From: an uncultured bacterium
GTDB taxonomy: Bacteria > Bacteroidota > Bacteroidia > Bacteroidales > Bacteroidaceae
Assembly: GCA_946188155.1 (NCBI GenBank)
Contig: CAMHUC010000004.1
Span: 1-64,000 of the forward strand
DNA: 64,000 bases
Reading direction: 5' to 3'
Shown: one piece after another, positions 1-64,000 of the stretch
Position numbering within the stretch: the stretch's first letter is position 1
Layout of the letters: each line of letters begins with the position of its first letter
Notes under the pieces: generated by a model
Seen by the model: only the letters and a program-made list of their open reading frames with translations
Database searches by the model: none
What the model was told of the DNA's origin: nothing
Translations under genes and position numbers: made by a program

Positions 1-163
1 GTTAAACAAATTAACGAATGGAAATGTTAACTCACACTAAATCCAGTAGAACCAATATTATCTTTATTCGCTTCAATATAATTTTTGACAATCCGCAGAA
101 GTAGTTCGTTGTCTTTTTTATGAGAATACACAGATTTTGGAATGAGACTCATAGGATAATAGT

Positions 164-1705
164 TTACACATAACCAATTTGATGAACGCCTATTACACCC
201 CTTCGAAGAATTTTAATAATATCTCCTTCATATTTGTCTAATTCAAATTCATCAAACGAAAACTCGTCTGTCTCATATTCATCAACGTCAAATTCATCTA
301 CCTCAAAAATATCAAAACCTAATTGCTTGATGATTTCATCTGGCAAATGATAGTCTTGTTTAACAAGACCAAATAAGGTCCATCCAGATTCTATGCAGAA
401 AGAAATTACTGCTTTGTCAACTGAAATAAAAGCAAAAGAACCGACGAATGACCCAACAAAATTTCCCAACAGATATGCACCCGGAATCATTGGGAGACAA
501 AGTTGTGTGAGACCACCAAGACCTAACGCACATGATGTTACAAAAATATTTCGAGAAAGATTGGTCGTCATTTCATATTGGGTCATTGTACCCTTTACCA
601 CAAAAAATGCATCTTTCATCATATTCATAGCAATAACTGTCAATCCTGCAATAACATTAGGATTAACTGTTTTGAGCACTTCCCCCCATACTCCACTCTC
701 GCAAGCAGTTGTTAATGATGCAGATACAAAACCTCTAATAAATCCTTCTGATGATCCGCTAAGAGCAGCGAATCCAAGGTTCTTAAATTGATTATCTTCT
801 ATTTGACCTTCTTTAATTAATTGCTCAAAACATTTGTATATTTCTGGGGCTGTTTTGAGAACAAACGAAATGACAGCTGCAGTCATACCAGCTTTTACAC
901 CCTGTTTAAGAATATGATTTAATTTTATCAATTCCTCAGTTGTGAAGCCATATTCTTTAGCATCAAATTTTCCTTCTTTCGCAAGGCGAGCAATCTCTTC
1001 TGCTTCTTCTCTTGATAATTCCACAGATTGGGTTCCATCAGGAGATTCAATTTTAGCCTCTAATTTATTAAGGGTTTCTTGTAGTCTTGCCACCTGTTCT
1101 GGCCTGTTCCCAGACTCTTTTGCAATCTTTATTTTGAGGTAGGAAATAGCTTCTTCCAACTGGTCTTTTGGAATAATACGTATTTGCCCACTGTAGATTG
1201 GATCGTATTTTAGAACATCATTGGGGTCAATATTCCTTTCCTTCAAAAATTCATCAAAAGTCAAATCTGCTCTGCCTGATATTACTTTATATTCGCAATA
1301 ACGCTCAAAATAACTTGTTGCTTGAGCATCAGCTGATGCTTGAGCATTTCTATAGTATTTTAGCCCAAAACGATCTCCCCAATTACTCGTTATATCAGCC
1401 GATGCAAATCCATGGCTTCTGTCAACAACCGTCTTGAACCTCGAATCGTTAAGAGCTGCATTAATATTAAATGTGTCAGAATGCCAAAATTCGGCAATAT
1501 CTCCCTTAAGTTGCCCTACACTTGTATTAAATCCATTAAAAGCGTTTATATCTTCGTTTAATGCATCAATTGCTGTGTTTATATTACTAATATAAGTATC
1601 AGCCTGTTGGCTTCCTAATTGTGACATCGAATTATGAATGAAGGAATAATATCCTTCTTTCATAGAATTTAGGCTATTTGTTCTGCAATTTATAGAAGAT
1701 TTCAT
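164..1705 (-). CDS. hypothetical membrane protein with Asp/Glu-rich DEF/DEY repeat tail
   Basis: Long ORF, AT-rich compared with rest of window; hydrophobic stretches (AALSGSSEGFIRGFVSASL, GAYLLGNFVGSFVGSFAFISV) and C-terminal VDEFDVDEYETDEFSFDEFELDKYEGD. Confidence 0.7.
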   Translation of the reverse strand: MKSSINCRTNSLNSMKEGYYSFIHNSMSQLGSQQADTYISNINTAIDALNEDINAFNGFNTSVGQLKGDIAEFWHSDTFNINAALNDSRFKTVVDRSHGFASADITSNWGDRFGLKYYRNAQASADAQATSYFERYCEYKVISGRADLTFDEFLKERNIDPNDVLKYDPIYSGQIRIIPKDQLEEAISYLKIKIAKESGNRPEQVARLQETLNKLEAKIESPDGTQSVELSREEAEEIARLAKEGKFDAKEYGFTTEELIKLNHILKQGVKAGMTAAVISFVLKTAPEIYKCFEQLIKEGQIEDNQFKNLGFAALSGSSEGFIRGFVSASLTTACESGVWGEVLKTVNPNVIAGLTVIAMNMMKDAFFVVKGTMTQYEMTTNLSRNIFVTSCALGLGGLTQLCLPMIPGAYLLGNFVGSFVGSFAFISVDKAVISFCIESGWTLFGLVKQDYHLPDEIIKQLGFDIFEVDEFDVDEYETDEFSFDEFELDKYEGDIIKILRRGVIGVHQIGYV

Positions 1706-1711
1706 AATCTG

Positions 1712-2254
1712 TTAAACCTTTAGCTTATCTTGCACAAAATCTAACATTAATTTGTTATCAAACTCATCGATTGCTTTCATTAAAAGGTAAAATTTAGCTC
1801 TTTTATTTTTGAATGTCGTTAAAATGACCCCAAGTATGGCAGAACCGACTAAACCTCCTGTGACAAGACCTAAAACAAACTTTCCCCAATCTTCTTTAAA
1901 TAATTGTCCAAGTAAATCCGCAGTCTTTATGACATTTGCATTTTTATCTATATATAGACCTATTTGATGTCCTTGCTTCTTATACAAAACACCTTGAATA
2001 ATTTCATTCTGTTTGAGTATTGGATCTGCCAAATTTTTATTTATAATATTCTTGCTTAATATTACCAAATAGTTAAAATTTGTAATTGAAGCTTTGTTGT
2101 GTTTGTATTCATTTTCATCCCAAGTAGTACTAGTTATATTCTTATCTACAGCTCTATTTGATAATGACTGTGCTATTGGTTCTGTAAAACTATCGTAAAC
2201 TACAATAAACTTGTAGTCGATTTTCTCTGTTTGATTATTTGAATTGTTGAACAT
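1712..2254 (-). CDS. hypothetical protein, possible Rossmann/TIR-like N-terminal fold plus one TM helix
   Basis: ORF 6 bp from the previous gene, same strand; YKFIVVYDSF...FNYLVILSKNI alternating pattern then GLVTGGLVGSAILGVIL hydrophobic helix. Confidence 0.65.
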   Translation of the reverse strand: MFNNSNNQTEKIDYKFIVVYDSFTEPIAQSLSNRAVDKNITSTTWDENEYKHNKASITNFNYLVILSKNIINKNLADPILKQNEIIQGVLYKKQGHQIGLYIDKNANVIKTADLLGQLFKEDWGKFVLGLVTGGLVGSAILGVILTTFKNKRAKFYLLMKAIDEFDNKLMLDFVQDKLKV

Positions 2255-2528
2255 AATTATTCTGTTTTAGTTACTAATTAACGTTTCAAATTTTATTTAT
2301 CGACATGAAGAGAATGACCAAGGACTGGCTCGACTAGACTTGTTTTGACACCTATTTCAAATTTTTCAGATTAACTAGGTCAAAGCTTGTCAGCCTGTCA
2401 TGCAATATGTCAAATAGAGCATTGCCACTCGTCTTCTCTAAGATTGCAGAGGCAAAGATAGGGAATATTTCTGAAACGACAAAGCATTTACTCACTTTTT
2501 TCATATCACGGACTGGTTTATATTGTAG

Positions 2529-3134
2529 TTACAAACTACTATTGCCATCTTTCAGGCGGTAGATGATGTGATTGATCATGCTGCCTACTGTATTCAGCGT
2601 ACGACGGTCTGCCGCTGAGAGATAGATGTGGTAATCGTTGTAAAGATGCTGGTTCAACTCACGATAATCTATATCCGTAAAGGCTGGGTTGCTGTCAAAG
2701 TGCAACTTCTTCTGCTTGTTACAGAAGACAAACAGGTCTAAGAGTTCCTGCCTCTGCTTATCGTAGTTCTCCATCTCGATGGCCAGCATCTCTCTGTACT
2801 CTGGTTTCGTTTCTACCTCAATACGGAGCATCAGTTCCTTCATGCTTTCGAGCGTCCAGTCTGCATCATGATCTACTCCGATACCGAAATTGTGTCGAAG
2901 GAGAAAGAGGAATTTGTCATTGTCGAAATCATAGCCAACAAGTTCATCGAAGTTTGATTCTTCTATATAACGGCGACGGCAAAACTCAAATGTGTACAGG
3001 AAATTGCGCATGAGTGGGGTGTTTGGCACCTCGTCAGACTCAATCAGTTTATAAGGAATATCCTTCAAATACGGTGATGATAGTACTTCAGCAAGTATTT
3101 CTTCTCTTTTGGACTGTATTTCTTCTTTCGTCAT
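2529..3134 (-). CDS. hypothetical protein
   Basis: ORF without overlap, in a run of same-strand ORFs. Confidence 0.6.
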   Translation of the reverse strand: MTKEEIQSKREEILAEVLSSPYLKDIPYKLIESDEVPNTPLMRNFLYTFEFCRRRYIEESNFDELVGYDFDNDKFLFLLRHNFGIGVDHDADWTLESMKELMLRIEVETKPEYREMLAIEMENYDKQRQELLDLFVFCNKQKKLHFDSNPAFTDIDYRELNQHLYNDYHIYLSAADRRTLNTVGSMINHIIYRLKDGNSSL

Positions 3135-3152
3135 GATTCTTTATTCATTAAA

Positions 3153-3410
3153 TTAAACACTCTGTGAAATCATAAAGCAAATTCCCAAGCCAAACAGATG
3201 TCTGTATCGCCATAAGGAGGGAAATTCCAAGTAGAACTCTTCCTCAGTGAGAGGAATTGACATGATGGCACATGCGCCCCAGAACATTGCTGTGTATGAA
3301 ATGATTCTGGGGACACCTGCCAACACCATAGCTGTAACAATAGCCATGTGAAGGAACGGGATACCTTTGGTTACAATATCTAACGTCATAATCGGTCTGT
3401 TTATCACCAT
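3153..3410 (-). CDS. small hydrophobic hypothetical protein
   Basis: 85 aa ORF between neighbours on the same strand; hydrophobic segments. Confidence 0.45.
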   Translation of the reverse strand: MVINRPIMTLDIVTKGIPFLHMAIVTAMVLAGVPRIISYTAMFWGACAIMSIPLTEEEFYLEFPSLWRYRHLFGLGICFMISQSV

Positions 3411-3417
3411 TATTATC

Positions 3418-3855
3418 TTACTTCAACACAAAGGACAAGTTGATATAGTCTGGCTCAAAACTGATGCTTTGCATTTCCACTTTCTCTAAAATGGTATTCA
3501 GCTTATCAATCTTATCGACATGAACTAACACTGTATGATTGTCTTGTACCTCCAGCATGTCTTTAACAACATCCTCACACAATTCCAATACCTGTTCCCA
3601 CTTCAGATCAAAAGCCATTCCCGCATGTGTCAACGTAATGTCACTGTCAGCCACCATCTTAACAGAGACTTTTTCTTTAACAGGAATTGTTGCTTCCGCT
3701 ACCTTCAGTTTTATTTTAACTACGGCACTCACCTGTATGGTGCTCTCATCTACATACGCCAACTTAATTTGGCGAATCATCTTCTGCTGAAAATACTTAC
3801 TGAGTAATTGCTCAAACTCGTTGTAAGGAATCTGTAATCTCATATACCTTATCAT
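3418..3855 (-). CDS. hypothetical protein
   Basis: 145 aa ORF, same strand run. Confidence 0.55.
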   Translation of the reverse strand: MIRYMRLQIPYNEFEQLLSKYFQQKMIRQIKLAYVDESTIQVSAVVKIKLKVAEATIPVKEKVSVKMVADSDITLTHAGMAFDLKWEQVLELCEDVVKDMLEVQDNHTVLVHVDKIDKLNTILEKVEMQSISFEPDYINLSFVLK

Positions 3856-3888
3856 ATTTTACTTGTTTCATATCTTTATCACTCCATT

Positions 3889-4224
3889 TCAAGTTTCTGG
3901 GTGCAAAGATATGGGGAGGTACGGACATAATGTGTCCGACCTTGATATTTTTTGCAATACGAAAGCCTCACGATCCGATAGGTGCTGATAATGCTTGATG
4001 ATCTGCGCCTTGATATTATCCAGTTCGCGGTTAATCTGCAATGCCTCCTTGCTGCGACCTTTAGCGCAATTGCCCTTTACATCCCACATGTCAAGCGGGA
4101 TTGTCTTCTTACAACTGAACTGCGATTGCGTTCCGTTAATCGTCACTCTGCCCATCACAGGAACCACACCGTTCTTCTCCTTACTCTTGTTCACATAGAA
4201 CAGAATGTTAAAAGTACTTCTCAT
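3889..4224 (-). pseudogene. tyrosine recombinase/integrase N-terminal remnant (Bacteroidetes arm-binding domain type)
   Basis: MRSTFNILFYVNKSKEKNGVVPVMGRVTINGTQSQFSCKKTIPLDMWDVKGNCAKGRSKEALQINRELDNIKAQI resembles integrase N-terminal domain; ORF breaks off before any catalytic domain. Confidence 0.7.
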
Positions 4225-4569
4225 GTTTCTTACTCCTTTTTTAATTTTGGCTGCAAAACTACTATTTCTTTTGGCGTCCATCGCTATTCAAAATATAGCA
4301 GTTTGCTGAATAAGAAACTGGCGGTGAAAGGTGCACCATTCTTCACCATTTTGCGTGATAACTTTACTCGGCTCCAAGGACATAAATTGGGTTACGAATA
4401 AGAAACCTAACTCCTTCACCAATCCTCCCCAATTTGCTTTTAGTCCCTATTTGAACTTCCTCGTTCTTCCCCGTCTTGCCTTTATTTCAGGCCGAATTGC
4501 GTTAATCTTCCAAAATCGCTTCGCTTTTACAAGCTTTTTTCCTAACTTTGCCCCAAAAATAGCAGAGGT

Positions 4570-6126
4570 ATGATAAATTATCCTATTGGAATACAAGATT
4601 TCCTGTCCCTCCGCAAGGGCGGCTTCGTCTATGTGGACAAGACAGACATCATCTACAAACTGACCCGGGGCCACATCTTTTTCCTCGGCCGTCCGCGCCG
4701 CTTCGGCAAGAGCCTCCTTGTGAGTACCCTGAAGTACTACTTCCAGGGCCGCCGCGACCTGTTCGAGGGCCTGCGCATCATGGACTTGGAGCAGGAGTGG
4801 CAGCAGCATGCAGTGTTCCATTTCGACTTCAACAGCGTGGCACAGAAAGGGGCCATGCAGGAGTATGTCAGCAGGAAGATAGATGCGTGGCAGCAGGAGT
4901 ACCCCTTTGCTGCCAAATTCGAGAGCCTGGCCCTGCGCTTCCGCTGGCTCCTCGAGGCCGCCCATAAGAAGACAGGCCGTCAGGTGGTGGTGCTCATCGA
5001 CGAATACGACAAGCCCCTGCTCGACCTGCTTGAGACTGGCGATGCCGCCGACGAGCGGCAGCTTGAGGAGAACCGCGCATTCCTCAAGGACTTCTTCTCC
5101 GTGTTCAAGGCCGCCGACGAGCACCTGCGCTTCGTGCTGCTCACGGGCATCACCAAGTTCTCGCAGGTCACGATGTTCAGCGGCTTCAACCAGCCCGACG
5201 ACATCTCCATCGACACCCGCTACGAAGCCCTCTGCGGCATCACCGAGGAGGAGCTGCACACCGTGTTTGCCGAGGGCATCAGCGAACTGGCCGAAGCTTA
5301 CGACATGACGGTAGCGCAGATAAAGGAATTGCTAAAAGCCATGTACGACGGCTACCACTTCAGCACCCGCATGAAGGACATCTACAACCCCTTCAGCATC
5401 ATCAACTGCTTTGCCAAGAGCAACATAAGCAACTACTGGTTCCGCTCGGGCACACCGTCGCTCATGGTGCGCCTGTTGGCCAACTGCAGCGAGGAGGTGA
5501 TGCAGTACACGGGCCAGTGGTACCGGGAGAGTATGTTCATGGACTACAAGACCGACCGCGAGATGCCGCTGCCCATGATCTTCCAGGCCGGCTACCTCAC
5601 CATCAAGGCAGTCAATAAGGAGTTTGGCACCTACCTGCTCGACTTCCCCAACCGCGAGGTGCGCGAGGGTTTGACCACAATACTGGCCAGCAACTATCTG
5701 CAGCCGAAGAAAGCCCCCGGTTCGTGGGTCCTTGACATGGTGCTTGCCATGCGGCAGGGCGACACCGAGCAGGTGCGCCGGCTGTTCACCTCCTTCCTGG
5801 CCGAGACACCCTACTCCATGCGGCCGAAGAAAGACAGTGAGCTTTACTTCCACTACACCTTCTATCTGCTGATGCGCCTCATCTCCTGCTACACCGTCTA
5901 CACCGAGAAGCAGCTCAGCGAGGGCCGTGCCGACTGCATCGTGGAGACGCCGCAGTACGTCTACATCTTCGAGTTCAAGCTCGACGGCACTGCCGAGGAG
6001 GCCCTTCAGCAGATCCGCGACCGTGGCTATGCCCGTGCCTACGAGGCCGACAGTCGGCGGTTGTTCTGTATCGGGGCCTCGTTCAGCAGCAAGACGGGCA
6101 CCATAGAGGAGTGGCAGAACTCATGA
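4570..6126 (+). CDS. AAA-ATPase-like domain plus C-terminal PD-(D/E)XK nuclease-like domain protein
   Basis: MINYPIGIQDFLSLRKGGFVYVDKTDIIYKL, Walker A-like GRPRRFGKSLL, VVVLIDEYDKPLL, C-terminal YIFEFKLDGTAEEALQQI. Confidence 0.9.
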   Translation: MINYPIGIQDFLSLRKGGFVYVDKTDIIYKLTRGHIFFLGRPRRFGKSLLVSTLKYYFQGRRDLFEGLRIMDLEQEWQQHAVFHFDFNSVAQKGAMQEYVSRKIDAWQQEYPFAAKFESLALRFRWLLEAAHKKTGRQVVVLIDEYDKPLLDLLETGDAADERQLEENRAFLKDFFSVFKAADEHLRFVLLTGITKFSQVTMFSGFNQPDDISIDTRYEALCGITEEELHTVFAEGISELAEAYDMTVAQIKELLKAMYDGYHFSTRMKDIYNPFSIINCFAKSNISNYWFRSGTPSLMVRLLANCSEEVMQYTGQWYRESMFMDYKTDREMPLPMIFQAGYLTIKAVNKEFGTYLLDFPNREVREGLTTILASNYLQPKKAPGSWVLDMVLAMRQGDTEQVRRLFTSFLAETPYSMRPKKDSELYFHYTFYLLMRLISCYTVYTEKQLSEGRADCIVETPQYVYIFEFKLDGTAEEALQQIRDRGYARAYEADSRRLFCIGASFSSKTGTIEEWQNS

Positions 6127-6130
6127 ATGG

Positions 6131-7504
6131 CTACAGCTGTTCGGCATACCAGCCCCTGACGCGCTGATGGCGCCCGTAGGCGAAGTGGGCCGACTTCAGG
6201 GCCAGCGTGAGGGCTTTCAGGCTGGGCACGTCGGCCATCCTGACGTGCTCTCTGAGCACCTTCTGGATGTCGATGGCCCGCATGAAGTGCTCGGCATCGG
6301 GGTGGGCAGGCTTGAAGAACGACAGGAGCACCTCCTCGGGCGACGACTGGCGTTGGTAGGCCTGGTTGTGGTGTACAATCTCCGTCTCTTCCTCCTTGGT
6401 GTAGTGCCAGCGCTCACCGTGGCGCAGCTCGTGCAGTGCCTGGGCGTACATCTGGCGGTGGAGCCAGGGCGAGTCGGTGTCGATGGAGCCCGTCACCTCG
6501 CAGCACAGGTATCGGCGCGAGCCGCTGATGTCGCAGAGCGGCTCCAGGTCGTTGGTGGTGGCGATGAATGATGCCATGCGCGGGCGCAGCTCGTACTGGT
6601 CGCTGCGCATGCGGCGCGTCTGCACGTCCTTCTCGGTGAGCAGGCGCTTGATCTTGGCCTGCTCGCGGTCGGTCTTGGCGTTGTACTCGTCGATGTTCAC
6701 CAAGAGCATCCGGCAGAGCATGCGCTCCACCTGCTCGGCGGCGTCGAGCTTCACGTCGTCGATGTAGTACTCGCGCAGCTCGGGCGGCAGCAGCATTCGG
6801 CAGAAGGTGGACTTGTGGGTGCCCTGCTGTCCGATGAGCATGGGCACCACGGCGTTGCCATATTCGTGCGAGAGGTTGAGCCACTGGGCCACCACGGCCA
6901 GCAGCCAGCGGTGGAAGTGGTCGGGCCAGCGGTCGTAGGCCGTGGGCACGCGGCGCGCCGCCTGTCGGATGTGGTCGCAGCCGTCCCACGCCGGGCAGCT
7001 GTCGAGGAAGGCGGTCACGGGGTTGTACAGCGGCACGAGTGCGCTGCGCACATACAGCTCCACGTCGATGGACCACGCCACGCCCACCTGCTCCATCTGC
7101 TCGATGGCCATCTGCCGCAGCTTGCGGTCGGTGAGCGGTTGCCAGCTGCCGGCCTTTTCCTCTCCGAACGGAGCCTTCCCTTGGAAGAACGGAGCCTCCT
7201 CTTGGAAATTTGAAGGCTCCTCTTGGAAATTTGGAGCCTCCTTTTTGGCGAAAGGAGCCTTCTGTTGAGCGTAAGTAGCCTCCGCAGCACGGAGCGGGCG
7301 GTACTCTTCGGTCTGTTTCATCACATTGTAGCGCAATTCGTAGTTTTGTTCGAAGAACTTACGCACTCCCTGCACTATCCGGCGGCGCTCCTTGGTTGAG
7401 CTGTAGCCTTCGCCCGACGTCCTGGGAGTCGGTATGATGTTCCACAGGTCGATGATGTTCTTGATCACCACGCCTATTGTTTTCAGCATTTCTATCATCT
7501 TCAT
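6131..7504 (-). CDS. VirE/VapE-family P-loop protein
   Basis: VPMLIGQQGTHKSTFCRMLLP, LLVNIDEYNAK, FIATTNDLEPLCDISGSRRYLCCEVTG. Confidence 0.85.
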   Translation of the reverse strand: MKMIEMLKTIGVVIKNIIDLWNIIPTPRTSGEGYSSTKERRRIVQGVRKFFEQNYELRYNVMKQTEEYRPLRAAEATYAQQKAPFAKKEAPNFQEEPSNFQEEAPFFQGKAPFGEEKAGSWQPLTDRKLRQMAIEQMEQVGVAWSIDVELYVRSALVPLYNPVTAFLDSCPAWDGCDHIRQAARRVPTAYDRWPDHFHRWLLAVVAQWLNLSHEYGNAVVPMLIGQQGTHKSTFCRMLLPPELREYYIDDVKLDAAEQVERMLCRMLLVNIDEYNAKTDREQAKIKRLLTEKDVQTRRMRSDQYELRPRMASFIATTNDLEPLCDISGSRRYLCCEVTGSIDTDSPWLHRQMYAQALHELRHGERWHYTKEEETEIVHHNQAYQRQSSPEEVLLSFFKPAHPDAEHFMRAIDIQKVLREHVRMADVPSLKALTLALKSAHFAYGRHQRVRGWYAEQL

Positions 7505-7597
7505 ACGTATTATAGTTGTTATTTACAGAAAAGATGTGTGCCATCTGTACTATCTGACACCTTGGTGTGACACATGGTACAGATGGTACACGTGTTT

Positions 7598-7771
7598 TCA
7601 CCATTTCCCTACTATCACGCGCGCGCGTTGGCGCATCACCCACTTGTGGCGGCCGGCCTTGGTGTGCAGCTCGTAGTGGCAGTGGCGGCAGATGCGGCGC
7701 CGCGTGCCGGTAGGGTAGAGTTCGAAGTGCTCGTCGGGCAGCTCGCGCCCGCAGTTTCTGCAAGTCATCAT
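7598..7771 (-). CDS. small CxxC/CxxCH zinc-ribbon protein (57 aa, below ORF-track cutoff)
   Basis: Manual translation: MMTCRNCGRELPDEHFELYPTGTRRRICRHCHYELHTKAGRHKWVMRQRARVIVGKW*. Confidence 0.65.
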   Translation of the reverse strand: MMTCRNCGRELPDEHFELYPTGTRRRICRHCHYELHTKAGRHKWVMRQRARVIVGKW

Positions 7772-7786
7772 GGGATTTCCGATTTA

Positions 7787-8236
7787 CTATTTTCCGCTGC
7801 GGTAGTTCATGATGGCCTGGTGGCGGTTCTGCTTGGGGTCGAGGCACACGGAGCAGTGAATCCATACGGCACCGGCGCGGTTGTACTCGAAGAGCAGCTG
7901 GTCGAAGTCGATGTTCTTGCGGATGAAGAGGAACATCTGCTTGCCCTGCTCCACGGAGTCGATGCGTATGTCCATGGCCTCGCCGGAGAGGTGCTTCGAG
8001 GCGCCCACGCCGTGAACACCGTCGTTGACGGCCTCGGAGCGGAAGCCGCTGTTGACGCGGATGGGGCCGAAGGCCTCGTGCAGCGGCTCGCCGAGCTTTC
8101 GGCAGAGGTTGATCAGGGCGGCGAGCTGCAGCTCGTCGGGGGTATTGTCTATGCGGTGGGTCTGTGCCCATGTTGAGCGGGTCATCTCTTCGTAGCTGAA
8201 GTGCGGGGTCAGCATGAAATTCTTTTTCTTTGCCAT
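7787..8236 (-). CDS. peptidase M15-family (D-Ala-D-Ala carboxypeptidase-like) protein
   Basis: HFSYEEMTRSTWAQ...VNSGFRSEAVNDGVHGVGASKHLSGEAMDIRI. Confidence 0.85.
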   Translation of the reverse strand: MAKKKNFMLTPHFSYEEMTRSTWAQTHRIDNTPDELQLAALINLCRKLGEPLHEAFGPIRVNSGFRSEAVNDGVHGVGASKHLSGEAMDIRIDSVEQGKQMFLFIRKNIDFDQLLFEYNRAGAVWIHCSVCLDPKQNRHQAIMNYRSGK

Positions 8237-8432
8237 AACTTGTTTTGTTTTAATTCTTGATTTTCTGTTTTCAACTCTCATTCAATCGCGATTGTGAGTG
8301 CAAAGTTACGGCAAAAAAATCGCCGGCAGGAGTAAAAATCTGTCGGCGTAGCGTTTTCGGGAGAACGGCGTAGCGAAGTGGCCGCCCTCGGGAGTTTTGC
8401 CCTTCTGAGGGCCGTTTCCGCGTAGCGTTTTT

Positions 8433-9251
8433 CTACTTTTTCGGGAGTTTTGCCTGGTAGCCCCCGCCGATGTAGGCGATGCTGATGCCCTTCTCCCACT
8501 GTTCGCGGATGTAGTCCTTGGCATTGTCGGGATTGACCTGCAGGTTCTGGAAGCGCTCGTCGCCGTGGGCGTAGTTGCCGTAGGTCACCACGTAGAAGCC
8601 CCCGCCGTACTCCACCTGGTGCAGGTTGTAGCCCTTCTGCCACACCTCTTGAGGAATCTTGAGCATCATGTCGTTGGTGGAGTTGGTGGTGAAGTAGCCC
8701 TGCGAGACGTATGGCGAGTTCTGGCTCATCACCACCATCCAGCCGTGGCCGTCGTAGGCCAGGTCGGTGATGCAGTAGCCGTAGTTCTTCTGCTCGGCAA
8801 TCCAGGGCTCCAGGTTCTGCCAGGTGTTCTGCCATACGGTCTGGCGGGTGATGCCGCTGCCCTGCGAGAGCACCACGAGCCACTGCTTGGGGCTTCGCGA
8901 GAGGGCGGTGATGGCGTAGCCCTCGGCCATCTTCTGGCTGACCCACTGCTCTGGCCACTGCTCGCTCAGTAGATAGGTCTGCATGGTGTAGGGCGTTCCC
9001 TCGGCCATGATGACAAACCATCCCTCGTCGGTATAGGCGGCGGTGGTGATGCGCTTGCCCTGCTCCCAGGCGCCCGTGATGTCGCCCTGCTCGATGTCGC
9101 CGCTGCCGTAGGCGAACCACGTCTGGTGGGAGTAGGGCAGCCCCGACTCCGATACGAGCAGCGTCTTGACCTGTGCCACTGTCGCCGTCTGCGCCGTCAG
9201 CAGCAGAGCGGCAGCCAATAGGATGTGCTTGATTCTCTTCATGTCGTTCAT
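8433..9251 (-). CDS. secreted protein with tandem ~50-aa W/GY repeats (DUF7477-like)
   Basis: N-terminal signal peptide; repeats GWFVIMAEGTPYTMQTYLL, QWLVVLSQGSGITRQTVW, GWMVVMSQNSPYVSQGYF. Confidence 0.7.
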   Translation of the reverse strand: MNDMKRIKHILLAAALLLTAQTATVAQVKTLLVSESGLPYSHQTWFAYGSGDIEQGDITGAWEQGKRITTAAYTDEGWFVIMAEGTPYTMQTYLLSEQWPEQWVSQKMAEGYAITALSRSPKQWLVVLSQGSGITRQTVWQNTWQNLEPWIAEQKNYGYCITDLAYDGHGWMVVMSQNSPYVSQGYFTTNSTNDMMLKIPQEVWQKGYNLHQVEYGGGFYVVTYGNYAHGDERFQNLQVNPDNAKDYIREQWEKGISIAYIGGGYQAKLPKK

Positions 9252-9448
9252 TATTTTAAATTAGCTTTGGGTGCAAAGGTACGAAATAATGTTGACACGG
9301 CAAAATGATTTTGGAAGATTAACCTTTGTCCTCACAAATAAAGGCTTCTCCGGGTCAGAAACGGTAAGCCGCCGAAAGTAAACGGGAGAAAATTTGGCGG
9401 TTAAAAGAAAAATGACTATCTTTGCGCGTGAATAGAAACAGTAGTGGC

Positions 9449-10996
9449 ATGATGAAATATCCTTTAGGCATACAGACATTTGAGAACATCCGTACAGACA
9501 GCTATCTGTACGTGGACAAGACCGCGCTGGTATATGACATTGTCAAAGGCGGCAAGTATTATTTCCTGAGTCGGCCGCGCCGCTTCGGCAAGAGTCTGCT
9601 CATCTCCACACTGGAGGCCTACTTCCAGGGCAAGCGGGAGCTGTTCCGTGGGCTGGCCATAGACAGCCTGGAGCAGGAGTGGACGGCGTATCCTGTGCTG
9701 CATCTGGACCTGAATGCCGCCAAATACACTTCGCCGGAAGCATTGACATCGCTATTGGCTGCACAGCTGAGCAACTGGGAGGACATCTACGGCTCTTCAC
9801 CAGCCGAACAGACATTGTCGGAAAGATTCAAGGGCACCATCCGCCGTGCCTGTGAGCAGACGGGGCGGAAGGTGGTTATCCTCGTGGACGAGTATGACAA
9901 GCCGCTGCTGCAGACCTTCGGCAACAAACCGCTGCAGGATGACTACCGTGCTACGCTAAAGGCCTTCTATGGCGTGGAGAAGTCGATGGACGGCTACATA
10001 CAGTTCGCCTTCTTCACCGGAGTGACCAAATTCTCGAAGGTCAGCGTGTTCAGCGACCTGAACAACCTGACGGACATCACGATGGACCGCCGTTATGCAG
10101 AAATCTGTGGCTTCACGGAGGCGGAGATTCGTCGGACGCTGGATGCAGAGGTGGGCGAGCTGGCCCAGGCCAACCGCCTGAGCAAGGAGGCATGCTATGC
10201 GAAGCTGAAGACGAACTACGACGGCTACCATTTCGAGCACGACACGGCGGGGATGTATAACCCCTACAGCCTGCTGCGCGTGCTGGATGCCAAGACGTTC
10301 AAGGACTACTGGTTTGAGACGGGCACACCGACCATCCTGGTGGAGGCCCTGAAGCACAACAACTATAATCTGGACAATCTGACGCAGGAGGAGGTGACTG
10401 CCGACCTGTTAGGCAGTATCGACAGCGTGGCTACTAATCCGCTGCCCCTCATCTATCAGAGCGGCTATCTGACCATCAAGGGCTACGACGAGCGTTTTGA
10501 GTCGTATCGCCTGGGATTCCCTAACTGCGAGGTGGAGCGTGCCTTCACCCGTTTCCTAATACCGTATTACACAGCGCTGAAGTCCAGCCAGGGCCAGCTG
10601 TTCGTGGCCAATTTCGTCAAGGATGTGCGCGCAGGCCGTGTAGAACAGTTCATGCAGCGCTTAGAGTCGCTGTTTGCCTCGGGCGACTATCAGATAGCGA
10701 GCGACGCGGAGCTGTTCTTCCAGAACGTGCTCTATGTCATCTTCACCATGATGGGCTTCTACACTGAGGTAGAGCGCCACACCACCGACGGGCGCATGGA
10801 CATGGTCATCCAGACCAGCGACTACATCTACATCCTGGAGTTCAAGCTCGACCGCAGTGCCGACGAGGCCCTGCGGCAGATTGAAGAGCGCCAGTATGCC
10901 AAGCCCTTCGAGCACGACAGCCGGCGCCTATATAAGATAGGTATCAACTTCTCCACCACGACGCGCCGGATGGAGGGGTGGAAGATAGCGGAATAA
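9449..10996 (+). CDS. AAA-ATPase-like/PD-(D/E)XK nuclease-like protein, tandem copy 1
   Basis: MMKYPLGIQTFENIRTDSYLYVDKT, SRPRRFGKSLLIS, VVILVDEYDKPLL, YILEFKLDRSADEALRQI; TATCTTTG box at ~9417. Confidence 0.9.
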   Translation: MMKYPLGIQTFENIRTDSYLYVDKTALVYDIVKGGKYYFLSRPRRFGKSLLISTLEAYFQGKRELFRGLAIDSLEQEWTAYPVLHLDLNAAKYTSPEALTSLLAAQLSNWEDIYGSSPAEQTLSERFKGTIRRACEQTGRKVVILVDEYDKPLLQTFGNKPLQDDYRATLKAFYGVEKSMDGYIQFAFFTGVTKFSKVSVFSDLNNLTDITMDRRYAEICGFTEAEIRRTLDAEVGELAQANRLSKEACYAKLKTNYDGYHFEHDTAGMYNPYSLLRVLDAKTFKDYWFETGTPTILVEALKHNNYNLDNLTQEEVTADLLGSIDSVATNPLPLIYQSGYLTIKGYDERFESYRLGFPNCEVERAFTRFLIPYYTALKSSQGQLFVANFVKDVRAGRVEQFMQRLESLFASGDYQIASDAELFFQNVLYVIFTMMGFYTEVERHTTDGRMDMVIQTSDYIYILEFKLDRSADEALRQIEERQYAKPFEHDSRRLYKIGINFSTTTRRMEGWKIAE

Positions 10997-11004
10997 ACAG
11001 TAGC

Positions 11005-12552
11005 ATGATGAAATATCCTTTAGGCATACAGACATTTGAGAACATCCGTACAGACAGCTATCTGTACGTGGACAAGACCGCGCTGGTATATGACATTGTC
11101 AAAGGCGGCAAGTATTATTTCCTGAGTCGGCCGCGCCGCTTCGGCAAGAGTCTGCTCATCTCCACACTGGAGGCCTACTTCCAGGGCAAGCGGGAGCTGT
11201 TCCGTGGGCTGGCCATAGACAGCCTGGAGCAGGAGTGGACGGCGTATCCTGTGCTGCATCTGGACCTGAATGCCGCCAAATACACTTCGCCGGAAGCATT
11301 GACATCGCTATTGGCTGCACAGCTGAGCAACTGGGAGGACATCTACGGCTCTTCACCAGCCGAACAGACATTGTCGGAAAGATTCAAGGGCACCATCCGC
11401 CGTGCCTGTGAGCAGACGGGGCGGAAGGTGGTTATCCTCGTGGACGAGTACGACAAGCCTCTGCTGCAGACCTTCGGCAACAAGCCGCTGCAGGATGACT
11501 ACCGCGCTACGCTGAAAGCCTTCTACGGCGTGGAGAAGTCGATGGACGGCTATATACAGTTCGCCTTCTTTACCGGAGTGACGAAGTTCTCGAAGGTCAG
11601 CGTGTTCAGCGACCTGAACAACCTGACGGACATCACTATGGACCGCCGCTACGCTGAGGTCTGCGGATTCACGGAGGCAGAGATCCGTCGGACGCTCGAC
11701 GCGGAGGTGGGCGAGCTGGCGCAGGCCAACCGCCTGAGCAGGGAGGCATGCTATGCGAAGCTGCGGACGAACTACGACGGCTACCATTTCGAGCACGACA
11801 CGGCGGGGATGTATAACCCCTACAGCCTGCTGCGCGTGCTGGATGCCAAGACGTTCAAGGACTACTGGTTTGAGACGGGCACACCGACCATCCTGGTGGA
11901 GGCCCTGAAGCACAACAACTATAATCTGGACAATCTGACGCAGGAGGAGGTGACTGCCGACCTGTTAGGCAGTATCGACAGCGTGGCTACTAATCCGCTG
12001 CCCCTCATCTATCAGAGCGGCTATCTGACCATCAAGGGCTACGACGAGCGTTTTGAGTCGTATCGCCTGGGATTCCCTAACTGCGAGGTGGAGCGTGCCT
12101 TCACCCGTTTCCTAATACCGTATTACACAGCGCTGAAGTCCAGCCAGGGCCAGCTGTTCGTGGCCAATTTCGTCAAGGATGTGCGCGCAGGCCGTGTAGA
12201 ACAGTTCATGCAGCGCTTAGAGTCGCTGTTTGCCTCGGGCGACTATCAGATAGCGAGCGACGCGGAGCTGTTCTTCCAGAACGTGCTCTATGTCATCTTC
12301 ACCATGATGGGCTTCTACACTGAGGTAGAGCGCCACACCACCGACGGGCGCATGGACATGGTCATCCAGACCAGCGACTACATCTACATCCTGGAGTTCA
12401 AGCTCGACCGCAGTGCCGACGAGGCCCTGCGGCAGATTGAAGAGCGCCAGTATGCCAAGCCCTTCGAGCACGACAGCCGGCGCCTATATAAGATAGGTAT
12501 CAACTTCTCCACCACGACGCGCCGGATGGAGGGGTGGAAGATAGCGGAATAA
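11005..12552 (+). CDS. AAA-ATPase-like/PD-(D/E)XK nuclease-like protein, tandem copy 2
   Basis: Near-identical to copy 1 at exact 1556-bp offset; starts 8 bp after copy 1 stop. Confidence 0.9.
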   Translation: MMKYPLGIQTFENIRTDSYLYVDKTALVYDIVKGGKYYFLSRPRRFGKSLLISTLEAYFQGKRELFRGLAIDSLEQEWTAYPVLHLDLNAAKYTSPEALTSLLAAQLSNWEDIYGSSPAEQTLSERFKGTIRRACEQTGRKVVILVDEYDKPLLQTFGNKPLQDDYRATLKAFYGVEKSMDGYIQFAFFTGVTKFSKVSVFSDLNNLTDITMDRRYAEVCGFTEAEIRRTLDAEVGELAQANRLSREACYAKLRTNYDGYHFEHDTAGMYNPYSLLRVLDAKTFKDYWFETGTPTILVEALKHNNYNLDNLTQEEVTADLLGSIDSVATNPLPLIYQSGYLTIKGYDERFESYRLGFPNCEVERAFTRFLIPYYTALKSSQGQLFVANFVKDVRAGRVEQFMQRLESLFASGDYQIASDAELFFQNVLYVIFTMMGFYTEVERHTTDGRMDMVIQTSDYIYILEFKLDRSADEALRQIEERQYAKPFEHDSRRLYKIGINFSTTTRRMEGWKIAE

Positions 12553-12560
12553 ACAGTAGC

Positions 12561-14108
12561 ATGATGAAATATCCTTTAGGCATACAGACATTTGAGAACA
12601 TCCGTACAGACAGCTATCTGTACGTGGACAAGACCGCGCTGGTATATGACATTGTCAAAGGCGGCAAGTATTATTTCCTGAGTCGGCCGCGCCGCTTCGG
12701 CAAGAGTCTGCTCATCTCCACACTGGAGGCCTACTTCCAGGGCAAGCGGGAGCTGTTCCGTGGGCTGGCCATAGACAGCCTGGAGCAGGAGTGGACGGCG
12801 TATCCTGTACTCAAGCTCTCGCTGAACGTCGATAACTACAATTCAGCGAAAGTCCTGCTGGATGTGCTTAATGATGCCATTGACACATGGTGTAGGCAAT
12901 ACGGGATAAACGTTGCGGGCGAAACTCCGTCTGTACGTTTCAAGAATCTGCTGACCGCCCTCTATGAGACGACGGGCCGGAAGGTGGTGGTGCTGGTGGA
13001 CGAATACGACAAGCCGCTGCTGGCAACGATGGGCAACGACGCGATGCAGTCGGAGATGAGGGGGATGTTGAAAGCCTTCTACGGCATCCTGAAGCCTTTG
13101 GACGGCTGCGTGCAGTTCGGGTTCTTCACCGGGGTGACGAAGTTCTCGAAGGTCAGCGTGTTCAGCGACCTGAACAACCTGACTGACATCACTATGGACC
13201 GCCGCTACGCCGAGGTCTGCGGATTCACGGAGGCAGAGATACGCCGGACGCTGGATGCAGAAGTGGGCGAGCTGGCCCAGGCCAACCGCCTGAGCAGGGA
13301 GGCATGCTATGCGAAGCTGCGGACGAACTACGACGGCTACCATTTCGAGCACGACACGGCGGGGATGTATAACCCCTACAGCCTGCTGCGCGTGCTGGAT
13401 GCCAAGACGTTCAAGGACTACTGGTTTGAGACGGGCACACCGACCATCCTGGTGGAGGCCCTGAAGCACAACAACTATAATCTGGACAATCTGACGCAGG
13501 AGGAGGTGACTGCCGACCTGTTAGGCAGTATCGACAGCGTGGCTACTAATCCGCTGCCCCTCATCTATCAGAGCGGCTATCTGACCATCAAGGGCTACGA
13601 CGAGCGTTTTGAGTCGTATCGCCTGGGATTCCCTAACTGCGAGGTGGAGCGTGCCTTCACCCGTTTCCTAATACCGTATTACACAGCGCTGAAGTCCAGC
13701 CAGGGCCAGCTGTTCGTGGCCAATTTCGTCAAGGATGTGCGCGCAGGCCGTGTAGAACAGTTCATGCAGCGCTTAGAGTCGCTGTTTGCCTCGGGCGACT
13801 ATCAGATAGCGAGCGACGCGGAGCTGTTCTTCCAGAACGTGCTCTATGTCATCTTCACCATGATGGGCTTCTACACTGAGGTAGAGCGCCACACCACCGA
13901 CGGGCGCATGGACATGGTCATCCAGACCAGCGACTACATCTACATCCTGGAGTTCAAGCTCGACCGCAGTGCCGACGAGGCCCTGCGGCAGATTGAAGAG
14001 CGCCAGTATGCCAAGCCCTTCGAGCACGACAGCCGGCGCCTATATAAGATAGGTATCAACTTCTCCACCACGACGCGCCGGATGGAGGGGTGGAAGAAAT
14101 CAGAATAA
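12561..14108 (+). CDS. AAA-ATPase-like/PD-(D/E)XK nuclease-like protein, tandem copy 3 with divergent central segment
   Basis: Same offset of 1556 bp; identical flanks, but segment ~12808-13130 is a different sequence (KLSLNVDNYNSAKVLLDVLNDAIDTW...). Confidence 0.9.
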   Translation: MMKYPLGIQTFENIRTDSYLYVDKTALVYDIVKGGKYYFLSRPRRFGKSLLISTLEAYFQGKRELFRGLAIDSLEQEWTAYPVLKLSLNVDNYNSAKVLLDVLNDAIDTWCRQYGINVAGETPSVRFKNLLTALYETTGRKVVVLVDEYDKPLLATMGNDAMQSEMRGMLKAFYGILKPLDGCVQFGFFTGVTKFSKVSVFSDLNNLTDITMDRRYAEVCGFTEAEIRRTLDAEVGELAQANRLSREACYAKLRTNYDGYHFEHDTAGMYNPYSLLRVLDAKTFKDYWFETGTPTILVEALKHNNYNLDNLTQEEVTADLLGSIDSVATNPLPLIYQSGYLTIKGYDERFESYRLGFPNCEVERAFTRFLIPYYTALKSSQGQLFVANFVKDVRAGRVEQFMQRLESLFASGDYQIASDAELFFQNVLYVIFTMMGFYTEVERHTTDGRMDMVIQTSDYIYILEFKLDRSADEALRQIEERQYAKPFEHDSRRLYKIGINFSTTTRRMEGWKKSE

Positions 14109-14114
14109 ACTGCT

Positions 14115-14762
14115 ATGAAGATATTTGCCATCGGCATGAACTATGCCGCCCACAATCAGGAACTCCACGGAACGCTCCGTCGGCCCGACGAGCCAGTCAT
14201 CTTCACCAAGGCCGACTCGGCGCTGCTCAATCAGGGCAAGCCCTTCTTCATTCCCGACCACTTGGGGCGCATCGACTACGAGGCGGAGCTGGTGGTGCGC
14301 ATCAGCCGACTGGGCAAGAGCATCCCCACGCGCTTTGCCCACCGCTACTACGACGCGCTGACGGTGGGCATCGACTTCACCGCCCGCGACCTTCAGCGAC
14401 GGGCCTCGGAGGCCGGGCAGCCGTGGACCATCTGCAAGGGCTTCGACGGCTCGGCGGCCATCGGCGAGTGGATACCCAAGGAGAAACTGCTCACGCAGCC
14501 CGATGCTCCCTGCACGGAGTCGGGGCTGCAGCGCCTCCACTTCCATCTGGACATCAACGGGCGCACGGTGCAGGAGGGCTGTACCGCCGACATGCTCTAC
14601 ACGGTCGACGAGATCATCGCCTACATATCCCAATATTTTACCCTCAAGACGGGCGACTTGCTCTACACGGGCACGCCGGCTGGCGTGGGCCCTGTGGCTA
14701 TCGACGACCGTCTGGAGGGTTGGATAGAGGAGCGGCGGGTGCTGGCGTTCAACTGTAAATAA
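14115..14762 (+). CDS. fumarylacetoacetate hydrolase family protein
   Basis: DYEAELVVRISRLGKSIP, VGIDFTARDLQ, KGFDGSAAIG, TGTPAGVGPVAIDDRLEGWIE. Confidence 0.85.
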   Translation: MKIFAIGMNYAAHNQELHGTLRRPDEPVIFTKADSALLNQGKPFFIPDHLGRIDYEAELVVRISRLGKSIPTRFAHRYYDALTVGIDFTARDLQRRASEAGQPWTICKGFDGSAAIGEWIPKEKLLTQPDAPCTESGLQRLHFHLDINGRTVQEGCTADMLYTVDEIIAYISQYFTLKTGDLLYTGTPAGVGPVAIDDRLEGWIEERRVLAFNCK

Positions 14763-14794
14763 CTCGGGGGCGCGGAGGCGCCCCCGAATCTCTC

Positions 14795-16765
14795 TTACCA
14801 GATTTCGATGCGCTTCTCCGGTGCGATGTAGCGCTTACCGCTCTTGATGTTGAACAGGCGGTAGAACTCGTTGAGCTGGTAAACATTGCCGTTGACGCGC
14901 AGCGGCGGCAGGGCGTGTACGTCGGTGATGTAGTCTGTGATGCTTCCATTGTCGATATTGCCCATCCAGGCGTAAGCGAAGGCACGGAAGTACTCGCGCA
15001 GCTGTCGGTCGCGCTCGGTGCCGGTGATGCCCTGCTTGTCGAGGTACTTGCAGAAGGCATCGTAGCCTATGTAGAGTCCGCCCAGGTCGGCGATGTTCTC
15101 TCCCACGGTGAGTTTGCCGTCGCAGCTGTAGCCGTTGCCGAAGGTCTGCTTGTCGAAGTGGGCGATGACCTTGTCGGCGAGGGTGTTGAAGGCCAGCGTG
15201 TCCTCAGGCAGCATCCATCCCTCCTCCTTGCCGTCCTTGTCGTAGTTCTTGCCTTTGGTGTCGAAGCCGTGGGTCATCTCGTGGCCGATGGTGGTGGCGC
15301 CGAGCACGGCATAGTTGATGGCGGCACTGCGGCTGGCGTCGAAGATGGGGGGCACGAGGTTAGACGAGACGAGGAGTATCTCGTTGTTGTTAGCGCTATA
15401 GAAGGCATTGCTGGTATAGGCGGGCTGGTCGAGCTCGTTGGCGTAGAACGACTCGGCGGGTCCTTTGGTGCCCTTCTTGCTGCGCATGATCTCGATGTTC
15501 TGCTTGAAGAGGTCGCATACGGCCTGATAGAATGAGAGTTTGCCGGCAGGCACCTTCACTGCCCAGGTCGAGCGATTGCTGTCATCGTCGGGCCATCCGA
15601 AGCTGAGGCTCATGGCGTCGACCTTCTCGATGGCCTTGGCCTTCGACCCGGCCGACATCCAGGTGCGCTTCTCTACGCGCTCCTTGAATACGTCGCGGAA
15701 CAGCTTGGCCATCTCGAGGGCTGCCGTGCGGTTGGCTTCAGGAATGGTCTTGTTGTAGACAGAGCTGAAGCGGATGGCCATCGGGCTGTAGGCGGTATTT
15801 GCCAGCGCATACAGTTGTGTTCTGAGATTTGTTTCCGGATTGGGGATGAAGTAGGTATCGCGATTGATTACGGCGTATTTGCAGAAGTACTTCAGCTCGT
15901 CGAGCGTGAGGCTTTCCAGGAATGTGTTAATCTCTTTGTAGCTTTTGGCGCCAAGCGTTTCCTCGTCACCGAGGTTCATCTTGTCGATGATGATGTCGAG
16001 GGCTGTCTCGGAGCTGCTGCCTCGGGTCAGCCTTGGCAAGCCCCGTTTGTGTATCTCGCGTTCGTGGGGCGTCAGTCTGCTGGTGGCCGGCTTGGAGATG
16101 CCTTCCTCCACGAGCATATTCTTCCACCTGTCGATGAGGCTGATAATCTTCTGGGCATCGGCAGCCTGCATGTCGCCATAGGATGCCACCAGCTTCACCG
16201 GGAGGCTGTAGTGTGACACTCTGTAGGGCAGGTCGAGGAATACGCCCACTATGTGCTGGTCGACATCGGTCCCCACATTGTAGGGGGTCATGTAGCCTTC
16301 GAGCATCAGTGTGCCCATCAGTGGCCACATCTCGTCGCGGCTCTTGACGGCATCGATGGTGGCGAGCTTCTCGCGGAGCACCTTCAGGTCGGCCTGCTGT
16401 GAGCCGGTGTCGTAGGCATCGATGAGGTATTTGAGCACCTCGTCGCTGTCGCCCCTCTTTTCGAGCGAGAGCAGGAAGTTGTCGGCATTGACGGACTGCT
16501 GCGCGTTGGTGCCGTTGCTTTTCTCGTCACCGGTCAGTGGGTTGTCGGCCAGCCACTTGCCGACGGCGTACTGGTAGAAGTCGTCGCCGGCGTAGGTTTT
16601 CATGTCCATGTACGAGGCGAAGTCAGATGGCTCCATGATATTACCGTTGTCAGCCTGTGGTGTGGTGCCGCTGTCGGCGGGGTTGTCGGCCTTGTCGGTA
16701 CACGAGGTGAGTGTCAGGCCGGTTGTCAGGATGGCGGCCAGCATCCATAGGAAGCGTTTTTTCAT
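14795..16765 (-). CDS. M13-family (neprilysin-like) zinc metallopeptidase lipoprotein
   Basis: Lipobox LTLTSC; zinc motif TIGHEMTHGFD; GENIADLGGL. Confidence 0.9.
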   Translation of the reverse strand: MKKRFLWMLAAILTTGLTLTSCTDKADNPADSGTTPQADNGNIMEPSDFASYMDMKTYAGDDFYQYAVGKWLADNPLTGDEKSNGTNAQQSVNADNFLLSLEKRGDSDEVLKYLIDAYDTGSQQADLKVLREKLATIDAVKSRDEMWPLMGTLMLEGYMTPYNVGTDVDQHIVGVFLDLPYRVSHYSLPVKLVASYGDMQAADAQKIISLIDRWKNMLVEEGISKPATSRLTPHEREIHKRGLPRLTRGSSSETALDIIIDKMNLGDEETLGAKSYKEINTFLESLTLDELKYFCKYAVINRDTYFIPNPETNLRTQLYALANTAYSPMAIRFSSVYNKTIPEANRTAALEMAKLFRDVFKERVEKRTWMSAGSKAKAIEKVDAMSLSFGWPDDDSNRSTWAVKVPAGKLSFYQAVCDLFKQNIEIMRSKKGTKGPAESFYANELDQPAYTSNAFYSANNNEILLVSSNLVPPIFDASRSAAINYAVLGATTIGHEMTHGFDTKGKNYDKDGKEEGWMLPEDTLAFNTLADKVIAHFDKQTFGNGYSCDGKLTVGENIADLGGLYIGYDAFCKYLDKQGITGTERDRQLREYFRAFAYAWMGNIDNGSITDYITDVHALPPLRVNGNVYQLNEFYRLFNIKSGKRYIAPEKRIEIW

Positions 16766-16964
16766 TCTGCTTGTTGTTTAAATGTTAATGATGCCATGAC
16801 TATTTGGTTGGGTTAATATAGTCCTTCCGCTGCAAAGGTAAGTATTTTTTTCGAATTGTGCAACATTCTGGCGTGGAAATTTCCGACGGCGATGCAACAT
16901 ACTTTCGTATAGGAAATACATAGCCAAAACAATAATTCGGCTCCCGACTACGTTATTAGCATAG

Positions 16965-19900
16965 ATGAATAGTGCCAAGAGGATGATAACGGGTTGCGTC
17001 GTCTTGTGCCTCTGTCTGTTGGCGGAGGCACAAGGGTTCGTTGACCTGACCGTCCGTGAGGTGGCCGTCGACTCGGTGCTGCCCGTCTACCGTTGGCAGA
17101 AGGAGCTGGGGCCTCACTATGCGGACTCGGTCTATCAGGTCAGCATCGAATACCCGGAGTTCGTGGACATGACGGCCGAGGAGGTGCGGCGGCTGAAGCG
17201 TATCGGTGGCGACCGGCTGCCGGAGCTGCCCGTGGTGGAGCAGCACGTGGGAACGGCACGCAAGCGCGGCGTGCTCGATGTGTCGCTGGTGCCCCTCGTG
17301 TATCGCGAGCAGCGCTATCAGAAGCTGGTCAGCTTCAAGCTCAACGTGCAGGCAACAGGCACCAGCCGCTCCATGACGCGCTCTGGCGGCAGCGACCGCT
17401 ATGCGTCGCACAGCATCCTGGCCAGCGGGGCATGGGCAAAAATCAGCATCCCGGAGAGCGGATTCTACCAGCTGACCGATGCCCTCATCAGGAAGGCCGG
17501 ATTCAGCGACCCATCGAAGGTGAGAATCTACGGCTACGGCGGTGCCCTGCAGCCCGAGGTCCTGACGGGCGACTACCTGACAGAGACCGACGACCTGCCG
17601 GAGGTGCCCACGGCGACCATCGGCGGCAAGCGCGTGTTCTACGGCGTGGGCCCCGTGACGTGGGCTGCCGCCGATGCCCTTGTGCGCACGCGCAATCCTT
17701 ATTCAGACTACGGCTACTACTTCCTGACCGAGGCCGACGGCGAGCCGCTGACGGTGAGTGCCGAGGAGCTGACCGCCGCCCACTATCCTGCTGCCGACGA
17801 CTATCACCAGCTCTACGAGGTGGACAACTACTCCTGGTATCACGGCGGGCGCAACCTGTACCAGAAGACACCCTACACCGTCGGTACGCCCCAGAGCTAC
17901 ACCTTCACGGCCCCCACGAGTAGCGGCACGCTGGCGCTGGCACTGAGCTACGGCGGCGACTTTGCCGCCGAGGTGACCGTCAACGACTCCGTGGTGGGCA
18001 CCATCAGCGTGCGCACCGCCTTTGACAGCTATACCGAGGGAGCTGTGCAGACGTGGACATACCAAATCCCAAATCTCAAATCTCAAACCTCAAACACGGT
18101 GACGGTGACGCAGACACAGGGTGCCGAGGTGCGCCTGGACTACCTGGCGATGACCTTCAGCGAGCCCTTTCCGCTCGAAGACCTGGCCGCCGCCACGCTG
18201 CCCGTGCCGGAATACGTGTACCGCATCACCAACCAGGACCACCACGCCGACGAGAACGTGGACATGGTGATCATCATACCCACCACGCAGAAATGGCTGT
18301 CGCAGGCAGAGCGAGTCAAGCAGCTCCACGAGCAGCGCGACGGCCTGACGGTGCGCATCGTGCCTGCCGACGAGCTGTACAACGAGTTCGCCAGCGGCAC
18401 CCCCGACGCCAATGCCTACCGCCGCTACATGAAGATGATGTACGACCGCGCGGCGAGCGACGACGAGCTGCCGCGCTACCTGCTGCTCTTCGGCGACGGT
18501 GCCTGGGACAACCGCATGCTCACCGACGACTGGAAGAACTATTCGCCCGACGACTTCCTGCTCTGCTTCGAGAGCGACAACTCGTTCAGCCACGTCTACT
18601 GCTACGTAAGTGACGACTACTACTGCCTGCTCGACGACGGGGAGACCATCGAGACCACCGTCGGCAGCAGCACGAGCTATCAGGGAAAGCCCGACGTGGC
18701 CGTGGGACGACTCTCGGCACGCTCATTAGAGGAGGCCACCGTGCTGGTGGACAAAATAGAGAGCTACGTCGGCAACGCCGAGGCCGGTGCCTGGCAGAAC
18801 ACCGTCTGCGTGATGGGCGACGACGGCAACAACAACTCGCACATGTCGACCGCCGACCGCGTGGCCACCCTGGTGGAGAACACCTACCCCGGCTACACGG
18901 TGCAGAAGATATACTGGGATGCCTACGCCCGCACCACCTCGTCGACGGGCAACAGCTATCCCGACGTGACGCGACTCATCAAGGCACGCATGCAGGCGGG
19001 CGCACTGATGATGAACTACTCAGGCCACGGGGCTGCCTACGCCATCTCGCACGAGCTGGTGCTGCAGACGCCCGACTTCGCCGAGGCCACCTCGCTGCGC
19101 CTGCCCCTGTGGCTGACCGCCTCGTGTGACATCATGCCCTTCGACGGACAGGAAGACAACATCGGCGAGACGGCCATGAATAATAAGAACGGCGGGGCCA
19201 TCGCCTTCTTCGGCACCACCCGCACCGTCTATGCCAACTACAACGAGCAGATGAACCTGGCCTTCACCCGCTATGCACTGGGCCCCGACGGCGACAAGCC
19301 GCGCATGGCCATCGGCGAGGCCGTCCGACGGGCCAAGTGCGACCTGGTGACATCAGGTCGTGACACGTCGCCCAACAAGCTGCAGTACACCCTGCTCGGC
19401 GACCCCGCGCTGACACTGGCCACGCCGACGCTGCAGATGACCGTCGACAGCATCGGCGGCCGCAGCATTGACAGCGGCGAGACCGTGCAGCTGACTGCCG
19501 GCAGCGTGGTGACGGTGAAGGGACACGTCGGCGGCGCAGAGGTGCAGAGCGACTTCACGGGCGTGATGACAGCTACCGTGCGCGACGCCCTGGAGACCAT
19601 CACCTGCCGACTCAACGACGAGGGAAGCGACGGGGCATCGACACCCTTCGTGTACAACGACCGCACCAAGACCCTCTACAACGGCTCCGACAGCGTGGTA
19701 GGCGGGCGCTTCGCACTGACCTTCGCCGTGCCCAAGGACATCAGCTATGCCGAAGGCTCAGGACAGATGACGCTCTACGCCGTCAGCAACGACAAGGCGC
19801 TGGAGGCCCACGGCCTGACGGAGAACTTCGTGCTCAGCGGCAGCAGCGACGTGGCCAACGACAGCATCGGCCCCAGCATCTATTGCTATCTGAACAGTCC

Positions 19901-20522
19901 ATCGTTCACCAACGGAGGACGGGTGAACGCCAGGCCATACTTTGTGGCAGAGCTATACGACGACAGCGGCATCAACGCGTCGGGCAGCGGCATCGGCCAC
20001 GACCTGGAGCTCATCATCGACGGCCAGCTGTCGACGACCTACAACTTGAACAGCTACTTCGCCTACGACTTCGGCGACTACCGCAGCGGCAAGGTGCAGT
20101 ACAGCATACCCGAACTGTCGGAGGGCAAGCACAAGCTGCTCTTCAGGGCGTGGGACGTGATGAACAACTCGTCGACGGCAGAGCTGGCGTTCGAGGTGGA
20201 CAAGGGTGAGGCCGGCAGCATCAGCGTGGACTGCCTGCGCAACAGCGCCTCGGGCGGCACCACCTTCATCATCACCCACGACCACGCCGGCTCGCAGCTC
20301 GACGTGCGGCTCGACGTCTACGACACCTCCGGGCGACATCTCTGGCGCCATACGGAGTCGGGCGTGTCATCCGGCAACACCTACACGATGGACTGGGATC
20401 AGACCATCAGCGGCGGGCGACCCCTGATGACGGGTGTCTACATCTACCGCATCACGGTGAGCAGCAATGGAGGCGGTGAGGCTTCCGAAGCGAAGAAACT
20501 GATTGTGATAGGCAATAAATAG
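16965..20522 (+). CDS. porU: type IX secretion system sortase PorU (C25-like)
   Basis: C25 features LLLFGDGAWDNR, MNYSGHGAAYAISHE, LTASCDIMPFD; followed by a porV-like gene. Confidence 0.85.
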   Translation: MNSAKRMITGCVVLCLCLLAEAQGFVDLTVREVAVDSVLPVYRWQKELGPHYADSVYQVSIEYPEFVDMTAEEVRRLKRIGGDRLPELPVVEQHVGTARKRGVLDVSLVPLVYREQRYQKLVSFKLNVQATGTSRSMTRSGGSDRYASHSILASGAWAKISIPESGFYQLTDALIRKAGFSDPSKVRIYGYGGALQPEVLTGDYLTETDDLPEVPTATIGGKRVFYGVGPVTWAAADALVRTRNPYSDYGYYFLTEADGEPLTVSAEELTAAHYPAADDYHQLYEVDNYSWYHGGRNLYQKTPYTVGTPQSYTFTAPTSSGTLALALSYGGDFAAEVTVNDSVVGTISVRTAFDSYTEGAVQTWTYQIPNLKSQTSNTVTVTQTQGAEVRLDYLAMTFSEPFPLEDLAAATLPVPEYVYRITNQDHHADENVDMVIIIPTTQKWLSQAERVKQLHEQRDGLTVRIVPADELYNEFASGTPDANAYRRYMKMMYDRAASDDELPRYLLLFGDGAWDNRMLTDDWKNYSPDDFLLCFESDNSFSHVYCYVSDDYYCLLDDGETIETTVGSSTSYQGKPDVAVGRLSARSLEEATVLVDKIESYVGNAEAGAWQNTVCVMGDDGNNNSHMSTADRVATLVENTYPGYTVQKIYWDAYARTTSSTGNSYPDVTRLIKARMQAGALMMNYSGHGAAYAISHELVLQTPDFAEATSLRLPLWLTASCDIMPFDGQEDNIGETAMNNKNGGAIAFFGTTRTVYANYNEQMNLAFTRYALGPDGDKPRMAIGEAVRRAKCDLVTSGRDTSPNKLQYTLLGDPALTLATPTLQMTVDSIGGRSIDSGETVQLTAGSVVTVKGHVGGAEVQSDFTGVMTATVRDALETITCRLNDEGSDGASTPFVYNDRTKTLYNGSDSVVGGRFALTFAVPKDISYAEGSGQMTLYAVSNDKALEAHGLTENFVLSGSSDVANDSIGPSIYCYLNSPSFTNGGRVNARPYFVAELYDDSGINASGSGIGHDLELIIDGQLSTTYNLNSYFAYDFGDYRSGKVQYSIPELSEGKHKLLFRAWDVMNNSSTAELAFEVDKGEAGSISVDCLRNSASGGTTFIITHDHAGSQLDVRLDVYDTSGRHLWRHTESGVSSGNTYTMDWDQTISGGRPLMTGVYIYRITVSSNGGGEASEAKKLIVIGNK

Positions 20523-20639
20523 GGCTGGCTTACGTTTATAGTTTACGGTTTACAGTTTATAGTTTACAGTTTATAGTTTATAGTTTACAGTTTATAGTTT
20601 ACAGTTTATAGTTTACGGTTTACAGTTTACAGTTAACAG

Positions 20640-21833
20640 ATGATTACATTGAGATTCAGAGATACGTGGGTGCTGAGGGTGGTAGTGATATTATTCACTA
20701 TTCACTATTCACTATTCACTGCCCAGGCACAGGACGACGACGCGAAGATGATGTTCAATCCCGTGGAGCATGCCGTCATCTCGCAGACCATCGCCCCCGA
20801 TGCCCGTGGCGCTGGTATGGGCGACGTGGGCGTGGCCACCGACCCCGACGTCACTTCGCAGCACTGGAACCCTGCCAAATACCCCTTCTGCATCAGCCGT
20901 GCCGGTGTGGCTCTTAACTACACGCCGTGGCTCCGCAAACTTGTGGGCGACATCGACTTGGCCTACCTGGCAGGCTACTACCGCATCGGCGACTACTCAG
21001 CCCTTTCGGGTTCGCTGCGCTACTTCTCGCTCGGCGAGGTGTACACCTATGACGGCTCGGACATGACGGTGAAGCCCTACGAGATGGCGTTCGACGTGGC
21101 CTACTCGATGATGCTCAGTGAGAAGTTCTCGCTGGGTGCGGCCATACGTTTCATCCACAGTGACCTGCGCTATGACTACTCGGAGGACTCGAAGCCTGCC
21201 TCGGCCTTCGCAGCCGACCTGTCGATGTACTACAACAACTACGTGATGCTCGGCAGCCGTGAGAGCCAGCTGGGCCTGGGCGTGAACATCTCCAACATCG
21301 GTTCGAAGATCTCCTTCTTCGGCGACGAGGAGAGCCAGTTTCTGCCTGCCAACCTTCGTCTGGGCGCGTCGCTGATGATACCTGTCGATGAGTACAACCG
21401 TTTCAGCATTGCTGCCGATGCCAATAAGCTGCTGGTGCCCACCGTGCCCAGGCAGGAGGAGGGCGAGTCGAACACCGACTATCAGGACCGCGTGCGCCGT
21501 CAGTATAGTGACGTGAGCAGCATCAGCGGTATCTTCAAGAGCTTCGGCGATGCCCCCGGCGGTTTCAAGGAAGAACTCGAGGAGATACAGTGGAGCATCG
21601 GTGCGGAGTATGTGTACCACGACCAGTTCACCCTGCGTGCGGGCTATCACCACCAGGCGGAGTCAAAGGGTAACCTGAAGTACTTCACCGTGGGCGGCGG
21701 CTTCCGTATGAGCGTCTTCTCGCTCGACGTGGGTTACGTCATCTCTACAGCCCGCTCGAACCCCCTCGACCAGACACTCCGGTTCACCCTTGCCTTCGAT
21801 ATGGATGGCATCAAGGACTTGTTCCGCAGATGA
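20640..21833 (+). CDS. porV: type IX secretion outer membrane protein PorV
   Basis: PDARGAGMGDVGVATDPDVTSQHWNPAKYPF with beta-barrel-like remainder; downstream of porU. Confidence 0.85.
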   Translation: MITLRFRDTWVLRVVVILFTIHYSLFTAQAQDDDAKMMFNPVEHAVISQTIAPDARGAGMGDVGVATDPDVTSQHWNPAKYPFCISRAGVALNYTPWLRKLVGDIDLAYLAGYYRIGDYSALSGSLRYFSLGEVYTYDGSDMTVKPYEMAFDVAYSMMLSEKFSLGAAIRFIHSDLRYDYSEDSKPASAFAADLSMYYNNYVMLGSRESQLGLGVNISNIGSKISFFGDEESQFLPANLRLGASLMIPVDEYNRFSIAADANKLLVPTVPRQEEGESNTDYQDRVRRQYSDVSSISGIFKSFGDAPGGFKEELEEIQWSIGAEYVYHDQFTLRAGYHHQAESKGNLKYFTVGGGFRMSVFSLDVGYVISTARSNPLDQTLRFTLAFDMDGIKDLFRR

Positions 21834-21869
21834 TACCCCCAACATTTAATTATATGTATAATAGAATCT

Positions 21870-22349
21870 ATGATAAGAGTAGGCTTTGGATTTGATGTAC
21901 ACCGGTTGGTTCCCAATAGGGAACTGTGGATGGGCGGCATCCGCTTGGATTATCAGTTAGGACTGCTGGGCCACAGCGATGCCGACGTGCTGCTGCACGC
22001 GGTGTGCGACGCCCTGCTGGGTGCCGCCAATATGCGTGACATCGGCTACCACTTCCCTGACACCTCTGCCGAGACCGACGGCATGGACAGCAAGGTGATT
22101 CTGAAGAATACCATCGACCTGATAGCCACCAAGGGCTATCGGCTGGTCAACATCGATGCCACCATCTGTGCCGAGCGGCCGAAGATGAATCCCCATATCC
22201 CCCAGATGAAGGCGTGCATGGCCCAGGTCATCGGCTGTGATGAGGATGCCGTCTCCATCAAGGCTACCACCACCGAGAAGCTCGGCTTCACAGGACGCGA
22301 AGAGGGCATCTCGGCTTACGCCGTTGCCCTCATCGAGAAGATAGAGTAA
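21870..22349 (+). CDS. ispF: 2-C-methyl-D-erythritol 2,4-cyclodiphosphate synthase
   Basis: MIRVGFGFDVHRLV, GHSDADVLLHAVCDALLGAA, ATTTEKLGFTGREEGISAYA. Confidence 0.95.
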   Translation: MIRVGFGFDVHRLVPNRELWMGGIRLDYQLGLLGHSDADVLLHAVCDALLGAANMRDIGYHFPDTSAETDGMDSKVILKNTIDLIATKGYRLVNIDATICAERPKMNPHIPQMKACMAQVIGCDEDAVSIKATTTEKLGFTGREEGISAYAVALIEKIE

Positions 22350-22359
22350 TATTTTAGCA

Positions 22360-22426
22360 AGCAACGGATAGACCGGATATCCCGGATAACCCGGATATTC
22401 CGGGTTTTCCGGGTTCTTCCGTTGCT
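22360..22426. repeat. mirrored 9-bp-period ccggatatt array with perfect terminal inversion (agcaacgga/tccgttgct), between convergent genes
   Basis: Read directly: agcaacggatagaccggatatcccggataacccggatattccgggttttccgggttcttccgttgct. Confidence 0.8.
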
Positions 22427-22444
22427 GGGTATCTCCCATTAGGA

Positions 22445-24691
<2,247 letters not shown>

Positions 24692-24700
24692 TTATGAACT

Positions 24701-24900
24701 GAAGTTTCCCACCCCTTGTTCTTCCTAAAAACAACGAATTGAAACGGATTTCACGAATTTGCGACTTATTCTTGATTTCACAAATTGTTGCCGCAAGCGG
24801 CGGTTGCCTGCGCGTAGCTAATTCGTGTAATTTAAAACCATTAGGTTTCATTCGTTTCATTCGTTTTAATTCGTTGTTCTTAAAAAAGGTGGGAAACTTC
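24701..24900. mobile_element. 200-bp MITE-like element with terminal inverted repeats and mirrored acgaatgaa words
   Basis: Left gaagtttcccacc...aacaacgaattgaaacggatttcacgaatt; reverse complement of right end gaagtttcccacc...aacaacgaattaaaacgaatgaaacgaatg. Confidence 0.7.
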
Positions 24901-24919
24901 GGTTGTGAATGATGCATTA

Positions 24920-27361
24920 TCACTTCCGCCCGCTGTGCAGGATGAGGCTGCTGATCTCCTCGTTGAGTTCATCGGCGGCGAGGAGCTGCTCGATGGTCAG
25001 GTGCATGCGGTAGCGCCAGTAGTGGCGCGGGTTGGCGGGGATGTTGATGCGCTCGGCGTTCTCGTCGGGCAGGCGCAGCTTCTCGTCGATGGAGAGCCAG
25101 TCTTGCAGGGAGAGCAGGCAGAGCATCGAAGGCGACGTCAGGTGGCGGCTGACGATGTCCTTGGCCAGCCAGCCGGGCAGCGGGCGGGGTGCGGGGCCTC
25201 CGCGGCGCAGCGTGGTGTTGAAGTAGGCCTGTGAGCGCTCCTCGTCCTCGTCCCACCACTGGCGGAGGGTCGGCATGTCGTGGGTGCTGATGGTGTCCAC
25301 CGAGCGGTAGGGGTTGTGTGAGAGCTTGCCGAAGCGTGTCGTCGGGTCCTTAGGCATCGACTGGATTTCGAGCGAGAGGATGCGCAGCTCGTTCATCACC
25401 CAGGGCACGCAGTCGGGCACCATGCCCAGGTCCTCGGCACAGACGAGCATACGGGTGGCCTGTGTCAGTCGGGGCAGCTTCTTCATGGCCTCCTGATACC
25501 AGAACTGGTTGTTGCGGCGGTAGAAGTAGTCGTTGTAGAGCTGGTTGAAGCGGAACTTCTGTTCCTCGCTGAGCTGCTCGTAGGCCTGCTGGTACTGCAC
25601 GGCGATGCGCGGGTGCCAGCGGTCGTTGCGCTTATGGTCTACGAGGAACAGGCCCTCGTTGAACTGCACGCCGTAGCCCTCTATCTCTTCTCGGCTCATG
25701 CCCAGGGCAGGGGCGAACTGCCCCATCAGCCCCGACTTCTCAGGCATGGGAATCTCCCAGATACGGAAGAATCCCAGCACGTGGTCGATGCGGTAGGCGT
25801 CGAAGTACTGTGCCATCTTCTTGAAGCGGCGCACCCACCAGGCGCAGTCGTCGCGGAGCATCTCGTCCCAGTTGTAGGTGGGGAATCCCCAGTTCTGTCC
25901 GTCGGTAGAGAAGGCATCGGGCGGTGCGCCGGCCTGTCCGTTGAGGTTGAAGTAGCGGGGCTCCACCCAGGCCTCTACACCGTCGCGGCTGATGCCGATG
26001 GGAATGTCGCCCTTCAGTACGACGCGATGCTTCCGGGCATATTCGTGGGCGGCGCGCATCTGCGTGTCGAGGCAGTACTGCACGAAGTACCAGAACTGAA
26101 GTTCCTTCTTACCTTTGAACGACGGATTCTGTACGGCCTCCACCGTGGCCGTCTGTGGCCACTCGGAGAAGACGGCGGTGCTGTAGAGGTCGCGGTAGTA
26201 GCAGAAGGCGGCGTAGGGCACGAGCCATTCCTGGTTCTGCTCGAAGAATGTCTTATAGGCAGGCGAGCGTTGTGTCTTGGTCCATTCCTGTTCGAAGATG
26301 ATGCGCAGGTAGTCCATCTTGGCCTTGAACATCCGTTCGTAGTCGATTTGCGGCAGCGCATTCAGTTCTTGGCGCAGTTGCTCCATCTCCTGGCGCTTCT
26401 GCTCGTCCTTGATGGGCGGCAGCTGGCGGAAGTCGCAGTACTGCGGGTGGAGGGCGTAGATGCTGATACTATTATAAGGATAGGAGTCCTGCCAGGTGCC
26501 AGTCATGTTGGTGTCGTTGATGGGCAGCACCTGAAGGAAGCGCTGGCGCGTCTTGTCGCACCAGTCGATCATCAGCTTCAGGTCGCCGAAGTCGCCTACG
26601 CCGAAGCTGCCCTCGCTGCGCAGCGAGAAGATGGGTATGACGGTGCCGGCACCCTTCCACGGGTAGACGGGGAAGTAGGCCTGTGGCAGCTCGTAGACCA
26701 CCACCTCGCCCTGTTCCATCTCAGGCAGTGCGATGGTGCGGTTCATACCGTTCTCCCAGAGGGGTGTCACGTCGACCTCGTCATCGAGGGCCACGAACTT
26801 GAACTCGAAGGTCTGTGGCAGCCTGTCGGCATCGAGGCTGATGGCCCACTCGTTGTTCTCGTGCTCGTCCATGTCGAGGGCGCGCTTGGCCTCCCAGTTG
26901 CCGAGGGCCTCGCCGCCACCGATGATGGCCAGCCGCTCGTTGCCGCGGAGCTGTGGGGCGCGTACCTTGATGCGCACCGTCTTGGCATATTCCGACGGTT
27001 GGCTCATCTTCCCCTCACGGGCGAAGATACACTCAGTGAAGGCCGAGGAGTACATGTAGCTGTCCTCGGGAATGTCGAGCCAGTGGTCATAGACCAGATA
27101 AGTGGTGGCCTTGGCAGCGGCAAACTCCAGGCGGTGGGGCATGACGAGCCACTCGTGGCGCATCTCCTGTTCCCCACGGTAGAGACTGTAGTGATAGTCG
27201 ACATAAGTGTTAGTCTTGATGGTCTTGCTGATGTCGCACGACCAGTGGAGACCGTCGTGGGTAGACATCTTGTGCTGTTCTACCTTTTCTCCCGTTTTCA
27301 GATTCAGTACCAGCTCTTCTCCGAACTTGGTCTGATACTCAAGGTTGAATTGTAACTTCAT
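24920..27361 (-). CDS. malQ: 4-alpha-glucanotransferase (GH77) with N-terminal starch-binding modules
   Basis: GSFGVGDFGDLKLMIDWCDKTRQRFLQVLPINDT, AYRIDHVLGFFRIWEIP, VCAEDLGMVPDCVPWVM, STHDMPTLRQWW. Confidence 0.93.
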   Translation of the reverse strand: MKLQFNLEYQTKFGEELVLNLKTGEKVEQHKMSTHDGLHWSCDISKTIKTNTYVDYHYSLYRGEQEMRHEWLVMPHRLEFAAAKATTYLVYDHWLDIPEDSYMYSSAFTECIFAREGKMSQPSEYAKTVRIKVRAPQLRGNERLAIIGGGEALGNWEAKRALDMDEHENNEWAISLDADRLPQTFEFKFVALDDEVDVTPLWENGMNRTIALPEMEQGEVVVYELPQAYFPVYPWKGAGTVIPIFSLRSEGSFGVGDFGDLKLMIDWCDKTRQRFLQVLPINDTNMTGTWQDSYPYNSISIYALHPQYCDFRQLPPIKDEQKRQEMEQLRQELNALPQIDYERMFKAKMDYLRIIFEQEWTKTQRSPAYKTFFEQNQEWLVPYAAFCYYRDLYSTAVFSEWPQTATVEAVQNPSFKGKKELQFWYFVQYCLDTQMRAAHEYARKHRVVLKGDIPIGISRDGVEAWVEPRYFNLNGQAGAPPDAFSTDGQNWGFPTYNWDEMLRDDCAWWVRRFKKMAQYFDAYRIDHVLGFFRIWEIPMPEKSGLMGQFAPALGMSREEIEGYGVQFNEGLFLVDHKRNDRWHPRIAVQYQQAYEQLSEEQKFRFNQLYNDYFYRRNNQFWYQEAMKKLPRLTQATRMLVCAEDLGMVPDCVPWVMNELRILSLEIQSMPKDPTTRFGKLSHNPYRSVDTISTHDMPTLRQWWDEDEERSQAYFNTTLRRGGPAPRPLPGWLAKDIVSRHLTSPSMLCLLSLQDWLSIDEKLRLPDENAERINIPANPRHYWRYRMHLTIEQLLAADELNEEISSLILHSGRK

Positions 27362-27417
27362 AGATATAGTGCTTTTAATTCGAATTCATAATGGCGCGCA
27401 ATCGGTTGCGCATAAAT

Positions 27418-27464
27418 CATACCTCTCACCTCTCACCTCTTACCTCTTACCTCTCACCTCTAAT
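27418..27464. repeat. 7-bp-period array (tcacctc/ttacctc)
   Basis: cctctcacctctcacctcttacctcttacctctcacctc. Confidence 0.8.
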
Positions 27465-28811
27465 AAAGAACACACAGGCAGAGCCGATGATGAAGCTGAT
27501 ACCGGCCACGGTCATCATCGTCGACTGATGGCTGCCGACGAGCGAGAGGATGGAGCCACCACAGACGGCCGCCACAATCTGGGGCAGACAGATGGTGCCG
27601 TTGAACAGGCCAAGGTATGCGCCCATGTGGCCGTAGCCCTGCAAGGCGTTGGTGACGAAGGTGAACGGCATGGCCAGCATGGCTGCCCAGCCGCAGCCAA
27701 TGAGCAGGAACGGCAGAATCTGCAGGTACTTGTCAGCGCAGAAGGGTATGAGAAGGAAGCCTATGCCTCCCAGTATCAGGCTGACGCTATAGGCCATCTT
27801 CGTGTTCGTGAAGCGCGGCAGCAGGGCGGCCCAGGCTACGGAACCCATGGCCTGGATGGCATAGAGCACGCCCGTCCAGTTGGCGGCTTCCTGATAGGCA
27901 TCGGTGGTCGGGTCGATGGTGCCCCAGACGGTCTCTGAGACGGCATCCACCACGTAGGTCCACATATAGAGCATGCCCGCCCAGCAGAAGAACTGCACCA
28001 GGCCCACCTTCCAGAAGGTGGAGGGGGCATTCTTCAGCAGGGTGAACCAGTTGGCGCTTTCGCTGGATTTCTCGGATTCTCCGGATTTCCCGGGTTTTCC
28101 GGATTCTCCGGATATTCCGGGCTTTCCGGATTCACCAGATTTCCCATTATACTCCTCGTACTCCTTCGGGGGCCACTCCTTCACCTTGGCCGTGGTATAG
28201 AGCACGCAGAGAATCAGGATGGCGGCTCCGATATAGAACGACCAGATGACCGAGTCGGGCACCACGCCCTCTGGGGCCACATTGCTCAGGCCGATGGCCG
28301 TGAATACAAAGGGAAAGAGGAATCCCACCACGCTTCCGGCATTGCAGAGGAACGACTGGATGCTGTAGGCCTTGGCCTTCTGACGCTCATTGACCATGTC
28401 GCCCACCAGCATCTTGAACGGCTGCATGGCCATGTTGATACTGGTGTCGAGCAGCATCAGGGCTATCAGCCCGAAGATGAGGGCAGCGCCCACGGCCATG
28501 CCGAGCGACCCGGCGTTGGGCAGCAGGCACATCACGGCCACGGCCACGGCGGCCCCGATGAACAGATAGGGGATGCGGCGGCCGAAGCGTGTCCACGTCC
28601 TGTCGCTCAGCGTGCCCACAATCGGCTGCACCAGGATGCCCATCAGTGGGGGGAGGATCCAGAAGAAACTCAGCGAGTGGGGGTCGGCGCCAAGGGTGCG
28701 GAAGATGCGCGAGATATTCGCCGACTGCAGGGCGTAGGCTATCTGCACACCGAAGAACCCGAAACTCAGGTTCCACAGGTTCCAAAATGACAAATCAGGC
28801 TTCTGTTTCAT
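27447..28811 (-). CDS. MFS transporter (SLC45/GPH-like, probable maltose/maltodextrin)
   Basis: IGALMLL-type TM pattern, LVQPIVGTLSDRTWTRFGRRIPYLFIGA; in a starch locus; central loop carries Gly-X-Ser/Pro triplets. Confidence 0.85.
   Translation of the reverse strand: MKQKPDLSFWNLWNLSFGFFGVQIAYALQSANISRIFRTLGADPHSLSFFWILPPLMGILVQPIVGTLSDRTWTRFGRRIPYLFIGAAVAVAVMCLLPNAGSLGMAVGAALIFGLIALMLLDTSINMAMQPFKMLVGDMVNERQKAKAYSIQSFLCNAGSVVGFLFPFVFTAIGLSNVAPEGVVPDSVIWSFYIGAAILILCVLYTTAKVKEWPPKEYEEYNGKSGESGKPGISGESGKPGKSGESEKSSESANWFTLLKNAPSTFWKVGLVQFFCWAGMLYMWTYVVDAVSETVWGTIDPTTDAYQEAANWTGVLYAIQAMGSVAWAALLPRFTNTKMAYSVSLILGGIGFLLIPFCADKYLQILPFLLIGCGWAAMLAMPFTFVTNALQGYGHMGAYLGLFNGTICLPQIVAAVCGGSILSLVGSHQSTMMTVAGISFIIGSACVFFIRGER
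28060..28145. repeat. 9-bp-period ccggattt array translated in frame within the MFS central loop
   Basis: ctcggattc tccggattt cccgggttt tccggattc tccggatat tccgggctt tccggattc accagattt; encodes GKSGESGKPGISGESGKPGKSGES. Confidence 0.85.
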
Positions 28812-28837
28812 ATACTACAACTATTATTTTTATTTAC

Positions 28838-28983
28838 AACTTCTTATTTTAACGACAACTTTGACAACTTCTTATTTTAACGACAACTTTGACAACTTTG
28901 ACAACTTCTTTTTAAACTACAACTTCTTATTTTAACTACAACTTTGACAACTTTGACAACTCTTTTTGTTTGACAACTTATTA
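28838..28983. repeat. downstream arm (relative to gene) of gacaactt word array flanking GxxExxY gene
   Basis: acaacttcttattttaacgacaactttgacaacttc... multiple gacaactt words. Confidence 0.85.
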
Positions 28984-29412
28984 AATGACTTGTTTTACCT
29001 TGCCATCGGTGCCAACAATTTCATTTCGCTGCTTATCAAGGAAATATCGTTCGATGACCGCAAACTTTGGAGAGAAATTCACCAAGATACCGCACGGACA
29101 TCCTAAAAGCCGCATGTAATTATACAACTGGGCCCTGTGATTGCTAACTATTTCGGCCACAGCCTTACACTCTATAATAATGTCTCCCTTGCACAGGAAG
29201 TCTATGCGATATTCGGCAGACATCTCACGGCCATGATACAACGGATGAAACTTTAGTTCACGTCTGAAAGGTATCCCACTCTCCTCCAACTGAATCTGAA
29301 GCCCCTCCTGATAGCAGTATTCATTGAGTCCTGCACCAAGTTCCTTGTGAACTTCATACAAAGCTCCTACCACATCATAAATATGTTCCTTATGTCTTGC
29401 TATATCAATCAT
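28981..29412 (-). CDS. GxxExxY family protein (PD-(D/E)XK superfamily-like)
   Basis: ALYEVHKELGAGLNEYCYQEGLQIQLEESGIPFRRE, DFLCKGDIIIECKAVAEI, HRAQLYNYMRLLG. Confidence 0.92.
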   Translation of the reverse strand: MIDIARHKEHIYDVVGALYEVHKELGAGLNEYCYQEGLQIQLEESGIPFRRELKFHPLYHGREMSAEYRIDFLCKGDIIIECKAVAEIVSNHRAQLYNYMRLLGCPCGILVNFSPKFAVIERYFLDKQRNEIVGTDGKVKQVI

Positions 29413-29429
29413 CTTATAATATGTCTATT

Positions 29430-29482
29430 AAAGTTGTCCTAATATTAAAAAGTTGTCTTAGTTGTCCAAGTTGTCGTTTTTA
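29430..29482. repeat. upstream arm of word array (inverted: aagttgtc) flanking GxxExxY gene
   Basis: aaagttgtcctaatattaaaaagttgtcttagttgtccaagttgtcg. Confidence 0.8.
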
Positions 29483-29513
29483 AATAAACACTCCAAGCTT
29501 GTCGTCTCAAGAC

Positions 29514-30539
29514 TTACTTCGTTGTACCTCTTATAATGAGCCGCGTGCGCACGATGCGCTTCTCCACCTTGTCTATCGGGGTGAGGCCCTCCACCTTGTC
29601 CATCAGGATTTCGGCGGCTTCCTCGCCCACGCGGTGGCCGCGCTGCTCCACGGTGGTGAGCATCGGGTCGCAGGCGATGGCACGCTGGCCGTTGGTGAAG
29701 CCACAGATGCTGATGTCCTCCGGCACCCGCAGCCCGGCACGCTTACAGGTGTAGAGGATGCCGATGGCCGTGTCGTCGTTGACGGCGAAGAAGCCGTCGG
29801 GGCGGTGGTCGAGGGTCAGAATCTCTGGGGTGATAGCTTCTGCATCAGAACGATTGTCGCAGAGGCGCACGATGCTCTCGTCTATGGCCATTCCGTGCTT
29901 CAGCAGCGCGTCCTTGTAGCCGTTGAAGCGGTTCTTCGAAATCTCTAACTGCATCGGACTGCCGTAGAAGGCGATGCGCTGGCAGCCCGTCTCTATCAGA
30001 TGGGTCACGGCGTTGTAGGCCCCCATATAGTCGTCCACCACCACGCGGCTGGCGTTCACGCCGGTGCAGATGCGGTCGTAGAACACCATCGGTATGCCGG
30101 CGTCGATGAGCTTCTGGTAGTGGTCGTAGTTGCGCGTGTCCTTGGCCTGCGACACGATGACGCCGCACACCTTGTAGCGGTGGAACGTGTCGCAGATGCG
30201 GGCCTCGCGCTCATACTTCTCGTCGCTCGTGGCCACCATGATGTTATAGCCACGCGCCGAGGCCGCCCCCTCGATGCCTTTGAGGATGCTGGAGAAATAG
30301 TAGTGGGTGAACTCGGGCACGATGACGCCGATGATCTTCTGAGGCATCACCCGGCTGTGGCGCAGGGCCTCGCCGATGGCGTTAGGATAGAAATTATGTT
30401 CGCGCGCATACGCCTGGATGGCCTTGCGGCGCTCCTCGCTGATGCGGGGCGAGTCCTTCAGGGCACGTGACACCGTGGCCACGGAAATGCCAAACTCCCG
30501 TGCGATATCCTTCATTGTCAGTGGGCCGTTCTTCTCCAT
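29514..30539 (-). CDS. LacI-family transcriptional regulator
   Basis: LTMKDIAREFGISVATVSRALKDSPRISEERRKAIQAYARE HTH; periplasmic-binding-like C-terminus. Confidence 0.92.
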   Translation of the reverse strand: MEKNGPLTMKDIAREFGISVATVSRALKDSPRISEERRKAIQAYAREHNFYPNAIGEALRHSRVMPQKIIGVIVPEFTHYYFSSILKGIEGAASARGYNIMVATSDEKYEREARICDTFHRYKVCGVIVSQAKDTRNYDHYQKLIDAGIPMVFYDRICTGVNASRVVVDDYMGAYNAVTHLIETGCQRIAFYGSPMQLEISKNRFNGYKDALLKHGMAIDESIVRLCDNRSDAEAITPEILTLDHRPDGFFAVNDDTAIGILYTCKRAGLRVPEDISICGFTNGQRAIACDPMLTTVEQRGHRVGEEAAEILMDKVEGLTPIDKVEKRIVRTRLIIRGTTK

Positions 30540-30621
30540 CAGCTTTTATTTTCATTTGCAAAGGTACAACTTTTCACTATTCGCTATTCACTATTCACTT
30601 AGAAAGTTGACATATATCAAT

Positions 30622-30633
30622 GTAAACGTTTGC
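30622..30633. promoter_or_regulatory. candidate LacI-family operator gtaaacgtttgc between lacI-type gene and susC-like gene
   Basis: Imperfect palindrome with central ACGT, in divergent intergenic region. Confidence 0.5.
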
Positions 30634-30688
30634 GCAACTGTAATAACATTTTTAAACTGAAAAAAGAATAACGTATCGAAAAGAGCAT

Positions 30689-30696
30689 TAACTTTG
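30689..30696 (+). promoter_or_regulatory. Bacteroidetes -7 box TAACTTTG upstream of susC-like gene
   Basis: gcattaactttgcacc matches TAnnTTTG. Confidence 0.6.
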
Positions 30697-30774
30697 CACC
30701 GTGAAACAGTCTGCAAAGACTAACTGCGAGCTAAAAACGATTAACAATATAACGAATTAACTCTAATTAATGTA

Positions 30775-33700
30775 ATGATGAAGCAGGTAAACATGCAAAT
30801 GCCTCTTAGGATGCTCGGCCTTCTGTTGGGCCTCTTCCTATCGGTAGGAGCCTTCGCCCAGATTGAGGTGAGAGGCTTTGTGAAAGATGCTACAGGCGAA
30901 CCCATTATCGGAGCTACGGTGCGCGTGGCCGGCACACAGACGGCCACCATCACCGACTTCGACGGTAACTTCGTGCTGAAAGCCAACCAGGGTGCCGACA
31001 TCACCGTGAGCTACGTCGGCTATCAGACGCAGACGGTGAAGGCCGCCCCCACTCTGACAATTACACTTCAGGACGACCAGACGGTGCTGCAGGACGTGGT
31101 GGTCATCGGTTACGGCGCTGTGAAGAAGAGCGACCTGACCGGATCGGTGACGGCCCTGAAGCCCGACTCGAAGAACAAGGGTCTCGTGGTCAATCCCCAA
31201 GACATGATGCAGGGTAAGATTGCCGGTGTCAGCGTCACCAGCGGCGGCGGTACCCCCGGTGGCGGCGCTACCATCCGCATCCGTGGAGGCTCGTCGCTGA
31301 ATGCCTCCAACGACCCGCTGATTGTCATCGACGGCGTGCCGATGGACAACAATGGTGTGAAGGGCCTCGCCAACCCCCTTTCGATGGTCAACCCCCAGGA
31401 CATCGAGTCGTTCAACGTGCTGAAGGACGCATCGGCCACCGCCATCTACGGTAGCCGTGGTTCTAACGGTGTCATCATCATCACCACCAAGAAGGGCCGT
31501 AAGGGCAGTGCCCCGCAGGTATCCTACTCGGGTAGCGTCACGATGAGTACTAAGAAGAAACTCACCGACGTGATGGACGGCGACCAGTACCGCACGGCCG
31601 TGGCCGAGATATATAAAGGTAACTCGCGCGAAGGCGTGGTGATGGGCTACTATCAGGATGCCGACGGGAATATCGCGATGAACACCGTGGAGAACGGCAA
31701 GCTGGTGCGCCACGACAATGGTGGCACCTACTACCCCGGTGTGCTCGGCGATGCCAACACCGACTGGCAGAAGGAAATTTACCGCACCGCATGGAGCCAC
31801 GACCACAACGTGACCGTGGCTGGTGCAGCAGGCATGGTGCCCTACCGCCTCTCGCTGGGCTACACCAACCAGCAGGGTATCGTGAAGACCTCTGGCTTCG
31901 AGCGCGTCACGGCAGCCCTCAACCTGAACCCCTCGCTGCTTAACGACCACCTCGTGCTCAACCTCAACGCCAAGGGCATGTGGGCACGCTCGAAGTACTC
32001 TGACGGCGGTGCCATCGGAGCTGCTGTCAGCTACGACCCCACGAAGCCCGTCTATGACGAGACGGCTTCCGACGCTGCCAACTTCAGTGGCTACACCACA
32101 TGGAAGGTGCCCGGCGGCTCGCTCAACGACCCCACATGGCCCAACACCTACAACCGTAACGCTACGGCCAACCCCGTGGCCCTGCTCAACCTGAAGAGTG
32201 ACCGCGCCATCAGCCGCTCCTTCATCGGCAATGCCGACATCGACTACAAGATCCACGGCTTCGAGGACCTGCGCCTCCACCTGACCCTCGGTGCCGACAT
32301 CTCCAAGGGTAAGCAGTCTACCGACGTCGACCGCACCTCTCCGGGTGCCATCTACTACGGCTCCCACGGCTGGGAGGAGATCCTCAAGCGCAACCTCACC
32401 CTCTCTGCCTACGCCCAGTACTATAAGGACTTCTCCAAGGCACACCACCTCGACGTGATGGCCGGTTACGAGTGGCAGCACTTCTGGCGCGACCTGAAGA
32501 ACACGTGGTGGGGAGCCTATCCCAGCACCAACGCCCAGAACCCCAACGAGTACCACGACTGGTCGACGTACCACTATAAGACCGAGAACTACCTCGTGTC
32601 GTTCTTCGGACGTCTGAACTACACCCTCTTGGAGCGCTACTACCTGACGTTCACCATGCGTAACGACGGTTCGTCGCGCTTCCAGGACCACTGGAAGCTC
32701 TATCCCTCGGCAGCACTCGCTTGGAAGGCCAACGAGGAGAAGTTCCTCAAGAGTGCCGACTGGCTCTCCGACCTGAAGCTCCGCCTGAGCTACGGTAAGA
32801 CCGGTCAGCAGGATGGTATCGGCGACTACAACTACTTCGCCGTCTACAGCATGAACACCGGCGTGGGCAGCTACTACGACGTGGCCGGCGACGGCACGCT
32901 GGCACGCCCCGACGCCTACGACCCCTCACTGAAGTGGGAGACCACCGACACCTATAACGTGGGTATCGACTTCGGAGTGCTCAACCAGCGCATCACCTTC
33001 AGCATCGATGCCTACTACCGTAAGACCACCGACCTGCTGAACTCGGCCAACGTGGCCGCAGGCTCCAACTTCCGCAACTCTGTGATGACCAATATAGGCT
33101 CGATGACCAACAAGGGTATCGAGGCCACCATCGGCCTGAAGCCCATCCAGACCAACAACTGGTACTGGACCATCGACTACAACATTACCTATAATAAGAA
33201 CGAGATCACCGAGCTGATTGGTGGTGATGACAAGGACTACTTCGTGCCCACAGGCGGCATCGGAGGCGGTACGGGCGTCAACGCACAGGCTCACGCCGTA
33301 GGCCATCCGATGAGCTCCTTCTACGTCTACCAGCAGGTGTACGACAAGGCTGGCAAGCCCATCGAGGGACTCGTGGTAGACCGCAATGGCGACGGTGTCA
33401 TCACCGAGGCCGACAAGTACTTCTACAAGAGCCCGATGGCTCCCGTGACGATGGGCCTGAGCTCTCGCCTGGAGTACAAGAACTGGGACCTGGGCTTCAC
33501 ACTCCGCGCCAGCCTCGGCAACTACGTGTTCAACAACCTGCTCTCGGGCAACGTCAACATGAGCGCCGGTGAGGTCTACTCCAGCGGTAACAACTTCCTG
33601 GGCAACCGCCCCGTGAAGGCCCTCGACTACATGTGGCAGACCTACGACCTGGAGGCCAAGCTCTCCGACCACTGGGTGCAGAACGGCTCGTTCCTGAAGT

Positions 33701-33909
33701 GCGACAACATCACGCTGGGCTACTCCTTCGACAGCCTCTTCAAGGGCGGCAGCTACAAGGGCATCTCCGGACGTATCTACGCCACGGCCTCCAACGTGTT
33801 CTGCATCACAAAGTACGACGGCATCGACCCCGAAGTGTTCGGAGGTATCGACAACAACCTCTACCCCCGTCCTATCTCTTACATTCTCGGACTGAATCTG
33901 AACTTCTAA
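30775..33909 (+). CDS. susC: SusC/RagA-family TonB-dependent outer membrane transporter
   Basis: Carboxypeptidase-like N-terminus EVRGFVKDATGEPIIGATVRVAGT, TonB plug VVVIGYGAVKKSDLTGSV, ATAIYGSRGSNGVIIITTKKG. Confidence 0.95.
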   Translation: MMKQVNMQMPLRMLGLLLGLFLSVGAFAQIEVRGFVKDATGEPIIGATVRVAGTQTATITDFDGNFVLKANQGADITVSYVGYQTQTVKAAPTLTITLQDDQTVLQDVVVIGYGAVKKSDLTGSVTALKPDSKNKGLVVNPQDMMQGKIAGVSVTSGGGTPGGGATIRIRGGSSLNASNDPLIVIDGVPMDNNGVKGLANPLSMVNPQDIESFNVLKDASATAIYGSRGSNGVIIITTKKGRKGSAPQVSYSGSVTMSTKKKLTDVMDGDQYRTAVAEIYKGNSREGVVMGYYQDADGNIAMNTVENGKLVRHDNGGTYYPGVLGDANTDWQKEIYRTAWSHDHNVTVAGAAGMVPYRLSLGYTNQQGIVKTSGFERVTAALNLNPSLLNDHLVLNLNAKGMWARSKYSDGGAIGAAVSYDPTKPVYDETASDAANFSGYTTWKVPGGSLNDPTWPNTYNRNATANPVALLNLKSDRAISRSFIGNADIDYKIHGFEDLRLHLTLGADISKGKQSTDVDRTSPGAIYYGSHGWEEILKRNLTLSAYAQYYKDFSKAHHLDVMAGYEWQHFWRDLKNTWWGAYPSTNAQNPNEYHDWSTYHYKTENYLVSFFGRLNYTLLERYYLTFTMRNDGSSRFQDHWKLYPSAALAWKANEEKFLKSADWLSDLKLRLSYGKTGQQDGIGDYNYFAVYSMNTGVGSYYDVAGDGTLARPDAYDPSLKWETTDTYNVGIDFGVLNQRITFSIDAYYRKTTDLLNSANVAAGSNFRNSVMTNIGSMTNKGIEATIGLKPIQTNNWYWTIDYNITYNKNEITELIGGDDKDYFVPTGGIGGGTGVNAQAHAVGHPMSSFYVYQQVYDKAGKPIEGLVVDRNGDGVITEADKYFYKSPMAPVTMGLSSRLEYKNWDLGFTLRASLGNYVFNNLLSGNVNMSAGEVYSSGNNFLGNRPVKALDYMWQTYDLEAKLSDHWVQNGSFLKCDNITLGYSFDSLFKGGSYKGISGRIYATASNVFCITKYDGIDPEVFGGIDNNLYPRPISYILGLNLNF

Positions 33910-33930
33910 TCATATAAAGATAAGGTAACA

Positions 33931-35520
33931 ATGAAAACATATATCAAGCATATCATTCCGGCGGCTGCCCTACTGATGGCAGTGGGTATGACATCCTGCA
34001 CGAAAGACCTGGATGTGACACCTATCGACCCGAACCTCAACACGGAGATTCAGCCGGAGCAACTGTTCAACAAGTGCTATGCCAACATCGCCGTGGCTGG
34101 CAACGGCGGTGCCAACGGCGACAGCGACGTCGACGGCATCGACGGCGGTACGTCGGGCTACGTGCGCCAGCTGTGGAACGCCAACGAGCTGACCACCGAC
34201 GAGTCCATCTGCGGATGGGGCGACGAGGGTATCTCTGCCTTCTGCTACAACAGCTACGACGCCAGCCACCCCATGCTCCGAGGCTTCTACTACCGCCTCT
34301 ACGTGGGCATCTCCTTCTGCAACCAGTACCTGCAGGAGTTCAGCGACTACAATGCCACCATGGCGGCCGAGATCCGCTTCATCCGCGCCCTCAACTACTA
34401 CTACCTGCTCGACGGCTGGGGCAACGTGCCCTTCGTCACCACCATCTCCTCGGAGAAGCCCGTGCAGTACAGCCGTCAGCAGCTCTACGACTTCATCGAG
34501 AGCGAGCTCCTCGAGATTGAGCCGCAGCTGAGCAATGCCACCGCCAAGAAGTCGAGCGACACCGGCTACGGCCGCGTGGACAAGGCTGCCGCCTGGATGC
34601 TCCTGGCACGCCTCTACCTGAACGCCGAGGTCTACACCGGCACCGCTCAGTGGCAGAAGGCTGCCCAGTACGCACAGCAGGTGATGAACTCCAGCTATAA
34701 GCTCAACACCGCCGGCAGCGGCAAGTGGAGTGCCTACCAGATGCTGTTTATGGCCGACAACGGTGAGACCAACGCAGCCTACGAGGCCGTGTTCCCCATC
34801 CTGCAGGATGGCGTGCGCACCACCTCATGGGGTACCACTCTCTTCCTCATCGCCTCTACCCACGATGCCGAGATGACCAGCTCCAACGGTACTACTGAGG
34901 TATGGGGCGGCAACCGCGCCCGTCCGCAGCTCATCCAGAAGTTCTTCCCCAACCTCGATGCCCCTGAGGGTGATCCCTACGAGGTGGCCGAGGCTGCCGG
35001 CGACGACCGCGCCCTGTTCGACACCAAGGGCCGCACCCTCGACAACGAGGACGTGAGCAACTTCAAGAGCGGCTATGCCGTGGGCAAGTTCAACAACTTC
35101 ACCACCACCGGCGCGGCCACCAAGAGCGGACAGTTCCCCGACACCGACTTCTTCCTGATGCGCGTGGCAGAGGCCTATCTGACCTACGCCGAGGCACAGG
35201 CCCGCATGAACGGCGGTGCCACCAACAGCGAGGGAGCCAACGCCATCAACGCCCTGCGCGAGCGTGCCAACGCATCGACCAAGGCCAACTACTCGCTCGA
35301 AGAGATCTGCGACGAGTGGTGCCGTGAGTTCTACTATGAGGGACGCCGCCGAACCGACCTCATCCGCTTCGGCAAGTTCGGAGGCAGCAGCGACTACGTA
35401 TGGCAGTGGAAGGGCGGCAGCTTCAATGGCCGTAACTTCGACGCTACCAAGAACCTCTTCGCCATCCCCACCACCGACCTGACGGCCAACCCCAATCTGG
35501 TCCAGAATCCGGGATACTAA
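33931..35520 (+). CDS. susD: SusD/RagB-family nutrient-binding lipoprotein
   Basis: Lipobox VGMTSCTKDLDVTPIDPN; AEIRFIRALNYYYLLDGWGNVPFV; EFYYEGRRRTDLIRFGKF. Confidence 0.93.
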   Translation: MKTYIKHIIPAAALLMAVGMTSCTKDLDVTPIDPNLNTEIQPEQLFNKCYANIAVAGNGGANGDSDVDGIDGGTSGYVRQLWNANELTTDESICGWGDEGISAFCYNSYDASHPMLRGFYYRLYVGISFCNQYLQEFSDYNATMAAEIRFIRALNYYYLLDGWGNVPFVTTISSEKPVQYSRQQLYDFIESELLEIEPQLSNATAKKSSDTGYGRVDKAAAWMLLARLYLNAEVYTGTAQWQKAAQYAQQVMNSSYKLNTAGSGKWSAYQMLFMADNGETNAAYEAVFPILQDGVRTTSWGTTLFLIASTHDAEMTSSNGTTEVWGGNRARPQLIQKFFPNLDAPEGDPYEVAEAAGDDRALFDTKGRTLDNEDVSNFKSGYAVGKFNNFTTTGAATKSGQFPDTDFFLMRVAEAYLTYAEAQARMNGGATNSEGANAINALRERANASTKANYSLEEICDEWCREFYYEGRRRTDLIRFGKFGGSSDYVWQWKGGSFNGRNFDATKNLFAIPTTDLTANPNLVQNPGY

Positions 35521-35560
35521 GCATTAATAATTAGTAATGAGTAATTAGAAATTAATAATT

Positions 35561-36673
35561 ATGATTACCAAAATCAGTAAATTCCTTTGCGCCGGTTTAG
35601 TATGCTGCGGTATCTCCGCAGCCCTCACCGCCTGCTCCGACGATAACGGCTCCAACCCCACCCTGGGCGAGCCCTCCACCTTCGTGCTGAACACACCGGC
35701 CTACTCGACGGTGCCCGTCGACCTGGCCACCTCTACCGAGATTCCCTTCACCTGGTCGTCGCCCGACTACGGCTTCCCCGTAGCCGCCGAGTTCCAGCTG
35801 GAGGCATCCATCGACGGCAGCTTCACCATTTCCGTGGCTGAGGCCGAGGCCGATGAGAGCGGCACCACCATCCCCAACTACGTCACCCTGCCCGCCACCT
35901 TCTTCGGAGGCAGCGGCACCATCGCCTGCAACACCCTGGCACAGGCCCTCAACCTGATGGGCAACTGGGACGAGGGCGAGACACCTGCCACGCAGACACT
36001 CGTGGTGCGCGCCAGTGCCACCGCCGGCAGCCAGAAGATCTACTCCAACACCGTCAATATCACCGTCGTACCGACGGCAGAGGTGGCACCGGCCTGGCCG
36101 ATGTACATCTATGAGATAGGCAACGAGAGCGGATGGGCTACGGCACACGTTCTCTGCAGCCCGGCACAGGACGGCATCTACACCGGTTACTACTGGCTCG
36201 ACGGTGGCTTCAAGTTCAAGCCCAATGCCGACAACTGGGACGGCGACTGGGGACAGAATCCCGCAGGCCCCTACGGCACACTCGTCGTCGACGGTGAAGA
36301 GGATTGCAACGACCCTGGCAAGAGCTTCCCCGACCAGGCTCTGCCCGCCGGCTTCTATAAGATCACCGTCGACCTCAACGAGATGACATGGGCCATCGAG
36401 CCTATCACCAATATCAGCATCATCGGCGGCTTCAACGATTGGGCCGGCGACGTGGAGATGGCCTACAATATCGAAGGCGGCTACTGGGAGGCTACTACCG
36501 ATGCCGTATCGGGCGAGTACAAGTTCCGCGCCAACCACGACTGGGCCATCAACTGGGGCGGCACCGAGGATAACCTCGTGCAGGACGGCGCCAACCTCTC
36601 CAGCGACGGAGGCACACAGACCTTCAAGCTCTACATCACCTACGATGGCAACCATCACGTAGTTATTGAGTAA
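35561..36673 (+). CDS. susE: SusE-domain starch-binding lipoprotein
   Basis: Signal + LTACSDDNGS; SusE-like domain; FNDWAGDVEMAYNIEGGYWEATT. Confidence 0.8.
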   Translation: MITKISKFLCAGLVCCGISAALTACSDDNGSNPTLGEPSTFVLNTPAYSTVPVDLATSTEIPFTWSSPDYGFPVAAEFQLEASIDGSFTISVAEAEADESGTTIPNYVTLPATFFGGSGTIACNTLAQALNLMGNWDEGETPATQTLVVRASATAGSQKIYSNTVNITVVPTAEVAPAWPMYIYEIGNESGWATAHVLCSPAQDGIYTGYYWLDGGFKFKPNADNWDGDWGQNPAGPYGTLVVDGEEDCNDPGKSFPDQALPAGFYKITVDLNEMTWAIEPITNISIIGGFNDWAGDVEMAYNIEGGYWEATTDAVSGEYKFRANHDWAINWGGTEDNLVQDGANLSSDGGTQTFKLYITYDGNHHVVIE

Positions 36674-36704
36674 TTGATAATAGATAATCGAAAAGCTGAA
36701 AATT

Positions 36705-38459
36705 ATGAATACTAAGATAATGAAATCCCTTTCAGCAGGTCTCGTATACTGCGGTATCTCCGCAGTCCTCACCGCCTGTACCGGCGACTATACCGACTGG
36801 GCCACTCCCTTCAAGACTGACCCCGAGGCTGCCAAGACCATGACGATGGCCGTAGCCCCCGTTGCCACCATCGACTTCGCCAACGTCACTGCTGAGACCG
36901 TGCAGATATTTGTGCCCTCAGTCACCATCGACGATGAGTCGGAGAACTCCTTCACCGCCCTTCTCGCAGGCCCCGAGGAGGAAGATAATGCTACGTTTGA
37001 AACCGATGCCAACGGCTATGTGGCCACTGCCGACCTCGAGACTGCTATCTACGCTCTCTATGGCCAGCGACCCGTTACTCGTCAGATTCCCGTCACCGTC
37101 ACCGGATTCATCAAGGTGGGCGGACAGACCTTCAAGGGCGTGGGCACCACCACGCTCACCGTCATCCCCTCTGCACCCGACATTGACGTGGCCTACTATC
37201 TGACTGGCAGCATCAACGGCTGGGACAACACCGACAAGACCTACCAGCTCTCCAACGGCGGCGCGGATCCCTACGAGAACCCCGTGTTCACCTGTCGCAT
37301 CCCCGCTCCCGAGGACGGCTCCAACGTGGAGTTCAAGTGTACCCCTGAGTCTGGACTCGGCGGCGACTGGAGCAAGTGTCTCGCCGCAGGCAATGCCGAG
37401 GGCAAGTTCAACTACAACAACGACGGCGGCAACCTCGTCATACAGGCCGTCGAGGGTGCCAGCTACTACGACCTGACCTTCAACATGATGGAGCAGACCT
37501 GGGAGGCCAAGGCCCTGATGGTCAACATCGAGCCAGCCTACTACTTCACAGGTAGCCTCAATGGCTGGAACAACAGCGACACCACCTACAAGATGACCAA
37601 CAACGGCGGCGACCCCTACGAGAACCCCACCTTCACCTTCCGTATCCCCGCATCCGAGGACGGCTCGAACATCGAGTTCAAGATGACGCCAGAGTCGGGC
37701 CTGGGCGGCGACTGGAGCAAGTGCCTCACGGCTGGCAATGCCGATGGTGAGTTTGCCTACAACAATGCCGGCGGCAACCTCGTCATCGAGGCCGTAGAGG
37801 GTGCCAAGTTCTACGACGTCACCTTCAACATGACCGAGTTCACATGGTCGTATAAAGCCGTCAGCTTCGACCAGTACGTATACTTCATCGGAGCCACCGA
37901 CGGATGGAGCGCTTCCGACCAGAAGGTAGCTGCCGTCAGCGACGGTGTCTATACGGGCTATCTCTACATCGCCGACCCCAACGGATGGGGCGTGGAGTTC
38001 AAGTTCCAGAAGCGTGCCGGCGACTGGGCCGACGACTCGCAGCTGAACAGCAACAACATGGCTGAGGTGACCGGCGACTTCGAGAAGACGGGCGACAACT
38101 TCAAGGCTTCGGCCGGCGAGGGTGTCTACTACGTGGAGCTCGACCTGAATGCCAATACGCTGAAGGGCACGAAGATCACTAACATGAACCTCGTGGGCGA
38201 CTTCAACGGCTGGAATGCTGCCGACGACAGCCAGCAGATGACGTGGGATGCCGAGAACTTCTGCTATGTCATCACCGGTGCCGGTGTGACGGCTGCCGGC
38301 TGGAAGTTCACAACCAACAACTCGTGGGATGTCAACCTCGGTGGCGACACCCTCGACAACCTCGTGGCCAACGGCTCCAACATCTCAGCCGTGGGAACCA
38401 CCATCAGGCTCTATCCCACTCGCAAGACCTCTGACAACATCTACTGCACGGTAGAGTAA
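36705..38459 (+). CDS. SusE/SusF-like surface starch-binding lipoprotein with duplicated binding modules
   Basis: LTACTGDYTDWA; duplicated YYLTGSINGWDNTDKTYQLSNGGADPYENPVF / YYFTGSLNGWNNSDTTYKMTNNGGDPYENPTF. Confidence 0.85.
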   Translation: MNTKIMKSLSAGLVYCGISAVLTACTGDYTDWATPFKTDPEAAKTMTMAVAPVATIDFANVTAETVQIFVPSVTIDDESENSFTALLAGPEEEDNATFETDANGYVATADLETAIYALYGQRPVTRQIPVTVTGFIKVGGQTFKGVGTTTLTVIPSAPDIDVAYYLTGSINGWDNTDKTYQLSNGGADPYENPVFTCRIPAPEDGSNVEFKCTPESGLGGDWSKCLAAGNAEGKFNYNNDGGNLVIQAVEGASYYDLTFNMMEQTWEAKALMVNIEPAYYFTGSLNGWNNSDTTYKMTNNGGDPYENPTFTFRIPASEDGSNIEFKMTPESGLGGDWSKCLTAGNADGEFAYNNAGGNLVIEAVEGAKFYDVTFNMTEFTWSYKAVSFDQYVYFIGATDGWSASDQKVAAVSDGVYTGYLYIADPNGWGVEFKFQKRAGDWADDSQLNSNNMAEVTGDFEKTGDNFKASAGEGVYYVELDLNANTLKGTKITNMNLVGDFNGWNAADDSQQMTWDAENFCYVITGAGVTAAGWKFTTNNSWDVNLGGDTLDNLVANGSNISAVGTTIRLYPTRKTSDNIYCTVE

Positions 38460-38601
38460 TCAACCATTACTCTATATTTCCGGTATCAGGCGGGCCGCTC
38501 TCCAACGACCCGCCTGATATTTTTCTCCACACTTGGCAAGAAAAAATCGGCACCGCCTGATGAAGGCGGTGCCGACTGCTATAATCACTGCTGTAGGGGG
38601 A

Positions 38602-39597
38602 TTAGTCTGCCACGAGCGTGAAACGCTTGAAGGCGCAGATCTTCAGGTCCTTGTCCTGCTTGGCGAGCCACTGCGATACAGTGGCCTTGTCGCCGTCGCC
38701 GAACTGGAACTCCTGGTCTACGAGGCAGTTCTCCTTGAGGAACTTCTGCACGCGGCCCTTGGCGATGTTCTCAATCATAGGCATCTTCAGCTGGGCCTCG
38801 CCCTCGGCCTTGGCCTCCTCCTTGATCTTGCGGGCCTCGTCGGCCTGCTCCTGTGTGAGCCAGCCCTTGGCCATGTTGCTCTCGATGTGGTCATCGCTGT
38901 CAACGAGGTTGGGGTTCAGGCCAGCCTTCTTGAGCTTCATCTCGATGAACTTCTCCACCTGCTCCAGCTTGGTCTTCTCAACGGCGGTCTTGTACTCCTC
39001 GTCGAGAATCTTCTGGTCTACGCTCTCCTTGTCGAGGGCCACGGGCTTCATGGCAGCCACCTGCATGGCCACGAGGTGTCCCTGCTCGGCAGCGGGCTTG
39101 TTGGTCTGTACCATCGTGCAGAGGGTGTGCTTGCCCATGTGGTCGTACACCTCAATGTTGTCACCCTCGAGTGTCAGGTAGCCGTCCAGCTCCATCTTCT
39201 CACCGGTGATGCCCGAGCGCTGTGTGACAGCCTCCTGGGCCGTCTGGCCGTTGATGTCGAGAGCCTTTACAGCCTCGATGTCCTGAGCCTTGGCGGCAAC
39301 GGCGGCATCGAGGATGCTCTGGGTCAGAGCGATGAAGTCGGCACCGTTGGCCACGAAGTCGGTCTCGCACTTCAGGGCGATCATGGCGGCGAAGCCGTCG
39401 ACAGCCTTTACAAGTACACAACCATTTGATGTCTCACGGTCGCTACGCTTGGCAGCGATGGCCAGTCCGCGCTCGCGGAGCAGCTCCTTGGCCTTGTCGA
39501 AGTCGCCCTCGGCCTCGGTCAGGGCCTTCTTCACGTCGGCCAGACCGGCACCGGTCATGGCGCGGAGCTTCTTGATATCGTCAATTGAAATTGCCAT
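38602..39597 (-). CDS. tsf: translation elongation factor Ts
   Basis: ISIDDIKKLRAMTGAGLADVKKALTEAEGDFDKAKELLRERG. Confidence 0.96.
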   Translation of the reverse strand: MAISIDDIKKLRAMTGAGLADVKKALTEAEGDFDKAKELLRERGLAIAAKRSDRETSNGCVLVKAVDGFAAMIALKCETDFVANGADFIALTQSILDAAVAAKAQDIEAVKALDINGQTAQEAVTQRSGITGEKMELDGYLTLEGDNIEVYDHMGKHTLCTMVQTNKPAAEQGHLVAMQVAAMKPVALDKESVDQKILDEEYKTAVEKTKLEQVEKFIEMKLKKAGLNPNLVDSDDHIESNMAKGWLTQEQADEARKIKEEAKAEGEAQLKMPMIENIAKGRVQKFLKENCLVDQEFQFGDGDKATVSQWLAKQDKDLKICAFKRFTLVAD

Positions 39598-39656
39598 TGT
39601 TATTCCTTTTTTTCGTTATTACGTTATTTCGATATTACGTTATTTCGTTGTCTCGA

Positions 39657-40505
39657 TTACTCAGCGGCGGGAGCCTCTTCCTCAGCAGCGGGAGCCTCTT
39701 CCTCGGCGGCAGGAGCCTCGGCATCCTTGCGGGCCTTGCGGGCCTGCTGGCGGCGGGGCTTCTCCTCGTCGTCGCCCTCGGCCTGAGCCTCGGCAGCCTT
39801 CTCGTCGGCCTTCTCAGCCTTGCGCTCCTCCAAGCCCTCGGCGATGGCGGCGCAGCAGGCGTTGAGGATGATCTCAACAGAGTCCTTGGCGTCATCGTTG
39901 GCGGGAATGACGAAGTCGATGTTGTTGGGGTCGGAGTTGGTGTCGACGATACCGAACACGGGGATACCCAGACGGTTGGCCTCGCGGACAGCGATCTGCT
40001 CCTTCAGCACATCCACCACAAAGAGGGCGCTGGGCAGACGGGTCAGGTCGGCGATAGAGCCGAGGTTCTTCTCGAGCTTGGCGCGCTGGCGAGTGATCTG
40101 CAGCAGCTCGCGCTTGGAGAGGTTACCGTATGTACCATCGTTCATCAGCTTGTCGATGTTCGCCATTTTCTTCACGGCCTTGCGGATGGTGGGGAAGTTG
40201 GTGAGCATGCCGCCCGGCCAGCGCTCGATGACGTAGGGCATGTTGACGCTGGCAGCCTTCTCGGCAATCACTTCCTTGGTCTGTTTTTTAGTAGCGACGA
40301 ACAGAATCTTCTTGCCACTCTTGGCAATCTGCTTCAGGGCATCGGCAGCCTCGTCGATCTTGGCGGCTGTCTTGTGCAGGTCGATGATATGTATACCGTT
40401 GCGCTCGGTATAGATGTAGGGAGCCATTGCGGGGTTCCACTTGCGCTTCAGGTGGCCGAAGTGGCAGCCGGCCTGGAGCAACTGGTCAAAATTTGTTCTT
40501 GACAT
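39657..40505 (-). CDS. rpsB: 30S ribosomal protein S2 with low-complexity C-terminal tail
   Basis: FDQLLQAGCHFGHLKRKWNPAMAPYIYTERNGIHIIDL; tail EAPAAEEEAPAAEEEAPAAE. Confidence 0.96.
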   Translation of the reverse strand: MSRTNFDQLLQAGCHFGHLKRKWNPAMAPYIYTERNGIHIIDLHKTAAKIDEAADALKQIAKSGKKILFVATKKQTKEVIAEKAASVNMPYVIERWPGGMLTNFPTIRKAVKKMANIDKLMNDGTYGNLSKRELLQITRQRAKLEKNLGSIADLTRLPSALFVVDVLKEQIAVREANRLGIPVFGIVDTNSDPNNIDFVIPANDDAKDSVEIILNACCAAIAEGLEERKAEKADEKAAEAQAEGDDEEKPRRQQARKARKDAEAPAAEEEAPAAEEEAPAAE

Positions 40506-40613
40506 TTTGATAATTCTTTTTAAATTGTTGTTTACTTTCCTTTAAATCTTTTTTAGACCAGCCGACGAGTAATCTTGACGAGTCTCGACGGTTTGGATGC
40601 TAAACTGTTCAGT

Positions 40614-40837
40614 CTGACGGTTGTACTTCTTTTAGACGATTGTACGATTATACTTTCTTTTTAGACGGTTGTACGGTTGTACGATTATACCTTTTTTTAG
40701 ACGGTTGTACGGTTGTACGGTTGTACGATTTATATTCGTCAAAACGTCCATTCGTACATTCGTCTAAAAACGTCTATTCGTACATTCGTCTTAAAACATC
40801 TCGTCCTCTCGTCATAAAATCTCGTCAATTCGTCAGA
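40614..40837. repeat. mirrored 8-bp-period array (gtacggtt words, then inverted attcgtac words), no ORF inside
   Basis: ttagacggttgtacggttgtacgattatac ... cgtccattcgtacattcgtctaaaaacg, abutting rpsI stop codon. Confidence 0.85.
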
Positions 40838-41224
40838 TTAACGCTTACTGAACTGGAAGCGGCGGCGAGCCTTGGGCTGGCCCGGCTTCTTGCGCTCCAC
40901 CTCGCGGCTGTCGCGCGTCATGAATCCGGCATCCTTCAGCTTCTTCTTGTCCTCCTCGTTGATCTTAACCAGGGCACGGGCGATGGCCAGGCGCAGAGCC
41001 TGGCTCTGGCCGGTGAAGCCACCACCGTCGAGGTTAGCCTTGATATCGTACTTCTCAGCGACCTCCAGCAGGTTCAGCGGCTGCTTCACCACATACTGCA
41101 GGATGGCTGAGGGGAAATAAACTTCTAAATCCTTCTTGTTGATCGTGATCTTGCCGGTACCCTCTTTGACGTATACGCGGGCGATGGAGCTCTTGCGACG
41201 ACCTATTGCGTTGATTACTTCCAT
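40838..41224 (-). CDS. rpsI: 30S ribosomal protein S9
   Basis: INAIGRRKSSIARVYVKEGTGKITIN...MTRDSREVERKKPGQPKARRRFQFSKR. Confidence 0.97.
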   Translation of the reverse strand: MEVINAIGRRKSSIARVYVKEGTGKITINKKDLEVYFPSAILQYVVKQPLNLLEVAEKYDIKANLDGGGFTGQSQALRLAIARALVKINEEDKKKLKDAGFMTRDSREVERKKPGQPKARRRFQFSKR

Positions 41225-41267
41225 AATCTCTTATTCTATAAACTTTAAACTATAAACTCTAAACCAA

Positions 41268-41729
41268 TTACTTGTACTGGTTGATATCAATTGCCTTAGG
41301 CTTCTGGGCCTCGTGGGGATGCTCTGTACCCTCGTAGATGTAGAGGTTGTTCAGCAGGCTGCGACCGAGGGGACCCTTGGGCAGCATACCCTTGACGGCA
41401 TGACGGAGGAACTTCTCCACACCACCATTGCGCTTGCGCAGCTCGGCAGGAGTCTGGAAGCGCTGGCCACCGGGATAGCCCGTGTAGCGGGTGTAGACCT
41501 TGTCGGTCTCCTTCTTACCAGTGAATACCACCTTATCGGCATTGATAAGGATGACATTGTCGCCGCAGTCAACGTGCGGGGTGAATGTTGGCTTGTACTT
41601 TCCGCGAATCAGCTTTGCTACCTTCGAAGCGAGACGGCCGACCACCTGGTCTGTGGCGTCGATCACCACCCACTCCTTCTTTGCTGTTTCCTTGTTCACG
41701 GAAATAGTCTTGTAACTTAAAGTGTTCAT
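41268..41729 (-). CDS. rplM: 50S ribosomal protein L13
   Basis: WVVIDATDQVVGRLASKVAKLIRGKYKPTFTPHVDCGDNVI; MLPKGPLGRSLLNNLYIYEG. Confidence 0.97.
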   Translation of the reverse strand: MNTLSYKTISVNKETAKKEWVVIDATDQVVGRLASKVAKLIRGKYKPTFTPHVDCGDNVILINADKVVFTGKKETDKVYTRYTGYPGGQRFQTPAELRKRNGGVEKFLRHAVKGMLPKGPLGRSLLNNLYIYEGTEHPHEAQKPKAIDINQYK

Positions 41730-41955
41730 TTTAATCTTAACTACTAAAAAACAGTTTAACTTATTAATTCATGTACGCACTTCAACCCACATCCGAGGTC
41801 TAACTCCCGGCTGCAAGTCTAACGAGCGTTCCCGAGGGCACTTGGCACGCATCGGGTGGATACCAGAGACACTGATTCACGAACCGCTTCGCCCGGCCAA
41901 AGACGCCGCTATTCACACACTGCCTCGCGGGGATTCTAAGACTCTCCCCTAAATC
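41730..41955 (-). ncRNA. putative structured 5' leader of rplM (ribosomal-protein leader candidate)
   Basis: ~225-nt non-coding, GC-rich region between TACCTTTG box (41962-41969, minus strand) and rplM start. Confidence 0.5.
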
Positions 41956-42125
41956 GGACTGCAAAGGTACTCATTTTTTTGATTACGGCTGACAGTTTAC
42001 AGTTTACAGATGACAACTTTTATGAATTATTAACAGTCGCCGACGGGCTGCGGCGGTGAAAACTATTAAAAAAAGCCTACGGATGATACGCATTATGCGG
42101 ATTTTTACTAACTTTGCACTGGATT

Positions 42126-43223
42126 ATGAGTCAGCGGCGAATCATACATGTGGATATGGACCAGTTCTTCGCTGCCGTGGAGCAGCGCGAACAGCCGGAA
42201 CTGCGGGGTAAGCCCATTGCCGTGGGCTACGATGCGGAGCGCGGCGTGGTGTCCACTGCCAGCTACGAGGCGCGCAAGTATGGTGTCCACTCGGCGCAGT
42301 CCATACAGCTGGCCAAGCGGCTCTGCCCGCAGCTCATCATCGTCGAGCCTCACTTCCATAAATATAAAGAGGTGTCGCAGCAGATACGCAGCATCTTCAG
42401 CGACTATACCGACCTGATAGAGCCGCTCTCGCTCGACGAGGCATTCCTCGACGTAACGGAGAACAAGAAGCAGATTTCGCTCGCCGTTGACATCGCCCGC
42501 GAGATCAAGCAGCGCATACTCGACACCACGGGGCTGACGGCATCGGCAGGCGTGAGCTACTGCAAGTTCCTGGCCAAGATTGCCTCCGACTGGCGAAAGC
42601 CGGATGGGCTGACGGTCATACATCCCGACCGCGCACAGGAGTTCATCGAGCGGCTCGACGTGCAGAAGATCTGGGGTGTCGGGGCGAAGACCGCCGACAA
42701 GCTCCACCGCATGGGCATCTTCACCGGAGCCGACCTCAGGAAGGCGTCGCTGCAGCACCTGTCGCAGGAGTTCGGCAAGATGGGGCGCGTGTTCTACCAG
42801 TTTGCCCGAGGTATCGACGAGCGGCCCGTCGTCGCCGAATGGGAGCGGAAGTCGGTGAGCTGCGAGCGCACCTTCGAGAAGGATATCAGCGACCCGGCAG
42901 CCGTCACCATCGAGCTCTACCACACCGTTCTTGAACTGGAGCGGCGCATTGCCAAGAGCCAGTTCCTGGGGCGTACGCTGACGCTGAAAGTCAAGTTCCT
43001 CGATTTCCAGCAGATCTCCCGTAGCATCACCGTGAACCGTATCCTCCGAACAAAAGACGAGATCCTGCCGCTGGCCAAGCAGTTGCTAAGCGAGGTAGAG
43101 TACCATTCCCACCCCATCCGGCTGATGGGCCTGGGCGTCTCCAACCACCGCGATGAACTCCCCGACGAGAAGCCTCGCTGGATACAACTGGAACTGGAAT
43201 TCGAGGCGTGGCCGGAAGGCTGA
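42126..43223 (+). CDS. dinB: DNA polymerase IV (Y-family)
   Basis: RRIIHVDMDQFFAAVEQREQPELRGKPIAVG; SLDEAFLDVTENK; TAACTTTG box just upstream. Confidence 0.95.
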   Translation: MSQRRIIHVDMDQFFAAVEQREQPELRGKPIAVGYDAERGVVSTASYEARKYGVHSAQSIQLAKRLCPQLIIVEPHFHKYKEVSQQIRSIFSDYTDLIEPLSLDEAFLDVTENKKQISLAVDIAREIKQRILDTTGLTASAGVSYCKFLAKIASDWRKPDGLTVIHPDRAQEFIERLDVQKIWGVGAKTADKLHRMGIFTGADLRKASLQHLSQEFGKMGRVFYQFARGIDERPVVAEWERKSVSCERTFEKDISDPAAVTIELYHTVLELERRIAKSQFLGRTLTLKVKFLDFQQISRSITVNRILRTKDEILPLAKQLLSEVEYHSHPIRLMGLGVSNHRDELPDEKPRWIQLELEFEAWPEG

Positions 43224-43234
43224 CAGCATGTCGG

Positions 43235-44521
43235 TCAGTAGTTCTTTCGGTACCAAAGTGTCTGAACCAGTCCGCGCATAGCCAGGTACACGACTTGTGC
43301 CAGCCAGAGCCCGTGGTTGCCCAGCTGTCCGACAGAAGCCTGATAGACTGCGAAGAACAGGATGGCCGCGACGGCAGAGGATACAAGCATGCCCCGCGTG
43401 GCAGTGATGCCCACGAACACGCCGTCCCAGATGAAGGCCACGGCACCTGCCACGGGTATCAGGCAGGCCCAGAACAGGTACTCACCGGAGGCGGAGAGCA
43501 CCTCCGGCTCGTCGGTGAGGAGGCTGAAGATCCAGTGGCCTCCCAGCACATATAATAAGGTGTAGGCCCCTGTCACCAGCACCATCCAGAGGAAGAGTCG
43601 GCGGAGCGTCTCACGGAAGGCAGTGGCGTTGCGGGCCCCGTATGCACGGCCGCAGAGTGCCTCGCCGGCGTATGCAAAGCCGTCCATGAAGTAGGAGAAG
43701 AAGAGGTAGAGCTGCATCATCACCGTGTTCACAGACAGGATAACGGCCCCCTGACGTGCCCCTGCCGAGGTGAAGAAGAGGTTGACGGCCACCAGGCAAA
43801 GCGTACGCAGGAAGATGTCGCCGTTGACACGGAAGAATGCGCCAAGCCCCTTCGTCAGGCCGGCCAGCCATTCCTTCCGGAGCAGCCGGCGGTAGTATCT
43901 CCACAGTAATCCCAGGGCCACCAGCAGCCCCGCATACTGCGCGATGACGGTGCCCAGGGCCACCCCCTCGATCTTCATGCCCAGCCCGTAGACCAGTGTC
44001 AGCGATGCCAGGATGTTCACCACGTTCTGTCCGATGGATATCAGCATCGGGATGCGCGTATTCTGCATGCCGATGTACCACCCCGAGAGACTGTAGACGC
44101 CGAGCACGGCAGGAGCACCCCAGATGACGATATAGAAATAGACGGTGGCGTAGGGAGCAACGTCTGCCGTAGGTCCGATGAGCCAGAACATCAGCCACTT
44201 CAGCGGCACCTGAAGCACCATCAACAGCAGGGCGATGGCAAAGGCTATCATCAGCGAGCGTGCCAGCAGTCGCAACACTTCGGGCAGGTCACGCCGCCCG
44301 AGGGCCTGTGAGGTGAGTCCGCTGCTGCCCATCCGGAGGAACCCGAAGAGCCAGTAGACCAGGCTGAAGATCATCGACCCCACAGCCACAGCCCCGATAT
44401 AGACAGAACTGCCCATGTGGCCCACGATGGCCACGTCGATCATCCCCAGCAGCGGCACGGTGATGTTCGACACAATCGACGGCAGGGCTATCTTCAGAAT
44501 CTGACGGTCGCGGATGTTCAT
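43235..44521 (-). CDS. MATE-family efflux transporter
   Basis: ILKIALPSIVSNITVPLLGMIDVAIVGHMGSSVYIGAVAVGSMIFSLVYWLFGFLRMGSSGLTSQALG. Confidence 0.93.
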   Translation of the reverse strand: MNIRDRQILKIALPSIVSNITVPLLGMIDVAIVGHMGSSVYIGAVAVGSMIFSLVYWLFGFLRMGSSGLTSQALGRRDLPEVLRLLARSLMIAFAIALLLMVLQVPLKWLMFWLIGPTADVAPYATVYFYIVIWGAPAVLGVYSLSGWYIGMQNTRIPMLISIGQNVVNILASLTLVYGLGMKIEGVALGTVIAQYAGLLVALGLLWRYYRRLLRKEWLAGLTKGLGAFFRVNGDIFLRTLCLVAVNLFFTSAGARQGAVILSVNTVMMQLYLFFSYFMDGFAYAGEALCGRAYGARNATAFRETLRRLFLWMVLVTGAYTLLYVLGGHWIFSLLTDEPEVLSASGEYLFWACLIPVAGAVAFIWDGVFVGITATRGMLVSSAVAAILFFAVYQASVGQLGNHGLWLAQVVYLAMRGLVQTLWYRKNY

Positions 44522-44524
44522 CTC

Positions 44525-44917
44525 TTATCGCTCTTTTGAGGCTTCAAACCGGATTCCCTTGTAGAGCGCCGGACTACCCTTGCTGCTCTCCGGCAAGATA
44601 TGCAGACGCACGCCCTTGATATGCTCCCGGGGATTAAACTCCTCGGGAGCATCCACCTTGTCGCTCAGAATTTCCAGCTTCAACAGTCCCAGGCGGTCTA
44701 TACGAACCTTTTCTCCACGCCGCAGGTGCTGGTTGATGACGTTGATGAAGTCCGTCAGGATTCCACCGAGAGCCCCGGGCATCACACCGTTGAGCTTACC
44801 CACCTCATCAATGATGCTGGCGGTGTCGACCTCCCCTTGGGGATGGTCGGCTACCGCTTTATACCGGCCGAAGTTCTTCAGCGTCGGCTTGTTCTCTTTA
44901 ACAATTTTATATTTCAT
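44525..44917 (-). CDS. HU-like DNA-binding domain protein
   Basis: DTASIIDEVGKLNGVMPGALGGILTDFINVINQHLRRGEKVRIDRLGLLKLEI; next to VirE gene. Confidence 0.75.
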   Translation of the reverse strand: MKYKIVKENKPTLKNFGRYKAVADHPQGEVDTASIIDEVGKLNGVMPGALGGILTDFINVINQHLRRGEKVRIDRLGLLKLEILSDKVDAPEEFNPREHIKGVRLHILPESSKGSPALYKGIRFEASKER

Positions 44918-44937
44918 AACTCTGAAAATCGGAAAAT

Positions 44938-45016
44938 AGGTTGTAACGTTGTAACATCGCCCGTCTACAAAGGGCGTGCAACCTGTTTCGGAGGTTGTAA
45001 GGTTGTAACGAGGTTG
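44938..45016. repeat. 79-bp inverted repeat, arm next to virE-like stop
   Basis: aggttgtaacgttgtaacatcgcccgtctacaaagggcgtgcaacctgtttcggaggttgtaaggttgtaacgaggttg; 73/79 matches to reverse complement of 47285-47363 by hand. Confidence 0.95.
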
Positions 45017-47107
45017 CTACGCATACATCGCCACCAGATAGCGTCGCCCCTGACGACCTTTGCCCCGCTCAAACCCGTTGCGATGCAGGTAACTGCCTAA
45101 GAGTGTGGCGTTTGCGCGACTCTTCGGATCCATCTTCAGCCTCGTCAGGATTTCTGTCGGACTCAGCAGCAGCACTTCGTCATCACCCTGAGGTTTTCGG
45201 AAGTGGTCCTCAAAGATGGCAATCACGTTGGGCACTTCATAGTAGTCGGCATTCCGCTCGACGATCTGCCGCTCACGCTCACCCGTGAAGGCATATTCCT
45301 CGCCGCTCTCTATCTCACTGATAATCTGGGCATAGAGTTGCGGGTAGTCGATGGCGCGGTCGCCCTGGGTATCGGTGTCTATCACGCCCGTCACCTCTAC
45401 CACCATGTAGCGGCGCGAGCCCGACTCGTCCTTCAGCGGCACCAGCGAGTTGGTGGTGGCGCAGAAGGCGGCATAGCGCTGCTGCTGCTCGAACACGGTG
45501 GAGTACATCTTGCGCTCCTTCACGTCGGTGCGCTGGATGAGGTGCTTCAGGAAGGCCGTTTGCGCCTTAGATATCTGGTCGTACTCATCGATGTTGATCA
45601 GCAGGAATCGGCTCAGCGCCCTGAGGGCCTCCTTCTTGTTGGCGAAGTCGATGCGGTCGATGTAGAAGGGCATCAGCTCGCGGGGCAGGAGCATGCGCAT
45701 GAAGGTCGACTTGCGGGTGCCCTGCCCGCCGACGAGCATGAGCACCATCTGTGCGCCGTACATCGCGTCGCGCCCCGAGCGCCACTGGCTCACCATCGAG
45801 CGCATCCACACCTTGAAGTTGTCGCGCCAGCCGGGAGTCTCGGTCCTCACGCGGTCGGCCAGCTCGCCCAGGCGGTCGCGGCCGTCCCACTGGGGCAACC
45901 GGTCGAGCCACTCGCGCACGGGGTCGTACTCGCTGATGCGCTCGGAGACGAGGATGCGCTCCAGGTCCTGCGGCCACACCTTGATGCCCTCGCGGATGGC
46001 GGCGTTGTTGATGTCGTTCTTGATCTCAGGGGTCAGCGGGCGCCAGTCCAGCTGGTAGCGGTCCTTCTCCTGATAGTCGATGTCGCCCGTCACGCGGTTC
46101 CGGCGGAACATATAGCGCCGTTTCAGGAAGGCCTCCAGCAGCTGCTGGTGCATCAGGCTCCTGTCCAGCGGGCTGGCCGTGCCCAGGCGATGGCCCTGAT
46201 AGGCATTCTCGAAGCAGGAGCGCACCAGCGTCTCCTTGTCGCCCCAGTCGCCCAGATAGATGGTCATCTTCACGGCCAGTTCCTGGTCGATGCCGGCCTT
46301 CCGGCACTCGGCGGCCAGCAGCAGCAGGTGCTCGTCGGGCTGGCGATGGCGGTCGAAGGCCAGCTGGCGGCAGATGGCGTTGTAGTTCGTGATGTCCATC
46401 TCCCGGCGGGTGTAGCCTGGCAGCACCTCGGTGTCGAGTGCCGGCTCCGACTGGCGTCCGAGGACTCCGGCAGTGGCGTCCGTGAGCGGCTCTGTGGGCT
46501 GGCTCATCTCGATGGCCTTCGCAGCGGGGTTCAGCCAGGCCTGCGGGTCGTGGGAGATGCGGAATCCCTCGCTGCCGTCGTGCAGGACTTCCTCAGGACG
46601 GATGCCCGTGGACTGGAATACATACTCCGATGCCCGCTTGTAGGCATACTGCTGGAACAGAGCCACTTGCCGAGGCTCCTCGGGCAGCCCGCCGCCAGGC
46701 AGGCAGTATGGTATGAGCACCTTCAGTGACCGTCCGCTGCTGCCCACAAACGACATCAGCGTCTGTTCCCACACGTTCACCATCCGCCGCAGCTGTTCAA
46801 GCCGCTCCAGCCCGTCGTCTACACGGAGCGACAGCAGCACCAGGCCCGTCGGGGCCCCCTTGTCGCTCTCGGCAGGCCGGATGCGGGGCAGGTCGGCCGC
46901 CGCCAGTGGCCCCGAGGCCAGGCCAAAGCCCGTCGAGACTGCGGCGTGGCCGCGCACAGCCTCTACGCGTTGCGCATACTTGCCGCTGCGGGTCCAGTCG
47001 AGGATCTCGTTCAGCGTCACTCCCTTCTCTTTCCGCTCCCGGCGGTAGAGATACTCCATCATAAGTCTTGTATTGCCTGTCATCATGCTTGTAGTAATAC
47101 TATCCAA
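45017..47107 (-). CDS. VirE/VapE-family protein with BT4734-like (primase-related) N-terminal region
   Basis: VLMLVGGQGTRKSTFMRMLLPRELMPFYIDR, LINIDEYDQISK, FCATTNSLVPLKDESGSRRYMVVEVTG. Confidence 0.88.
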   Translation of the reverse strand: MDSITTSMMTGNTRLMMEYLYRRERKEKGVTLNEILDWTRSGKYAQRVEAVRGHAAVSTGFGLASGPLAAADLPRIRPAESDKGAPTGLVLLSLRVDDGLERLEQLRRMVNVWEQTLMSFVGSSGRSLKVLIPYCLPGGGLPEEPRQVALFQQYAYKRASEYVFQSTGIRPEEVLHDGSEGFRISHDPQAWLNPAAKAIEMSQPTEPLTDATAGVLGRQSEPALDTEVLPGYTRREMDITNYNAICRQLAFDRHRQPDEHLLLLAAECRKAGIDQELAVKMTIYLGDWGDKETLVRSCFENAYQGHRLGTASPLDRSLMHQQLLEAFLKRRYMFRRNRVTGDIDYQEKDRYQLDWRPLTPEIKNDINNAAIREGIKVWPQDLERILVSERISEYDPVREWLDRLPQWDGRDRLGELADRVRTETPGWRDNFKVWMRSMVSQWRSGRDAMYGAQMVLMLVGGQGTRKSTFMRMLLPRELMPFYIDRIDFANKKEALRALSRFLLINIDEYDQISKAQTAFLKHLIQRTDVKERKMYSTVFEQQQRYAAFCATTNSLVPLKDESGSRRYMVVEVTGVIDTDTQGDRAIDYPQLYAQIISEIESGEEYAFTGERERQIVERNADYYEVPNVIAIFEDHFRKPQGDDEVLLLSPTEILTRLKMDPKSRANATLLGSYLHRNGFERGKGRQGRRYLVAMYA

Positions 47108-47284
47108 TCTCTATGCTGCAAATACTATGCCACTTTCAGATGGCAGAAGTCACCTATTGCCCCAATTTACTAGTAAATTCAGACATCAGGAGGCTTCTGA
47201 CATCTCTCAGCACGCTCTTCATAGAAGCGGGAAGCCTTGCAGGAACTGACAGAAAGTCGCTGTCACCCGTCTGCCAACATGTCA

Positions 47285-47363
47285 CAACCTCGTTACAACC
47301 TCACAACCTCCAAAACAGGTTGCACGCCCTTTGCTGCAGGGCGATGTTACAACGTTACAACCT
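47285..47363. repeat. 79-bp inverted repeat, arm upstream of virE-like gene
   Basis: See 44938-45016. Confidence 0.95.
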
Positions 47364-47499
47364 GTAAAGCAAAAAAAAGAATAAGCATAGCCGTCAACAG
47401 TATCGAACATAAAAGTGGATGCGTCACCAAAGGCGCATCTTCTTTTTTTGCTGTTTCAGGTTCTGGTTTCATGAATTTTGACTACCTTTGCACCCTGTT

Positions 47500-48930
47500 A
47501 TGATGATACTTCTGACAGTATTGGCGTATTTCGCCATCCTCTTCGGCATCAGCCGCCTTACCAGCAGGCGAGCCGACAACAATACGTTCTACCGCGCCAA
47601 CCGCCGCGCACCATGGTATATGGTGGCCTTCGGCATGGTGGGGGCCAGCATCTCGGGCGTGACGTTCGTCAGCGTGCCGGGCATGGTGCTGACGTCGCAG
47701 ATGACCTATCTGCAGATGTGTCTGGGCTTCATCGTGGGCTATCTGGTGATAGCCTTCGTGCTGCTGCCGCTCTACTACCGGCTGAACCTGACCACCATCT
47801 ACGGTTATCTGGGGCAGCGGTTGGGCGAACGCAGCTATCTGACGGGGGCCTCGTTCTTCCTGCTGTCGAAGATGACGGGGGCAGCCGTGAGGTTCTATGT
47901 CGTCTGCATCATCCTGCAGCAGTTCGTGTTCGAGCCCGCCGGCATACCGTTTATTGTTAATGTGGTGCTGATGGTGCTGCTCATCTGGCTCTACACGCGG
48001 CGTGGCGGCATCGGCACGCTGGTGTTCACCGACTCCTTCCAGACGCTCTGCCTGTTTACGGCCCTCATCCTGATTATCTTCGAGGTGATCAGCCAGCTGC
48101 GGTTCTCCCCAGGCGATGCCATCGACGCCATCGCTGCCAGCGGGATGAGCCGTGTGTTCGTGTTCGACGACTGTCTCTCGCCCCAGAACTTCTGGAAACA
48201 GTTCCTCAGCGGTGCCTTCATCGCCATCGTGATGACGGGGCTCGACCAGGACATGATGCAGAAGAACCTGACCTGCAAGAGTCTCAAGGACGCACAGAAG
48301 GACATGTGTACTTACGGCGTGGCCTTTGTGCCGGCCAACCTGCTGTTCCTCTCGCTTGGCGTGCTGCTGGCCATGTACTTCGGCGATGAGACTGCCACGA
48401 TGAAGGGCGACACGCTGCTGCCCGCCTTTGTAGAGCGCGGAGCGATTCTTCACTCTTCACTCTTCACTCTTCACTTGTTCATCATCGGCATCGTGGCAGC
48501 CTCGTTCTCCAGTGCCGACTCTGCGCTGACTTCGCTCACCACCAGCTTCTGTGTGGACATCCGCCGCAGGCCCGACGACGAGCGGCTGCGCAAGCGGACG
48601 CACGTCGCGATGTGCCTCTTCTTCGTGATGTTCATCCTGTTGTTCCGCGCCGTCAACTCCACGTCGCTCATCGATGCCATCTACACGATAGCCAGCTATA
48701 CCTACGGCCCGCTGCTGGGTCTCTTCACCTTCGGGCTGTGTACCCGCCACAGGCCCATCGACGCTTGCGTACCTTATATATGTATAGCCTCCCCCATCGT
48801 CTGCTACGCCCTCGATGCCGCCGCCCAATACCTCTGGGGCTATCGCTTCGGCTACGAGCTGCTGATGCTCAACGGGCTGCTCACCTTCGGCGGCCTATGG
48901 CTGTGCAGCCGACATCGTGCTACTGTTTAG
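47500..48930 (+). CDS. sodium:solute symporter family transporter
   Basis: RRADNNTFYRANRRAPWYMVAFGMVGASISGVTFVSVPGMV; TACCTTTG box upstream. Confidence 0.9.
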   Translation: MMILLTVLAYFAILFGISRLTSRRADNNTFYRANRRAPWYMVAFGMVGASISGVTFVSVPGMVLTSQMTYLQMCLGFIVGYLVIAFVLLPLYYRLNLTTIYGYLGQRLGERSYLTGASFFLLSKMTGAAVRFYVVCIILQQFVFEPAGIPFIVNVVLMVLLIWLYTRRGGIGTLVFTDSFQTLCLFTALILIIFEVISQLRFSPGDAIDAIAASGMSRVFVFDDCLSPQNFWKQFLSGAFIAIVMTGLDQDMMQKNLTCKSLKDAQKDMCTYGVAFVPANLLFLSLGVLLAMYFGDETATMKGDTLLPAFVERGAILHSSLFTLHLFIIGIVAASFSSADSALTSLTTSFCVDIRRRPDDERLRKRTHVAMCLFFVMFILLFRAVNSTSLIDAIYTIASYTYGPLLGLFTFGLCTRHRPIDACVPYICIASPIVCYALDAAAQYLWGYRFGYELLMLNGLLTFGGLWLCSRHRATV

Positions 48931-49522
48931 GGCGGGGAGCATACTGTAGTCCGTTGCCAGGCAGATAGCGGAAGCGGTAGACGCCCGAACGGCCCTCCTC
49001 GTCGGTGAGTTCCTGGCCGTCGAGGAAGAAGTGGCGGTCGATGTCGGGGCTGCCGTCCGACTTCCAATTGAAGTTGTTGCTGTAGGCCAGTGTCACCTTG
49101 TGGCCGTCGGGCAGGCAGAGCGTCGCCTCGCGCCGGGCAATGTTTTGCGTCCCGTCGAACTCGCCGAAGTACAGCAGGTAGCCAGTAGGCATCATGGTGC
49201 TGGCATCCCTTACCTGCCCCAGCGTCAGGCCTAAGAATGTGGGCATGTAAGCTCTGGTCTGCGTCTGGCCTTGCCTCTTCTTCCAGGCTTCCTCCACTGT
49301 CAGCACAGGGTAGGTCTCACCTTCACTGTCGAGGGTGAGTGCCTTGAGCAGATTGTCCTGACGGGTGGAGTCGAGCAGGTCGTGCCCCTCGCTGTCGGTG
49401 ACAAGGATGCGAAAGCCTATGGGTGCTATGTCCCATATCACGTCGTTGTTACTCTCCTTGTTGCAGCCGGCCAGCATACTGACGGCCAGCAGTGCCATGA
49501 TGATTGTTTTCAGTTGTTTCAT
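48920..49522 (-). CDS. hypothetical lipoprotein
   Basis: MKQLKTIIMALLAVSMLAGCNKE lipobox. Confidence 0.75.
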   Translation of the reverse strand: MKQLKTIIMALLAVSMLAGCNKESNNDVIWDIAPIGFRILVTDSEGHDLLDSTRQDNLLKALTLDSEGETYPVLTVEEAWKKRQGQTQTRAYMPTFLGLTLGQVRDASTMMPTGYLLYFGEFDGTQNIARREATLCLPDGHKVTLAYSNNFNWKSDGSPDIDRHFFLDGQELTDEEGRSGVYRFRYLPGNGLQYAPRPKQ

Positions 49523-49689
49523 TGCGTTTCTGTTTTTATACGTTTCTGTCATTAGAACGCAGAAATCCGCAAACCTTGCACGCTGGGCAGGAGAAATTAA
49601 CGGATATTAACTTCTGGACGCAAAAAATATGGCGCGGCGATGCAAGATTCCTGGATTTTGCCGTTATAACAAGAAAAGGAACAAAGGAA

Positions 49690-50280
49690 ATGAAGAAGAT
49701 AATCACAATGTTAATATGCACGGCCATGCTGACGGGCTGCACCAAGGGTGAGGATGGCGATAGTGGCATGTCGAATGTAAACGCACCATCCGACATGCCG
49801 TATAACGGAGCGTTTGAAATTAACTGGACGGTGGACGGCCAGGCAGTGGGGACATCGACATTAGAGGTGATGTACACGGCCAACATCCTCTCGCTGCCTC
49901 ACGACTGGCTGCACCAGCAGCTCTTCCCAGGCCAGCAGGTGACGCTGCTCAGCGATGACATTGCCTGGATATGGGCCCTGCACCTCAGCCCGACGGGCTA
50001 TTCCGACGACAACAACTATTTCGCCATCGAGAACACACACTACGAACAGTTCGTCAGCGTGGGCGGACAGCGGCTCACCTACGACGTGTGCTTCTCACAG
50101 CGGCGCTCTACAGCCATCTGCAACAGGGTGACTGGCTTTTGGACGGGCGTGGCACCTATCGACAGCATCGTCATCAGGGACGAAGACAACAGGGTTGACC
50201 ATCGGCCCGTCGTGGTGAGCGTGAAACGCTACAGCCCGGCAGTGGTACTCGCTTTTAACACGACCAAGCGAACCAGATAG
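49690..50280 (+). CDS. hypothetical lipoprotein
   Basis: MKKIITMLICTAMLTGCTKGEDG lipobox; internal start of the listed ORF. Confidence 0.7.
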   Translation: MKKIITMLICTAMLTGCTKGEDGDSGMSNVNAPSDMPYNGAFEINWTVDGQAVGTSTLEVMYTANILSLPHDWLHQQLFPGQQVTLLSDDIAWIWALHLSPTGYSDDNNYFAIENTHYEQFVSVGGQRLTYDVCFSQRRSTAICNRVTGFWTGVAPIDSIVIRDEDNRVDHRPVVVSVKRYSPAVVLAFNTTKRTR

Positions 50281-50284
50281 GCTC

Positions 50285-50830
50285 ATGGAGACAGAGCAGC
50301 ATCTGCTGGAAGCCATCCGCAGTGGCGACCGTCAGGCCATGCGCCGGCTCTACGAACGCTACGTGGGATATGCCATGGCCATCGCGCTGAGGTATATCCC
50401 GGATCGCGACGAGGCAGAGGACGTGGTGCAGGACAGCTTCGTCAGGATTCTGACCACCATCGCGCAGTTCAGCCACCAGGGCGAGGGCTCGCTGTCGGCA
50501 TGGGTGTCGAGAATCGTGGCCAACCAGGCCGTCGACCACCTGAGGCGCCGAGAGCGGTTGAGCTTCGTCAGCGACCTGCCCGACGACATCGCCGACGACG
50601 AGGAACCCGACATCGGCGACCTGCCGCCCGACGTGCTCACCAGGATGATCAGCCGACTGCCCTCAGGCTACAGGATGGTGCTCAACCTCTACGTCTTTGA
50701 GCACTGCCCCCACCAGGAGATAGCGCGGCAACTGGGCATCAAGGAGAGCACATCGGCCTCGCAACTGCTAAGAGCCAGGAAGATGCTGGCAAGGATGATG
50801 AAAGAATACTTAAAACAACAAGGAATATGA
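50285..50830 (+). CDS. ECF-type RNA polymerase sigma-70 factor
   Basis: MRRLYERYVGYAMAIALRYIPDRDEAEDVVQDSFVRIL; region 4 GYRMVLNLYVFEHCPHQEIARQLGIKESTSASQLLRARKML. Confidence 0.93.
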   Translation: METEQHLLEAIRSGDRQAMRRLYERYVGYAMAIALRYIPDRDEAEDVVQDSFVRILTTIAQFSHQGEGSLSAWVSRIVANQAVDHLRRRERLSFVSDLPDDIADDEEPDIGDLPPDVLTRMISRLPSGYRMVLNLYVFEHCPHQEIARQLGIKESTSASQLLRARKMLARMMKEYLKQQGI

Positions 50831-52077
50831 AACAGGAAGACTGGGCACGACAACTGGAACACCGACTGGCCGACCACCAGGAGGCACCCTCCCATGACCT
50901 GTGGACGGACATCGAGGCCAGGATGGCCGAAGGCAGCGGGAAGGCGGCGCGCCTGGCGACACTGCGCCGATGGAGCGCCGTGGCGGCGGCCGTGCTGCTC
51001 GCTTTCGGGGGCGCATACCTGTGGTGGCAGCAACGGGAGCCGGATGCTGTGGCTGACGGCAGAGTGCAGACTGGCAAGGCAATAGCTGGAGCCGTTGAGA
51101 ATACATCTGACGCACCAGTGGCAGAACCGAACGAAAGGATATCTGGCGGACCAGTGGCTGAAGCCGTCAGCCATACAGCGATGCCCTTGACATACAGCAA
51201 CGAGGCAGCCCCTCATGTAAAGCATGCCGCACAGCAGGGGCAGACGGCATACGAGGACCCCAAGGCTGCAGGAAAGGAACCCGCATCAGCCCCTCCTGCA
51301 GAAGGAGAACCAGTCTCCCCAGCCACGGAACCCCGGCAGGCAACAACCATCACGGCCACATCACAGCACAAAGAGGTGCATTCCGCCACCATCGCAACGC
51401 CGCATCAGCGAAGCATCGCCCTCAGCCTCTACGCCAGCAACGGCCTCACCCGTTACAACGACCGCAGCCCCGTGATGATGAGTCCGCTGATGGCGGCTCA
51501 GTTCGACTACGGTCACCAGTCTGGCAGCAGTGCGGCACGGGCCAGGTCGGCCATCTATCTGGCCGACGTCGAGGAACGGCAACAGCACAGCCAGCCCGTC
51601 TCTTTCGGTCTCACAGCCAGTTATCCGCTCGGCCGCCGCTTCGCGCTGTCGGCGGGAGTAGCCTACACCCGCCTTAGTTCCACCTTCACCTCCATCGTAC
51701 ACGGCAGCGAGATAGACCGCCGGCAGACACTCCACTATCTCGGCATACCCCTCACGCTGCGCTGGGACGCCTGGCGCTACCACGGACTGAAGGTCTATCT
51801 CGCCGCCGGAGCCCAGGCCGACTGGAACATCAAGGCCAGGAGCGAGATACAGGGTGCGGTGCTCTCGATGGACAAGGACGGCATGCAGTGGTCTGTTGGC
51901 GGCAGCCTCGGCGTGCAGTACGACGTGCTGCCCCAACTGGGCATCTACGCTGAACCCGGCCTTCGCCACTACTTCGACAACGGCAGCCCTGTGCGCAACT
52001 ACTACAAGGACCACCCCACCAACTTCAGCCTGCAGATAGGCCTGCGCCTGAACCTGGGCTCCGGCCGGACGGAGTGA
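50827..52077 (+). CDS. single-TM/outer-membrane beta-barrel-like protein, likely sigma-regulatory partner
   Basis: Overlaps sigma stop by 4 bp; TM AAVLLAFGGAYLWW; C-terminal barrel-like YPLGRRFALSAGVAYTRLSS...FSLQIGLRLNLG. Confidence 0.75.
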   Translation: MKQEDWARQLEHRLADHQEAPSHDLWTDIEARMAEGSGKAARLATLRRWSAVAAAVLLAFGGAYLWWQQREPDAVADGRVQTGKAIAGAVENTSDAPVAEPNERISGGPVAEAVSHTAMPLTYSNEAAPHVKHAAQQGQTAYEDPKAAGKEPASAPPAEGEPVSPATEPRQATTITATSQHKEVHSATIATPHQRSIALSLYASNGLTRYNDRSPVMMSPLMAAQFDYGHQSGSSAARARSAIYLADVEERQQHSQPVSFGLTASYPLGRRFALSAGVAYTRLSSTFTSIVHGSEIDRRQTLHYLGIPLTLRWDAWRYHGLKVYLAAGAQADWNIKARSEIQGAVLSMDKDGMQWSVGGSLGVQYDVLPQLGIYAEPGLRHYFDNGSPVRNYYKDHPTNFSLQIGLRLNLGSGRTE

Positions 52078-52200
52078 ACTACAATCGTGACACGCGGAAT
52101 TGTTAAAGGTGCTTAAATATTAGGCTCCTTTCATTGTCAATCCAGAAATAGTTCATATCTTTGCGATATCAAATTGATATCACTTTAAACATTAATCGTT

Positions 52201-53166
52201 ATGGAGAATAAGGAGTATTCATTCAAGGGAACAGTGTTGAACGGCTTTCTGATGTTGTTTGTCAACTTCGCCGTTCTGGTATTGTCAATCGTAGGCATCG
52301 TCTATGCCATCATCCAGCTCGACGGCAGCGACGGGGCCCAGGGCGGCTGGCTGCTCGGCGGCAGCATCCTGCTGCTGATAGCTAATGTAATAATGTGGTG
52401 TGGACTGAACCAGTTGGAGCCCAACGAGGCCAAGGTGATGAACTGGTTCGGCAAGTATGCCGGCACGTACACCGAGACGGGCTTTTTCTGGATCAATCCC
52501 TTCTACGGCACGAAGAAGGTGTCGCTGCGCGCACGTAACCTCGATGCCGAGCCTATCAAGGTGAACGACAAGACGGGCAACCCCGTGATGATAGGCCTCG
52601 TGCTGGTGTGGAAACTGAAGGATACCTATAAGGCCCTCTTCGAGGTGGACACCCAGACGATGGCTGCCAATCCCAACACCGTGGGCAGCGACACCAAGGG
52701 GCTGATGAACGCCTTGGAGAACTTCGTCCGTGTACAGAGCGACGCTGCCCTGCGCCAAGTGGCCGGGCAGTATGCCTACGACGATGAGGACAACAGCGGC
52801 GACGAACTGACGCTGCGCTCGAGTGCCGACGAGATTAACCAGCAGCTGGAGGAGAAACTCGACGAACGACTGGCACTGGCAGGCATCGAGGTGGTGGAGG
52901 CCCGCATCAACTACCTGGCCTACGCTCCGGAGATTGCGGCCGTGATGCTGCGCCGTCAGCAGGCTACAGCCATCATCACGGCCCGCGAGAAGATCGTGGA
53001 GGGGGCCGTATCGATGGTGAAGATGGCACTCGACAAACTCTCTGACGAGAACATCGTGGAACTCGACGACGACAAGAAGGCTGCCATGGTATCGAACCTG
53101 CTCGTGGTGCTCTGCGGCGACGACTCCGCACAGCCCGTGGTGAATACCGGGACACTGAACCACTGA
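52201..53166 (+). CDS. SPFH/band-7 domain membrane protein
   Basis: NEAKVMNWFGKYAGTYTETGFFWINPFYGTKKVSLRARNLDAEPIKVNDKTGNPVMIGLVLVWKL; TATCTTTG box upstream. Confidence 0.92.
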   Translation: MENKEYSFKGTVLNGFLMLFVNFAVLVLSIVGIVYAIIQLDGSDGAQGGWLLGGSILLLIANVIMWCGLNQLEPNEAKVMNWFGKYAGTYTETGFFWINPFYGTKKVSLRARNLDAEPIKVNDKTGNPVMIGLVLVWKLKDTYKALFEVDTQTMAANPNTVGSDTKGLMNALENFVRVQSDAALRQVAGQYAYDDEDNSGDELTLRSSADEINQQLEEKLDERLALAGIEVVEARINYLAYAPEIAAVMLRRQQATAIITAREKIVEGAVSMVKMALDKLSDENIVELDDDKKAAMVSNLLVVLCGDDSAQPVVNTGTLNH

Positions 53167-53187
53167 TAAGACGAAAGAACGAGAGCC

Positions 53188-53400
53188 TTAGACGAATGTA
53201 CGAATAAACGTTTTTACGGAAGATGTAGTTTTAGACGAATGTACGAATAAACGTTTTTTCGGAAGATGTAGTTTTAGACGAATGTACGAATAAACGTTTT
53301 TCGGAAGATGTAGTTTTAGACGAATGTACGAATAAACGTTTTTACGGAAGATGTAGTTTTAGACGAATGTACGAATAGACGATTTTACGGATAATATAGA
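53188..53400. repeat. five ~43-bp direct units (ttagacgaatgtacgaataaacgtttttacggaagatgtag)
   Basis: ttagacg starts at 53188, 53231, 53274, 53316, 53359. Confidence 0.95.
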
Positions 53401-53410
53401 CAGCACGAAT

Positions 53411-53791
53411 ATGGAGAACAAGGAGTTGATAGACTTGATTGCTGAGTGTGCAAAGAATGTACGAAAACAATTGGCAGCCGGCTACGAAGAGAAGATATAT
53501 AAGAATGCGATGTATATCGAGATGAAGAAGAATGGTATCCTGGTGGAAACGGAAGTACCCTTTAAGGTCTACTATGATGGCGTCATTGTTGGTGAATACC
53601 GTGCAGACCTGGTTGCCGACCATAAGGTCATCGTTGAATTGAAGGCTGTCAATGCCCTTGTTAAATACCATTCCGTGCAACTTGTCAACTATCTGACCGC
53701 CACAGGTCTCGATGATGGAATCCTCATCAACTTCGGAGCAGAGAGACTGGAGATTATCCCCAAGACTCGCCTCTACTATAAGCGTCTATAG
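53411..53791 (+). CDS. GxxExxY family protein (PD-(D/E)XK superfamily-like)
   Basis: AGYEEKIYKNAMYIEMKKNGILVETEVPFKVYYDGVIVGEYRADLVADHKVIVELKAVNAL. Confidence 0.9.
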   Translation: MENKELIDLIAECAKNVRKQLAAGYEEKIYKNAMYIEMKKNGILVETEVPFKVYYDGVIVGEYRADLVADHKVIVELKAVNALVKYHSVQLVNYLTATGLDDGILINFGAERLEIIPKTRLYYKRL

Positions 53792-53950
53792 AACCGTTCA
53801 TTCGTACATCCGTCTAAAAAAATCCGTTCATTCGTACACCCGTCTAAAAAAAACGTTCATCCGTACAACCGTCAAAAGAAATCGTTCATTCGTACACCCG
53901 TCTAAAATAAACTTTTATCAGTACATCCGTCAAACAGTACACCCGTCAAA
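53792..53950. repeat. inverted-orientation arm of the same word family (cgttcattcgtacacccgtctaaaa)
   Basis: Reverse complement ttttagacgggtgtacgaatgaacg mirrors the upstream units. Confidence 0.92.
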
Positions 53951-53951
53951 A

Positions 53952-54167
53952 ATGGCAGAAAAGAAGACTATCAAGAGTTTTATCCTCCGCGTCGACTCAG
54001 ACACGATGGACGCTATAGAGGCCTGGGCTGCGGACGAGTTCCGTAGCACCAACGGTCAACTGCAGTGGATCATCACCGAGGCGCTGCGCAAGGCCAAGCG
54101 TCTGCCAAAGAAGAAAACGAGTTCAGCTCGGCAGCCATCGAACAACGAAAACAATTCAGAATCATGA
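53952..54167 (+). CDS. Arc/ribbon-helix-helix-like DNA-binding protein
   Basis: MAEKKTIKSFILRVDSDTMDAIEAWAADEFRSTNGQLQWIITEALRKAKR. Confidence 0.85.
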   Translation: MAEKKTIKSFILRVDSDTMDAIEAWAADEFRSTNGQLQWIITEALRKAKRLPKKKTSSARQPSNNENNSES

Positions 54168-54346
54168 ACAGAAAGAAAGCCCTCCTATTCATCGCGCTAC
54201 TCGAAGCGATGTTCTTTGCCATCTTCACCATGCTCTTTATGCGTGGTGCCATCAAGCTGGCAACCTTCATCGCCGTCATCCTCACGTTCAGCGTCATTGT
54301 CAACGTCCTGTTGGTGGTGGCCATCCGTAAACTTCCAAATGACTGA
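54164..54346 (+). CDS. small two-TM membrane protein
   Basis: MNRKKALLFIALLEAMFFAIFTMLFMRGAIKLATFIAVILTFSVIVNVLLVVAIRKLPND; 4-bp overlap with previous gene. Confidence 0.7.
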   Translation: MNRKKALLFIALLEAMFFAIFTMLFMRGAIKLATFIAVILTFSVIVNVLLVVAIRKLPND

Positions 54347-54348
54347 TT

Positions 54349-54783
54349 ATGAACAAGAATAATATCAACTTCCAGGTTCATCGCACGACGGAGGGTACCA
54401 TCTGCGAGGCCGTCAGTGGGCTGCTGCTACTGCTGTCGCTCATCTTCAGCATTATCATCATGTACCATTCCAAACAGGTTGGTGGCGGCATGCTCATACA
54501 GACGGGCATCATCGCCTTTTGCGTCGTGCTGATACTGGTGCTGGCCTATCATCCCAGCACGTTTAACATCCCCGATGACTCCAATGCCGAGATGTTCATC
54601 GCCACCGTGCGCTTCCTCCGCTATACGGCTGTGCTGGTATCAATGCTCTCGCTGACCATCACCCTCAGCTCCTTCCTCGGCTTCCTTGGAGAAATCGTGC
54701 CTTCACTATTTGGCATCTGCTTCGTGCCCCTTATGTGCTGGTACTTCTTCGTGTATTTCAAAGCAAAGCGGCGGCATGGTTAA
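54349..54783 (+). CDS. multi-TM hypothetical membrane protein
   Basis: Hydrophobic 144-aa ORF, tightly spaced. Confidence 0.75.
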   Translation: MNKNNINFQVHRTTEGTICEAVSGLLLLLSLIFSIIIMYHSKQVGGGMLIQTGIIAFCVVLILVLAYHPSTFNIPDDSNAEMFIATVRFLRYTAVLVSMLSLTITLSSFLGFLGEIVPSLFGICFVPLMCWYFFVYFKAKRRHG

Positions 54784-56002
54784 CATCAAAAGAATACTCA
54801 TATCTGCCTTGGCTGCATTCGCCTTGCAAGTCTCGGCACAGAACATCAGCGGCACATGGAACGGTGAACTGAATGCCGGCATACAGAAAATCCCGTTGGT
54901 GCTGAACCTGACAGCCGACGGCATGTGTACGCTCGACAGTCCACAACAGGGAGCCAAGGGAATACCTGCCGACATCGTATTCCGCTCGGCCGACTCGCTG
55001 AATGTCAGCATCACAGCCCTGAAAGCCTCTTTTGCAGGCAGGCTGCAGGATGGTGAACTGAAGGGTGTATTCACGCAACACGGCTTTAAGCTGCCGCTCA
55101 ACCTGAAGCCGGGCGAGAGGGCTGAGGCCAAGCGCCCACAGACGCCCAAGCCGCCCTATCCCTACCAGACGGAAGAGGTGACTTTCGTCAACGCGGAGGC
55201 AGGGGCCACCCTGGCAGGCACGCTCACCCTGCCGAAGGATGCCCGATGCGTGGTGCTGATGGTGACGGGCAGCGGACAGCAGAACCGCGACGAGGAACTC
55301 TTCGAGCATAAGCCGTTCGCCGTGATTGCCGACTTCCTGGCCCGTCAGGGTATTGCCACGCTGCGCTATGACGACCGTGCCACGGGAGCCTCTGTCGGAG
55401 GCGAGGTGAAGAGTGCCACCACGCCCGACTTCATGGGCGACGCCGCAGCAGGCCTCGATTTCCTACGCAGCAGGAATACATTCTACAAGGTGGGGATACT
55501 GGGTCACAGCGAGGGCGGAACCATTGCCTTTATGCTTGGCGCACAACAGAAGCCCGACTTCGTCATCTCGCTGGCAGGCCCCGGCGTGAAAGGCGACACG
55601 CTGCTGGCGGCTCAGGCCAACCGTATACTGGCCCTGCACGGAGTGCCGGAGAGTATGACCGTCGAGAAGTATCGCCAGCAGCAGTCCGTTCAGTCTGTTC
55701 CGTGGCTCAAGTGGTTCATGGACTACGACCCCACGGACGACATCCGACGAACCAGCTGCCCCGTCATGGCCATTAACGGCGACCGCGACTGCCAGGTCAT
55801 CTCCTCACAGAATCTCACGGCCATCCGCCAACAGCTTCCCCCGTCGGAAAAGAACCTCATCAAGGAATACCCAGGTCTTAATCATCTCTTCCAGCACTGT
55901 CAGACAGGACTGCCCACGGAGTATGGTCTAATAGAAGAGACCATCTCGCAGGAAGTGCTGAAAGACATGGCCGACTGGCTGAAACAGATAGCAGTCCAAT
56001 AA
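54776..56002 (+). CDS. secreted alpha/beta hydrolase
   Basis: MVNIKRILISALAAFALQVSAQ signal; VVLMVTGSGQQNRDEE; VGILGHSEGGTIAFML; NHLFQ. Confidence 0.88.
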   Translation: MVNIKRILISALAAFALQVSAQNISGTWNGELNAGIQKIPLVLNLTADGMCTLDSPQQGAKGIPADIVFRSADSLNVSITALKASFAGRLQDGELKGVFTQHGFKLPLNLKPGERAEAKRPQTPKPPYPYQTEEVTFVNAEAGATLAGTLTLPKDARCVVLMVTGSGQQNRDEELFEHKPFAVIADFLARQGIATLRYDDRATGASVGGEVKSATTPDFMGDAAAGLDFLRSRNTFYKVGILGHSEGGTIAFMLGAQQKPDFVISLAGPGVKGDTLLAAQANRILALHGVPESMTVEKYRQQQSVQSVPWLKWFMDYDPTDDIRRTSCPVMAINGDRDCQVISSQNLTAIRQQLPPSEKNLIKEYPGLNHLFQHCQTGLPTEYGLIEETISQEVLKDMADWLKQIAVQ

Positions 56003-56033
56003 GGCCGTTCCATCAGCGTTAAACCATTCGTCG

Positions 56034-57122
56034 TCAGCTGTTCTTCTTGTAGCTCTGAACGGCCCAGGTAGCCATGAAGAGTCCGATGGCGAGGAGGGCC
56101 AGCACCTGATGGGCCACGTCGCGAAGGCCGCCGCCACGGATGAACACGGTGCGGATGGCATCGATGAAGTAGTGCATCGGGTTGACGTAGGTGGTCAGGT
56201 AGGCCCAGTCGGGCATGGAGCGGGTGGGCGTGAAGAGTCCGCTGAGCAGCATGATGCAGACGATGAAGAACCACATGACGAACATGGCCTGCTGCATGGT
56301 GTCGCTGTAGTTGGAGACGATGAGGCCGAAGGAGGAGAAGAACAGTGCCAGCAGCATGGCGAGCAGGTAGACGAGCCAGAGCGGTCCGTCGGGAGCGAGG
56401 CCGTAGATGAGCCAGGCCAGCAGTAGGCATACGGTGACCACGAAGAGGGCGATGAGCCAGTAGGGTATGAGCTTCGACAGGATGAAGGCCCACTTCGATA
56501 CGGGTGTGACGTTGATTTGCTCGATGGTGCCTGCCTCCTTCTCGCCCACGATGTTGAGCGTAGGCAGGAATCCCGTCATCAGCATCATCACGATGGCCAG
56601 CAGGGCGGGAATCATGTAGAGCTTGTAGTTCTGGTGAGGGTTGTAGAGGAGTGAAGAGTGAAGAGTGAAGAGTGAAGAATTTGCTGCCGCCGCAGTTGGG
56701 AGGGCGGCAGCGAATTCTTCATTTAAGATCTGCGAGAGATAGGCCGAGCCCATTGAGCCCTTGGTGCCGTTGACGGCGTTGGCGGCGATGAGATACTGGC
56801 CGTCGCGGATCTCCAGGATGATGTCGGCCCGGCCGTTCTCGATGTCCTTCATGGCCTCGGCGTAAGTGGCTTTTTGGCCGTTGAAGATGAAGTAGCTGCT
56901 GGCGGCTATCTTGCCGACCAGCCGCTGCGACTCGACGGTATGGTCGATGTCGACAACGTCGACACGGATGTTCTTCACCTCCATATTCATGACCCACGGC
57001 ATGACGCACATAATCATAATCGGGAATATGATGATGAGCCGTGGCAGAAAGGCATTGCGGCGAATCTGCAGGAATTCCTTTTGAATCAAATATTTTATCA
57101 TTGCATTCTTTTCTTTCGTCAT
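56034..57122 (-). CDS. ABC-2 type transporter permease
   Basis: EFLQIRRNAFLPRLIIIFPIMIMCVMPWVMNMEVKNIRVDVVDID; GEKEAGTIEQINVTPVSKWAFILSKLIPY. Confidence 0.92.
   Translation of the reverse strand: MTKEKNAMIKYLIQKEFLQIRRNAFLPRLIIIFPIMIMCVMPWVMNMEVKNIRVDVVDIDHTVESQRLVGKIAASSYFIFNGQKATYAEAMKDIENGRADIILEIRDGQYLIAANAVNGTKGSMGSAYLSQILNEEFAAALPTAAAANSSLFTLHSSLLYNPHQNYKLYMIPALLAIVMMLMTGFLPTLNIVGEKEAGTIEQINVTPVSKWAFILSKLIPYWLIALFVVTVCLLLAWLIYGLAPDGPLWLVYLLAMLLALFFSSFGLIVSNYSDTMQQAMFVMWFFIVCIMLLSGLFTPTRSMPDWAYLTTYVNPMHYFIDAIRTVFIRGGGLRDVAHQVLALLAIGLFMATWAVQSYKKNS
56651..56720. repeat. gtgaaga (7-bp period) array plus 15-bp-arm hairpin inside permease CDS
   Basis: gtgaagagtgaagagtgaagagtgaagaatttgctgccgcc-gcagttgggag-ggcggcagcgaattcttc. 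Confidence 0.9.
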
Positions 57123-57185
57123 TTCATTATAACGTTATATCGTAATGTCGTCATTTCGTTATAACGTTATAACGTCATAACGTGA
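57117..57185. repeat. 8-bp-period cgttataa array
   Basis: cgttatat cgtaatgt cgtcattt cgttataa cgttataa cgtcataa cg. Confidence 0.85.
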
Positions 57186-57195
57186 TCAACTCGCC

Positions 57196-58335
57196 TCACT
57201 CCAGCCTCGTCCTGAACTTCTTCAGTGCGACGGTGAGCAGCAGGGCGGTCATGGCGGCGAGTACGGCGACCTCCTTCATCACCTCACTGATGCCCACGCC
57301 CATGATCATCAGCTTGCGCATGGCGTCGATATAGTAGCGGGGCGGCACCACGGCAGCTATCCACTGCAGCACCTGTGGCATCGACTCCACGGGGAACATC
57401 ATGCCCGAGAGCATCACCACGGGCATGAGCAGCACCATCGCCGAGAGGAGCAGGGCCACGAGCTGCGTCTGGGCGACGTTGGAGATGAGCAGACCCAGCG
57501 AGAGGGCCAGTAAAATATATAAGGTGGAGATGGCGACAATCCAGAACAGCGAGCCGGCGAGGGGCACGCCGAGCACGTAGCGGGCCATCATCAGGATGAC
57601 GATGAGGATGGCGAAGGCCAGCACCAGATAGGGCACGGCCTTGGCAATGATCACTATCAGCGGCCGCACGGGCGATACGAGCAGCACCTCCATCGTGCCC
57701 CGCTCCTTCTCGCGGACAATTGAGATGGAGGTCATCATGGCGCAGATGAGCATCAGCAGCATGCCCATGATGGCCGGCACGAAGTTGTAGGCCGACTTCA
57801 TCTGGGGGTTGTAGAGAAGTGAAGAGTGAAGAGTGAAGAGTGAAGAAGGTTTATTCACTCTTAACTCTTCACTTAAAATGGTCTGCTGCGCATAGGTAGT
57901 CCACTGCTGGGCCATGTTGGGGTCGGAGCCGTCGACGATTAGCTGCAGCCCGCTCTTACGGCTGGCGAAGTCGCTGGCGAACACCACGGCCATGTCGGCC
58001 TGCTGGCTGCGGATGAGCCGCTCGGCCTGGCGTGGGGTGCCTACGGTGGCGGTGATGGTGAAGTACTCCGACTGCGCGAGTCGCTCCACGGCCTGCTGCG
58101 TCTGATGGTCCATCTGTGAGGTGACCACCACCGTCCGCACGTTCTTCACGTCGGTGGTGATGGCGAAGCCGAAGAGGAGCATCATCACCACCGGCATGCC
58201 GAAGAGAATGAGCATCGTGCGCTTGTCGCGCAGGATGTGCTTGGCTTCTTTGATGACAAACGAGAGGAAAGGCCCACCCAAGCCCTCCCAAAGGGAGGGA
58301 TGTTTGGTTACATTTTCTACAGCTTTATCACTCAT
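57196..58335 (-). CDS. ABC-2 type transporter permease
   Basis: FVIKEAKHILRDKRTMLILFGMPVVMMLLFGFAITTDVKNVRTVVV; VREKERGTMEVLLVSPVRPL. Confidence 0.92.
   Translation of the reverse strand: MSDKAVENVTKHPSLWEGLGGPFLSFVIKEAKHILRDKRTMLILFGMPVVMMLLFGFAITTDVKNVRTVVVTSQMDHQTQQAVERLAQSEYFTITATVGTPRQAERLIRSQQADMAVVFASDFASRKSGLQLIVDGSDPNMAQQWTTYAQQTILSEELRVNKPSSLFTLHSSLLYNPQMKSAYNFVPAIMGMLLMLICAMMTSISIVREKERGTMEVLLVSPVRPLIVIIAKAVPYLVLAFAILIVILMMARYVLGVPLAGSLFWIVAISTLYILLALSLGLLISNVAQTQLVALLLSAMVLLMPVVMLSGMMFPVESMPQVLQWIAAVVPPRYYIDAMRKLMIMGVGISEVMKEVAVLAAMTALLLTVALKKFRTRLE
57815..57876. repeat. gtgaaga 7-bp-period array, mirrored by actcttcac, inside permease CDS
   Basis: gaagtgaagagtgaagagtgaagagtgaagaaggtttattcactcttaactcttcactt. 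Confidence 0.9.
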
Positions 58336-58410
58336 GTCTATCTTATTGTTCTTTATTTGTTTATATCTATCTAAACATCCTTCCCTTGGGGGGCTTGGGT
58401 GAGCTCTTCC

Positions 58411-59889
58411 TTATTCTTTCCTTTTGGCCTGCCGCGCCAGATAGGTAAATACGTGGTCCATGTCGGGCTGATGGAATCGCGCTTTCAGCTCGTCGGGCGT
58501 GCCGAGGGCGCTGATTTTGCCGTCAACCATGATGGAGATGCGGTCGCAGTATTCGGCCTCGTCCATATAGTGTGTGGTGACGAATACGGTGATGCCGCGC
58601 CGGGCAGCGTCGTAGATCAGTTCCCAGAACTGTCGGCGCGTGGCGGGATCGACACCGCCCGTCGGCTCGTCGAGGAACACCACGCCCGGCTCATGGAATA
58701 TCGAGACGGAGAACGCCAGTTTCTGTTTCCACCCCAACGGCAGACTCTTGACCAGCGTGTCCTTGTGCTCCGTGAACTGCAGACGCTCCAGCAGTTCGCC
58801 GGTCTTTCGGCGTATCTCGTCGTCCTTCATGCCATAGATGCCGGCGAAGAGCCGGATGTTCTCGCTGACGGTCAGGTCCTCGTAGAGCGAGAATCGCTGC
58901 GACATGTAGCCGATGTGCTTCTTGATTTGTTCGTGCTCCGTTCGGATGTCGAATCCGCAGACGGTGCCCGTGCCGCTCGTCGGCTGGTTCAGGCCCGTCA
59001 GCATGTGCATGGCGGTGGTCTTGCCGGCGCCGTTGGCCCCGAGGAACCCGAAGATCTCGCCTCGCCTGACGCTGAACGAGATGTCGTCTACGGCATGGAA
59101 CGTGCCGAAGGCTTTCACCAGATGCGACACCTCGATGACAGCCTCCCCAAGCCCCTCCGAAGGAGGGGATGTTTGATTAGATAAAGGGGCGGCTTTCAAT
59201 GGCGGCGGATTGAAGATGTCCCTGAACTCATCAAGGATAGCATCGGGCGTGCCGATGCCTCTCACCCGTCCGTGGTCGAGGAAGGCCACGCGCTCGCAGC
59301 AGCGCACCTCGTCGAGGTAGGGCGTGGAGGCCACGATGGTGATGCCCCGCTCCTTCAGCGAGAGTAGCATCTCCCACAGCTCCTTACGGCTCACGGGGTC
59401 AACACCCGTGGTGGGCTCGTCGAGGAAGAGCACGCTGGGCGAGTGAACCAGTGCGCAGGAGAGTGCCAGCTTCTGCTTCATGCCGCCCGACAGTGCCCCG
59501 GCCTTGCGGTTCTTGAACCGTTCTATCTGCGAATAGATGGCCCGGATCGAGTCGTAGCCCGCCTCGACGGTGGTGCCGAACAGTGTGGCGAAGAACTTCA
59601 GATTCTCCTCGACGGTCAGGTCCTGATAGAGCGAGAACTTGCCCGGCATATAGCCCACCCGACAGCGCACCTGGCGCATCTGACTGACGACATCGAAGCC
59701 ATCGACCGCAGCCGTGCCTGTCTCTGGCAGCAGCAGTGAGCAGAGTATGCGGAACATCGTGGTCTTGCCTGCGCCGTCGGGGCCGATGAGGCCGAACACC
59801 TCGCCCTTCGAGACGGAGAACGACACGTCGTCGAGGGCCTTCACCTGTCCGTACGACTTTGAAACATGATTCACTTCTATGGCTTTCAT
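58411..59889 (-). CDS. ABC transporter ATP-binding protein with two fused ATPase domains
   Basis: Two Walker A motifs GPDGAGKTTMFRIL and GANGAGKTTAMHML; two LDEPTxGVDP motifs. Confidence 0.93.
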   Translation of the reverse strand: MKAIEVNHVSKSYGQVKALDDVSFSVSKGEVFGLIGPDGAGKTTMFRILCSLLLPETGTAAVDGFDVVSQMRQVRCRVGYMPGKFSLYQDLTVEENLKFFATLFGTTVEAGYDSIRAIYSQIERFKNRKAGALSGGMKQKLALSCALVHSPSVLFLDEPTTGVDPVSRKELWEMLLSLKERGITIVASTPYLDEVRCCERVAFLDHGRVRGIGTPDAILDEFRDIFNPPPLKAAPLSNQTSPPSEGLGEAVIEVSHLVKAFGTFHAVDDISFSVRRGEIFGFLGANGAGKTTAMHMLTGLNQPTSGTGTVCGFDIRTEHEQIKKHIGYMSQRFSLYEDLTVSENIRLFAGIYGMKDDEIRRKTGELLERLQFTEHKDTLVKSLPLGWKQKLAFSVSIFHEPGVVFLDEPTGGVDPATRRQFWELIYDAARRGITVFVTTHYMDEAEYCDRISIMVDGKISALGTPDELKARFHQPDMDHVFTYLARQAKRKE

Positions 59890-59937
59890 TGCGGTAGCAA
59901 ATTCTTCACTCTTCACTCTTCATTCTTCACTCTTCAC

Positions 59938-60870
59938 TTAAAACTTGGCTTCCCCGTACATACCTATCTTTATATATCCGTCGTTCCTGACGGCTATCTT
60001 CACGGCATACACCAGGTCGGCCCGCTCGTCGTCGGTCAGGATGGTCTTGGGCGTGAACTCCGAGCGCGATGAGATCCACGATACCGTGCCCTCATACTCC
60101 TTCTTCTGCTGGTCGCCGTAGTCGGCGAACACCTTCACCCGCTGGCCCAGCTTGACGGTCTGCAGCTGGGCCGAGGTGACGTAGGCCCGCAGATACATGT
60201 CCTGCGTGTCGGCCACCTTGAACAGCGGCTTGCCCACAGCCACGAACTCGCCACGCTCCACGTATTTCTCCAAGACGGTGCCCCGGGTGGGCGCGGTGAC
60301 GTGGCACTTGCGGAGCATATCCCGCAGCTGGCTCACCTGCACATCGGCAGCGGCGGTCTGCTTGTCGAGGGCGCGGGTGCTCGTGGTGAGCGAGGAGATC
60401 TGTGCGTCCAACTGCTTCTGCAGCACCTGCACCTGGCTCGACGCGTCGTCGAGCATCTTCGAGGGAGCCGCACCGTCGGCCACCAGCTCGCGGTAGCGCT
60501 GCTCCTCCTGCCGCGCCTTGGCCAGCTGCTGGCGCGTGGCGGCTATCTGCCGCTCCATGTCGGGCTTCTGGCTCTGATACACCTCCTTCGTGGCCCCCAG
60601 CTGCTGTATCTTCAGCCACGTCTGGGTGGTGTCTATCAGGCCCACCTCCTGGTCCTGGCCGATGCTGTCGCCCTCGTTGACGCTGAACGTCAGCAGGGCT
60701 CCGCTCTGCTCTGCGAACACGGTGGTCTCCGTGGCCTCAAATGTGCCGGTGGCATCATACGCTTTCTCACTCCCTCCGCAGGCGGCCAATAAAGGCAAAA
60801 GGGCAAAAAGGCAGAAGGGTAAGACACCTGCTCCCGTTTCCCGAACCATTGAAATCATTACTTTTCTCAT
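59938..60870 (-). CDS. HlyD/membrane-fusion-family lipoprotein
   Basis: LPLLAACGGSEKAYDATGTFEATETTVFAEQSGALLTFSVNEGDSIGQDQEVGLID; VTAPTRGTVLEKYVERGEFVAVGKPLFKVAD. Confidence 0.92.
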   Translation of the reverse strand: MRKVMISMVRETGAGVLPFCLFALLPLLAACGGSEKAYDATGTFEATETTVFAEQSGALLTFSVNEGDSIGQDQEVGLIDTTQTWLKIQQLGATKEVYQSQKPDMERQIAATRQQLAKARQEEQRYRELVADGAAPSKMLDDASSQVQVLQKQLDAQISSLTTSTRALDKQTAAADVQVSQLRDMLRKCHVTAPTRGTVLEKYVERGEFVAVGKPLFKVADTQDMYLRAYVTSAQLQTVKLGQRVKVFADYGDQQKKEYEGTVSWISSRSEFTPKTILTDDERADLVYAVKIAVRNDGYIKIGMYGEAKF

Positions 60871-60916
60871 CTCGATATCTTTTTATAGTTATTATATTCA
60901 AGTTTTCCACCTTATA

Positions 60917-61121
60917 TTTTCAACACAGAGGTCGCAGAGGACACAGAGGTATTAGTGTCTTATTGAAGAGAAGGCAAGAGGAGCCTGACGGCTCTTCACA
61001 GAGACCTGTCACAGAAGCCTTCATGCGACAGCTCTCTGTGTAGGCCATCAAGCCGCTCTGTAAAACTCGTATTCTCATATATATTTCTTCTCTGTGCCCT
61101 CTGCGCCCTCTGTGGTGAAAA
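60917..61121. mobile_element. ~205-bp MITE-like palindromic element with mirrored cacagagg (9-bp period) termini
   Basis: Left ttttcaacacagaggtcgcagaggacacagagg; reverse complement of right ttttcaccacagagggcgcagagggcacagaga (29/33); inner pair cacagagacctgtc/gacagctctctgtg. Confidence 0.8.
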
Positions 61122-61143
61122 AGGGCAGGAACGTTCTGTTATC

Positions 61144-62427
61144 CTATTTCTCCCCAGTGGTAAATTTGTTGTCGTATATCTCCTTCAGCATCTCTATCTC
61201 GTGCATCGACTGCTGCACGCGGGCAGCGTTCTCCTGGTTGATCTCGCGCAGCAGGTCGTTCACGTCGATGATGCCGTGCGCCAGTTTCGACTCGGCAGCC
61301 TTCCTCACGGCCGAGCGCAGCGCGATGATCTCCTCGTCGTCGGCCATCAGCTTCCGGTAGCGGGCCATCTCCTCCTGCTGCTGAATCTGCTCTAAGCGGT
61401 TGTTGAAGAGAAACACCTCACGGTTCGACTCCGTCAGCTCGCGCTGCAACTGTAGCTTCGCCTTGTCGTTCTTGCGGGTGTAGAGTGCCCCGATGTTCCA
61501 CGTCAGCCGGGCGCCTATCACGCCGTTCAGGCTCCAGCGGTGGCGCATCATGTCCTCGAACATATTCAGCCCGGGATAGCCGTAAAACCCTTGGGCAAAC
61601 ACGCCCAGCCGTGGCCTCAGCGCCGCGTTGAGTCCTCGCTCCTGAGCATCAGCCAGCTGCCGCTGAGCATCAAAGAGCCGCATCTCAGGCCTCTGTCCCG
61701 TTGACTGCGACTGAGTCGCAGTCCCCTCCGGCTTCTTCGGGCTCGTCACCTCCATCCCGCAGAACGCCGAGAGCATCGCCGAGAGCATCCGCTTCTGCGA
61801 CTCCAGGCTGGTGGCCTGCTGAACAGCGTTCAGCCGCTCAGCCTTGACGTTCTGCCAGTCGCTCTCTGCCGCCGTGCCCCCTTTCACCATGGCCTGCAGC
61901 TTCCGCTCGTTGCCGGCCAGCAGCTCCTGCAGGTCACGGTTCAGCACCATCTGCTCTTCCAGCATGAGCAGCGAGAAGTACATCTCGTTAACGCGGCGGC
62001 GCACCTGATAGAGCGTCACCTCCGTCTGTGCTTCCTGCACCTTGCCCTGCTCACGGGCTATCGTCTGCTGACTGCTGATGGCACCGCCGTCGTAGACGGT
62101 CTGCTGCACGTCGATACCCACGCGGTACTGGTCTTTCTTCAGGCCCTTCATGTCGATACCCATGCCCGTCATCATCGTCTTCATCTCGTCGGGCCATGCC
62201 GTCACGTCGCTCTGGTAAGTGGCCTGGGCCTGGGCCGACACCTGCGGCAGCCAGCCCTTCCGGATGTTGGCCACCGTCAGCTGAGTGGTCTTTTCGATGA
62301 GACCGTACTGCCTGATCAGCGGATAGTTCTGCTCCGCTGCCCGCCAGCACTCCTCCAGTGTCTGCCCCAGCGCCGACATGCTGACGGCGGTGAAGGCGAA
62401 AGCGAGGATCCTTTTCTTCATATTCAT
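61144..62427 (-). CDS. TolC-family outer membrane efflux protein
   Basis: MNMKKRILAFAFTAVSMSALGQTLEECWRAAEQNYPLIRQYGLIEKTTQLTVANIRKGWLPQVSAQAQATYQSDV. Confidence 0.9.
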   Translation of the reverse strand: MNMKKRILAFAFTAVSMSALGQTLEECWRAAEQNYPLIRQYGLIEKTTQLTVANIRKGWLPQVSAQAQATYQSDVTAWPDEMKTMMTGMGIDMKGLKKDQYRVGIDVQQTVYDGGAISSQQTIAREQGKVQEAQTEVTLYQVRRRVNEMYFSLLMLEEQMVLNRDLQELLAGNERKLQAMVKGGTAAESDWQNVKAERLNAVQQATSLESQKRMLSAMLSAFCGMEVTSPKKPEGTATQSQSTGQRPEMRLFDAQRQLADAQERGLNAALRPRLGVFAQGFYGYPGLNMFEDMMRHRWSLNGVIGARLTWNIGALYTRKNDKAKLQLQRELTESNREVFLFNNRLEQIQQQEEMARYRKLMADDEEIIALRSAVRKAAESKLAHGIIDVNDLLREINQENAARVQQSMHEIEMLKEIYDNKFTTGEK

Positions 62428-62592
62428 GTCGTTTTTGATTTCTGTGGTGCAAATATACGGCTTTTCCCGGACATTTCCATTACCGAATTGTATGAAAAGA
62501 GTATGGATTTGTACGATTTCCGCTCTTTCCGCTTGCTTTTCTCCGAGAAAAGTATTAATTTTGCAATCGAATCGTACAACCACGTAATTTTT

Positions 62593-63453
62593 ATGGGCGA
62601 CAACAGAGCTATCAACTACTTCTCCATCGATTCCGTTGACCTGCAGAAGATTGCCGGGGCCGAGAGTCATATCTTCAACAACGACGACCTCAGCATCATA
62701 CTGCATGGGAGGCCTTCAGACAAAAGCTTCTTCCGCGAAGGCGAGGTACATCAGCTGCCCGAACCCCGTATGCTCCTGTTCCTCAACGGCACTGCCGAAG
62801 TGCATCTTGACTTGGAACAGTATCACTTCGAACGAGGAACGGTGATACTCACGCCCCCCGACGTGATTCTGGAGTTCGAGCATATCGGGCCCGACGTGGA
62901 GGTGTGCGGCATCGCCATGAAGGAAGACATACACATTACCGAGCGTATCGTCACCAGTGTAAACCCCGAGGACTTCGAGCTGCTGCTGCGCTCGCTGTTT
63001 CTGCTGTGGGATATGGCAGTGCTGTCGCCCTACCGCCGCGAGGCCGTGCTGCAGATGGCCAGGACGATGGTGGCCAATGTGCAGTGCATCAAGCAAGCCT
63101 CCGAGAGTTCGGCCGGCAGGTCCCCCGTCACCCGTCAGCAGGAGCTGTTCCAGCAGTTCAAGACGCTGGTGAGCCGCCATTGCGAACGGGAGCGCCGCAT
63201 CCCCTTCTATGCCGACCAGCTCCGCATCACGCCCCACCACCTCTCGGCAGTCATCAGCCGGGCCAGCGGCCACAGCGTGATGTACTGGATCAACCGTGCC
63301 GTGGTGCTGCGTGCCAAGGTGCTCTTGCGCACCAGTGGCCTGCTGACCTACGAGATTGCCGAGCGGCTACGGTTCGCCAACCCTCCCGCCTTCAACAACT
63401 TCTTCAAGCGCGAGACGGGCCTCACGCCCAGAGAGTATCGGGAGAAGGCGTAG
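62593..63453 (+). CDS. AraC-family transcriptional regulator
   Basis: C-terminal double HTH: RIPFYADQLRITPHHLSAVISRASGHSVMYWINRAVVLRAKVLL...EIAERLRFANPPAFNNFFKRETGLTPREYREKA. Confidence 0.92.
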   Translation: MGDNRAINYFSIDSVDLQKIAGAESHIFNNDDLSIILHGRPSDKSFFREGEVHQLPEPRMLLFLNGTAEVHLDLEQYHFERGTVILTPPDVILEFEHIGPDVEVCGIAMKEDIHITERIVTSVNPEDFELLLRSLFLLWDMAVLSPYRREAVLQMARTMVANVQCIKQASESSAGRSPVTRQQELFQQFKTLVSRHCERERRIPFYADQLRITPHHLSAVISRASGHSVMYWINRAVVLRAKVLLRTSGLLTYEIAERLRFANPPAFNNFFKRETGLTPREYREKA

Positions 63454-63512
63454 TGCCTGCATTTCCCGTCGACTAAATCCAAAGAACGAGTAAATAGTAA
63501 TAATTATCAGCT

Positions 63513-64000
63513 ATGACAGAATTTGAAAAGATGCGCAGTGAAGAGTTTTACGACTTCTCCAGCGAAGAGTGCCTGGCGAGCTACTACAGGGCCAAGCACA
63601 TCTGTGCCAGACTGCAGACCATGACCGTCGAGGATGCCGACTATCGGCCGACGATAGAGGAGCTGATTCCCGGCATCCCGGAGTCATCGACCGTGTCGCC
63701 CCCCTTCCATTGCGACCACGGCCATGGCATCCGACTGGGCGAGAACGTGTTCATTAACTACAACGGCACGATGCTCGACGGCGGCCTGATCACCATCGGG
63801 CGCAACACGCAGGTGGGTCCCAACTGCCAGTTCCTCACGCCGAACCACCCCATCGACCACGTGGAGCGCCGCAAGCCCATCGAGCGCTGCTCGCCGATCA
63901 CCATCGGCGAGGACTGCTGGCTGGGAGGCGGCGTGACGGTATGCCCCGGCGTGACCATCGGCGACCGCTGCATCATCGGGGCGGGCAGCGTGGTAGTGAA
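63513..64000 (+). CDS. sugar O-acetyltransferase (left-handed beta-helix), truncated by window end
   Basis: MTEFEKMRSEEFYDFSSEECLASYYRAKHICARLQTM; hexapeptide repeats ITIGEDCWLGGGVTVCPGVTIGDRCIIGAGSVVV. Confidence 0.92.
   Translation, partial: MTEFEKMRSEEFYDFSSEECLASYYRAKHICARLQTMTVEDADYRPTIEELIPGIPESSTVSPPFHCDHGHGIRLGENVFINYNGTMLDGGLITIGRNTQVGPNCQFLTPNHPIDHVERRKPIERCSPITIGEDCWLGGGVTVCPGVTIGDRCIIGAGSVVV

Follow-up and report, generated by a model that had tools for sequence, protein, structure and literature searches.

The VirE gene of the window (the whole 64,000-nucleotide stretch analysed here) is flanked by two inverted iteron arrays, and comparison across genomes places this locus in a widespread family of mobile initiator modules that are bounded by iterons and have gene-less derivatives. 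The arm architecture, the dispersal of the arms, the origin of short units by internal deletion, the diversity of contexts, the association with VirE and the co-variation of iterons all emerge from this comparison. The reading we favour, with a little more than even confidence, is that of a small mobile module: an initiator-like VirE placed between two inverted iteron arrays, with an HU protein as downstream partner, spreading through replication started by VirE.

The two 79-nt arms (Table 1) are complementary at 73 of 79 positions (92%) and stand 2268 nt apart. They form by far the top inverted repeat of the region, scoring 116 bits in an inverted-repeat search, with a maximum of 41.9 in 60 triplet-shuffled controls. 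The preliminary description of this DNA had reported the same pair; its coordinates and identity were reproduced, and the ggttgtaa words and the cgccc...gggcg hairpin that it read in the arms are both present. The stop-side arm ends at 45016, and the TAG of VirE, a minus-strand gene, ends at 45017, the base adjoining the inner edge of the arm, so the arm abuts the stop codon as described. The likely start of VirE is an internal ATG near 47086, matching the start of its relatives. VirE is the sole gene recognised between the arms, where Pfam and NCBIfam detected no transposase or integrase domain, in agreement with the earlier reading. The HU gene does lie outside the repeat pair, 20 bp beyond the stop-side arm and with its stop 3 bp ahead of the MATE start, yet it is apparently part of the moving DNA.

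Table 1. Features of the VirE module and its immediate surroundings (positions in the window).
Feature	Positions	Strand	Remarks
Insert between MATE and SSF genes (approximate)	44522..47470		Right end uncertain by tens of bp; relatives occur without the insert
HU-HIG DNA-binding protein gene	44525..44917	-	Pfam HU-HIG, E=1e-12; outside the arms, within the inserted DNA
Stop-side arm, 79 bp	44938..45016		Five direct iterons (ACAACCT type), one inverted iteron, small hairpin
VirE	45017..47107	-	BT4734-like N-terminal domain (PrimPol-type), VapE-like helicase, C-terminal domain with winged-helix-like pattern
Leader, start-side arm to VirE	47108..47284	-	Kept in short derivatives; short unit L009 aligns here
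Palindrome AATTTACTAGTAAATT in leader	47164..47179		Also in cores of short units
Start-side arm, 79 bp	47285..47363		Inverted copy of the stop-side arm
Putative terminator-like hairpin and T run	47418..47449	+	Read from the sequence; inside the insert, outside the arm

Other repeats occur in the window. GxxExxY genes at 28981–29412 (minus strand) and 53411–53791 (plus strand), within 28836–29480 and 53188–53934, lie between mirrored arrays of short words of the GACAACTT and ACGAATGTACGAA types, and similar words without a gene are found at 40636–40835. The likeness of these loci to the VirE module is one of geometry only. Short tandem arrays of the heptamer TCTTCAC (or its complement) occur at 48447–48475, 56649–56678, 57818–57846 and 59903–59938, and one of the four lies in frame within the SSF symporter gene. 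The window has another VapE-like gene (6131–7504), shorter at 457 aa and lacking inverted arms; over the helicase its identity to VirE is 39%.

A search for the arm alone, one of the checks suggested in the preliminary description, returned 29 matches in the window's own genome, far from a single pair, and most of them fall in short non-coding units. Such a unit consists of an arm, about 200–290 bp without a gene and an inverted arm, and carries the palindrome AATTTACTAGTAAATT as in the VirE leader; palindromes were found in the leaders of 17 of 39 modules, compared with 1.75 in shuffles. Ten short units are complete (362–447 bp), and several more are interrupted by contig ends. The 23 short units examined, from two genomes, all lie between genes, and Rfam recognised no known RNA family in the units. 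The alignment of one short unit, L009, joins positions 1–287 of the VirE unit (84%) to positions 2332–2426 (93%) with 2,044 bp gone; read in this way, L009 arose from the VirE unit by internal deletion.

An ordinary MITE-type family, moved in trans by an unseen transposase or another enzyme, would show the same anatomy: inverted ends, derivatives shortened by internal deletion, intergenic positions, tens of copies and short units that end near the arms. VirE would then be a passenger in an early copy, its internal deletions giving rise to the short units. We consider this unlikely, though it deserves serious attention. All modules examined lack a transposase, and no target duplication was seen either, as the preliminary description had noted at the window's locus: 19 two-armed units share no more flanking words than mismatched pairs do. 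Target duplication is also missing in some IS families.

Mobility of the module is well supported by comparison of its surroundings. Only six of 820 locus pairs have a flanking gene in common within 3 kb of flank; the preliminary description had held that fixed neighbours at a single orthologous locus would speak against mobility, and the loci do not show this pattern. At the window's site, the MATE and SSF genes are adjacent without the element in six of 11 relatives, divergent and 53–88 bp apart, and in the relatives without the element HU is absent between them; by this comparison HU is part of the inserted DNA here. Two modules with different neighbours, L152 and L153, match at 96% identity along 2.9 kb that starts at the outer edge of the arm and stops close to the HU end. 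HU seems to travel with the mobile unit despite its place beyond the arms, so the full-length unit does not simply run from arm to arm; what is conserved is arm–VirE–arm–HU, about 2.9 kb.

Among the short units, the two genes flanking L016 are adjacent in genome G123 without the unit, and the intergenic sequence there is not alignable. Both empty sites (MATE–SSF and L016), of the kind that the preliminary description advised looking for, hold at the level of gene order and not of single bases. In the close pair G428/G452 the search for an empty site at base precision found none: copies are shared, the assembly is broken at the element or the site was not found. The joined flanks of the L153 module likewise matched no empty site. 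The same short unit occupies the same site in these two close species (L222 in G452, L231 in G428), so some copies are older than the G452/G428 split.

The arms could alternatively be operators or an origin serving VirE at a fixed place, with the dispersed copies being immobile chromosomal sequences, for example binding sites of VirE and HU. The arms are under constraint, the examined short units are without exception intergenic and HU is a conserved partner, all of which suits such a regulatory or housekeeping role. We nevertheless regard it as improbable: deletion in the VirE unit gave rise to the short units, contexts vary between genomes and orthologous gene pairs occur without the element. 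The same three observations uphold the mobile reading proposed in the preliminary description.

The module is not confined to the window's genome. A scan of species genomes across Prevotellaceae yielded 41 VirE loci with 56–72% identity, 39 of them with the start side intact. Arms of 80–111 bp are present at 38 of these 39, and in the 38 modules the arm begins no more than 30 bp from the VirE stop, save one at +52 bp and one with a frameshifted gene. The sole exception (L168 of genome G034) has kept its start-side arm, and its stop-side arm has shrunk to one iteron. HU lies just beyond the arm at 35 of the 41 VirE loci. In genome G163, for instance, VirE has 87-bp arms that are 99% identical, HU follows directly, and a 367-bp short unit carries the same arm type.

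When aligned, the arms share one order of elements: three iterons, an A-rich loop, an inverted iteron, a conserved CATCGGCGTT-like block and two further iterons, giving five direct iterons and one inverted iteron per arm. Modules differ in their iteron word (TGTCACCCT, TGACAACCT, TGTCAGTCT and TTACAACCT, among others), and the inverted iteron follows suit. Direct and inverted iterons co-vary within arms, with 189 matches as against a mean of 65.6 and a maximum of 102 in shuffles that keep relatedness in. Mean arm identity is 88% within a module and 62% between modules. At several loci among L178–L186 a putative Bacteroidetes-type promoter (TTG, then TAnnTTTG) is located just upstream of the start-side arm, so VirE transcripts of this clade would begin with the arm.

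The distribution of arms was followed with a covariance model built from the arm, which was used to search genomes. Arms were found in all 35 searched genomes with VirE modules, at 2–51 per genome. Within the window's genus (36 genomes), there are 29 matches in G000, 40 in G034, 2–6 in three others and none in 31; VirE of the window's clade occurs in that genus only in G000 and G034. The dispersed copies of G034 are one-armed, like its present VirE unit. More than two arms occur in 34 of 36 genomes with VirE compared with two of 34 without it (p=5e-15, indicative only, as species are not independent and drafts are incomplete). A few genomes have arms but no VirE, which counts against the favoured reading. 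That arms track VirE across genomes speaks against a MITE-type family with VirE as passenger; the association of VirE with short units would, however, also be expected if the units merely descended from the VirE unit and another enzyme moved them.

The arm words themselves point to VirE. Iteron distance correlates with VirE distance (r=0.50). Among five VirE domains tested, the C-terminal domain alone contributes beyond the others to this link with iteron type (partial r=0.20, p=0.008); the signal is weak, though it sits where one would expect it. The C-terminal domain of SaPI Rep reads iterons directly downstream of its gene (PMC7581432). The stop-side arm occupies the position of the SaPI origin, and arm words grow more alike the more closely the VirE proteins are related; on both grounds VirE is probably what drives the module. 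It likely binds the arms, for which the co-variation of iterons gives indirect support. The preliminary description had treated VirE as a primase- or P-loop-type cargo; the class of gene stands, refined to a VapE-like helicase with a BT4734-like domain, and a cargo role is unlikely.

Structural relatives agree with an initiator-like protein. The best solved relative by sequence is SaPI PriRep1 (7pds; E=4.5e-6), and a fold search with the predicted VirE model (mean pLDDT 74, pTM 0.43) placed 7pds at the top, followed by other primase-polymerases. PADLOC gave PrimPol-type matches only. The Walker A motif of VirE is intact; LLSLRV is found where DxD is expected, and the acidic residues of active PrimPol domains look replaced when inspected by eye. 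No HUH or HUH Y1 transposase domain was detected in VirE by Pfam or by the fold search.

With a SaPI initiator as the closest structural match and wider VapE relatives in phage and plasmid records, the locus might be thought the remnant of an integrated plasmid, phage or satellite, with VirE, the origin and HU as its leftover replication module. We find this very improbable. Every plasmid or phage match falls short of 60% identity, viral contigs yielded no member of the VirE clade, and no integrase, relaxase or capsid gene accompanies the module, whose conservation extends from arm to HU over some 2.9 kb. Tens of short copies also misfit a remnant.

The pattern recurs with other VapE genes. 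Unrelated 158-bp arms enclose a VapE gene of the closed genome G024 that shares 30% identity with VirE, and the 40 matches to these arms include one VapE unit, 13 short units (781–1126 bp) and about eight solo arms, a form that the preliminary description had suggested looking for. The G024 short units keep the arms and part of the leader, several with a piece of the VapE 3′ end, and semi-conserved sequence beyond their ends could reflect longer ends or a target preference. Four loci of this genome (L062–L065) were set aside as belonging to a larger, different repeat; they are ~95%-identical copies of a several-kb cluster with a 693-aa VapE gene. An inverted repeat begins at or near the stop codon in further VapE lineages (L072, L039, L044 and L047) and brackets the VapE gene less tightly in L066. 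A BT4734 gene of Bacteroides finegoldii TSDC17.2 has 60-bp arms with the word CTGACAATA, starting 13 bp past its stop. Many of the VapE genes compared are without any inverted repeat. A DUF6078 gene precedes the VapE or BT4734 gene both in G024 (L068, 3441–3893, inside the arms) and in Parabacteroides distasonis (L289, 1652–2092). The presence of a VapE-type protein between arms in every lineage seen, with arm sequences that are independent, is a further argument against an ordinary MITE-type family.

For the replicating VirE module we propose the following course of events. VirE would use its C-terminal domain to assemble on the iterons, in the manner of SaPI initiators at the origin 3′ of their gene, and would then open the DNA and start local replication. 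Host end-joining or recombination would insert the extra copies at new intergenic sites. Gene-less short units, with their arms and central palindrome, could be copied by VirE in trans, as MITEs are by IS elements or REPINs by RAYT, and HU may act as an accessory factor or partner of the module. Replication as the copying step, joining by the host and the role of HU are what we infer. We know of no strand-joining activity of VirE, which counts against this replication-and-joining model.

In Helitrons and IS91, a replication initiator is thought to be involved in spread, and an HUH nuclease is used; the HUH Rep nuclease is absent from the VirE module according to Pfam and the fold search. SaPI PriRep/Rep proteins, and also Cch2 of SCCmec (PMC7581432), resemble VirE in the VapE-like self-loading helicase fold (7pds) and in having iterons directly 3′ of the gene. 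The VirE module differs from them by a second inverted iteron array upstream and by gene-less arrays scattered over the chromosome, and, unlike SaPI/PICI elements, it has no integrase, att sites or phage-interference genes and conserves arm–VirE–arm–HU only. REPIN/RAYT systems (PMC3116915) likewise have one protein gene per genome flanked by its repeats, with dispersed inverted pairs and solo copies matching the resident gene. VirE, however, is of primase-helicase type and not an HUH Y1 transposase, and its arrays measure ~80–160 bp, whereas REPIN palindromes are 20–40 bp long. IS elements with MITEs, such as BrickBuilt of Porphyromonas (PMC4596501), share terminal inverted repeats, internal deletion derivatives and intergenic copies; the VirE module lacks a transposase and target duplication, and HU travels along outside its repeats. 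PINSR of Prevotella intermedia (PMC4755523), compared by description only, is also amplified, non-coding and intergenic with no known mobiliser, and is without terminal inverted repeats, as are the one-armed G034 copies.

Our search of the open-access literature found nothing relevant on VapE or VirE with inverted repeats. We regard the module as categorically new on two grounds, that it departs from each known family in the defining feature of that family and that this search was empty; its mechanism is a proposal. Tentatively, and with slightly less than even confidence, we suggest a class of transposase-free mobile DNA in which an initiator starts replication at the iterons of both ends and so spreads its own origin arrays, and gene-less derivatives of them, to new chromosomal sites; HU would be an accessory protein, and the iteron word would be specific to each lineage.

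Known types of transposase normally account for dispersed repeats in bacteria. In these Prevotella-type gut bacteria, it is an initiator-like primase-helicase whose presence follows a repeat family through tens of genomes. The idea is directly testable, as both the protein and a candidate site of ~80 bp are known. If it is true, one group among the BT4734/VapE genes, which are abundant but unexplained in Bacteroidota, would acquire a function, and Bacteroidota chromosomes would carry tens of potential initiator-binding sites. If VirE does spread these repeats, DNA replication itself can serve as a transposition mechanism.
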